From Gelidibacter sp. (GTDB taxonomy: Bacteria; Bacteroidota; Bacteroidia; Flavobacteriales; Flavobacteriaceae), in the NCBI GenBank assembly GCA_010906935.1, contig JAAFHC010000008.1, forward strand, positions 1-39,136: a stretch of 39,136 nucleotides of DNA, in the 5' to 3' direction. Shown here in pieces: positions 1 through 39,136 of the stretch (positions are counted from its first letter, which is position 1; the number at the start of each line of letters is the position of its first letter). The position numbers and the translations under genes were made by a program. The notes beneath the pieces are model-generated. The model was not told where the DNA came from. It saw only the letters and a list, made by a program, of their open reading frames with translations, and did no database searches.

Positions 1-425
1 TAGCCCGGCGTTTTAACGCCGGGTAGGAATAGAAAAAAGAGGTTAGTTTTGGCGGCATTTTTGCTTTTTTCGCAAAAATGATGAAAAAACGGAAGGTTTA
101 AAGTTGAAAGTAGGGACAGGTCGTGACCTGTCCGTACTGAGAAGTTAAAAGTTGGGTCGCTCCAAAACGCTCAACAGTGTTGAGAGAAATTAGTTGGTCT
201 TACAACTTGGCAATATTTTCAAGATGTAAGGCTGTCGAAGAAAAAGAGTTTTACCTAAAACTTGCCATACAAGAAAATTTTGCAACAGAAACTACGCGAA
301 CTATTCGACATTGAAAGTGATAAAAAAACGACAAAATAAAATTTTATATAGGCTATGTTCGGGATTACTCTAGTGTGGAACGAGCAACCTGACCCGAGCG
401 ATAGCGAACAGGCGAAGCAAAAAAC
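1..425. other. Intergenic segment with three palindromes
   Basis: No convincing gene. Three perfect inverted repeats are visible. At 4-23, 9-bp arms (CCCGGCGTT/AACGCCGGG) surround a 2-nt loop. At 56-80, 9-bp arms (CATTTTTGC/GCAAAAATG) surround 7 nt. At 114-133, 9-bp arms (GGACAGGTC/GACCTGTCC) surround 2 nt. They look like REP-type intergenic hairpins; the first could also terminate a gene lying left of the window. The open frame on the minus strand at 255-635 overlaps the start of the ATPase gene and looks like a shadow. Confidence 0.6.
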
Positions 426-465
426 ACACAATATTGGAATTGAATTCCAATATTGTGTATATTTG
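426..465 (+). promoter_or_regulatory. Perfect 16-bp inverted repeat overlapping a -7 box
   Basis: Arms at 426-441 and 443-458 are exactly complementary around a single G (half-site ACACAATATTGGAATT). The right arm runs into TATATTTG at 458-465, which matches the Bacteroidota -7 consensus TAnnTTTG. A TTG at 434-436 lies 21 nt upstream of it as a possible -33 element. The ATPase ATG at 470 lies only 4 nt after the box, so the transcript may be leaderless or nearly so. A dyad across the promoter suggests an operator, possibly autoregulatory; that part is inference. Confidence 0.6.
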
Positions 466-469
466 TAAT

Positions 470-1651
470 ATGATAAATAGAGAAGCAAAAGCAGAAATTC
501 TATCATTAGCGACTCAATACAAAGCCGTTGCGATAGTAGGTCCAAGACAATCTGGCAAAACAACCCTGTCAAGAATGTTGTTTCCTGATAAAGAATATGT
601 AAACTTTGAAAATCCAGACACTCGTTTATTTGCAACAGATGATCCTAGAGGGTTTTTATCAAATTATCCCAATGGAGCAATTTTTGACGAAGCACAACGT
701 GTACCTGAAATTTTTTCTTACCTGCAACAAATCTTAGATGAATCTAAAACAAATGGATTATTTATTATAACTGGTTCTAATAATTTTTTGTTACAAGAAA
801 GTATTTCTCAATCACTAGCAGGCAGAGTTGGCTATTTGAATTTACTGCCATTAACAATAAATGAAATTGGAAATAAAAAATTAGATAGCAACACCCTTTT
901 ATTTAAAGGTGGTTATCCTTCATTATATAATGAAAATATTGAACCAAATAAATGGTATTCAAACTACATTAGAACCTACATTGAAAGAGATGTACGTTTA
1001 ATAAAAAACATAACCAACTTAATTACTTTTGAAAGGTTTTTAAGACTTTGTGCAAGTAGGGTTGGCCAACTTTTAAATATGAATAGTTTAGCAGTAGAAG
1101 TTGGAGTAGATACAAAAACTATTAGTGCATGGATAGGAATTTTAGAAATCAGTTTTGTTGCCTTTAGATTACAACCGTATCATCAAAATTTTAATAAGAG
1201 AATTGTTAAAATGCCTAAATTATACTTTTATGATACCGGATTGGCGGCTGCACTTTTAGGAATTGAAAACAGTAATCAGCTCGACCTAAATTCGTATAAA
1301 GGGGCGTTATTTGAAAATTTAATTGTAGTAGATTTTATAAAATCAAGATTTAATCAAGCGAAATCGAATAACCTGTTTTTTTGGAGAGACAGTGTGGGTA
1401 ATGAGTTGGACATCATTATTGAAAATGGAAATACCTTAGTTCCAATTGAAATAAAATCGGGGCAAACTGTTACAAACGACTATTTTAAAGGGTTAAAATA
1501 TTGGAAAAAACTGACCAATAGTGATCGTGGATACATTGTTTATGCAGGCAAGACGCTTCAGAAAAGAAGCAACCATATTTCCATTATTCCTTTTAATGAA
1601 ATGGAGTATATAAGAACAGAACTAGAAAATTTAAAGGAGATGGGTGTTTAA
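470..1651 (+). CDS. AAA+ ATPase with C-terminal DUF4143 domain
   Basis: This is a 393-residue protein of the ATP-binding AAA_14/DUF4143 family, very common in Bacteroidota, with no settled function. The Walker A motif GPRQSGKT lies near residues 24-31 and a Walker B-like segment (GAIFDEAQ) near 70. The C-terminal part contains an ELDIII...PIEIKSG pattern resembling the D...ExK core of PD-(D/E)XK nuclease folds. The frame can be opened upstream from a TTG at 434, but that start lies inside the palindrome and promoter. ATG 470 gives the N-terminus MINREAKAEI expected for the family. The gene stands alone between repeats, consistent with horizontal spread of this family. Confidence 0.85.
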   Translation: MINREAKAEILSLATQYKAVAIVGPRQSGKTTLSRMLFPDKEYVNFENPDTRLFATDDPRGFLSNYPNGAIFDEAQRVPEIFSYLQQILDESKTNGLFIITGSNNFLLQESISQSLAGRVGYLNLLPLTINEIGNKKLDSNTLLFKGGYPSLYNENIEPNKWYSNYIRTYIERDVRLIKNITNLITFERFLRLCASRVGQLLNMNSLAVEVGVDTKTISAWIGILEISFVAFRLQPYHQNFNKRIVKMPKLYFYDTGLAAALLGIENSNQLDLNSYKGALFENLIVVDFIKSRFNQAKSNNLFFWRDSVGNELDIIIENGNTLVPIEIKSGQTVTNDYFKGLKYWKKLTNSDRGYIVYAGKTLQKRSNHISIIPFNEMEYIRTELENLKEMGV

Positions 1652-1683
1652 TAATCAGTGGTCAGTTTTCAGTTAACAATTGT

Positions 1684-1722
1684 CAAAATATAATTCGTAA
1701 ATCGTAAATCAAAAATCAACAG
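1684..1722. repeat. 39-bp direct repeat, copy 1
   Basis: It starts CAAAATATAATTCGTAAATC and recurs exactly at 2457-2495, 773 bp further on. The two copies bracket the heptamer array and its neighbouring palindromes. A shortened relative (TTCAAAATATAATT) occurs near 36160 beside the other heptamer arrays. Possibly the edge of a composite repeat unit. Confidence 0.8.
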
Positions 1723-1757
1723 AAACCAGCTCCGCAAAGTCTCCCGACTTTGAGGTA

Positions 1758-1862
1758 GTGTAGGCAGGTTTAAAGCTGAAAGCTCAAAGCTTGCCTGCCG
1801 GAGGCAGGGTCAAAGCTGAAGGCTCAAAGCTCAAAGCTTGCCTGCCGGAGGCAGGCTCAAAG
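1758..1862. repeat. GCTGAAA/GCTCAAA heptamers with CCTGCCGGAGGCAGG palindromes
   Basis: Short runs of 7-bp units GCTGAAA and GCTCAAA alternate with the palindrome CCTGCCGGAGGCAGG (6-bp arms, GGA centre). The same composite recurs at about 2369-2450 and twice around 35841-36005, so it is a dispersed intergenic repeat of this genome. No coding capacity. Confidence 0.75.
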
Positions 1863-1883
1863 AATCAAGTTGAAAGTTCAACA

Positions 1884-2115
1884 AGAAACCTGAAACCTGA
1901 AACCACAAACCTGAAACCAGAAACCAGAAACCAGAAACCAGAAACCTGAAACCAGAAACCTGAAACCAGAAACCAGAAACCAGAAACCAGAAACCAGAAA
2001 CCAGAAACCAGAAACCAGAAACCAGAAACCAGAAACCAGAAACCAGAAACCAGAAAAACCAGAAACCAGAAACCTGAAACCAGAAACCTGAAACCAGAAA
2101 CCAGAAACCAGAAAC
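1884..2115. repeat. Heptanucleotide tandem array (GAAACCA/GAAACCT)
   Basis: About 33 units of the 7-mer GAAACC(A/T) run head to tail, with very few irregularities (a CACAAACC unit near the start and two extra A near 2055). Seven is not a multiple of three, so each frame reads through the same 21-bp period and long minus-strand frames with FWFLVSG periodicity appear; these are not genes. Replication slippage should make the copy number variable between strains. Confidence 0.9.
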
Positions 2116-2158
2116 AACTCCAGGAACTTTAGGCATTCTAGGCACTCCAAACTTTTTT

Positions 2159-2212
2159 GACCGCAAGACCGCAAGACCGCACGACAAAAAAAAGACTGCA
2201 AAACAAAAAACG
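2159..2212. repeat. Octamer repeats (GACCGCAA/GACCGCAC)
   Basis: Three 8-bp units based on GACCGCAA are followed by degenerate units separated by A-runs. The same family forms the larger array at 2591-2706. Between this array and the next block (about 2213-2368) I see no gene or clear structure. Confidence 0.7.
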
Positions 2213-2456
2213 CAATTTATTATAAGAGGCTAAACTTGTTATGTTAATATGAATAAAAGCCGCATAATCCCTTTTATTAACCATAAATTTACGCCCAGTT
2301 TAAATTAGGATGAATCCGGTTATGGGAGTCAGCACGGCGAAGCCATGGAAAAGGTGAAATTACATTAAAAGTAAAAGCTTGCCTGCCGGAGGCAGGTTGA
2401 AAGCTCAAAGCTCAAAGCTCAAAGCTTGCCTGCCGGAGGAAGGCTCAAATCAAGTT

Positions 2457-2495
2457 CAAAATATAATTCGTAAATCGTAAATCAAAAATCAACAG
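2457..2495. repeat. 39-bp direct repeat, copy 2
   Basis: Exact copy of 1684-1722. The interval between the copies carries the heptamer and octamer arrays. Confidence 0.8.
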
Positions 2496-2505
2496 GATCC
2501 ATATA

Positions 2506-2559
2506 CCATCCATACACCATCCATACACTATCCATACACTATCTATACACCATCTATGG
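2506..2559. repeat. 11-bp tandem repeat (CCATCCATACA)
   Basis: Five consecutive units of 11 bp: two exact CCATCCATACA, then CTATCCATACA, CTATCTATACA and a partial CCATCTATGG. It is a third period length within the same intergenic region. Confidence 0.8.
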
Positions 2560-2590
2560 AAATTTCAAACTGTGTGAGATGTGAATGAAA

Positions 2591-2706
2591 AGACCGCAAG
2601 ACTGCAAGACAAAAAGAACCGCACGATAAAAAAAGACCGCACGACCGCACGACTGCACGATAAAAAATGACCGCAAGACTGCAAGACCGCACGACTGCAA
2701 GACAAA
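2591..2706. repeat. Octamer repeat array before rfbB
   Basis: Units of GACCGCAA, GACTGCAA and GACCGCAC are interrupted by short A-rich linkers and run almost to the rfbB start codon at 2717. Any promoter for rfbB must lie in or before this array, so array length could affect expression (inference). The minus-strand open frames here are repeat artefacts. Confidence 0.75.
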
Positions 2707-2716
2707 AAAAAGAGAA

Positions 2717-3778
2717 ATGAAACAAATTGAAAACAAAAAAATATTAATAACAGGAGGTGCCGGATTCATTGGCTCACACGTAGTGCGGTTGTTTGTAAAC
2801 AAATACCCCAATGATCAGATTTTTAATTTGGATTCGCTCACTTATGCAGGCAATTTGGAAAATTTGAAAGATGTGGAAAATGCAAAAAACTACACTTTTT
2901 TAAAAGCAGATATTAATGATGCGGATGAAATAAATCAGTTATTTGCGATTCATAAATTTGACAAAGTAATTCACTTGGCTGCAGAATCTCATGTAGATCG
3001 TTCCATTGCTGATCCATTAGCCTTTGTAAGAACAAATGTGATAGGAACCGTTAATTTATTAAATGCAGCTAAAGATTGCTGGAAAGACGATTTTACAGAC
3101 AAGCTTTTTTACCACGTAAGTACCGATGAGGTGTATGGAACATTGGGCGAAACGGGATTGTTTACGGAAACAACATCTTACGACCCAAATTCACCTTATT
3201 CTGCAAGTAAAGCAAGTTCCGACCATTTTGTTCGCGCTTATGGGGAAACCTATAAATTGCCGTATATGATTTCTAACTGCTCCAACAATTATGGCCCAAA
3301 TCAGTTTCCTGAAAAATTGATTCCGCTGTTTATTCATAACATTGTTCAGGAAAAGTCATTACCGGTATATGGTGATGGGAAGTATACCCGAGACTGGTTG
3401 TATGTGTTAGACCATGCAGTTGCTATTGACCTTGCTTTTCATAAAGGAAAAGTTGGAGAAACTTACAATATTGGTGGTTTTAATGAGTGGCAAAATATCG
3501 ATTTGATAAAACTGCTTTGCGAGCTGATGGATAAAAAATTAGGGAGAGAAACTGGCAGTTCTGCAAAACTAATTACATACATCAAAGACCGCCCGGGTCA
3601 CGACAAACGTTATGCGATTGATGCAACCAAAATTAATAAGGAATTGGGATGGAAACCCTCAGTAACTTTTGAAGAAGGACTTTCTAAAACCGTTGATTGG
3701 TATTTAGAAAATGAAGTCTGGTTAAATAATGTGACTTCAGGAAAATACCAGGAGTATTATAATAAACAATATAATTAA
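2717..3778 (+). CDS. rfbB: dTDP-glucose 4,6-dehydratase
   Basis: RfbB/RmlB converts dTDP-glucose to dTDP-4-keto-6-deoxyglucose, the branch point for dTDP-rhamnose and amino-deoxy sugars. The 353 residues match the family length. The NAD-binding GGAGFIG is at 13-19, STDEVYG at 135-141, and the catalytic Tyr161/Lys165 lie in YSASK, followed by the family motif NNYGPNQFPEKL. It starts the O-antigen locus. RfbA lies downstream, but no rfbC or rfbD is present in the window, so the product probably feeds the VioA-like aminotransferase at 7154 rather than rhamnose. It is separated from rfbA by the GxxExxY and GIY-YIG debris. Confidence 0.96.
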   Translation: MKQIENKKILITGGAGFIGSHVVRLFVNKYPNDQIFNLDSLTYAGNLENLKDVENAKNYTFLKADINDADEINQLFAIHKFDKVIHLAAESHVDRSIADPLAFVRTNVIGTVNLLNAAKDCWKDDFTDKLFYHVSTDEVYGTLGETGLFTETTSYDPNSPYSASKASSDHFVRAYGETYKLPYMISNCSNNYGPNQFPEKLIPLFIHNIVQEKSLPVYGDGKYTRDWLYVLDHAVAIDLAFHKGKVGETYNIGGFNEWQNIDLIKLLCELMDKKLGRETGSSAKLITYIKDRPGHDKRYAIDATKINKELGWKPSVTFEEGLSKTVDWYLENEVWLNNVTSGKYQEYYNKQYN

Positions 3779-3915
3779 TAGATTTCACTGATTAACACTG
3801 ATTACACGAAGCATAAATGAACAAATTATTATTCGAGGAAGAAACGTATAAAATAATTGGTGCGTGTATGTTGGTTCATAGAAATTTGGGTGCCGGTTTT
3901 CTGGAATCCGTTTAC

Positions 3916-4191
3916 CCTGTGGAATAATGTATTACTATATCTACGTTTTAAGGAGTTTAAAAGACAATAATTTTTATACCGGTTACACTAGTGATCTGGA
4001 AAACAGAATTCTTGAGCATCAAAAAGGACAAGTTAAATCCACTAAACATAGATTGCCACTTGAACTTGTTTATTTTGAAGGATGTATTAATCAACAAGAC
4101 GCAACAAGCAGGGAAAAATACTTAAAAACAACTTACGGTAAAAGGTATATTAAAAATCGCATCAAAAAATATTTAGAAGCTATTCCACAGG
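3916..4191 (+). mobile_element. 276-bp TIR-bounded element carrying a GIY-YIG gene
   Basis: Perfect 11-bp terminal inverted repeats are at 3916-3926 (CCTGTGGAATA) and 4181-4191 (TATTCCACAGG). They are flanked by direct repeats GTTTAC at 3910-3915 and 4192-4197, which is a 6-bp target duplication (7 bp if the next C is counted). Excision with one duplicate restores the interrupted GxxExxY ORF. The only content is the GIY-YIG reading frame, whose ATG directly follows the left repeat. No transposase is present, so it is either mobilised in trans like a MITE or moved by the nuclease it encodes. I do not recall a named family with these ends. Confidence 0.85.
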
Positions 4192-4223
4192 GTTTACCAA
4201 GAAGCATTAGAAAAGGAATTTGA
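3927..4223 (+). CDS. GIY-YIG nuclease-family protein inside the small element
   Basis: Single-domain GIY-YIG protein (98 codons as read). The signature is split as YIYVLRS and YTGYT near residues 4-22, with an Arg in ENRILEHQKG near 27 and the Glu of SREKYLK near 63. Family members are proposed or known nucleases. Oddly, the element supplies the start codon immediately after its left terminal repeat but no stop codon. Translation runs through the right repeat and ends about 11 codons later in host DNA out of frame with the host gene. The C-terminus therefore depends on the insertion site. Confidence 0.8.
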   Translation: MYYYIYVLRSLKDNNFYTGYTSDLENRILEHQKGQVKSTKHRLPLELVYFEGCINQQDATSREKYLKTTYGKRYIKNRIKKYLEAIPQGLPRSIRKGI

Positions 4224-4553
4224 AACCCAGAAGGTAAATTTTGATACCAAAAGGAAACTTCAAGTCTTTTATAATGAATTACCTTTGAAAAAATATTTTA
4301 TAGCCGATTTTGTCTGTTTTGATAAAATAGTGGTTGAAATAAAGGCTGCTTCGTTTTTGCACAAAGACTCCGAAGCACAAGCCATAAATTATCTTAAATC
4401 TACGAATTTTCCAGTAGGCTTATTAATTAATTTTGGACAATCGAGTTTAAATTGGAAAAGATTTATAAACACAAAATAATAATTTGGATTACAATAGATT
4501 TACGCAATCCGCGAAATCCGTTTCAATCCGCGCAAATTAGCGTAAAGCAGTAA

Positions 4554-4805
4554 AAACAAGTAAAATTGGAATTATATTACAACAATCAGAAATTGAAAAA
4601 ACACTACAGAGCAGACTTTGTTTGTTATGATACTATTATTTTGGAAATAAAAGGGGTGTCACAAATACCTATTGCATTTTATGCACAGTTGAAAAATTAT
4701 TTAAGATGCACAAATATGGAATTGGGAATGTTGATTAATTTTGGCACACCTTCCTTAACTTATAAAAGAATAATTAATCTGAATAATTCGAAAAATTCGG
4801 ATTAA
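4554..4805 (+). pseudogene. C-terminal relic of a second GxxExxY gene
   Basis: The frame encodes only the C-terminal two thirds of the family: YYNNQKLKKHYRADFVCYD, then ILEIKG and MLINFG. The N-terminal GxxExxY part is missing and the frame opens directly after a TAA at 4551. The first ATG in frame is far inside, so translation is unlikely. The sequence before it (about 4490-4550) is rich in AATCCGCG-type repeats, and the sequence after it (4782-4833) in AATTCG repeats. It is a diverged paralogue of the interrupted gene at 3817, not a recent duplicate. Confidence 0.75.
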
Positions 4806-4839
4806 TTCGCAATAATTCGTATTAAAAATTCGTAAACAA

Positions 4840-5712
4840 ATGAAAGGAATAATATTAGCTGGCGGCTCGGGAACCCGATTACATCCATTAACAAAAGTGG
4901 TATCTAAACAATTGTTACCTATTTATGATAAACCGATGATTTATTATCCTTTATCTGTACTGATGCTCGCAGGTATCAGAGAAATTTTAATCATCTCAAC
5001 ACCCAACGATTTGCCAAATTTTCAAAAATTGTTTGGAGATGGTAATCAATTGGGCCTTACTTTAGAATATGCAGAGCAACCTTCACCTGATGGATTGGCA
5101 CAGGCATTTATAATTGGAGAAAATTTTATTGGAGAGGACGATGTTTGCTTGGTTTTGGGAGACAATATTTTTTACGGTGCAGGTTTACAAAAAATGTTGG
5201 CGCAATCTGTTCAAACTGTTAAAGACGAACAAAAAGCAGTTGTATTTGGTTATTATGTTGAAGACCCTGAACGATACGGTGTGGCAGAATTTGATGTTGC
5301 CTGGAATGTTTTGAGTATCGAAGAAAAACCAACAGCACCAAAATCCAATTATGCAGTGGTAGGTTTGTATTTTTATCCAAATTCTGTAGTCAAGATTGCT
5401 AAAGAAGTGAAACCTTCAAACCGAGGTGAACTGGAAATTACTTCTGTAAACCAGGCCTATTTAAACCAAAATAATTTAAAAGTACAAGTGATGAGTAGAG
5501 GTTATGCATGGATGGATACTGGAACTCATGAAGCCCTAACAGAAGCTACAGAATTTGTAAAAGCAGTGGAGAAAAGAACAGGTTTAAAAATTGGCTGTTT
5601 GGAAGAAATTGCAATGAATTACAAATGGATCAGCAAGCATGCTGTTTTTGAAGAGATAACGGATTTAAAAGGGGATTACTTTGAATATCTTAAGAAAATT
5701 AGTAGCAAATAA
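4840..5712 (+). CDS. rfbA: Glucose-1-phosphate thymidylyltransferase
   Basis: RfbA/RmlA makes dTDP-glucose from glucose-1-phosphate and dTTP, the substrate of RfbB. The 290-residue length is typical. The nucleotide-binding [11 protein letters not shown] is at residues 8-18, followed by [17 protein letters not shown], then LGDNIFYG and the [12 protein letters not shown] segment near the C-terminus. It follows 34 bp of AATTCG-like repeats after the GxxExxY relic. The flippase gene begins 5 nt after its stop, so the two are probably cotranscribed. Confidence 0.96.
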
Positions 5713-5717
5713 GATTT

Positions 5718-7157
5718 ATGTCATTAAGAAAACAAACAATTTCTGGTATAATTTGGACAATTGCAGATACTTTTTTTTTAAAAGGGCTTACTTTTATTGC
5801 ATCTATAATATTGGCACGGATACTTGGACCTACTGAATTTGGGCTAATTGGTATGATTTCTGTTTTTATTGCAATTGGCATAACAATGGTAAATAGCGGA
5901 CTTTCATCATCTTTAATTCGAACAAAAAATGCAAATGACAGTGATTTTACAACAGTTTTTTATCTAAATATAGCTATTAGTTTACTGGTTTTTTTACTGT
6001 TTTATATTGTGGCTCCTTATATAGCGCAATTCTATAATCAAGAAATATTAACGAATATAATTCGCCTCTATTCTTTTAGTTTTGTCATCTCTGCTTTTTC
6101 AGCAGTACAGCTGGCAATATTAAATAAAAATATGCAATTTCGTAAAATCATGCAGTTTAATATCCCCGGTACCGTGATAGGTGTTGTTTTGGGAATAAGT
6201 TTAGGATATCTAGGTTATGGGGTATGGAGTATTATTTGGATGTATTTGTCAACCCAACTTATTAATTCGTTTATCTTATGGGTTTTTTCCAGCTGGAAAC
6301 CAAGTTTTCTGTTCTCTTTTGAAAAAATGAAATACCATTTTGGTTTTGGCTATAAACTCTTGTTATCAGGTTTGCTGAATACAGTTTTCAGTAATATATA
6401 TAATATTGTAATTGGTAAATTTTTCACAGTTCAGTCCTTAGGTTATTTTGAGAGAGCTAAAACTTTTAATGAGTATCCCGTAACTGTTCTAACAGGGGTT
6501 ATAGATAGAGTGACTTATCCACTAATGTCAAAAATACAGGATGAGAAAGAAAGAATTGCAGAAGTATACAAACAATTGTTGCAATTTTCATTTTTCATTA
6601 CGGCACCACTTATGTTTGGGGCCGCTGCACTAGCATATCCTTTATTTGAATTAGTGCTTGGTGATAAATGGCTTCCAGCAGCAGAATATTTTCAAATTAT
6701 GTGTTTGGCTTCTATGTTTTATCCGGTTCATGCTTTTAATATCAATATTTTAAAAGTATATGGGCGTAGCGACTTATTTCTTAAATTGGAAATTATCAAA
6801 AAAGTAGTTTTAGTGGTGGGTTTACTAATCGCATTTCCATTTGGGATTCTAGGACTAGTATGGAGCAGTGTAATTACTTCATTTATCGCTTTACTCATTA
6901 ACATGCATTATAGCACAGACATGATTGCATATAATACAAGTCAACAACTTAAAGATATGTTACCTGCTTTTTTATCAGGTATTTTTACTTTTATAGGAAT
7001 GTATGAGATTGTTCACTTAATTCAGGACTATTCCATATATCTTCAAATTACGGTATCTGCCTGTTTTGGAATATTTTTTTACATAATAGTAAATTATTTT
7101 TTAAAATCAACACCTATGTTATTCGCACTTAAACTCTTAAAAGAAAGAAAATTATGA
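5718..7157 (+). CDS. Wzx-type polysaccharide flippase (MOP superfamily)
   Basis: A 479-residue integral membrane protein with many hydrophobic segments along its length, starting TISGIIWTIADTFFLKGLTF and containing ILARILGPTEFGLIGM. This is the N-terminal pattern of WzxC/RfbX-like lipopolysaccharide flippases. It should move undecaprenyl-diphosphate-linked repeat units across the inner membrane. With the Wzy-like protein at 15992 it points to the Wzx/Wzy-dependent route. The stop overlaps the next ATG by 4 nt (7154-7157), so it is translationally coupled to the aminotransferase. Confidence 0.92.
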   Translation: MSLRKQTISGIIWTIADTFFLKGLTFIASIILARILGPTEFGLIGMISVFIAIGITMVNSGLSSSLIRTKNANDSDFTTVFYLNIAISLLVFLLFYIVAPYIAQFYNQEILTNIIRLYSFSFVISAFSAVQLAILNKNMQFRKIMQFNIPGTVIGVVLGISLGYLGYGVWSIIWMYLSTQLINSFILWVFSSWKPSFLFSFEKMKYHFGFGYKLLLSGLLNTVFSNIYNIVIGKFFTVQSLGYFERAKTFNEYPVTVLTGVIDRVTYPLMSKIQDEKERIAEVYKQLLQFSFFITAPLMFGAAALAYPLFELVLGDKWLPAAEYFQIMCLASMFYPVHAFNINILKVYGRSDLFLKLEIIKKVVLVVGLLIAFPFGILGLVWSSVITSFIALLINMHYSTDMIAYNTSQQLKDMLPAFLSGIFTFIGMYEIVHLIQDYSIYLQITVSACFGIFFYIIVNYFLKSTPMLFALKLLKERKL

Positions 7158-8236
7158 TTCCTGTTACTAAACCATTCCTTCCTCCTCAGGAAGAGTACAA
7201 TAAACATCTTCAAGGTATTTGGAAGCGTAACTGGCTAACAAATATGGGCCCTTTGGCCAGTGAGTTGGAAATGAAATTAAAAGAACATTTACATGTAAAT
7301 CACATCTTGTTCGTAACCAATGGGACAGTTGCTTTGCAAATGGCGATAAAAGCCTTAGATTTAAAAGGAGAAATAATTACAACGCCATTTTCTTTTGTGG
7401 CTACCACAAGTAGCATTGTTTGGGAAGGATGTAAACCAGTATTTGTGGACATCGATAAAGATTCTCTCAATATTGACGCATCAAAAATAGAGAAAGCAAT
7501 AACGGCTAAAACCAGTGCTATTCTTGCAACACATGTTTATGGAAATCCTTGTGATGTGGAAGTCATTGAAAAAATAGCAAAAAAACACAGAATTAAGGTA
7601 ATCTATGATGGTGCCCATGCTTTTGGCGTTCAAGTTAATGGGAAATCTATTTTTGATTATGGCGATATTTCCATATGTAGCCTTCATGCCACAAAGCTGT
7701 ATCATTCCGTCGAAGGTGGTTTAATAATTACAAAAGATGCGCCATTGCTTAGAAAGCTTGCTTACATGAGAAATTTTGGGTTTAACGGACCAGAAGCATT
7801 CGCTGAATTGGGAATTAACGGTAAAAACTCCGAATTTCATGCGGCAATGGGGCTAGTTAATTTGGACTATATTCAGGAAATTCATAAAAACAGAAAAAAG
7901 ATAACGGAGCGTTATGATGAAAAGCTAAGAGGATATAAAGCAATCAAGCAATTGTGGCATGGCAACAGTGAACAAAATTACGCCTATTATCCCATAGTTG
8001 TTGAGAGCGAGGAATTACTCCACAAATGTATTGAATCATTAAAGTTAAATGAGATATTTGTGAGGCGCTATTTTTATCCTTCATTGTCAAGCATATTACC
8101 TTATTTGGAGTCTGTTGAAATGCCAATAACAGAAGATATTGCAAAAAGGGTGATGTGCCTTCCTTTATTTCATGATTTGACTATGGAAGAGATTGATTTA
8201 ATTTGTAGATTATTATTAAGAATTCAAAATAACTAA
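7154..8236 (+). CDS. vioA: VioA-like dTDP-4-amino-4,6-dideoxyglucose transaminase
   Basis: DegT/DnrJ/EryC1/StrS-family PLP aminotransferase, 360 residues. The N-terminus (VTKPFLPP at 4-11, then IWKRNWLTNMGPL at 22-34) is the pattern I associate with VioA, which aminates dTDP-4-keto-6-deoxyglucose to dTDP-4-amino-4,6-dideoxy-D-glucose (dTDP-Qui4N). The PLP-contacting Asp152 lies in YDGAHAFG and the Schiff-base Lys181 in LHATKLYH. The upstream rfbA and rfbB supply exactly the needed substrate. A related 4-aminotransferase (FdtB type) is the main alternative. The downstream acyl-building module suggests that the new amino group is then acylated. Confidence 0.8.
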   Translation: MIPVTKPFLPPQEEYNKHLQGIWKRNWLTNMGPLASELEMKLKEHLHVNHILFVTNGTVALQMAIKALDLKGEIITTPFSFVATTSSIVWEGCKPVFVDIDKDSLNIDASKIEKAITAKTSAILATHVYGNPCDVEVIEKIAKKHRIKVIYDGAHAFGVQVNGKSIFDYGDISICSLHATKLYHSVEGGLIITKDAPLLRKLAYMRNFGFNGPEAFAELGINGKNSEFHAAMGLVNLDYIQEIHKNRKKITERYDEKLRGYKAIKQLWHGNSEQNYAYYPIVVESEELLHKCIESLKLNEIFVRRYFYPSLSSILPYLESVEMPITEDIAKRVMCLPLFHDLTMEEIDLICRLLLRIQNN

Positions 8237-8257
8237 GATAATTCGATGTTTTATTAG

Positions 8258-8371
8258 AAATTCGGCAATAAAACTTCACTCGAAAATTTAACTTTTAAAA
8301 AAGTGTTGGTAAAAGAAGGCATTTCTTCAACGACTTCTGCAACAATGGAGGCTTTCAATGGTAATAATTAA
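8258..8371 (+). pseudogene. Unidentified C-terminal gene relic
   Basis: A 37-codon open stretch follows a TAG at 8255 and ends with TAA at 8369-8371. It reads like the end of a protein (KFGNKTSLENLTFKKVLV, then an Ala/Thr/Ser-rich tail). There is no start codon near its beginning. It fills the only large gap between the aminotransferase and the adenylation gene, which looks like a recombination scar at the left edge of the acyl module. I do not recognise the family. Confidence 0.35.
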
Positions 8372-8382
8372 ATTATTAAAAT

Positions 8383-9906
8383 ATGATAAAAAATATAATC
8401 GAGTATTTTGTTGAAACTGTAAATAAGAATAATAATAAAATAGCTGTTATTGAAGGTGAAAAAATAATTAACTTTGGAGAACTAGATAGAAAAGCAATAA
8501 TTCTTTCACAAGCAATAATTTCTGACAATGATTTTTACAATCAGCCTATAGCAGTTTTTTTACCTAAAACTATTGACAGTATAATTTCAGATATTGCAAT
8601 AACATATAGTGGGAATATCTATATGAACTTAGATATAAAAACACCGATAGAGAGAATTAAAAACATTGTAAATCTTATTAATCCAAAATATATTATTACT
8701 AATACCAGTAATTTAATTCTGATTAATGAGGTTTGTCCTTCTGAAATGATTATTAATATTGACGAAATTGATTTTGATGTTTTCATAGACTCTCAATTCA
8801 TTGTTAATCGATTAGAGAGATTAATTGATGCTGACCCTTTATGTATTATCAATACCTCGGGTTCTACAGGTACACCGAAAGGAGTTGTTTTAAATCATAA
8901 AAGTTTCATTGACTTTACAGAATGGTCTCTAGATACTTTTAATTTTTCTGAACAAGAAATAATAGGTTCTTTATCTCCTTTAGTTTTTGACATTTATAGT
9001 TTTGAGTTGTGTTTACTAATGGCAAAAGGGAGTACTTTACTCTTGATACCGGATGCTTTAGCAGCATTTCCAATTAAAATACTAAATTTATTGGAGATTC
9101 ACAAAACAACATTTTTGTTTTGGGTGCCAACAATAATGGTTAATATCGCCAATATGGATTTACTTACGAGCATTAATTTGCCTACTCTTAAAACTGTTTG
9201 GTTTGCGGGTGAAGTTTTTCCGACCAAACAATTTAATTACTGGAGAAGTAATTTACCCAAGGTTCTTTTTGCTAATTTATATGGGCCAATCGAAATAACT
9301 TTAGACTGTACTTATTTTATTGTTAATAGAGATGTTAATGATGATGAAGCACTGCCTATTGGAATTCCTTGTAAAAACACAGATATTTTAATTTTAAATG
9401 ATAATGATCAACTAATTCAAAATGGTGAAGAAGGAGAACTTTGTGTTAGAGGAACTTCTTTGGCTATGGGATATTATAATAACCCAGAAAAGACGCGAGA
9501 GGCTTTTGTTCAAAATCCATTAAATAAATCCTATCCAGAAACGATTTATAGGACAGGAGACGTGGTTGCTTTAAATGATCTAGGTGAAATAATTTTTAAA
9601 GGGCGTAAAGATAGTTTAGTGAAACATTTGGGATATAGAATCGAATTAGGAGAAATTGAGCATGTAATTGTAAATACGCTAAAATTGGCTAAGAATGGTT
9701 GTGTTGTTTATAATAGTTCAAAAAAAGAAATTACACTTTTTTATGAAGCCATGCAGGAAATTTCTTTAGCCTTTTTCAGAAAAGAGATTACAACTGTTTT
9801 GCCTAAATATATGGTTCCTACGGTCTATATTAGAATGGATGAACTTCCGAGAAATACCAATGGTAAAATTGATAGATTACAACTAAAAAAAACAGTAAAT
9901 TTATAA
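8383..9906 (+). CDS. Stand-alone amino-acid adenylation (DltA/NRPS A-domain-like) enzyme
   Basis: A 507-residue AMP-forming ligase, the size of DltA and without fused carrier or condensation domain. Core motifs: A3 NTSGSTGTPKG at 157-167, A4 FDIYSFE at 202-208 (Asp203 is the residue that binds the substrate amino group in amino-acid-activating members), A5 NLYGPIE at 298-304 (GPIE instead of GPTE), A7 YRTGD, A8 around LGYRIELGEIE, and A10 NTNGKIDR with the catalytic Lys495. It probably loads an amino acid onto the carrier protein at 10724. The substrate cannot be read with confidence. It opens a run of nine packed genes; the next ATG follows its stop directly. Confidence 0.85.
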   Translation: MIKNIIEYFVETVNKNNNKIAVIEGEKIINFGELDRKAIILSQAIISDNDFYNQPIAVFLPKTIDSIISDIAITYSGNIYMNLDIKTPIERIKNIVNLINPKYIITNTSNLILINEVCPSEMIINIDEIDFDVFIDSQFIVNRLERLIDADPLCIINTSGSTGTPKGVVLNHKSFIDFTEWSLDTFNFSEQEIIGSLSPLVFDIYSFELCLLMAKGSTLLLIPDALAAFPIKILNLLEIHKTTFLFWVPTIMVNIANMDLLTSINLPTLKTVWFAGEVFPTKQFNYWRSNLPKVLFANLYGPIEITLDCTYFIVNRDVNDDEALPIGIPCKNTDILILNDNDQLIQNGEEGELCVRGTSLAMGYYNNPEKTREAFVQNPLNKSYPETIYRTGDVVALNDLGEIIFKGRKDSLVKHLGYRIELGEIEHVIVNTLKLAKNGCVVYNSSKKEITLFYEAMQEISLAFFRKEITTVLPKYMVPTVYIRMDELPRNTNGKIDRLQLKKTVNL

Positions 9907-10734
9907 ATGGATACAGTTAAAAATTTTCTTGCCGTTCAAAATAGCATCACACATATAAAAGCTTATAAGAAAAAAAGTGTTACTAATTTTTTCCATGATG
10001 AATTGACTGTTTCTAAATGGATAGAAAAAGGGATTTTTTATTCAATTGAAATTCTGGAAGTATTGTTTTTAGTTAAAAAAAAGGACGGCTTTGATTCTTT
10101 ATTTTTTATCGCTTCTTCAATAAATGAATTGCAGGTTAGTTTACCTTTATTGGTTAATCGATTTCCAGATTCAATTTTCGTTACCGATCTTATCGTTAAA
10201 GAAGCAAATTCAGAAATCATTTCTGTTTTTAAGCAGCATTACTTTAATGAATATACATCTTTGGTTCGTATGAGTAGAATGGTGAGTAATCCATCATTAA
10301 ATTTTGAATTAAAAATTAATTTAAAGGAAGCCAGTATAAACCAAATAGATGAAATAAATAGTTTATTTGTTAAGTATTTTGATCCAATGGCAGAGCAGTT
10401 GCCTAACAAATTAGACTTAATAACTTGGGTAGAATCCGGAAGTTTATTAGTCTATGAAATTGACTCTAAAATCTGTGGTTTTATCATTTATGATTTAAAT
10501 GGAGTAAGTTTATATTTGAGATACTGGTTTGTTCATCCTGATTATAGAGAACAAAAAATAGGATCCTTCCTATTTAACTATTTCCTTTATAAAGGAAAAA
10601 ACACAAAAAGACAATTGTTTTGGGTAATTAAGACTAATGAAAATGCAATAAAACGTTACAGACATTATGGTTTTATTGAGGAGAAAATGTATAACTTTGT
10701 AATGATAAATAGAAACAAGAAATATGAAAGATAA
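9907..10734 (+). CDS. GNAT-family acyltransferase with an extra N-terminal region
   Basis: 275 residues. The C-terminal half (from about residue 145) looks like a GNAT domain: YWFVHPDYREQKIGSFLF corresponds to the acyl-CoA-binding motif A, and NENAIKRYRHYGF is the usual C-terminal strand. The N-terminal 130 or so residues are unrecognised. It is placed between the adenylation enzyme and a carrier protein, and its last 11 nt overlap the carrier ORF. It could acylate a carrier-bound amino acid or transfer the finished acyl group to the Qui4N amino group. Both are inferences from position. Confidence 0.75.
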   Translation: MDTVKNFLAVQNSITHIKAYKKKSVTNFFHDELTVSKWIEKGIFYSIEILEVLFLVKKKDGFDSLFFIASSINELQVSLPLLVNRFPDSIFVTDLIVKEANSEIISVFKQHYFNEYTSLVRMSRMVSNPSLNFELKINLKEASINQIDEINSLFVKYFDPMAEQLPNKLDLITWVESGSLLVYEIDSKICGFIIYDLNGVSLYLRYWFVHPDYREQKIGSFLFNYFLYKGKNTKRQLFWVIKTNENAIKRYRHYGFIEEKMYNFVMINRNKKYER

Positions 10735-10957
10735 AGTTTTAAAAATTTTAAATGAGATACGACCGGAATTTGATTTTTCAGAACCGGTAGATAATTTTCA
10801 TGAGGCGGGAATGCTAGATTCTTTTGATATAGTTACTTTGGTTACTTCGTTAGATGAAGAGTTCGGTATATCAATTGAAGGTGTCGATATTTTGCCTGAA
10901 AATTTTTCTTCCCTTAGAAGTATTATTGAACTATTAGCTAAATATATTCAGAAATAA
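10724..10957 (+). CDS. Acyl/peptidyl carrier protein 1
   Basis: A 77-residue acidic carrier protein. The phosphopantetheine attachment site is Ser33 in GMLDSFDIVTL, a DSF variant of the usual DSL. It overlaps the GNAT gene by 11 nt, and its TAA shares the A with the ATG of the KAS III gene (TAATG). Next to a DltA-like ligase it is the natural acceptor of the adenylated amino acid, as DltC is for DltA. It needs a phosphopantetheinyl transferase encoded elsewhere. Confidence 0.85.
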   Translation: MKDKVLKILNEIRPEFDFSEPVDNFHEAGMLDSFDIVTLVTSLDEEFGISIEGVDILPENFSSLRSIIELLAKYIQK

Positions 10958-12021
10958 TGGACTTAAAGTTTAGCAATAAAAAGATAACAGGTATTTTGAC
11001 GATATTGCCTGAACGTGAAGTGTCGTTTGAGGATGAAATGCATAACTACAATTTCTCTACTGCCAAATCATTAAAGCTTAAATCGGCTCTAGGACTCAAT
11101 AAGCGAAGAATTGTAGAAGAAGGAGTATGCTCCTCGGATCTTTGTATTAAGGGATTGTCTTATTTGTTTGAAACAAATAAATTGCAAAAAGAAGATATTG
11201 ATGCCATAATTTTGGTGACACAATCACCAGATTATATTATGCCTCCCACAAGTAATGTTATTCAAGGTTATTTTGGTCTTAAGCACGATATGATTTGTTT
11301 GGATATTAATCAAGGTTGCGCAGGTTATATTGTTGGACTAAATCAAGCTTTTATGATGCTTGATCAAGAAGCTATTAACAAAGTAGTTTTGTTAAATGCA
11401 GATGTTTTAAGTCCAAAAGTTTCCAAACAAGATAGAAATAGTAATCCCTTAATAGGAGATGCTGCTTCCATTACAATAATTGAAAAAAGTACTCAAGAGA
11501 CAGAAATTTTTTGTAATATAAAAACGAATGGGATGGGTGCATTAGTTCTGCAAATACCTGCAGGTGGATCAAGATTACCCTCATCCCCAGAAACAGCTAT
11601 TTTGCATGAAGATGCTAGTGGTAATTTTAGGAGTAAAGATAATTTAGTCATGAAAGGAGATGAAGTTTTTAATTTTGTTCAAGTCGAGGTACCACCATTG
11701 ATAGAATCATTACTAAATAAGGCTTCAGTAAAAAAAGAAGATGTTGATTATTATATGTTTCATCAACCTAACAGGTTTATGTTGCATAAAGTTGCCGATA
11801 AAATAGGCGTGGATAGAGATAAAATGCCAAGTAATGTGGTGGAGAATTTTGGTAATTCTAGCGGTGTGACAATTCCCGTAGCAATTACTTATAACTTAGG
11901 GTCTAAATTATTAGATGAAAAGTTTAAAATTTGTTTGTCGGGATTCGGGGTAGGACTAACCTGGGCTTCAATGTTGTTAGAAATAGGTCCGTTAGATTTT
12001 TGTGAAATTATAGAATATTAA
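10957..12021 (+). CDS. 3-oxoacyl-ACP synthase III (FabH-like)
   Basis: 354-residue thiolase-fold condensing enzyme. The catalytic triad is visible as Cys121 (DINQGCAGY), His269 (MFHQPNRF) and Asn300 (NFGNSSG). KAS III enzymes condense an acyl-CoA or acyl starter with malonyl-ACP. Its position between two carrier-protein genes and upstream of two SDRs suggests it builds a short 3-oxoacyl chain for a sugar substituent rather than serving housekeeping fatty-acid synthesis. It is diverged from housekeeping FabH in length and N-terminus. Confidence 0.88.
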   Translation: MDLKFSNKKITGILTILPEREVSFEDEMHNYNFSTAKSLKLKSALGLNKRRIVEEGVCSSDLCIKGLSYLFETNKLQKEDIDAIILVTQSPDYIMPPTSNVIQGYFGLKHDMICLDINQGCAGYIVGLNQAFMMLDQEAINKVVLLNADVLSPKVSKQDRNSNPLIGDAASITIIEKSTQETEIFCNIKTNGMGALVLQIPAGGSRLPSSPETAILHEDASGNFRSKDNLVMKGDEVFNFVQVEVPPLIESLLNKASVKKEDVDYYMFHQPNRFMLHKVADKIGVDRDKMPSNVVENFGNSSGVTIPVAITYNLGSKLLDEKFKICLSGFGVGLTWASMLLEIGPLDFCEIIEY

Positions 12022-12023
12022 AT

Positions 12024-12239
12024 ATGGAAAATTTTTTAGAACAGATGGCAGAATTGTTTGAAGTAGATTCTGTTAATCTTCAAGATGAAGTGATAGCTTT
12101 TGACGCATGGGATTCATTGACAGGATTGTCAATTATTGCATTAGCAGATGATGAGTATGGAATTACTATTACGGTTAATGATATATTAGAAGCTAAAACA
12201 ATACAGGGGTTATATGCACTTTTCAATCAGAAAAAATAA
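12024..12239 (+). CDS. Acyl carrier protein 2
   Basis: A 71-residue acidic protein with the attachment Ser31 in FDAWDSLTGLSI (DSL motif). It starts 2 nt after the KAS III stop. It has little resemblance to carrier protein 1 beyond the fold, so the two probably carry different intermediates (for example an aminoacyl group on one and the growing or malonyl chain on the other; inference). Confidence 0.85.
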   Translation: MENFLEQMAELFEVDSVNLQDEVIAFDAWDSLTGLSIIALADDEYGITITVNDILEAKTIQGLYALFNQKK

Positions 12240-12241
12240 TT

Positions 12242-13003
12242 ATGTTATTCAACCCGGTAAGCTTACTTGATAAAAGGTATTTAATAACAGGGGCCGCTTC
12301 AGGTTTAGGTAAAGCAACAAGTATTTTATTGTCAAAATTAGGTGCAGAATTAATTCTGGTAGATATTGATGAAGAAGGATTGAATGATACTTCAAAAATG
12401 TGCTCTTCCAATGTTATTAAAGTGATTATTAATTTATATGATATTTCGGATTTAAAAGCCAAAATAATAGATTCAGTAAGTAAATTTGGTAAACTAAATG
12501 GCTTTGTCCATTTAGCTGGTAGACCATATATTTCTCCTTTGAAAAGTATAAATGAAAAAACTACAACTGAGGTTTTCATGTTAAATACTTATGTAGGAAT
12601 TGAATTAGCAAAGATATGTACAAACAGAAAGATTTTTGCAGGAGAAAGTGGTTCATTGGTTTTTATATCTTCCGTTTATGGCCTCGTTGGGTCAGCTGCT
12701 AATGTAGGTTATGCAATGTCTAAATCAGCTTTACACGGTGTAACAAAATCACTTGCTATAGAGCTTGCTCCAAAAAATATTCGTGTGAATTGTATTGCGC
12801 CAGGCTTTATTAAAACCAACATGCTGCAGAAAATTTCGGACTCATTTAATTCTGAATATAATGATACCCTAACCAAATTACATCCTTTAGGCTTGGGTGA
12901 AGCGGATGATGTAGCTAATTCAGTCGCTTTTTTACTTTCAGACATGTCAAAATGGATTACAGGATCAATCATGAGTGTTGATGGTGGATTTACGGCACAA
13001 TAA
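12242..13003 (+). CDS. SDR oxidoreductase 1 (FabG-like)
   Basis: Classical short-chain dehydrogenase/reductase, 253 residues. The cofactor motif is TGAASGLG near residues 17-24, followed by LAG instead of NAG, then FISS and the catalytic YAMSK. The tail WITGSIMSVDGGF is typical of FabG-like 3-oxoacyl reductases. It starts 2 nt after the carrier protein stop. It probably reduces the 3-oxoacyl-ACP made by the KAS III to a 3-hydroxyacyl-ACP. Confidence 0.85.
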   Translation: MLFNPVSLLDKRYLITGAASGLGKATSILLSKLGAELILVDIDEEGLNDTSKMCSSNVIKVIINLYDISDLKAKIIDSVSKFGKLNGFVHLAGRPYISPLKSINEKTTTEVFMLNTYVGIELAKICTNRKIFAGESGSLVFISSVYGLVGSAANVGYAMSKSALHGVTKSLAIELAPKNIRVNCIAPGFIKTNMLQKISDSFNSEYNDTLTKLHPLGLGEADDVANSVAFLLSDMSKWITGSIMSVDGGFTAQ

Positions 13004-13015
13004 AAAAATATTAAA

Positions 13016-13762
13016 ATGGAATTAAAATTTATACTTGTAACTGGGGCTTCTTCTGGAATAGGGAAAGAAATAGCAGTGCAATTATCAAAGACTAATAATG
13101 TAGTATTGCACGGTAGAGATTTGGATCGCTTGGACGAAGTTAAAACACTTTGTGGCTCTAAAAATCAGTATATAGTTTGGCAACAGGACTTAAATAAAGT
13201 AGATGAGATAGAAACTTCGTTGACTTCTTTCATACTTTATCATAAGGTTGTGATTGATAAAATAGTACATTGCGCAGGATATATGAAGATGGCTCCATTA
13301 AAAATCTCTTCATTAGAAGTATTATCTAAAACTTTTAATATCAATGTTATCTCAGCTAGTTTACTGTGTAAAGTTTTGACCCAAAAGAAAGCTAATAATG
13401 CATCATTATCTAATATTGTTTTTATTTCAAGCAATATTAGCAATATGGGGGCTAAAGGCATGAGTGCTTATGGTGCATCTAAAGGTGCGATAGATACGCT
13501 AATGCGATGTTTGGCTGTTGAATTGGCTCCTAAAATTAGGGTAAACTCAGTGCTACCTGGCGCTGTGCTTACCGAAATGACTCAAAATATTTTTGAAAAT
13601 GTGGAAGTGAAGAACAGAATGGAAGCTACTTATCCATTAGGAATAGGCGAACCAAATGATATTTTTCAAATGGTTAATTTTTTACTTTCTAATCATTCTA
13701 AATGGATTACTGGACAGCAGTTTACAGTTGATGGGGGCAGATCAATAAATATTTCAGGTTAG
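13016..13762 (+). CDS. SDR oxidoreductase 2 (FabG-like)
   Basis: Second classical SDR, 248 residues, only distantly like its neighbour. Motifs: TGASSGIG near residue 9, CAG, FISS, YGASK, and the C-terminal WITGQQFTVDGGR. Two reductases in one module suggest either two ketoreductions (a dihydroxyacyl chain) or two substrates. Which applies cannot be decided from sequence. Confidence 0.85.
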   Translation: MELKFILVTGASSGIGKEIAVQLSKTNNVVLHGRDLDRLDEVKTLCGSKNQYIVWQQDLNKVDEIETSLTSFILYHKVVIDKIVHCAGYMKMAPLKISSLEVLSKTFNINVISASLLCKVLTQKKANNASLSNIVFISSNISNMGAKGMSAYGASKGAIDTLMRCLAVELAPKIRVNSVLPGAVLTEMTQNIFENVEVKNRMEATYPLGIGEPNDIFQMVNFLLSNHSKWITGQQFTVDGGRSINISG

Positions 13763-13765
13763 CCA

Positions 13766-14401
13766 ATGGATTTTATAATCAAAAGAATAATAAATAATCC
13801 TATTGACTCTAATTGTTTTGTAATTTATTCCGATGATTCTCTAGGTTGTGTCATTGTAGATCCAGGTTCAAAAGATAGTTCTGAATTAATACATTTTTTA
13901 AAGAATAATAATCTTAGCGTAGAATATATTATTTTAACCCATGAGCATTTTGATCATATATGGGGAGTAAATGATTTAAAATCTATCTATAATGAATCTA
14001 AAATTATTACCACCCAACTTTGTGGAGATAAAATTATTAATAAGAAAAAAAACATGTCTGTGTTTTACGATCAGATTGGTTTTGAAACTTATCCTTGTGA
14101 TATTTCTATTGAATCAATTTCATACTCATTGGCTTGGAATGGTATGAATTTTAACTTTATCAAAACTCCAGGACATACCGATTGTGGCATGTCTATTGTG
14201 TTTTCTAATAAAATATTTGTTGGAGATTTAATTATTCCTGGCTATCTAACAGTAACTAAGTTACCAAGCGGTAGCAAAAATGATCTTTTAAAAAGTTTCT
14301 ATTTTATAATAGAAAACTATAAAGAAAGTAATTTAAGAGTATATCCTGGTCATGGAAACTCATTTTTGTTAAACAATATTGATTTTAAAGATATTTTATA
14401 A
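13766..14401 (+). CDS. Metallo-beta-lactamase-fold hydrolase (glyoxalase II-like)
   Basis: 211 residues. Metal ligands: THEHFDH at 58-64 (His59, His61, Asp63, His64), TPGHTDCG, VGDLI and PGHGN, matching the glyoxalase II/thioesterase branch of the fold. In a carrier-protein pathway a thioesterase of this type could release or edit acyl groups from the pantetheine arm. That role is inferred from the neighbourhood. It starts 3 nt after the SDR stop. Confidence 0.85.
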   Translation: MDFIIKRIINNPIDSNCFVIYSDDSLGCVIVDPGSKDSSELIHFLKNNNLSVEYIILTHEHFDHIWGVNDLKSIYNESKIITTQLCGDKIINKKKNMSVFYDQIGFETYPCDISIESISYSLAWNGMNFNFIKTPGHTDCGMSIVFSNKIFVGDLIIPGYLTVTKLPSGSKNDLLKSFYFIIENYKESNLRVYPGHGNSFLLNNIDFKDIL

Positions 14402-14417
14402 AAACGTAAAAGAAAAA

Positions 14418-15077
14418 ATGAAGAATTTGGTAATTATTGGTACTGGTGCAGTTGCTGCTGAGTTAACTTCTTATATTGAAGATCATAATTTAAAAGTTGA
14501 TTTTGATAATAAGATTAATTTGGTGGGATATATAGAATATGATTATAACATTAAAGAATATTGGGCAAAATATAAATTTAGAAAGCCAATATTATGCGAT
14601 ATAGACTCTTATAGACCTTCAATAAATGAAGAAGTTTTAATAGGTATATCAGATATTGTATTTAGAAATAAATTGATTAATAATTTGTTAAATAAAAAGA
14701 TTCCTATTGCGAGTTTTATTCATAACTCTGTTATTATATCAGAATCTGCACAAATAGGCATTGGTAATATTATTTATCCATTTTGCATTATTGGTCCTAA
14801 TACAATAATTGGGGATTTTAATATGATAACATCCTATAGTTTCATAAGCCATGATTGCACTATAGGTAATGGTAATTTTTTCTCTACAGCGGGGATTGCT
14901 GGAAGAATAAGTATTGGTGACAACAATTTCTTTGGGGTGCGATCTACTGTTATCCCTCATGTTTCAATAGGAAGCAACAATTTAATACAGGCAGGTATGA
15001 TTGTGGACAAAAATATAAAGGATCATTCCACCATATTTTATAGATATAAAGAGCAAGTGTTAGCAATTCCAAAATAA
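14418..15077 (+). CDS. PglD/NeuD-like left-handed beta-helix acyltransferase
   Basis: 219 residues from ATG 14418. The upstream in-frame ATG at 14379 overlaps the preceding gene by 23 nt and gives a non-family N-terminus, so I prefer 14418, where IIGTGAVAAE forms the usual N-terminal Rossmann-like start. Hexapeptide repeats follow from about residue 100. The likely catalytic His is in FISHDCTIGNGN. PglD relatives acylate the 4-amino group of nucleotide-activated amino sugars, so this is a prime candidate for attaching the chain to dTDP-Qui4N. Confidence 0.85.
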   Translation: MKNLVIIGTGAVAAELTSYIEDHNLKVDFDNKINLVGYIEYDYNIKEYWAKYKFRKPILCDIDSYRPSINEEVLIGISDIVFRNKLINNLLNKKIPIASFIHNSVIISESAQIGIGNIIYPFCIIGPNTIIGDFNMITSYSFISHDCTIGNGNFFSTAGIAGRISIGDNNFFGVRSTVIPHVSIGSNNLIQAGMIVDKNIKDHSTIFYRYKEQVLAIPK

Positions 15078-15078
15078 T

Positions 15079-15999
15079 ATGAAAATTGAAAACCCACCTA
15101 TTGTTAGTGTTATATGTACTGCTTATAATCAAGAAAATTACATTAAAGATGCACTAGAAGGATTCGTTAACCAAAAAACAAACTTTACTTTTGAGATTAT
15201 CGTTCATGACGACGCTTCAACAGATAGAACCGCAAGTATAATCCGAGATTATGAATTAAAGTACCCAAATTTATTTGTAACAATATATCAATCAGAAAAT
15301 CAATATTCCAAAGGGAATAATGATGTAGGGAAAATTGTTTTCGGACTGGCAAAGGGTAAATATATTGCAATTTGTGAGGGTGATGATTATTGGACCGATC
15401 CCTATAAACTTCAAAAACAATCAGATTTTCTTGAAAAAAATCTAAACTGCTCAATGGTTTTTCATTTGGCAAACTGTATAAATCTAAATAATGAAATAAT
15501 ATATATTCATGGCCCAAAATTAAACCAAGAGCAAGGCCAGTTTAATATTAAGGATGCAATATTAAATGCATCAACCTTAGTGCCAACTAATGCAATGTTT
15601 TTTCATTCGCGATATATAAAGAATATCCCTTCTTGGTTTTTTGAAGCACCTGTAGGAGATATTCCATTGTTATTGTTATTTGCACATGGAGGGGATTTAG
15701 GATTTATTAATGAAAAAATGTCTACCTATCGAGTAATGACCCCTTTTTCCTGGAGTGAACAAATGCAATCAAATAAAAAATCGCGAGTTAAGCTTTTCAC
15801 TGAAAGTCAAAAAATGTGGCAAAGTTTTAATGAATGGAGTGACTATAATTATAAGGAAATTTTAAATAAAAAATATAAAAAAAATAAATTGGATTTTATG
15901 CAAAATGAGTTTAAGATTAAATTTCCTTTTATATATTCCCTTCTTAAAAAAATTAAGACAGGAAATTTACATTTTCAAAAGGATAAATTGAATGGATAA
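15079..15999 (+). CDS. GT2-family glycosyltransferase
   Basis: 306 residues with a GT-A fold start (VSVICTAYNQENYI) and HDDASTDRT near residues 43-51. The DxD-type motif is EGDDYW near 98. It probably adds one sugar to the undecaprenyl-linked repeat unit at the cytoplasmic membrane face. It starts 1 nt after the acyltransferase stop, and its end overlaps the Wzy gene by 8 nt. Donor and acceptor cannot be inferred. Confidence 0.88.
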   Translation: MKIENPPIVSVICTAYNQENYIKDALEGFVNQKTNFTFEIIVHDDASTDRTASIIRDYELKYPNLFVTIYQSENQYSKGNNDVGKIVFGLAKGKYIAICEGDDYWTDPYKLQKQSDFLEKNLNCSMVFHLANCINLNNEIIYIHGPKLNQEQGQFNIKDAILNASTLVPTNAMFFHSRYIKNIPSWFFEAPVGDIPLLLLFAHGGDLGFINEKMSTYRVMTPFSWSEQMQSNKKSRVKLFTESQKMWQSFNEWSDYNYKEILNKKYKKNKLDFMQNEFKIKFPFIYSLLKKIKTGNLHFQKDKLNG

Positions 16000-17188
16000 T
16001 TACCTTATTAGAGTTATTCCTCTAATTGCGTTTCTTTTAATTTTCTATGTAAGTTACAAAAGAAAGAATAAAATCGCAATAAGTATAATATCGGTTTATT
16101 TAGTATCGAGCTTATCAAGCTTGTTTATTACTCAAGATGATTTGCCTTTCCATAATTTCAGTACCGATAGCATTTTTTATGTTTTACTTTATACCTTAAT
16201 ACATAGTTTTTTTTTGTCACTTACCTTGTTCCTAAAACCATTTTTGGATATACACCAACTACCTAAAGGGAAAATTTACAGTTGGATGGTTATAGTCTTT
16301 TCTATAGGAGCTCTTTTTTCTATTATATATCTTACTCCGTATGCTATGATTTCTCTTGGGAAATCTGCTTATGAAGTTAGAACTTCTTTGTCAGGTGAAT
16401 ATGGATTACCAGTTTCTTATTTAACTACTATTGCAGTTGGCCTTCCATCTTTTTATTATGTTTATAGTTTTATGTTGTACGTAGCTTTAATTAAAGGAAA
16501 TAAATTAAACGCAATTTTTGCAGGTATAGGAATCTTAAGTTTTGTGATAAATGTTTTAACAGTATCAGGTCGTGATGGGATATTTTTAGCTTCCTATTCT
16601 TTAGTAATTGGTTATTTTTGTTTTGAGCCGTTGTTAAGAATTAAACTTAAAAAGCAAATCAAAAAATATTTTTTTATCATTCTAACTTTAGGACTTATTC
16701 CTATCGTGAAAATTACAATTGATAGGTTTAGTGAAAGTGATGGGTTAACATTTACAGCTTTTAAAAAAGGCATTATTAATTACTTAGGGATGCAGCCGTT
16801 TATTTTTTCAGATTGGCTTAAAGAGAATAAGTTGTTTCATGGTGGTGCTAATAATTTCTCTTTATTTACTAACATGAAACTTTTAGACTATACTGAACCC
16901 TATACATGGAGTTTTGGTACATATTTGGCAAGTTTTTATTCTATAAGTGGCTATTTGTCATTAGTTTATGTTTCATTGTTATTTTATTTTATCTTTAAAC
17001 ACTTCGTAAAAAATTTATATAACTATAGTACAATTTCTATATTCTTTTTTTACAGTTTTTTTCTTCATTTTATGATCTCTGGAGTTTTCTATTTTCGATT
17101 AGGTACTCCTGGAGGGAATTTATTTATGGTTATTAGTCTTATTATGATTTTATTATTAAAAAAGATTGATGTAAAAAAAATAAGGTAA
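15992..17188 (+). CDS. Wzy-like O-antigen polymerase
   Basis: A 398-residue polytopic membrane protein with around ten hydrophobic segments and a large polar loop in the middle (around residues 250-310). It lies inside the glycosyltransferase run and has low similarity to any named family, as is usual for Wzy. It contains VSGRDGIFLASY, typical of oligosaccharide repeat unit polymerases. It overlaps the GT2 gene by 8 nt. Between its stop and the next gene (17189-17317) there is a 35-codon open stretch without a start codon (NIKNYATALSKSG...), possibly a gene relic. Confidence 0.82.
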   Translation: MDNYLIRVIPLIAFLLIFYVSYKRKNKIAISIISVYLVSSLSSLFITQDDLPFHNFSTDSIFYVLLYTLIHSFFLSLTLFLKPFLDIHQLPKGKIYSWMVIVFSIGALFSIIYLTPYAMISLGKSAYEVRTSLSGEYGLPVSYLTTIAVGLPSFYYVYSFMLYVALIKGNKLNAIFAGIGILSFVINVLTVSGRDGIFLASYSLVIGYFCFEPLLRIKLKKQIKKYFFIILTLGLIPIVKITIDRFSESDGLTFTAFKKGIINYLGMQPFIFSDWLKENKLFHGGANNFSLFTNMKLLDYTEPYTWSFGTYLASFYSISGYLSLVYVSLLFYFIFKHFVKNLYNYSTISIFFFYSFFLHFMISGVFYFRLGTPGGNLFMVISLIMILLLKKIDVKKIR

Positions 17189-17317
17189 TAAATTAAAGGT
17201 AGTATTTGTATTATAAATATAAAAAATTATGCTACTGCCCTAAGTAAAAGTGGAGTCTCAAATTATTCTGAATTATTTATAGAAGAAATAGTTATTGCGA
17301 ATATATAATAAACTTAT

Positions 17318-18433
17318 ATGAAATTAATTGTTAATTGTTCATCTCTTCACCAAGGAGGAGGAATTCAAGTTGCATTGTCATTGCTTGAAGAATTTAAGGA
17401 TTTTAGAGATAATGAATATTATATAATATATACTTCAAAATTTTTAAATCTAATAAATTTTGATAGCTTTCCAGATAATTTTAAGTTTTATTTTTTAAAA
17501 TATTCATCAAGTGATTTGTTTAAGTTTAGGCAATCTTTAAAAAGGTTAAAAGAGATCGAAGTAGATGTTCAACCAGATTGCGTATTAACAGTATTCGGTC
17601 CTTCTTATTGGAGACCTAAAGCAATTCATGTAATGGGTTTTGCTTTAGGTCATTTTTTGTATCCGGATTCACCTTTTTGGAAGGTTGCCAATTTGAAGGA
17701 AAAGTTTTTGTTTTCGATTTTAAAAACAATAAAAATATGGCAAATTAAACAAAATGCAGATTATTTTCACATTGAAACTGAGGATGCTAAAAATCGTTTG
17801 AGTAGATATCATAATGTGCCACTGGAGAATATTTTTGTAGCATCAAATTCTCATCATAAAATTTTTAATGGTAACTACCAATATTTCAAATTGCCTAAAA
17901 AAAGGAAAAATGAATTTAGATTAATAACTATTTCTGCATTTTATTCTCATAAAAACATTAAAATAATTAATAAACTAGTTAATGAACTTTGTAAAATAAA
18001 AGATTTTGAATTTACTTTTTTTGTAACTCTTCCACAACCTATTTTTGATAAGAATTTTATTAAGTCTAATAGAATAATTAATTTGGGACCAGTTAAAATT
18101 GAGGATTGTCCGTCAATTTATGAACAATCAGATGCTTTGTTTTTACCAACATTATTAGAAATATTTAGTGCAAGCTATTTGGAAGCAATGAAAATGGAAA
18201 TCCCTATTTTAACTTCAGATCTGTCTTTTGCTCATGATATTTGTGGTGATGCTGCCTTATACTTTAACCCTTTAGATGTTAAAAATATTTCAAACTCTAT
18301 AGTTAATTTGGCAAGAAATAAGCAACTTAGGGAAGTTCTAAAACAAAACGGGAAAATTAGATTAAAAAAATTTGATAATTCTAGAGAAAGATCTAGAAAA
18401 ATATTAAATATTTGTAATAATATAATAAATTAA
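17318..18433 (+). CDS. GT4-family glycosyltransferase
   Basis: 371 residues in a GT-B arrangement. The N-terminus CSSLHQGGGIQVALSLLEEF is typical of the RfaB-like glycosyl transferase 1 group. The C-terminal nucleotide-sugar site shows EIFSASYLEAMKMEIPI (E-x7-E pattern). It is very AT-rich like the preceding genes. FnlA starts 4 nt after it. It is one of three non-initiating glycosyltransferases of the main locus. Confidence 0.88.
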   Translation: MKLIVNCSSLHQGGGIQVALSLLEEFKDFRDNEYYIIYTSKFLNLINFDSFPDNFKFYFLKYSSSDLFKFRQSLKRLKEIEVDVQPDCVLTVFGPSYWRPKAIHVMGFALGHFLYPDSPFWKVANLKEKFLFSILKTIKIWQIKQNADYFHIETEDAKNRLSRYHNVPLENIFVASNSHHKIFNGNYQYFKLPKKRKNEFRLITISAFYSHKNIKIINKLVNELCKIKDFEFTFFVTLPQPIFDKNFIKSNRIINLGPVKIEDCPSIYEQSDALFLPTLLEIFSASYLEAMKMEIPILTSDLSFAHDICGDAALYFNPLDVKNISNSIVNLARNKQLREVLKQNGKIRLKKFDNSRERSRKILNICNNIIN

Positions 18434-18437
18434 ATAG

Positions 18438-19469
18438 ATGTTTAAAAATAAAACCCTCCTAATAACAGGAGGCACCGGCTCTTTCGGAAATGCAGTTTTA
18501 AACCGTTTTTTGAACACAGACCATTTTAAAGAAATCCGTATCTTTTCTCGTGATGAAAAAAAACAGGATGACATGCGAAACCAGTTAAAAAACAACAAGC
18601 TTAAATTTTATATTGGGGATGTCAGAGATTATGATAGTGTGGAAAGAGCAATGAGAGGTGTAGATTATGTTTTTCATGCTGCTGCATTAAAACAGGTGCC
18701 TTCATGTGAGTTTTTTCCAATTGAAGCTACGAGAACAAATGTTTTTGGAACACAAAATGTGATTGATGCTGCATCAGCCAATAAGGTGAAAAAAGTAATT
18801 TGCTTAAGTACTGACAAAGCTGCCTATCCCATTAATGCCATGGGAATCTCGAAAGCCTTAATGGAAAAAGTGGCAATTGCGGCTTCACGAAATACTATTG
18901 ACACTACTGTTTGCTTAACGCGTTATGGTAACGTAATGGCATCACGAGGTTCTGTTATTCCTTTGTTTTTAAAGCAAATAAAAGAAGGAAATCCTCTTAC
19001 GATTACCGATCCTAATATGACGCGTTTCTTAATGTCTTTGGAAGAAGCGGTAGAGTTGGTGTTGTTTGCTTTCGAACACGGAAATCCTGGCGATTTGTTT
19101 GTCAATAAAGCACCTGCGGGCACCATAGGCGATTTGGCCCAAGCTTTAAAAGAAATTTGTAATGCCAATAATGAAGTTAAAATCATAGGGACACGACACG
19201 GAGAAAAATTATATGAAACCCTATGCACTCGTGAAGAAATGGTAAAAGCAGAAGATATGGGCGAGTTCTATCGTGTTCCGGCAGACAATAGGGATTTAAA
19301 CTATGCCAGATATTTCTCTGAAGGAAAAGAGGATGTTTCTATAGTTGAAGATTATCATTCTCATAATACACAAAGGTTAGGTGTTGAAGCCACTAAAAAG
19401 TTACTGTTAAAATTACCATTGATAAGAAAAGAAGTTTTTGGGGAAGATGTGGCTCAAATGCCTGGTTAG
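18438..19469 (+). CDS. fnlA: UDP-GlcNAc 4,6-dehydratase/5-epimerase (FnlA/CapE)
   Basis: First enzyme of UDP-L-FucNAc synthesis. 343 residues; NAD(P)-binding GGTGSFGNAVLNRFL near residues 11-25; FSRDEKKQDDMR, a hallmark of the FnlA/CapE/WbjB and PseB/FlaA1 group; HAAALKQVPSCE and the MGISKALMEK segment. These place it in the short soluble class rather than the membrane-bound WbpM class. GC content rises visibly compared with 8383-18433, suggesting a mosaic border here. The full pathway (fnlA, cupin, fnlC, fnlB) and wbuB follow. Confidence 0.92.
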   Translation: MFKNKTLLITGGTGSFGNAVLNRFLNTDHFKEIRIFSRDEKKQDDMRNQLKNNKLKFYIGDVRDYDSVERAMRGVDYVFHAAALKQVPSCEFFPIEATRTNVFGTQNVIDAASANKVKKVICLSTDKAAYPINAMGISKALMEKVAIAASRNTIDTTVCLTRYGNVMASRGSVIPLFLKQIKEGNPLTITDPNMTRFLMSLEEAVELVLFAFEHGNPGDLFVNKAPAGTIGDLAQALKEICNANNEVKIIGTRHGEKLYETLCTREEMVKAEDMGEFYRVPADNRDLNYARYFSEGKEDVSIVEDYHSHNTQRLGVEATKKLLLKLPLIRKEVFGEDVAQMPG

Positions 19470-19505
19470 TAATTCAGTAAACACCAATAACAAGTCGATA
19501 AAATA

Positions 19506-19921
19506 ATGATTCCAAAAATAATAAATGGAGGTAGTCATACCGATGATAGGGGAACATTGAAGTTTAATAATGATTTTGATGCTACAGCGATCAAAAGAAT
19601 TTATGTAATTCAAAATAAAAGCACTGATTTTATTAGGGCTTGGCAAGGGCATAAGGTTGAACAAAGATGGTTTTCAGTAATAAGCGGTTCGTTCAGAATT
19701 CAATTAATTGAAATTGACCATTGGGAAAAGCCTTCTAAAAATTTAGAAAACTTACTTTTTTGTTAAATGCCGAAAAATTTAATGTGCTGCATGTGCCTCA
19801 GGGTTTTGCGAGTAGTATTCAGGCGTTGCAAGAAAAATCTAAGCTTTTGGTAATGGGAAATTATCATTTAGGTGAAACAAACGACGAATACAAATACGAT
19901 CAAAAATATTTTGAAGTTTAA
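19506..19921 (+). pseudogene. Frameshifted cupin (WxcM/FdtA- or CapF-cupin-like)
   Basis: The first frame (19506-19766) encodes the start of a cupin protein: GGSHTDDRGTL, FIRAWQGHKVEQRWFSVISG. It hits a TAA just after the 6-T run at 19756-19761. The rest (EKFNVLHVPQGFASSIQALQ to YFEV) continues in another frame to TAA at 19919-19921. Inserting one T into the run would restore about 138 codons. In S. aureus CapF a cupin domain is fused to the reductase of the same pathway; here it would be a separate gene between fnlA and fnlC. It may be a real mutation, slippage-based phase variation or a sequencing error. Confidence 0.82.
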
Positions 19922-19939
19922 AAGTTTAAAAAAAACAGC

Positions 19940-21061
19940 ATGTCAAAATTAAAATTAATTACAGTTTTAGGCACACGCCCGGAAATTATCCGTTTGGCAG
20001 AAATTATTAAATTAGCCGATAAAACATACAATCATGTACTTGTGCATACAGGTCAAAATTATGATTATGAACTTAATGAGATTTTCTTTGAAGATTTGGG
20101 TTTAAGAAAACCAGATTATTTTTTAGGTGTTGCAGGGGCTCATTTAGGAGAAACAATAGGGAATGTTATTGCTAAATCATATGAAGTACTTCTTGAAGAA
20201 AAGCCTGATGCTATATTAGTGCTAGGTGACACAAATAGTGTTTTGTGTACCATTGCGGCTAAAAGATTAAAAATACCAATCTTTCATATGGAGGCTGGTA
20301 ATCGTTGCTTCGATCAAAATGTTCCTGAAGAAATCAATCGTAAAATATCAGATCATATTAGTGATATTAATCTTACGTACACAGAACATTCCCGCAGGTA
20401 TTTATTAAGTGAAGGCTTTAGAAAAGATCATGTGTTTGTGACAGGTTCTCCCTTATATGAAGTTTTATTAAAAAACAAGGAACAAATTCTACAAAGTAAT
20501 ATTTTAGAAAAGTTAAAGCTTCAGAAAAATAATTATTTTGTAGTGAGTGCACATCGAGAAGAAAATATAGACTTGGGGGATAATTTTCTGAAATTAACGG
20601 AAGCATTAAATGCTGTTGCCGAAAAGTATCAAATGCCGATAATTTTTTCGACTCATCCCCGTACAAAAAAGAAAATAGACAATAAGGAAGTTAAATTTCA
20701 TTCCCTAATAACAAATCTTCCTCCTTTTGGTTTTTTTGATTATGTAAACCTTCAGAAGAATGCCTTTTGTGTATTATCTGATAGCGGCACAATTTCAGAA
20801 GAATCTGCAATGATGGAGTTTCCAGCAGTAAGTATTAGAACAAGTACAGAACGACCAGAAGCAGTTGATGCAGGTACCATTGTATTGGGAGGGATAAGAA
20901 AGGATGAAGTTTTAAATGCAATTGAAATTTGTATGGAAACTTATCATCCAATGAATCTTACAATACCTTCGGAATATAAAATAACCGATGTTTCTAACCG
21001 AATTATTAGAATAATTCAAAGTTATACAAGAATCGTTGATAAAGTAATTTGGAATAAATAA
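19940..21061 (+). CDS. fnlC: UDP-N-acetylglucosamine 2-epimerase family (FnlC/CapG)
   Basis: 373 residues of the WecB fold: GTRPEIIRLAEI near residues 11-22, HTGQNYD, HMEAGNRCFD and SDSGTISEE. Between fnlA and fnlB the expected role is the last step, 2-epimerisation of the UDP-2-acetamido-2,6-dideoxy-L-talose-type intermediate to UDP-L-FucNAc, as for WbjD/CapG. Ordinary UDP-ManNAc synthesis is the alternative, but context argues against it. FnlB starts 1 nt after its stop. Confidence 0.9.
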   Translation: MSKLKLITVLGTRPEIIRLAEIIKLADKTYNHVLVHTGQNYDYELNEIFFEDLGLRKPDYFLGVAGAHLGETIGNVIAKSYEVLLEEKPDAILVLGDTNSVLCTIAAKRLKIPIFHMEAGNRCFDQNVPEEINRKISDHISDINLTYTEHSRRYLLSEGFRKDHVFVTGSPLYEVLLKNKEQILQSNILEKLKLQKNNYFVVSAHREENIDLGDNFLKLTEALNAVAEKYQMPIIFSTHPRTKKKIDNKEVKFHSLITNLPPFGFFDYVNLQKNAFCVLSDSGTISEESAMMEFPAVSIRTSTERPEAVDAGTIVLGGIRKDEVLNAIEICMETYHPMNLTIPSEYKITDVSNRIIRIIQSYTRIVDKVIWNK

Positions 21062-21062
21062 G

Positions 21063-21938
21063 ATGAAAAAAGTTATTGTATTAGGCTCAAATGGGATGGC
21101 GGGGCATGTTGTTACATTAGGTTTGAGAGCTGAAATAGAAAAATATGAAGTGATTGCAGTTGCAAGAACCAATAGTCCTCTTAATCCAGATGTATTGATG
21201 GATGTGTCTGATTTTGGCAAACTCAAAGATTTAATACGCGATAGTAAAGCTGATGTGGTGATAAATTGTATCGGATTATTAAACAAAAATGCAGAAGAGA
21301 ATATCGACCAGGCAATTCTATTAAATTCATATTTTCCTCATTTTTTAGAAACAATCACAAAAAATACAAATACTAAAGTAATACACATTAGCACCGATTG
21401 TGTTTTTTCCGGCGACAAAGGAGGGTATTTAGAAAACGACATTAAAGACGGGAAGGGTTTTTACGCACAGTCAAAAGCATTAGGTGAAATTGTCAATCAA
21501 AAAGATTTAACCATAAGAACGTCAATTATTGGCCCTGAATTGAAAGAGGATGGTATTGGGTTGTTTGATTGGTTTACCAAACAAAATGGTGAAATAGGTG
21601 GTTATACACAAGCTTTTTGGTCTGGTGTAACAACTATTGAATTAATGAAAGCTATCAAAAGTGCTATTGAACAAAATATTGCAGGTCTGTATCATTTAGT
21701 TTATTCACATAAAATATCAAAATATAATTTAGTGAAATTATTTGCCAAAAGTTTTGACAGAAAAGGCCTCCATATAAATGCTAATGATAGTTACAAAGTT
21801 GATAAAAGTTTGATAAATACACGTGCCGATTTTAAGTATTCAGTTCCTAATTATGAAGAAATGATTATAGAAATGAAAGATTGGATATTAAATCACCAAG
21901 ATATTTATCCACATTATTCACATATGATTTCTAAATGA
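21063..21938 (+). CDS. fnlB: SDR reductase for UDP-L-FucNAc (FnlB, RmlD-like)
   Basis: 291 residues of the extended SDR/RmlD type: LGSNGMAGHVV near residues 7-17, HISTDCVFSG and FYAQSKALGE with the catalytic Tyr/Lys pair. It should reduce the 4-keto group of the epimerised CapE product. Unlike CapF it has no C-terminal cupin domain; the cupin is the separate broken gene at 19506. Its stop overlaps the wbuB ATG by 4 nt (21935-21938). Confidence 0.88.
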   Translation: MKKVIVLGSNGMAGHVVTLGLRAEIEKYEVIAVARTNSPLNPDVLMDVSDFGKLKDLIRDSKADVVINCIGLLNKNAEENIDQAILLNSYFPHFLETITKNTNTKVIHISTDCVFSGDKGGYLENDIKDGKGFYAQSKALGEIVNQKDLTIRTSIIGPELKEDGIGLFDWFTKQNGEIGGYTQAFWSGVTTIELMKAIKSAIEQNIAGLYHLVYSHKISKYNLVKLFAKSFDRKGLHINANDSYKVDKSLINTRADFKYSVPNYEEMIIEMKDWILNHQDIYPHYSHMISK

Positions 21939-23146
21939 AAATTTTAGTAGTTACCCAATATTTTTGGCCAGAAAACTTTAGAATAAATGATTTATGTTTA
22001 GGTTTAAGAGAACGCGGACATGAAGTTACGGTTTTGACAGGTAAACCAAACTATCCTAAAGGTGATTTTTATCATGGTTATTCAATGTTTAATAAATCAA
22101 ATGAAAATTGGAAAGGCATAAATATTATCCGTACAGCACTTATTAGAAGAAAAAAAGGAGGTGGACTAAGTTTAATGATTAATTATTTATCATTTGCTTT
22201 TTTCGCATCCATTAAAGCTATTTTCATTAAAGGAGATTTTGATAAGATATTTGTTTATGAACCTTCGCCAATTACTGTTGGTTTTCCTGCTATTATAGCT
22301 AAATGGAAATTTAAAATTCCAATTTATTTTTGGGTTCAAGATTTATGGCCAGAAAGTATTGCAGCAGCTAGTGGTTTAAAAAATAAATTTGTTTTGCAAA
22401 TAATGGACGGTGTTACACGGTTTATTTATAAGAAATCATCGAAGATATTAGTACAGTCGCAGGCCTTTATTCCTTATATCTTGAAACAGAATGTAAAAAT
22501 AGATAAATTGGTTTATTACCCAAATTCTACAGAAGCTTTTTATCGGAAACTAGAGCCTCAGCAAAAATATAAAAAAATGTTCCCTCAAAATGGAGGCCTA
22601 AATTTATTGTTTGCCGGCAACATAGGTGAATCACAGAGTTTTGATACGTTAATCGAGGCTGCATTATTAATTAAAAATAAAAATACTGTCGTAAATTGGA
22701 TTATACTTGGTGATGGCAGATTGAAAGAATATGTAAGAAATAGAATAGAACAGTTGGGGCTCAAAGATACATTTATTTTAATGGGTTCTTTTCCTTCTTC
22801 AGAGATGCCTTCCTTTTTCGCATGTGCAGACGCATTAATTGTTTCCTTAAAAAGGAACCCAATATTTTCCTACACAATCCCCTCTAAAGTACAGTCATAT
22901 ATGGCTTGTGGTAAGCCCATAATAGCTTCGCTTGATGGAGAAGGCGCAAAAGTTGTGACCGAAGCTTTTGCGGGTTTTTCTTCGTCGGCTGAAAACGCAG
23001 GTGCCTTAGCAGAAAACATAATAAAATTTATTGCCCTTAATGAAAATGATCGAAATAAATTAGGAGAAAATGCTCAGAAATATTTTGAAAGAGAGTTTGA
23101 AAGAGAATTTCTTCTATCCAAATTGGAAGAAATTTTTAAAAATTAA
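21935..23146 (+). CDS. wbuB: WbuB-like GT4 glycosyltransferase (L-FucNAc transferase)
   Basis: 403 residues. The N-terminus VTQYFWPENFRINDL and TGKPNYPKG, then FWVQDLWPES, and PSKVQSYMACGKPI in the nucleotide-sugar site, are the pattern of the WbuB group, which in E. coli O26-type loci follows fnlABC and transfers L-FucNAc. Its position directly after the UDP-L-FucNAc genes supports that donor. The acceptor is likely the first sugar on undecaprenyl diphosphate. Confidence 0.88.
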   Translation: MKILVVTQYFWPENFRINDLCLGLRERGHEVTVLTGKPNYPKGDFYHGYSMFNKSNENWKGINIIRTALIRRKKGGGLSLMINYLSFAFFASIKAIFIKGDFDKIFVYEPSPITVGFPAIIAKWKFKIPIYFWVQDLWPESIAAASGLKNKFVLQIMDGVTRFIYKKSSKILVQSQAFIPYILKQNVKIDKLVYYPNSTEAFYRKLEPQQKYKKMFPQNGGLNLLFAGNIGESQSFDTLIEAALLIKNKNTVVNWIILGDGRLKEYVRNRIEQLGLKDTFILMGSFPSSEMPSFFACADALIVSLKRNPIFSYTIPSKVQSYMACGKPIIASLDGEGAKVVTEAFAGFSSSAENAGALAENIIKFIALNENDRNKLGENAQKYFEREFEREFLLSKLEEIFKN

Positions 23147-23151
23147 ATTTA

Positions 23152-24084
23152 ATGGATAGAATTTTAATTACTGGAGCATCAGGTTTTGTCGGTCAAAATG
23201 TGAATCCTTATTTGTCTGTTGTTTTTGATGTTAAAGGAATCTCAAGACAATCATCTTCAGAAGGTTTAACCTATGCTGCTTTTTTTGAAAAAGAAATAGC
23301 TTATGATGCCATAATACATTTAGCCGGCAAAGCGCACGATTTAAAAAAAACAAGCAATGACAACGACTATTTTGAAGCTAACTTTGAGTTGACAAAAAAA
23401 CTGTTTGATGCCTTTTTAAAGTCGGATGCTCAAAAATTTATATATATCAGTTCTGTAAAAGCAGTTGCTGACACTGTTGTGGGTGTTTTAACGGAGGAAG
23501 TTAAGCCAAATCCAATTACGGCTTATGGGAAATCGAAATTAGCCGCTGAGAATTATATATTGTCACATGAACTTCCTGCAACTAAAAAAGTATTTATCCT
23601 GCGTCCCAGCATGATTCATGGGCCAGGCAACAAAGGAAATTTGAATTTATTGTACCAATTGGTTTCCAAAGGCTTGCCTTGGCCTTTGGGCGCCTTTGAG
23701 AATCAACGTTCATTTTTAAGCATTGAAAACCTTTGTTTTGTGATTAAGGAATTGTTAACCCAACAAACGGTTCCTTCAGGGGTGTATAATGTAGCAGATG
23801 ATAAGCCGCTTTCAACCAATGAATTGATACAATTAATTGCAGCAGCGCAAAGCAAGAAAGCACGAATAATCCATATTTCAAAAGGTTTTATTAGAGGAGT
23901 TGCCAAAATAGGTGGTATTTTACATTTGCCTTTAAATGAAGAGCGCTTGCAAAAACTCACCGAGAATTATGTGGTGAGTAATAATAAAATTATAAAAGCG
24001 ATAGGTAAACCTTTACCGGTACAGTCAAAAGAAGGCTTGTTAAAAACGTTTAAATCATTTCAAAAAATAAATAAAAATGCTTGA
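23152..24084 (+). CDS. WbpV-like NAD-dependent epimerase/reductase
   Basis: 310 residues, extended SDR: TGASGFVGQNV near residues 7-17, HLAGKAHD, YISSVKAV, TAYGKSKLAAE and LRPSMIHGPGNKGNL. Proteins of this type (WbpV/Gnu) usually reduce or epimerise the UDP-HexNAc or UDP-4-keto-HexNAc used by the adjacent initiating transferase, for example to UDP-QuiNAc. A membrane WbpM-type 4,6-dehydratase that would supply the 4-keto sugar is not in the window. The last 8 nt overlap the sugar transferase gene. Confidence 0.82.
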   Translation: MDRILITGASGFVGQNVNPYLSVVFDVKGISRQSSSEGLTYAAFFEKEIAYDAIIHLAGKAHDLKKTSNDNDYFEANFELTKKLFDAFLKSDAQKFIYISSVKAVADTVVGVLTEEVKPNPITAYGKSKLAAENYILSHELPATKKVFILRPSMIHGPGNKGNLNLLYQLVSKGLPWPLGAFENQRSFLSIENLCFVIKELLTQQTVPSGVYNVADDKPLSTNELIQLIAAAQSKKARIIHISKGFIRGVAKIGGILHLPLNEERLQKLTENYVVSNNKIIKAIGKPLPVQSKEGLLKTFKSFQKINKNA

Positions 24085-24631
24085 TAAAATAGTGGCTTTT
24101 TTGATGCTGATAGGCTTAAGTCCGGTTTTTTTACTCGTGATGCTGTTCATTTTGCTGGATGATGGTTTTCCAGTGTTTTTTACGCAAAAAAGAGTGGGGG
24201 TAAACTACAGCTTTTTTAAGCTGTATAAGTTTCGAACCATGAAAAAAAACACGCCCAATGTGGCCACCCATTTGTTGGAAAACCCGGCGCAATATGTGCT
24301 AAAAGTTGGCAGCTTACTTCGAAAACTAAGTTTGGATGAATTGCCCAATTTAATAAATATTTTAAAAGGTGATATGGTATTTGTGGGACCTCGTCCGGCA
24401 TTATACAACCAGGATGATTTAATGAAATTGCGAGTTGATGCCGGAGTAAGCCATTTAAAACCTGGCTTAACAGGTTGGGCACAAATAAACGGAAGAGATG
24501 AAATATCTTTAGAAGAAAAAGTAGCCTTAGAAAAGGAATATTTACAAAGGAAAAGTTTTTTGTTCGATGTAAAAATCTTTTTTATGACCTTCACTTCCGC
24601 ATTCTTAAAAAAAGAAGGGGTGAGTCATTAG
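24077..24631 (+). CDS. PglC/WbpL-type undecaprenyl-phosphate sugar-1-phosphate transferase
   Basis: A 184-residue monotopic phosphoglycosyltransferase. One N-terminal membrane segment (residues 5-27) is followed by FFTQKRVG, LYKFRTMK, the catalytic SLDELPNLINILKGDM, FVGPRPAL and GLTGWAQINGRDE. It starts the repeat unit by putting a sugar-1-phosphate on undecaprenyl phosphate. It is the last gene of the main O-antigen run. A run of three TAAATAT heptamers (24645-24668) follows the stop. Two broken relatives lie at 36707 and 38712. Confidence 0.93.
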   Translation: MLDKIVAFLMLIGLSPVFLLVMLFILLDDGFPVFFTQKRVGVNYSFFKLYKFRTMKKNTPNVATHLLENPAQYVLKVGSLLRKLSLDELPNLINILKGDMVFVGPRPALYNQDDLMKLRVDAGVSHLKPGLTGWAQINGRDEISLEEKVALEKEYLQRKSFLFDVKIFFMTFTSAFLKKEGVSH

Positions 24632-25162
24632 GGAAAAAGTTTAAATATTAAATATTAAATATTAAAAGTTTAAAGCTCAAAGTTCAACTACCAAAATGCC
24701 CCTAAGATACCGACGTCATTGCAGGACAGAGCGTTAAAAAAATGTTCAGTGAACATTTTTAGCGATAGGGCCAGCTGGCGCGTTGGCAGAGGTGAAGATG
24801 AAATAATCCGACGTGGCAACCTGTTGTGAACTAACGCAATGTCTCTAAGAAACCTACCCTAAACTACCACGAACTAATCAGCAACAGATTGCTTTACCGA
24901 AATAAATTCGGCACAGGCTAATTTTTCAAAACCTCGCAAAGACTTATCATAATTAGAAACCGTCATCCCAGAGGATGGGTTTGAACAAAGTGAACAAATC
25001 AAACGACTACGTTTTTATTTTTTTGAGCGTGGGCTAATTAATTTTGATAAAAATTAAAAATAATAGTGTAACTTGTATTTATAATCTTTTTTAATGATAA
25101 AAACGAAATAGGTTCAGCATAAGATGCTTTTTATAAATATCACTTATTGCGTAAAAATTTTA
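24632..25162. repeat. Dispersed repeat block after the O-antigen operon
   Basis: Non-coding. It contains one copy of the interspersed repeat starting GTCATTGCAGGACAGAGCG (from 24714), with the hairpin AAAAATGTTCA-G-TGAACATTTTT at 24738-24760, then the GGCAACCTGTTGTGAACTAA segment and degenerate 32-bp units. Further right are a small inverted repeat (CCGAA/TTCGG near 24898) and AT-rich sequence. No gene seen. Confidence 0.75.
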
Positions 25163-25170
25163 TATATTTG
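25163..25170 (+). promoter_or_regulatory. Candidate -7 box TATATTTG
   Basis: Matches TAnnTTTG, 34 bp before the ATG at 25205. No convincing -33 TTG at normal spacing (a TTG at 25147-25149 is only 13 nt away), so strength is uncertain. Confidence 0.45.
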
Positions 25171-25204
25171 CCCAAATACTAAACCGTTATAGACAATTAA
25201 AAAA

Positions 25205-25672
25205 ATGGAATGCGTGTCTCAAAAGTCTGAAATTATTAATACTTTCTCAAGTGTTCGAGATTTTTCTTTTAAAGAAAAACAAAGTCCATTACTTGATGAA
25301 GAACAAATGAATGGATTTTTAGATGCTATCTTAGATTTTAAAAAAGGATTATCTAAAAAAGCTCAAGACATTTATGATTTTAGTGATAGAATTGAAAAAT
25401 TATCTTGGTTTAATGATTTAGACGAAGAATGTTTAATGGTTGCTAATGATTTAATTTCAGCTGCAAAAGATTTAAGTTCAACTCTTATTCGTCAATATGT
25501 AAGTATGAATTTCATTCGTAGTAAAGGCATAGCTAAAGATGAAATTAAAAATTTTAAGAATGCAATTGATGTATTTAAAGAAACTTATACAGATTTAGAA
25601 TCAGTCTTATTCTTTCTGCCAGAAATGCCAGATTTCGTTGAAACTTCTAAGGAACTCTCATTAGTAAAGTAA
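25205..25672 (+). CDS. Uncharacterised helical acidic protein, first of a gene pair
   Basis: 155 residues, no family recognised. The composition is acidic and predicted to be largely helical, with long amphipathic stretches (for example residues 55-85 and 100-135). No signal peptide or membrane segment. It lies alone with the next gene inside a repeat block, with its own promoter-like box, and the second ATG comes 2 nt after its stop. Size, charge and order resemble an antitoxin followed by a toxin, but this is inference only. Confidence 0.7.
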   Translation: MECVSQKSEIINTFSSVRDFSFKEKQSPLLDEEQMNGFLDAILDFKKGLSKKAQDIYDFSDRIEKLSWFNDLDEECLMVANDLISAAKDLSSTLIRQYVSMNFIRSKGIAKDEIKNFKNAIDVFKETYTDLESVLFFLPEMPDFVETSKELSLVK

Positions 25673-25674
25673 AA

Positions 25675-26079
25675 ATGAATATCTATTGTTTAGAAGATTT
25701 TAAGGTTGAATTTGAGAAATTAAACGCTAAAAAATCATATAATTCTTTTGAACAGGAAATAATATCATATTTTTTCGGAAAATCTAAAGAGGAACTTTGT
25801 TCAGGAACAAGACTTAATTTTAGTGTTGATGCTCCTTATATAAAAAAAAGGTTAAGTGGTAGTGGTGGTTTTCGCTGTTATTTCTTACTTATTATAAAAA
25901 ATGAAAACTTATATTTAATGTTCGCGCATCCAAAAGCAGGTTCTATGGGAGCGTCAAATATAGACGATAAATCAAAAGCTTATTTGTATAAAAAGGTATT
26001 AAACTGCATAAAATCAAATGATTTATATGAGTTAGAACTTGATGATTCAAAAAAATCAATTATTTTTAAAAAAATGTAA
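25675..26079 (+). CDS. Uncharacterised protein with RelE-like central pattern, second of pair
   Basis: 134 residues. The central part (about 60-85) reads KKRLSGSGGFRCYFLLIIK followed by LYLMFAHPKAGSMG. This is a glycine-rich turn, an Arg and two beta-strands, reminiscent of the GxGxRxYY...hhFxK core of RelE/ParE/HigB toxins, though I cannot place it in a named family. Lysine-rich C-terminus. It may be the effector of a toxin-antitoxin-like pair with 25205-25672. The gene is compact and intact. Confidence 0.7.
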   Translation: MNIYCLEDFKVEFEKLNAKKSYNSFEQEIISYFFGKSKEELCSGTRLNFSVDAPYIKKRLSGSGGFRCYFLLIIKNENLYLMFAHPKAGSMGASNIDDKSKAYLYKKVLNCIKSNDLYELELDDSKKSIIFKKM

Positions 26080-27297
26080 GAAATCGTGGTTTAATTTATT
26101 AGGTTTTATTCTCTATTGAAAAAGGGGTAGAAAAAATAAAATGCCTATTGCTAAATTTCGTTACAACAAAGTAAGAATCTCAACAAACAAGCAAAGCATG
26201 ATGAGATTCCTCATACCTCGGAAGGACAAAAGAATAGTGATACTATTAAAAACCTAATTTACTTTAGCAACCTATTGATAACTAACACAATGCCACTTAA
26301 TACCGCTGTCATTGCAGGACAGAGCGTAAAGAAAATGTTCAGTGAACATTTTTAGCGATAGGACCAGTTGGCGCGTTGGCAGAGGTGAAGATGAAATAAT
26401 TCGACTGCGGCAACCTGTTGTGAACTACCAAAATGCCCCTAAGAAACCTGTTGAGAACTATAAAATACCTCTAAGCAACCAGGTCATCATGATTTCTCCA
26501 ATCAAAAACCCGTCCTATGAGGTTTTTCGTAGTAAAATAGGTTGTTTTTTTAGCGTTGGCCGACGGAGCAACCCAAAGAGCTTACTAGAAACGCTAAACT
26601 GAGCTGAAAGCGAAGTGCTGAAAACATGCCAAGCGGCCTGGGTGATGTAGAGTAAAAAATAAGCTAATTTTACAGAAAAAGATCATCAGACTAGATTTTT
26701 TTGTTACTTTTTTCAGCGATGGAAAAAAGTAAAAACAACTTTCAAGTACATATCATTATTGTAATATCCCATCATCCCAACAAAGTAAGAATCTCAACAA
26801 ACAAGCAAAGCATAATGAGATTCCTCGTAACTCGGAAGGACAAAAAAACAGTGATACTATTAAAAACCTAATTTACTTTAGCAACCTATCGATAGCTAGC
26901 ACAATGCCACTTAAAACCTCTGTCATTGCGATGGAGAAACGGATAGAAAAGACGTTTCGACTGCGGCAACCACGTCTTTGCGAAGGACAGAGCGTAAAAA
27001 AATGTTTGGTAAACATTTTTAGTGATAGGGCCAGCTGGCGCGTTGGTATAGCCGACGCGGCAATCTGTTCATCACCAACGAAAAGCTCTAAGAAACCTGC
27101 TCCGAACTACCAAAATGCCCCTAAGCAAACTGCTCCAAACTACCTCGAACTAAACCGGAAAAGAACAAAACAACTTTATAAAGTAAAAGCGACTACTTCA
27201 ATAGAATCATATTGAAAGTCACAAATTACAAATCCACAAAATCGGGTAGTATAATAATTCTATTTTATGTAATTAAGTTTTGTAAAACAATTTTTTT
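26080..27297. repeat. Repeat island with duplicated 151-bp segment and hairpin repeats
   Basis: No gene. A 151-bp segment at 26165-26315 recurs without gaps at 26779-26929 with about ten mismatches. Each is followed by a GTCATTGC-type repeat with a hairpin (26332-26352 and 26998-27020) and 32/33-bp units containing AACTACCAAAATGCCCCTAAG. The block 27189-27249 has a relative at 36521-36577, and 26563-26697 has one at 36297-36385. The two plus-strand open frames here (26342-26602, 26904-27215) consist of repeat sequence and are not genes. Confidence 0.8.
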
Positions 27298-27305
27298 TAT
27301 CTTTG
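27298..27305 (+). promoter_or_regulatory. Candidate -7 box TATCTTTG for higBA
   Basis: Matches TAnnTTTG, 25 bp before the higB ATG, with a TTTTG at 27278-27282 as a weak -33 candidate. A T-run lies between them. Confidence 0.5.
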
Positions 27306-27330
27306 TAACCAGTTTTAGACTTAAAAGCAG

Positions 27331-27597
27331 ATGCGGATTGTAACGTTTAAAAAAATTAAAGCATTTACAGAAAAACACGCAAGCTCCGATGTTGCTTTGA
27401 GAGACTGGTATTTTAAAGCCAAAAGAAGTGAGTGGAATACTTTAAATGACATGAAGCAAACTTTTAATAGTGTTGATTATGTTGGCAATAACCGTTATGT
27501 ATTCAATATTAAGGGTAATGATTATAGACTTGTAGCCATTATCATTTTTGCTTCAAGCAAAATCTATATTCGATTTATTGGTACACATTCAGAATAA
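27331..27597 (+). CDS. higB: HigB-family toxin, truncated by a nonsense codon
   Basis: 88 residues of the HigB mRNA-interferase family (pattern LRDWYFKAKRSEWN...RYVFNIKGNDYRLV...IYIRFIGTHSE). Family members normally continue after GTHxE with YDKID. Here TAA replaces the Tyr codon and the reading frame then continues DKIDCSNN to a TAG, so a single T-to-A change (TAT to TAA) has probably removed the last 9 residues. The toxin may be weakened or inactive. HigA follows after 32 nt, in the toxin-first order typical of higBA. Confidence 0.85.
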   Translation: MRIVTFKKIKAFTEKHASSDVALRDWYFKAKRSEWNTLNDMKQTFNSVDYVGNNRYVFNIKGNDYRLVAIIIFASSKIYIRFIGTHSE

Positions 27598-27629
27598 GAT
27601 AAAATAGACTGTTCAAACAATTAGAAATT

Positions 27630-27995
27630 ATGAGAACAATACAAACAAAAAAAGAGTACAGCGTATTAAGTAACCGCATTGAGGAATTGTTAGGCATTGT
27701 AGATAACAAAACAGCTAGCGATGATGAAAATTTTATTGAATTAGATGTACTTTCAGATTTGGTAGCCGATTACGAAGAAGCCAACGAACCTATAAAAGCA
27801 CCTACCCTTATTGAAGCAATGAAATTGCGTATGTATGAGCGTGGTTTAAATCAAAAACGTTTATCGGAACTATTGGGAGTTAGCACTTCAAGAGTTAGCG
27901 AGTATTTGACAGGTAAAAGCGAACCACCTTTAAAAACGGCAAGAGATATAAGTCAAAAATTAGATATTGACCCTATGATTGTATTGGGTGTCTAA
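27630..27995 (+). CDS. higA: HigA-family antitoxin with XRE helix-turn-helix
   Basis: 121 residues. The C-terminal half holds a Cro/C1-type HTH: LNQKRLSELLGVSTSRVSEY followed by LTGKSEPPLKTARDISQKL. The N-terminal acidic part (EELLGIVDNKT...) is the usual HigA toxin-binding region. It is expected to neutralise HigB and repress the operon promoter. It appears intact although the toxin gene is shortened. Confidence 0.9.
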   Translation: MRTIQTKKEYSVLSNRIEELLGIVDNKTASDDENFIELDVLSDLVADYEEANEPIKAPTLIEAMKLRMYERGLNQKRLSELLGVSTSRVSEYLTGKSEPPLKTARDISQKLDIDPMIVLGV

Positions 27996-28789
27996 TAGGT
28001 GTTTTCTAATAAATATGTCAAACTTCAAAACAAGCATATTGGTTGTAAGTTGTTTGTTATGAGTTATCGGTTTTTCGGAGTAAAAAATGTCTCTTATTAA
28101 CCTGCTCCAAACTACCTCGAACTAAACCGGAACAGATTGCCACAGTTTTTTGCAAAAACTTCGCAAAGACGTATCATTATTAACAACCCCCGTCATTGCG
28201 ATGGAGAGACGGATAGCAAAGACGTTTCGACTGCGGCAACCTGTTGTGAACTAACGCAATGCCCCTAAGCATCCCGCTCCAAACTACCGCGAACCATACC
28301 GGAACAGATTGCTTCAGTTTTTTGCAAAGACGTATCATTATTAGCAACCGCCGTCATTATGGGACTGAGCGTTAAAAAAATGTTCAGTGAACATTTTTAG
28401 CGAAAGGGCCAGCTGGCGCAGTGGCAAAGGCGAAGCCGATGAAAGCTGACGCGGCAACCTGTTGAGAACTAACTAAATCATCTAAGCAACCTGTTGTGAA
28501 CTAACTTAATCACCTAAGCAACTTGTCCCGAACTAACGCAATCCCATAAGAATTTGTTGTGGACTACCAAAATGTCCCTAACCCCGTCATCCTTGAAGGA
28601 GTTATCCGCGTTGCAAACGCTACATTTTATAAGCTAATTTATTAGGTACTCGTTGCAAACGAGCAACAGAGACCGGGAACTAGGATATTCCGGAGCAAGC
28701 TGACCCCTAATATGGATACACAAACACCCCACAAACAGTTAAGCTAAAATTTTAACAATATTTTTAATTTAGGATATACTAAAATGATA
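27996..28789. repeat. Repeat block with 32-bp tandem units
   Basis: No gene. It holds GTCATTGCGATGGAGA-type repeats, a hairpin copy at 28376-28398, and four head-to-tail 32-bp units at 28455-28486, 28487-28518, 28519-28550 and 28551-28582 (consensus start CAACCTGTTGTGAACTAAC). At 28680-28712 lies a minus-orientation copy of the repeat GGGGTCAGCTTGCTCCGGAA, also found near 36679. The units differ all along their length, so this is not a CRISPR array. Confidence 0.8.
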
Positions 28790-28797
28790 TATATTTG
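28790..28797 (+). promoter_or_regulatory. Candidate -7 box TATATTTG for the mazEF-like pair
   Basis: Matches TAnnTTTG, 18 bp before the preferred antitoxin ATG at 28816. The position supports that start over the upstream TTG at 28795, which lies inside the box. Confidence 0.5.
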
Positions 28798-28815
28798 GTA
28801 TATAAATTGAGTATA

Positions 28816-29046
28816 ATGAAAACAGTATCCCTTAAAATAGACGATTCCATATTTGGAGAAACCGAAAAAATTCTTTCAGGTACCAATATGCCAAGGAACA
28901 GATATATCAACGAAGCCATTGCCTATTATAACAAAGTGCAAAAGAGACAGCTTTTGGAGAAAAAATTAAAAACAGAGTCAGCTTTGGTAAGAGAAGATTC
29001 TATGAATATACTTAGGGAATTTGAAAATATAGGCGATGACAATTAA
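28816..29046 (+). CDS. Ribbon-helix-helix antitoxin of a MazF-type system
   Basis: 76 residues from ATG 28816. The N-terminus KTVSLKIDDSIFGETEKIL followed by MPRNRYINEAIAYYN fits the ribbon-helix-helix (CopG/MetJ-like) DNA-binding fold; the acidic C-terminus should bind the toxin. The last 11 nt overlap the mazF gene, indicating translational coupling. It is expected to repress its own promoter. Confidence 0.85.
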   Translation: MKTVSLKIDDSIFGETEKILSGTNMPRNRYINEAIAYYNKVQKRQLLEKKLKTESALVREDSMNILREFENIGDDN

Positions 29047-29383
29047 TCAGTACGAAATTTGGATAGCCGATTTAAATCCGCAAATTGGAACAGAATCCGG
29101 TAAAACACGGCCTGTTTTAGTGGTTCAGACGAACCTGCTGAATAGCATACCGCATCCATCCACCATTGTGTGCCCTATTACTACAAATGTTCAAAAAGAT
29201 TCGGATATTTTAAGGGTGCATCTCAAAAAAGGAACAGCAAATTTACAGGAAAATTGTGATGTGATGATCGATCAGATTAGGGCTATTGACAACACGCGTC
29301 TGGTAAAAAAAGCGGGAAATTTACCCCAAGAATTAATCAAAAAAATAAAAGAAAATATTACAATTTTAATGGATTTAGATTGA
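29036..29383 (+). CDS. mazF: MazF/PemK-family endoribonuclease toxin
   Basis: 115 residues, full length for the family: YEIWIADLNPQIGTESGKTR near the N-terminus, the catalytic Arg25 region KTRPVLVVQ, and the PITTNV strand with Thr at 49-50. No disruption seen. It is paired with the RHH antitoxin upstream. It is the second recognisable toxin-antitoxin pair of the island. Confidence 0.92.
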   Translation: MTINQYEIWIADLNPQIGTESGKTRPVLVVQTNLLNSIPHPSTIVCPITTNVQKDSDILRVHLKKGTANLQENCDVMIDQIRAIDNTRLVKKAGNLPQELIKKIKENITILMDLD

Positions 29384-29452
29384 AAAAGAAACCAACACGA
29401 CAATAAGGTGTAAAAAAACACCCAAAAATAAAAAAGCACAACCTAATAATTA

Positions 29453-30583
29453 ATGATGAAAAATAAATTGCTTGATTTTCAACAGAAATACAAAATAGAT
29501 TACGCTGAACGCATCAACTTTGTTGAGGTGGATTTTGATGACGAAAAAATGGAGCTGCTTGTGAAGCAGTTTTTTTTTACGTGGCTTATAGAAAATACCG
29601 ACCCCGATAAAGTAAAGGTGGATTCCATAGATAGTTTGGTGCGTGCTGCGAACCAAATTCATTTTGATGGGGGAGGCTATCATATGGCCAAAAACAACGA
29701 TCGGGTTTATATGGCCGATTTTATACACTATGAATTGGTGAATTTAAATGTGTTTCCGACCCAATGTGATCGAGAAAAATTCAAACACTACAAAGATTAT
29801 TTACATAAGGTAGATTTGCGTTTCCGATCATTAAGAAGCCTGAATGAAGAACTGGTGGTATGGCATAGCGTTACCGGTTTTCTGCCCTATTTTGATAAAT
29901 CCTTTGAAACAGGTTATGTAAACAACAAAGCAGTAGAAAGTGGTCTTGCCTTTTTTCTTAAAAGTGCAGACCATCGCTATCGTCATGACCTTCTCCAGCG
30001 TAAGGATGCCTGTTATGTTGGAATATTTATGCACCCAGATTCAAATATGTTAAAATATTGGATCAATCCACCATTATTGCTGGGGTTTGAGGAAAAGAGA
30101 AAACAATACAAAAAGGTACTGGGAACCTGGCTTTTGGCCAAATTGGAAGAAAGAATCTATCAATATGTGCTAGACAAAAATAAACTTCCGGAAGCCTATC
30201 TTTTGGTGAAACAAACGGCTGAAGCATTGTTTTACAACCAAAAAACGACAATTGAAATCGAGAGCTCACTGCCTGAAAAACCTGTAACCGCCATTTTTAA
30301 TCCTCGCATTTTTACAGACGCCTTCGCTTTTGAATTGTTTGAAAAACTAAACATTTCTGAAATAAATGCAACCGATCTAAGTTTCCTATACCGTAAAATG
30401 GCTGAAAGGGAAAATCCGCCCTTAATTTTGGTAAGAGATAAAGAATTTAGGAATTGGTATGCTGAAATGTACAACCCGGTATTGGTGCAAAATTTTACCA
30501 AAACTTTCGATAGGGCAAATTCTAAAGAAAGAAACAATGCCTACGAAAGTGCAAAACGGGACCTCCTTAAATCAGAGGGTTAA
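29453..30583 (+). CDS. Unknown protein, paralogue A
   Basis: 376 residues, no family or motif recognised; no signal peptide or membrane segments; acidic and basic residues are mixed. The C-terminal 90 or so residues (IFTDAFAFELFEKL, LSFLYRKMAERENPPLILV, FTKTFDRANSKERNNAY) and a central KVLGTWLLAKLEERIYQYV segment clearly match the protein at 31936, so the two are paralogues. The C-terminal part with RKMAE and a Trp (FRNWYAEMY) may be a small DNA- or protein-binding domain. They are separated by a minus-strand gene. Function unknown. Confidence 0.8.
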   Translation: MMKNKLLDFQQKYKIDYAERINFVEVDFDDEKMELLVKQFFFTWLIENTDPDKVKVDSIDSLVRAANQIHFDGGGYHMAKNNDRVYMADFIHYELVNLNVFPTQCDREKFKHYKDYLHKVDLRFRSLRSLNEELVVWHSVTGFLPYFDKSFETGYVNNKAVESGLAFFLKSADHRYRHDLLQRKDACYVGIFMHPDSNMLKYWINPPLLLGFEEKRKQYKKVLGTWLLAKLEERIYQYVLDKNKLPEAYLLVKQTAEALFYNQKTTIEIESSLPEKPVTAIFNPRIFTDAFAFELFEKLNISEINATDLSFLYRKMAERENPPLILVRDKEFRNWYAEMYNPVLVQNFTKTFDRANSKERNNAYESAKRDLLKSEG

Positions 30584-30712
30584 ACTACCCTCTGCTTGTG
30601 CGAGCGTCTCGCTCGTGCCAGACAACCTGTCCCGTACTATCGAAATCACATAAAGAAATCTTAAATAACAAAAAATCACTTTTCAATACTGATTGTCTAC
30701 AATATAAAACAC

Positions 30713-30746
30713 AAAAAAAACCCCATTGCAAGAAGCAACAGGGTTT
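30713..30746 (-). terminator. Terminator-like hairpin for the minus-strand gene
   Basis: Imperfect stem AAACCC..TTGC / GCAA..GGGTTT with a short loop, followed on the minus strand by a run of T (plus-strand A-run at 30713-30720). It lies 21 bp after the stop of the gene at 30767-31516, where an intrinsic terminator is expected. Confidence 0.55.
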
Positions 30747-30766
30747 CAAACAAATCAATTCATGGC

Positions 30767-31516
30767 TCAGACCACATCCAATACCGTCAGAACATTGTAT
30801 GAATTGTTTTTCAGCGGGTACTGGGTTCCATTCATTTCCTGAAAAAATTCAATTAAAAAGTAATAAATGAACTTACCGGTTCCGGCAGGAATTTCACTCG
30901 GCGTCAACGTATAGGTCGCCTTAGCGGCAGTAACCGAAACGTTTTCTTTGTTGCTGTAGCGCGTTTTGTGTTCCGCCAGCTCAAAGTCAACCCTGCTCAC
31001 AGCCATGCTGAAACTCGCATGGGTAGTGCCGGTTGGAGCAGCCAAATGAAAAGTGGGATTAAAATCGGGCAATACAACAACCCCCGTAACGGGATCCAGA
31101 TCAAGTTCCCCTCTAAAAACACTGCCCATGATGGCCTTGCTGTTAAAGTCAAAACCCTTTAGGATCTTTTGCCCGTCAGGCGTTTGAATCCCGATGCCTA
31201 CCTGTCGCTGTCCGCGATCGGAAACCAAATCCAGATTTTTGATCTGACTCATCGTTTGCGAAAGCCGGCTGCTTACCCGAGAATCCTTGGCCAGTTGCAT
31301 CAGACTGACAGCCGAATTTCGCAACAGCTTGCCCATCTTGGCATTGTGGCCAAATTCAAGACCGTTTTCCCGTGTTCGCTGGAAAGCAGGATCGGTTTTC
31401 ATCCTTTTTTTGGAGATGCCTCCTTTGGCTCTTGCGAGCATTCCGTCTTTGGTGCGGTAAAAGGTAACTCCTTTTACGGTGCCCTGGATCTCTACGATCC
31501 CATCAATTTTTGCCAT
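30767..31516 (-). CDS. Bacteroidota-specific protein of unknown function
   Basis: 249 residues from the ATG at 31516. The frame extends further upstream, but MAKIDGIVEIQGTVKGVTFY is the N-terminus I associate with this family. The region KRMKTDPAFQRTRENGLEFG followed by basic, Ser-rich helices and MSQIKNLD is characteristic. The C-terminal half looks beta-rich. No known activity; multi-copy in many Flavobacteriia as far as I recall. A TAGCTTTG -7 box on the minus strand (31546-31553) lies 30 nt upstream. GC content is clearly higher than that of the neighbouring genes, a sign of separate origin. Confidence 0.8.
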   Translation of the reverse strand: MAKIDGIVEIQGTVKGVTFYRTKDGMLARAKGGISKKRMKTDPAFQRTRENGLEFGHNAKMGKLLRNSAVSLMQLAKDSRVSSRLSQTMSQIKNLDLVSDRGQRQVGIGIQTPDGQKILKGFDFNSKAIMGSVFRGELDLDPVTGVVVLPDFNPTFHLAAPTGTTHASFSMAVSRVDFELAEHKTRYSNKENVSVTAAKATYTLTPSEIPAGTGKFIYYFLIEFFQEMNGTQYPLKNNSYNVLTVLDVV

Positions 31517-31545
31517 GTATATATGTTTTAGGCGTTTATATAGGA

Positions 31546-31553
31546 CAAAGCTA
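31546..31553 (-). promoter_or_regulatory. Candidate minus-strand -7 box TAGCTTTG
   Basis: Reads TAGCTTTG on the minus strand and fits TAnnTTTG. It precedes the gene starting at 31516. Confidence 0.45.
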
Positions 31554-31935
31554 GGGGGATTTATAGATCGAAAATAAAACAAGGTCTGTTAACGCGCTGT
31601 TTAACAGCGTAATGCAATCAAATGCAGGAAATTGCTTAAAAGTGCGCAAAAACGCAGTATATTGCAGTAAAATTAGGTGAAAATTGATATGAAATTAGCT
31701 ATGAGCCCTTTGCCTTGTCTTGTATAACTATAATAGGATTTATTTAATAACCTGTATAGTTATTTCAGGACGGGTCACCTGCCTTGGTTGGCACTGCCTT
31801 ACTTACGGTCATAGTACGGGATACTTACGGGGTAAGTACGGTTCGCCTGCAATTTTTGACCATAAAACGACTTTTCCAAAGTTTTTACCGAAGGCATAAT
31901 TACCCAACAGTTTAAAACACAAAACCAACCAACAA
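31554..31935. other. Divergent intergenic region
   Basis: It separates the minus-strand gene from paralogue B. Visible: a palindrome CGCTGTT-T-AACAGCG at 31594-31608, and near 31796-31844 several ACTTACGG/AGTACGG direct and inverted half-sites that could bind a regulator. The minus-strand open frames at its right end overlap the start of the next gene and look like shadows. No small gene is convincing. Confidence 0.5.
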
Positions 31936-33093
31936 ATGTCAATGCGAGAAGAAGATTTGAACCTGAAAACAAAATGGTTTGATGAAATAAAAAAGATAAA
32001 CATCGAAGATCAACTGATCGATCTAAAAGAAGATAGGCTTGAAGCACTTTTTAAAGTTAATTTTAGAAACTGGATTTATGTGGATGCTTTTTATAATTTC
32101 AGAATGTACACGGGACCGGTCATTTTTCAAATGATTGAGAAATATTTAGAAAATGGACAGTCTTTTTTGGAGGAAGATAATGATTCTTTTAATTATTCTT
32201 TTTTGTGTTTTCAGCAGGATGAATTAGAGGCGATTTCAATTTTTCTGAAAGATGAAACAAAAAATTCTAATTTAATTGAAAAAGCCACCCTTTATGCCGA
32301 TTATTTAAAGGAAAACAAAACCCGATTTGAAGATATTGATATTTTGCTAACAAAAATGGGTGAGGATGAGACATATCCTTCCTTACTGGCATTGGCAAAA
32401 ACGAAAATTAAAAGTGCTATTGTGGATATACCAAAATTGGACAAGGAACAAATTTTACTTTTCGAAAGCTTAGATCGCATTTATAGGTTGATGCTGCTGA
32501 ATCCCAACAATCATCACAAAAGAAAAGGCTATATAGAGAATTTGCCCAGATGGTTCGATTTCGAAGGAAACAAAAATCCCTTCCTGTTAAGGGAATTTCC
32601 CAAAGAAAAGGAAACCTATCTCAAAATACTGAAAACCTGGTTGATAGACCAAATTGAAACCAGAAAAAAAATGTTTGATTGGGACGTGCTTCCTCCAGAA
32701 TATCAATACGTTCAGGATTATGCAGAAAGCTTGCTGCCCGAAATTGTAAAAACGTCGGCCAAGCCTAAAATAGTTCCTTCGTCATCGCCAACTGTGAATC
32801 CTCAAATAGACTACCCCAAACATATTTTTGCAGATGAAAAAGCCTTCCAAATATTCTCTTTGCTGATGAAACATTTCAAAACACATGCAACCATCAGCTT
32901 TGTTTTCCGCACTATGGCTGAAAAAGAAAAACCTAGCCTGATTTTGGTGAACGACACGCCTTTCAGGGCCTGGTTCAATGAGCAGCAATATGAGATCCAA
33001 CTGGAAAGTTATACCAAAACCTATGAAAATTCAAAAAATGATGACCGTATAGCAGTTTATGCCATAGCAAAGGAAGTTGCCATGAACAAATAA
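31936..33093 (+). CDS. Unknown protein, paralogue B
   Basis: 385 residues. The C-terminal part matches paralogue A (29453): KHIFADEKAFQIFSLLMKHF, FVFRTMAEKEKPSLILVND, then RAWFNEQQYEIQLESYTKTY. So does the ETYLKILKTWLIDQIETRKK segment. The N-terminal 200 residues are more diverged. A Ser/Pro-rich linker (KIVPSSSPTVNPQ) near 280 separates the two parts, suggesting a two-domain layout. No catalytic motif seen. Function unknown. Confidence 0.8.
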   Translation: MSMREEDLNLKTKWFDEIKKINIEDQLIDLKEDRLEALFKVNFRNWIYVDAFYNFRMYTGPVIFQMIEKYLENGQSFLEEDNDSFNYSFLCFQQDELEAISIFLKDETKNSNLIEKATLYADYLKENKTRFEDIDILLTKMGEDETYPSLLALAKTKIKSAIVDIPKLDKEQILLFESLDRIYRLMLLNPNNHHKRKGYIENLPRWFDFEGNKNPFLLREFPKEKETYLKILKTWLIDQIETRKKMFDWDVLPPEYQYVQDYAESLLPEIVKTSAKPKIVPSSSPTVNPQIDYPKHIFADEKAFQIFSLLMKHFKTHATISFVFRTMAEKEKPSLILVNDTPFRAWFNEQQYEIQLESYTKTYENSKNDDRIAVYAIAKEVAMNK

Positions 33094-33202
33094 TCCTTGT
33101 CAATTGTTGTAAAACTGATTAAATTGCAAGAATAAAGTCTCAATTAATTTTTTTTGGATCATAGAAATGGGTTTCGAAATAGGCTTTGAATGGGCTAAAA
33201 GT

Positions 33203-33481
33203 TTAATTATGCCATCTCCTCACTAAAATCTTTGTGAATTCAATAGCAATTTTTGCCTTATCCGTAGAGTTGAGGACGGTTAAATAGCTGACAATGAATA
33301 AGTAGTGAATCTGGCGAGTAAACTCTTCAAGTTCGCACAGTAAACTCTCCAGTTTCGGTGGCGGTCCAAAAAGGATTCCTCTTAATTTTGATAAAAATAC
33401 CAAACGTGTTTTTTTGTGAGTACAATAAGCAGTTTTAAAGAGGGGCAATGATGGCAATAACCAGACAGGTAATAAAACCAA
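33203..33481 (-). CDS. Possible small protein (doubtful)
   Basis: A 92-codon minus-strand frame whose C-terminal half (LESLLCELEEFTRQIHYLFI, ending VRRWHN) has natural-looking amino-acid composition. The first 30 residues look unprotein-like, and the start overlaps the plus-strand gene at 33448. It could be the remnant of a longer gene, or noise. Otherwise the 354-bp gap after paralogue B holds nothing recognisable. Confidence 0.25.
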   Translation of the reverse strand: MVLLPVWLLPSLPLFKTAYCTHKKTRLVFLSKLRGILFGPPPKLESLLCELEEFTRQIHYLFIVSYLTVLNSTDKAKIAIEFTKILVRRWHN

Positions 33482-33768
33482 TGGACATCCAAAATTTTTT
33501 TGGCAAGCGAGAACGCCAGAGTTTTAAAATGATGTCAGAAATGAAAAGATATTTTAGGAAGGAAAAACACCATCCTATCACAGTGACCAACTTTTGCGAG
33601 TATTATGCTATAAATGCAAGTGACCTATATGAGGCGATGCAGGCAACAGATTTGTATAAAACGAAAAAAGCTGAGAATCGTAAAAATAAACCCGAAGTAG
33701 CCCCACCAATATTCGATGTGATCAACACAAAACAATTACCTTACCAATTTAGCCGTAAAACGGAATAA
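33448..33768 (+). CDS. Small uncharacterised protein
   Basis: 106 residues as read; a second ATG at 33481 (MDIQNFFGKRERQSF, 95 residues) is an equally good start. The basic N-terminal half with FCEYYAINASDLYEAM resembles a small helical DNA-binding arrangement, but no family is recognised. The C-terminus is Lys/Pro-rich. It probably belongs to the same accessory set as the paralogues upstream. Confidence 0.6.
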   Translation: MMAITRQVIKPMDIQNFFGKRERQSFKMMSEMKRYFRKEKHHPITVTNFCEYYAINASDLYEAMQATDLYKTKKAENRKNKPEVAPPIFDVINTKQLPYQFSRKTE

Positions 33769-33975
33769 TTGATCATAATAAAAACAAACAAACAAGCAAA
33801 AATCTTACTTAATGGCTTTGAGGTAGTTCACAACAGGTTGCCACGTTGTTCTTTCGCTCTCGCTCAATAACGCCTCGCAATGACTCGGTTACAATTAGCT
33901 TTAGAATATAGTGATGAAGGGGTTTTAGGCTCTTTACTAGCTTATGATGTCGAAAAAATTAGGTAACTTCACTAA
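33769..33975. repeat. Inverted fragment of the GTCATTGC repeat
   Basis: 33826-33882 is a minus-orientation piece of the dispersed repeat (AGTTCACAACAGGTTGCCAC to CTCGCAATGAC on the plus strand). The rest is AT-rich with no gene. Confidence 0.65.
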
Positions 33976-34257
33976 ATGAAAAAGAGTTACATATATTTTA
34001 TGGCCAATAAAAACAATACCGTTATTTATATTGGGGTAACCAGTAATTTATTAGAACGTGTACACCAACATAAAATTAAAATACACAAAGGATTTACCGC
34101 TAGCTATAATTGCGATAAATTGGTTTATTTTGAAGAATTTGAAAATATCAATCAGGCAATAGCAAGAGAAAAGCAATTAAAAGCAGGCAATCGCAAAAGA
34201 AAAGAAGCACTCATACAACAAGAAAACCCAAATTTGGAAGATTTATCTGAAGGATGA
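33976..34257 (+). CDS. GIY-YIG nuclease-family protein
   Basis: 93-residue single-domain protein: YIYFMANKNNTVIYIGVTSN carries the split GIY-YIG motif, then ERVHQHK with its Arg near residue 28 and the Glu of IAREKQLK near 65. The basic tail GNRKRKEAL is typical. Unlike the copy at 3927, it has its own stop codon, and I see no matching terminal inverted repeats around it. Function in the cell unknown. Confidence 0.88.
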   Translation: MKKSYIYFMANKNNTVIYIGVTSNLLERVHQHKIKIHKGFTASYNCDKLVYFEEFENINQAIAREKQLKAGNRKRKEALIQQENPNLEDLSEG

Positions 34258-34645
34258 TTATTTCCATATTGCGAGCAATAGCAAAGCAATCTGTCCATCA
34301 TCACGCTAGATTAAAGCCAATTATAACCTCCGTTGCGATGGAGAAACGGATAGAAAAGACGTTTCGACTGCGGCAACCACGTCTTTGCGAAGGACAGAGC
34401 GTTAAAAAAATGTTCAATGAACATTTTTAGTGATAGAGCCGGCTGGCGCGTTGGCATAGCCGACGTGGCAATCTGTTCATCACTAACACAATGCCAATTA
34501 AAACCTCTGTCATTGCGAGAAGGATTACTGAGGCAAAGCCGAAATAATCCGACGTGGCAACCTATTGCGAACTACCAAAATGCTTCTAAGTAACCACAAA
34601 CAAAAAAAATAGATTCAATACAAAAAATTAGCCTTATTTTTACTC
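34258..34645. repeat. Dispersed repeat block before the aminotransferase
   Basis: Non-coding. It contains the GTTGCGATGGAGAAACGGATAG-type repeat (first bases CGTTGCGATGG near 34330), nearly identical over about 150 bp to 26928-27080, the hairpin copy at 34406-34428 with an altered centre, and another GTCATTGCGAGAAGG unit near 34510. Confidence 0.75.
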
Positions 34646-34653
34646 TAAATTTG
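34646..34653 (+). promoter_or_regulatory. Candidate -7 box TAAATTTG
   Basis: Matches TAnnTTTG, 11 nt before the aminotransferase ATG at 34665, which would leave a very short leader. Confidence 0.45.
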
Positions 34654-34664
34654 AAAAAGTCACC

Positions 34665-35801
34665 ATGAACAAAAAAATATGGCTTTCTTCCCCACACATG
34701 GGAGGAACCGAACAAAACTACGTAAAAGACGCGTTTGATACCAATTGGGTAGCGCCTTTAGGACCGAATATAACGGAGTTTGAAAACACACTCCAAGCTT
34801 ATTTGGGCAGAAACAGTCAGGTTGCGGCACTAAATTCGGGCACCTCCGCCATACATTTGGCACTCATCATGGCAGGAATATCCCAAGGTGCTGAGGTGTT
34901 ATGCCAAAGTTTTACTTTTTCGGCGACTGCCAATCCAATCTTGTATCAGGGAGCCTCACCAGTTTTTGTAGATAGTGAAAAAGACACCTGGAATATGTGT
35001 CCGGTAGCATTGGAAAAAGCCATTGTTGACCGGTTGGCAAAAGGAAAAAAACCAAAAGCGATTATCGTGGTGGATTCTTATGGAATGCCTGCCAAATGGG
35101 AGCAATTAGCGGCAATAGCAAAAAAATACAGTCTGGTGTTAATTGAAGATGCAGCAAGCGCTTTGGGAAGCAGTTACAAAGGACAAAAATGCGGCACTTT
35201 TGGCGATTTTGGCGTATTGTCGTTCAACGGAAATAAAATTATCACCACTTCTGGCGGAGGGGTTTTAATCACTTCTTCAAAAAAACAAAAAGACAAAGCC
35301 ATATTTTTTGCAACACAATCGCGCGACAATGCACCGCATTACCAGCACAGTGAAATTGGCTACAATTACCGTTTGAGCAATATTTGTGCGGGAATTGGCC
35401 GCGGCCAAATGGAAGTTTTGGACAAGCACCTGCAATTGCGCAGGAATATGCATCATTTTTATGTGAATCTCTTCAAAAACATCGATGAGGTCAATGTTTT
35501 TTCAGTGCCCAGCGACGATTATTTTGCGAATTATTGGCTAACTGCTATTGTAGTTACACCAAATGCCGCAAAAGGCATCAACCGTGAAACCTTGCGCCTG
35601 GCTTTGGAAGCCGACAATATTGAATCCCGCCCCTTGTGGAAACCCATGCATTTACAACCCATTTTTTCCAACTACCCTTATTACGGAGAAACTGTTGCCG
35701 AAACATTATTTGAAAACGGCTTGTGCCTACCCTCAGGGTCTAACCTTACAGAAGAAGAAAGAATTAGAATCACAGAAGCGGTAGTGCGGTTTTTTGAATA
35801 A
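34665..35801 (+). CDS. DegT/DnrJ/EryC1/StrS aminotransferase (PglE-like)
   Basis: 378 residues, PLP-dependent sugar aminotransferase. The N-terminus IWLSSPHMGGTEQNYVKDAF and NWVAPLGPN, LNSGTSAIHLAL near 58-69, the Asp in LIEDAASALGSSY, and the Schiff-base Lys in SFNGNKIITTSGGG are all intact. This is the PglE/WeeJ-like group that usually makes UDP-4-amino-4,6-dideoxy-GlcNAc (UDP-QuiNAc4N), so it is distinct from the VioA-like enzyme at 7154. It stands 10 kb from the main locus, cut off by the repeat island; PglC/PglD-type partners are only broken downstream. Confidence 0.88.
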   Translation: MNKKIWLSSPHMGGTEQNYVKDAFDTNWVAPLGPNITEFENTLQAYLGRNSQVAALNSGTSAIHLALIMAGISQGAEVLCQSFTFSATANPILYQGASPVFVDSEKDTWNMCPVALEKAIVDRLAKGKKPKAIIVVDSYGMPAKWEQLAAIAKKYSLVLIEDAASALGSSYKGQKCGTFGDFGVLSFNGNKIITTSGGGVLITSSKKQKDKAIFFATQSRDNAPHYQHSEIGYNYRLSNICAGIGRGQMEVLDKHLQLRRNMHHFYVNLFKNIDEVNVFSVPSDDYFANYWLTAIVVTPNAAKGINRETLRLALEADNIESRPLWKPMHLQPIFSNYPYYGETVAETLFENGLCLPSGSNLTEEERIRITEAVVRFFE

Positions 35802-36180
35802 AAAGCCCCCTAACCCCCGAAAAGGGAATAAAAAAGTTGAAAGCTTGCCTGCCGGAGGCAGGTTCAAAGTCCGAAGACCGAAGACGGAAGACGGAAGAAG
35901 GAAGACCGAAGACCGAAGACGGAAGACGGAAGACGGAAGACGGAAGATGGAAGTCGAAAGCAAAAAGCTCAAAGCTGAAAGCTTGCCTGCCGGAGGAAAG
36001 CTGAAAGCTCAAAATCTGAAGACCGAAGACGGAAGACGGAAGACCGAAGTCGGAAGACGGAAGACGGAAGACGGAAGACCGAAGACGGAAGACGGAAGAT
36101 GGAAACAAAAAGCTCAAAGCTGAAGGCTGAAGGCTCAAAGCTCAAAGCTCAAGTCATTCAAAATATAATTTGAATCCAAA
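35802..36180. repeat. Second heptamer region (GAAGACG/GAAGACC arrays)
   Basis: Two arrays of 7-bp units GAAGAC(G/C)G-type at about 35872-35957 and 36018-36104, separated and flanked by the same CTTGCCTGCCGGAGGCAGG palindromes and GCTCAAA/GCTGAAA heptamers seen at 1758-1862. It is a different unit from the array at 1884-2115 but of the same length. Open frames on both strands here are repeat artefacts. Confidence 0.85.
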
Positions 36181-36706
36181 ACAAAGAAACCGTCCTATGA
36201 GGTTCCTGCCCGCCGGCAGGCAGGTTTCGTCGTGAAATATTGAAAACGTCATCCTGAACTTGTTTCAGGATCTCAATAAATGAAGTTCAAACATTTTAGC
36301 CGACGTAGCAACCCAAAGCGGTCTGGGTGCTGCGGATAAAAAAATTCAATCAATTTTACAGAAAAAGATCATCAGACTTCTCCATCGCGCCGGCTGGCTC
36401 CTCACTAAAAATGTTCACTGAACATTTTCTTAACGTTCCGCCCTAATTCTTTTTTTGGCAATGAAATCTGCCTGCCGGCGGGCAGGAAAAGAACAAAGCA
36501 AAGTAATATAAAACAAGCTACTACTTCAAGAGAATCATATTGAAAGTCACGGATTACAAATCCGCGCCATCGGGCAAACTTACCTTTAACGCTCTTTTAT
36601 ATTTTAGGGGGGTCAGCATCCGCCGGAATGGCAGATAAAATTGCTTCAAAAAACACCTATAATTTTAGTGTTCCCAGAGGGGTCAGCTTACTCCGGAATA
36701 TCCATA
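36181..36706. repeat. Mixed dispersed repeats
   Basis: Contents: a hairpin ATCCTGAACTTGTTTCAGGA-type palindrome near 36253-36273; a minus-orientation copy of the AAAATGTTCA hairpin at 36408-36428; GGCAGG/CCTGCC palindromes near 36209 and 36471; relatives of 26563-26697 and 27189-27249; and two copies of a GGGGTCAGC...CCGGAAT motif (36608 and 36678), the second ending right where the sugar-transferase fragment begins. No gene seen. Confidence 0.7.
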
Positions 36707-36853
36707 AGTCCGTTGTTGTTGGCGGTGTGGATGGCTTTAGCTATCGCCAACCAGGGAAAACCCTTCTTTTTTCAGCAACGCCCGGGTAAAAATGGTAAAA
36801 TATTTACCATTGTGAAGTTTAAAACCATGAATGATAAAAAAGTGCTAATCTAA
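36707..36853 (+). pseudogene. Internal fragment of a sugar transferase, copy 1
   Basis: The frame reads SPLLLAVWMALAIANQGKPF, then FFQQRPGKNGKIFTIVKFKT and MNDKK, and stops shortly after. This is only the end of the membrane segment and the first cytoplasmic motif of a PglC-like transferase; the N-terminus and the catalytic DE motif are missing. Bases 36758-36842 are identical to 38829-38913 (85 bp). The left junction abuts a dispersed GGGGTCAGC repeat and the right junction abuts the AlbA_2 gene. Confidence 0.85.
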
Positions 36854-36860
36854 AATAATA

Positions 36861-38201
36861 ATGAGTGAATCGCAAAATATAGAATACAAAAGTAATTGGC
36901 GAGATGAGTATCTGAAATGGATATGCGGTTTTGCTAATGCCAGTGGAGGTGTTATTTTTATTGGAAAAGACGACAGTGGAGCTATAGTTGGTGTAACCGA
37001 TGAAAAACGATTGTTAGAAGATATTCCAAACAAAGTAAGAGATGTTTTAGGCATCTTGGTAGATGTGAATTTACATCATTCAAAACAAGGCGATTTTATT
37101 GAAATACTCGTTGAAAGTTATCCTTATCCTGTTAATTACAAAGGACAATATCACTACAGAAGCGGGAGTACTAAACAAGAATTAAAAGGAAATGCTTTAG
37201 ATAAATTTCTGTTACAGAAAAAGGGCAAACGATGGGACGGAGTGCCAGTTCCTAATGTTTCAGTTGACGATTTAAAGCAAGAAACGTTAGATTTTTTTCG
37301 CAAACGAGCTTTTAAAAGCCAACGTATTGAAGAAGATATTTTAACCGATACTAACGAACATCTTATTGGAAATCTTCAATTGCAAGAAAACGGATTTTTA
37401 AAACGAGCAGCTATACTTTTGTTTCACGCTAACCCTGAAAATTTTGTAACAGGTTCGTATATCAAAATTGGTTTTTTTGAAACAGATGATGATTTAAAAT
37501 ATCAAGATGAAATACACGGCAACTTATTGGAACAAATTGAAAAAACAATGGATTTGCTTTTTACCAAATACAGTAAAGCCATTATCAGCTACGAAGGAAT
37601 AAACAGAGTTGAAAAGTATGAGTATCCGAAAGATGCAGTTCGTGAAGCTTTGCTAAATGCCATTGCACACAAAGACTATTCGGGAGGTGTTCCTATTCAA
37701 ATAAGTGTTTACAGCGACAAAATTATTTTTTGGAATGAAGGACAATTGCCCGAAAACTGGACAGTAAAAAATCTATTAGAAAAACACGCCTCACGACCTT
37801 ATAATCCTGACATTGCAAATGCTTTATTCCGCAGTGGCTACATAGAATCGTGGGGACGAGGAACACTAAAAATGATAAGGGAATGTAAGCAAGCAGGTAT
37901 TCCAGAACCTGTTTTTAGTTATGAATTAAGCGACATATCGGTTGCGTTTAGAAAAGATATTTACAATGAGAAATATCTTAAAGCACTTAATCTAAACAAC
38001 AGACAAGTAAAGGCAGTTTTGTTTGTGAAAGAGAAAGGGAAAATTACGAATAGTGATTATCAGGAATTGAATAGCATATCTAAACGGACAGCAACCACTG
38101 AGCTTAGTGAATTAGTTGAAAAATATAACTTGTTTTTGAGGGAAGGCACTTCTGGATCTAATATTTTTTACAGATTGTGTGGGACAATAGTGGGGCAATA
38201 G
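36861..38201 (+). CDS. AlbA_2 (Schlafen-like) / HATPase_c_4 protein
   Basis: 446 residues. The N-terminal AlbA_2 domain starts ESQNIEYKSNWRDEYLKWIC and FANASGGVIFIGKDD. A C-terminal HATPase_c_4 region contains DAVREALLNAIAHKDY and YIESWGRGTLKMI. A winged-helix domain follows (GKITNSDYQELNSISKRTAT). Such proteins are often annotated as putative transcriptional regulators or helicase-related; real roles are largely unknown. It ends in GTIVGQ at a TGGGGCAA tandem repeat. A second winged-helix copy follows out of frame at 38221. It sits between two copies of a sugar-transferase segment, so it is probably an insertion. Confidence 0.88.
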   Translation: MSESQNIEYKSNWRDEYLKWICGFANASGGVIFIGKDDSGAIVGVTDEKRLLEDIPNKVRDVLGILVDVNLHHSKQGDFIEILVESYPYPVNYKGQYHYRSGSTKQELKGNALDKFLLQKKGKRWDGVPVPNVSVDDLKQETLDFFRKRAFKSQRIEEDILTDTNEHLIGNLQLQENGFLKRAAILLFHANPENFVTGSYIKIGFFETDDDLKYQDEIHGNLLEQIEKTMDLLFTKYSKAIISYEGINRVEKYEYPKDAVREALLNAIAHKDYSGGVPIQISVYSDKIIFWNEGQLPENWTVKNLLEKHASRPYNPDIANALFRSGYIESWGRGTLKMIRECKQAGIPEPVFSYELSDISVAFRKDIYNEKYLKALNLNNRQVKAVLFVKEKGKITNSDYQELNSISKRTATTELSELVEKYNLFLREGTSGSNIFYRLCGTIVGQ

Positions 38202-38220
38202 TGGGGCAAGTGGGGCAATA

Positions 38221-38391
38221 ATGGGGCATAAAGTTTTTGTTGTTAAAGGGAAAATCACAAATAGTGATTATCAGGAATTGAATGATGTTTCGAGAGAAAC
38301 GGCAACAAGAGACCTAAAAGAACTGATTGACATAAAACTATTTAAACCAAGCGGACAAAAGGGAGCGGGAGCATTTTATACTATTAATTGA
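38221..38391 (+). pseudogene. Out-of-frame second winged-helix module of the AlbA_2 gene
   Basis: 56 codons from ATG 38221. GKITNSDYQELNDVSRETAT repeats the winged-helix segment of the gene just upstream and ends GAGAFYTIN. The two modules are joined by TGGGGCAA-type repeats (38188-38227), in which the upstream frame stops. A change in repeat length could fuse the modules, as in relatives with two such domains. A further 20-bp direct repeat (ATTGCGTCATAATTGCGTCA) follows at about 38392-38431. Confidence 0.65.
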
Positions 38392-38518
38392 ATTGCGTCA
38401 TAATTGCGTCAATTGCGTCATAATTGCGTCAATTGGCTCAAAAACGACAAAAATGAATTGCACATTATCGGTATTATTACAAACTGAAACTTGGCGGATA
38501 TGGCGGATAAATAGTTAA

Positions 38519-38719
38519 CGTTTCACATCCAACAACGGAATGATTATTCCAGTAAAAAATACAAATGCCATTTATAATGCCATGAAAAAAATGATGGAAG
38601 AGGAGGATTTTAGAAATAATCTTCAGCAAAATTCTCGGCAAATGATTGTTTCTCGCTATGAGCAACAAGTGGTTTGGGAGGCTATTTTGGCAGAATATAA
38701 AAGTTTGGGAAATGTATAA
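38519..38719 (+). pseudogene. C-terminal relic of a GT4 glycosyltransferase
   Basis: The frame after TAA 38516 reads NNGMIIPVKNTNAIYNAMKK and continues to QQVVWEAILAEYKSLGNV, the usual tail of a GT4 enzyme (end of the sugar-nucleotide domain and last helix). The rest of the gene is missing. Its end overlaps the ATG of the sugar transferase at 38712 by 8 nt, the spacing of an intact operon, so this is original locus sequence cut on its left side. Confidence 0.75.
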
Positions 38720-39032
38720 GCACTTTTTTAAGCAATTGTTAGATATGCTAGCGGCTTTAATTGCCTTAATATTATTTACTCCTATACTATTAGTTGTGAC
38801 CATATTTTTAGCTTTCGCCAACCAAGGCAAACCCTTCTTTTTTCAGCAACGCCCGGGTAAAAATGGTAAAATATTTACCATTGTGAAGTTTAAAACCATG
38901 AATGATAAAAAAGATGAACATGGAAATTTACTTTCTGATGCAATACGATTGACTAAAATAGGGTCTTTTGTGCGTAAAACATCGTTAGATGAATTTCCGC
39001 AACTATTAAATGTACTTAATTACGCAAAATAA
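38712..39032 (+). pseudogene. Truncated PglC-like sugar transferase, copy 2
   Basis: It starts MYKHFFKQLLDMLAALIALI with a proper membrane segment, then FANQGKPFFFQQRPGKNGK, VKFKTMNDKKDEHG and TSLDEFPQLLNVL. Homology breaks off there; the frame ends NYAK instead of continuing KGDMSxVGPRP. About half of the enzyme is missing, so it is inactive. The break is followed by the palindrome and start of the next gene, suggesting an insertion into the transferase. The earlier in-frame ATG at 38646 lies within the GT4 relic and is not the native start. Confidence 0.85.
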
Positions 39033-39048
39033 TTAAATTTACACACAG

Positions 39049-39081
39049 TAATGTACAACATTTAACTACATTTGTACATTA
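39049..39081 (+). promoter_or_regulatory. 10-bp inverted repeat over a -7 box
   Basis: TAATGTACAA (39049-39058) and TTGTACATTA (39072-39081) are exact complements 13 nt apart. TACATTTG at 39067-39074 (TAnnTTTG) lies inside the dyad. The following ATG is at 39093. The layout resembles the palindrome-promoter before the ATPase at 470, although the sequence differs. Confidence 0.6.
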
Positions 39082-39092
39082 AACTATGCATT

Positions 39093-39136
39093 ATGGAGGA
39101 TTTATTTAGAAGATATCGTAAAAAAGTACAGTATAT
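39093..39136 (+). CDS. 5' end of a gene, possibly another AAA ATPase (partial)
   Basis: Only 14 codons are in the window: MEDLFRRYRKKVQY. Short N-termini of the type MExLxxxxRKKL are what I remember for one branch of Bacteroidota DUF4143 ATPases, and the promoter palindrome supports that. The visible part is too short to be certain. It appears to have landed inside the sugar-transferase gene. Confidence 0.4.
   Translation, partial: MEDLFRRYRKKVQY

Follow-up and report, generated by a model that had tools for sequence, protein, structure and literature searches.

Insertion sequences and MITEs are characterized by terminal inverted repeats (TIRs), clean sites without the insert and ORF-less mini-derivatives. 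Single-domain GIY-YIG proteins are, to our knowledge, mostly without an assigned role, and we know of no TIRs for those of the UPF0213 type or for Slx1. Among mobile endonuclease genes, two described systems come closest to the locus reported here. The T4 seg genes are presented, in the part of the source used here, as intron-less GIY-YIG genes that adjoin conserved genes on the sense strand, several of them promoterless, and as intergenic genes that move by break repair with distant cutting sites (PMC2988022). Fungal mitochondrial mORFs appear, in the portion of their description drawn on here, as endonuclease genes placed in a conserved gene, where a duplicated gene end restores the host (PMC3630166).

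The window, that is, the whole 39,136-nucleotide stretch of Gelidibacter sp. DNA that was analyzed, contains a 276-bp unit with perfect TIRs on the + strand (3916-4191), within a GxxExxY gene. The family to which this unit belongs has in common with the T4 seg genes an intron-less GIY-YIG gene on the sense strand, but here the gene lies inside its target gene, and the part of PMC2988022 used here mentions neither TIRs nor mini-elements for seg. Its TIRs, insert-free sites and ORF-less mini-elements are features shared with insertion sequences and MITEs. Unlike insertion sequences, the window element has no DDE, HUH, serine or tyrosine transposase, totals ~280 bp and occurs in one copy in its genome, and target duplications are mostly absent from the family. 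MITEs are non-coding and are mobilized by a transposase that shares their ends; the window copy is coding, ORF-less mini-elements exist in the family, and no partner transposase was encountered in the loci analyzed. The mORFs resemble the epimerase-type copies of the family in that duplication of a gene end makes the host whole again; they differ in being mitochondrial and in duplicating the 3′ end, where the epimerase type duplicates the 5′ end, and TIRs go unmentioned in the portion of PMC3630166 drawn on here. The window copy, unlike both the mORFs and its epimerase-type relatives, has no duplicated gene end. Our literature search, which covered a minority of subscription journals and preprints, found no description of a TIR-bounded GIY-YIG element. 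On balance, we lean towards reading the unit as a TIR-bounded mobile element that would be moved by its own GIY-YIG nuclease and would hold an intermediate position between homing genes and insertion sequences.

The element in the Gelidibacter window

The left TIR, CCTGTGGAATA (3916-3926, + strand), is the exact inverse of the right TIR, which reads CCTGTGGAATA on the − strand (4181-4191), as claimed in an initial annotation made from the window alone. With the adjoining bases the perfect inverted repeat grows to 13 bp (3914-3926 and 4181-4193). In the form common to the family the left TIR reads TTYACCCYGTNNRATA (3911-3926, + strand), while the right outer end of this copy, GTTTA, deviates from the family form and supplies no stop. 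The GIY-YIG nuclease ORF of 98 aa (3927..4223, + strand) scores 61.3 bits with PF01541 against a cut-off of 22.6 and belongs to the GIY-YIG superfamily. Its ATG at 3927 directly abuts the left TIR and overlaps the stop of the broken host frame (TAATG). The frame has no stop within the element, reads through the right TIR and terminates at 4223 in host sequence, which provides the last ~10 codons including the stop. The 276 bp leave room for this ORF only and no known transposase is encoded, in agreement with the earlier description of a lone GIY-YIG frame that starts right after the left repeat and lacks a stop of its own. Given the sense orientation and the TAATG overlap, the gene is probably expressed by host transcription.

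The interrupted gene is divided into a 5′ part of 33 codons (3817..3915, + strand), which ends at ...LESVY inside the name-giving GxxExxY motif, and a 3′ part (4198..4479, + strand). Joined, the two give a 126-codon GxxExxY protein (TIGR04256, 129.8 bits against a cut-off of 35; PF13366, 122.4 bits). A DNA search with the joined host returned matches in 16 of 120 relatives, and three genomes of the same genus (L204, L205 and L206) have the host gene, 85-86% identical, with no break at the site. L204 and L205, in which the 5′ part is intact, hold a complete 126-aa ORF without the insert, L205 with the same neighbors as the window (rfbB-GxxExxY-rfbA), and the L206 alignment starts at query base 22 and extends over the insertion site. 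Where the window has GTTTACC, the element and GTTTACCAAGAAGC, all three show GTTTACCACGAAGC, so that the net insertion is 282 bp. The target sequence GTTTAC, present once in the alleles without the insert, flanks the element at 3910-3915 and 4192-4197; the direct repeat is 7 bp (GTTTACC) if one further base is counted. The host halves therefore once formed one gene, and the window's lineage received one 282-bp insertion, flanked on each side by 6 bp of target. The proposed in-frame restoration of a 126-codon host ORF is thus confirmed by the joined profile scores and the intact alleles. Empty sites do exist in relatives, in one case between the same neighbors, and the contrary case, in which the GxxExxY halves had never been one gene, did not hold.

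An assembly artefact is ruled out by the three alleles without the insert together with many independent copies. A group I or group II intron was likewise rejected, with no Rfam match and no catalytic RNA within 3500-4900; the nuclease gene lies outside any intron or intein, at the conserved host motif GxxExxY. Directly 3′ of the interrupted gene, and distinct from it, is a second, 5′-truncated GxxExxY-type remnant (4566-4805, PF13366). Long arrays of 7-bp tandem repeats, ~33 copies each, occupy 1880-2115 and 35873-36104 of the window.

In the 3.3-Mb genome to which the window belongs, no second inward-facing pair was found either of the exact 11-mer ends or of the 16-mer ends with up to two mismatches. 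Looser end matches are about as frequent as in the reversed control, and none of the four other small GIY-YIG genes of this genome has such an end nearby.

The GIY-YIG nuclease

Residues of the nuclease are conserved across 73 loci, with Y17, H31 and E63 present in 73/73, Y6 and R27 in 72/73 and N77 in 51/73; Tyr, Arg and Glu are the catalytic residues of GIY-YIG domains. No stop occurs within the matched GIY-YIG stretch in 75 of 80 loci (the best 80 of 220 relatives). The AF2 model of the window nuclease has a mean pLDDT of 94, and its fold is like that of UPF0213 and Slx1: Foldseek places the UPF0213 structure 1zg2 first (phmmer E 1.6e-7 for the same entry), followed mostly by Slx1 structures, which include a partner protein according to their PDB titles. 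Slx1 is a structure-selective nuclease, and such selectivity would suit a nuclease that works on hairpin ends, although this is only a hint. Since the nuclease has no separate DNA-binding domain, recognition of both TIR and target would be demanding.

Related loci and their terminal repeats

The collection was scanned for relatives and the best 80 of 220 were kept. Together with the window copy and five further same-family loci they make up a set of 86 loci, with L039 and L041 excluded from counts as duplicates of L095 and L138. The best 80 of 220 come mostly from Bacteroidota, with others from Ignavibacteriota, Chlorobiota, KSB1, Verrucomicrobia, Cloacimonadota, Marinimicrobia and Patescibacteria, and include one Woesearchaeota MAG; many relatives are MAG contigs, so individual taxon assignments may be binning errors. 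Within the bacterial family of the window (Flavobacteriaceae), nuclease relatives occur in 136 of 199 genomes, and the nearest same-family homologues have similar ends within unrelated genes. Among viral contigs, 34 stretches match a search pattern and 4 of these encode nuclease relatives, one of which (L199) was inspected and has TIRs. Weak matches came from plasmids (3) and phages (1).

An end-to-end inverted match of 11/12 or 12/12 is found in 64 of the best 80 of 220 relatives, against ~1.9% of shuffles (1,600 draws); this control and the statistics of the TIR core reject chance repeats. The core CC[CTA][GA]T stands at both ends in 73 of the 86 non-duplicate loci, and in 68 of these 73 the left and right cores share at least 9 of 11 bases. 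In the remaining five, which agree at 8 or fewer of 11, the script probably picked a wrong end. At least five of the 13 loci without a clean core pair (L072, L087, L098, L111 and L136) show an evident TIR that the core pattern missed, and L045, L085, L109 and L130 look damaged or unclear. Beyond the core, the ends extend as TTYAC and GTRAA in most of the 58 non-epimerase loci (left T48 T47 Y49 A53 C51; right G51 T51 R45 A48 A48), and the repeat therefore reaches ~16 bp. The outer GTRAA is missing at the right end of the measured epimerase copies (n = 15). The right repeat provides the ORF stop codon in 31 of 73 loci. TIR sequence varies among loci, with CCCTGTGAAATA, CCCCGTTAGATA, CCCTGTCAAATA, CCCTGTGTAATA and others observed.

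A strict two-ended pattern matched the window copy alone in 395 genomes of the phylum because it was too narrow, the relatives differing in TIR sequence. The search for the end followed by a GIY-YIG ORF that the initial annotation had in mind thus gave nothing new in its strict form and succeeded when based on homologues (TIR cores in 73/86). That annotation would have been contradicted by copies of the gene without repeats and duplications; the closest copies do have the repeats, mostly without the duplication, and distant cousins near tRNA genes lack such repeats. Its suggestion that some GIY-YIG genes spread as tiny transposon-like units gains support from the TIR-bounded relatives in unrelated genes.

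The two TIRs of a locus covary. Positions 4, 6, 7 and 8 agree in 92-96% of loci against 40-79% expected, and the total of 588 matched positions compares with a maximum of 511 in 5,000 permutations (73 loci). TIR type also tends to follow nuclease lineage, even between different host genes. The correlation across loci is moderate, with r = 0.34 between protein distance and TIR distance over all pairs and r = 0.26 between different host classes only, values each reached in none of 2,000 permutations. In 16 of 73 loci, against 4.9 expected, the closest relative from a different host class carries an identical core. Among alignments of at least 240 bp between copies in different contexts (n = 343; 61 loci, epimerase type excluded), 7 overshoot the left end by more than 10 bp and 9 the right; 249 stop within 10 bp of the left end and 192 within 10 bp of the right, the remainder ending inside. 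L104 and L135, for example, are 84.7% identical over 300 bp, with the alignment stopping 3 bp outside both ends. Judged by such alignments, the TIRs delimit the DNA that moves, and the unit is found within unrelated genes in distantly related bacteria. We regard the family as real, mobile and TIR-bounded, with conserved active-site residues.

Host genes and insertion sites

A host gene could be named, largely by eye from translations and mainly on the nuclease's strand, for 61 of the 86 loci; the 25 loci without a named host may include antisense hosts. Eighteen hosts are sugar-nucleotide epimerase or dehydratase genes, hit at GGxGFIG, and 17 are S23 four-helix-bundle genes, hit mostly at NIAEG. 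The others are GxxExxY (6), RAYT-like (5), AAA_4/HATPase_c_4 (4), DinD-like (4), tyrosine integrase (3), DUF1016/YhcG (2) and RHS (2) genes. All 61 named hosts read in the direction of the nuclease, names having been sought mainly on that strand. When joined products were compared with Pfam or NCBIfam, 11 of 14 scored above a family's cut-off, and two RAYT-like products and one DinD-like product scored below: the label 'RAYT' reflects NCBIfam scores of 41.6 and 52.4 bits against a cut-off of 80, with no Pfam hit, and 'DinD-like' is a name that we presume, its profile support being a sub-threshold DdrC hit. Some Patescibacteria copies are intergenic by names given by eye, at secD/secF (L115), among ATP synthase genes (L116) and upstream of ftsZ (L140).

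In the epimerase type, the element comes after a 5′ stub that closes with the GGxGF motif and before a complete gene with its own start. The stub is present in 17 of 18 such loci, L045 being truncated. Such copies have the 5′ stub on one side and, on the other, a full gene whose 5′ end is different, which leaves the host with one whole gene. Two loci of one Galbibacter genome (L103 and L105) have epimerase genes that differ downstream; over the element and the 91 bp of new 5′ end that come after it, the two are 91.7% identical, as if the element and the new 5′ gene end had moved together.

The same conserved motifs are targeted repeatedly, on the sense strand for the named hosts, so that the element shows homing-like behavior as well, and such recurrent targets fit homing better than transposition. 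Host class clusters on the nuclease tree, with 23 changes against 53.1 when shuffled, repeated switches nonetheless, and slightly inflated GxxExxY clustering because L083 carries that label in the tree test while its flanks give no such product. One might thus suppose that the element is purely a homing gene, whose enzyme cuts at a conserved motif in alleles free of the element and which is copied by double-strand-break repair like the free-standing T4 seg genes, its TIRs serving otherwise, for example as a binding site for autoregulation. We consider this unlikely. The repeated motifs and the clustering by host class would suit it, the sense orientation is that of all but one T4 homing gene in the part of PMC2988022 used here, the segment common to L103 and L105 is as expected of co-conversion, and a related GIY-YIG group lies beside tRNA genes without such TIRs. 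Pure homing accords poorly, however, with conserved, covarying TIRs that bound the mobile unit (cores at both ends in 73/86 loci) and with entry into new host families, and it does not explain ORF-less mini-elements with the same ends elsewhere.

Sites without the insert are also known for two further copies. The site of the integrase copy L136 (Flavobacterium) is spanned without interruption at 77 places in 199 genomes, 11 of which were checked, and L044 has one site without the insert. The net gain is the core plus 6 bp in the window and, on a by-eye reading, in L136, and the core plus ~7 bp in L044. The 6-mers flanking L136, ATTTAC and GTAAAT, are inverse and not direct copies. Direct repeats of at least 6 bp occur in 4 of 76 loci (76 of 88 rows entered this test) against ~2% (1.5/76) in mismatched pairs; of these four, L145 falls within a tandem repeat of the end. 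Target duplication as a general trait of the family is rejected on these counts. The 6-7-bp duplications anticipated in relatives are accordingly rare; the GTTTAC duplication described in the initial annotation stands for the window copy, on the evidence of the alleles without the insert, and does not extend to the family. This may reflect either a 6-bp duplication that was later remodeled or ~3 outer bases on each side that move as part of the element. By eye, some S23 insertions have lost 3-4 bases.

Host frames rejoin without a shift (pad 0) in 25 of 55 cases and only with a shift in 30. The frequent unshifted joins would suit an RNA-level element, in which TIR pairing within the transcript would let the element be spliced out or bypassed, with the host protein still made, as would the sense orientation and a single-strand fold (DNA parameters) with the TIR stem closed. 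The 30 shifted hosts speak against this, as do a fold stability not above that of shuffles (z −1.06), the lack of an Rfam match, and TIR mismatches that suit neither strand well and leave strand preference without a clear answer. We hold such an element to be extremely improbable.

ORF-less mini-elements

A scan of the loci with the extended end found 20 ends outside the drawn elements against 0.35 expected. Eight of these lie in L073, L075 and L109, where the element is probably mis-drawn; the others, L094 apart, make six ORF-less pairs of 38-94 bp (L078, L080, L092, L117, L121 and L140). In L078 the mini-element breaks a reading frame ~650 bp ahead of the full element. When the search was widened, 17 mini-elements emerged in 10 of 44 carrier genomes, five of them already among the six ORF-less pairs, against 0 with a reversed-pattern control. 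G886 has two identical mini-elements 560 bp apart, which may be one duplication, and in G879 two similar genes each have one at the same motif. With a narrower pattern, none turned up in 198 genomes from the window's family, among them that of the window. At L117 and L121, the 38-bp mini-element (~2934-2972 of these loci) has GTGTAAT-type ends and sits in an epimerase stub just before the GIY-YIG element, an arrangement that we read as two insertions at one motif with differing TIR types.

The TIR of the mini-elements matches the known nuclease element of the same genome in 3 of the 10 genomes and does not in 7. The mini-elements speak for a movement that would be defined by the ends and supplied in trans. 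They might also be expected if the full element were a passenger, that is, a MITE-like unit moved in trans by a transposase or recombinase recognizing the TIRs, with the GIY-YIG gene as cargo; most ORF-less units have a TIR type unlike that of the known nuclease element of their genome, the clean 6-bp duplication in the window resembles DDE transposition, and the window's genome has a single copy. We nevertheless rate a passenger as rather unlikely, because TIR sequence tends to track the GIY-YIG lineage, no second close end pair exists in the window's genome, and a cargo gene would decay, whereas 75 of 80 loci are stop-free with the catalytic residues conserved.

GIY-YIG genes near tRNA genes

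Every one of the 22 next-nearest GIY-YIG genes fetched (L046-L067) has a tRNA gene within its 3.2-kb locus (10 Arg, 7 Asn, 3 Ala, 1 Met and 1 Leu), and the TIRs of the window family, which were looked for, are absent from them. Among the TIR-family loci, most of them longer than 3.2 kb, a tRNA gene is present in 1 of 60. Several of L046-L067 have a 5′ tRNA half, up to the anticodon loop, upstream of the nuclease gene and a full tRNA downstream, which looks like intron-less homing into the anticodon loop. No report of GIY-YIG homing into bacterial tRNA genes was found in a literature search that covered a minority of subscription journals and preprints. Five other loci (L191, L192, L193, L194 and L195) are tandem arrays of 2-4 units, each a 5′ tRNA part plus a GIY-YIG gene, with a final intact tRNA-Arg or tRNA-Pro. 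Their stubs contain extra, partly palindromic stretches within the tRNA part, which perhaps keep the stubs from processing.

The genome of the window has further GIY-YIG genes of interest. One small gene (L035, contig C79) lies beside a tRNA-Arg(tcg) and a partial tRNA copy with palindromic inserts. Another (L032, contig C208) stands between long imperfect repeats of the kind TTCTCGATACA...TGTATCGAGAA, with no link to the TIR family seen. A third small gene (L033), a distant relative, is at 33982-34203 of the window, and no tRNA was found in its locus.

Proposed mechanism and implications

We return here to the favored explanation, a TIR-bounded element moved by its own nuclease. The unit of ~280-300 bp, with TIRs of up to ~16 bp (TTYACCCYGTNNRATA), would have a single-domain GIY-YIG nuclease as its single protein. 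This nuclease would recognize its own TIRs, and those of mini-elements in trans, and would cut at a favored target, in many cases a motif conserved within an abundant gene family. The unit would then be pasted or copied in, adding the core plus ~6 bp. A dispensable host gene would simply be broken, as in the window, and epimerase hosts would retain a whole gene downstream of the element. Counting against self-mobilization are the one TIR pair in the window's genome, unlike active insertion sequences, the lack of general target duplications, and the mini-element TIRs that are mismatched to the known nuclease element in 7 of 10 genomes. A more far-reaching proposal is that of a new class of DNA transposon, whose sole enzyme, a single-domain GIY-YIG protein of ~90 residues, would recognize its own covarying TIRs, move itself and the mini-elements, and target conserved gene motifs; we regard this as possible and advance it tentatively.

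If this last proposal is true, these units would be among the smallest autonomous mobile elements (~280 bp) and would link homing genes and transposons. On the present evidence, one large group of single-domain GIY-YIG proteins is the product of the sole gene of an end-defined mobile unit, which disrupts or rebuilds conserved genes across several bacterial phyla and in one archaeal MAG. Movement by the nuclease would widen the set of enzymes able to move inverted-repeat DNA, and would account for orphan fragments of GIY-YIG, GxxExxY and S23 genes.
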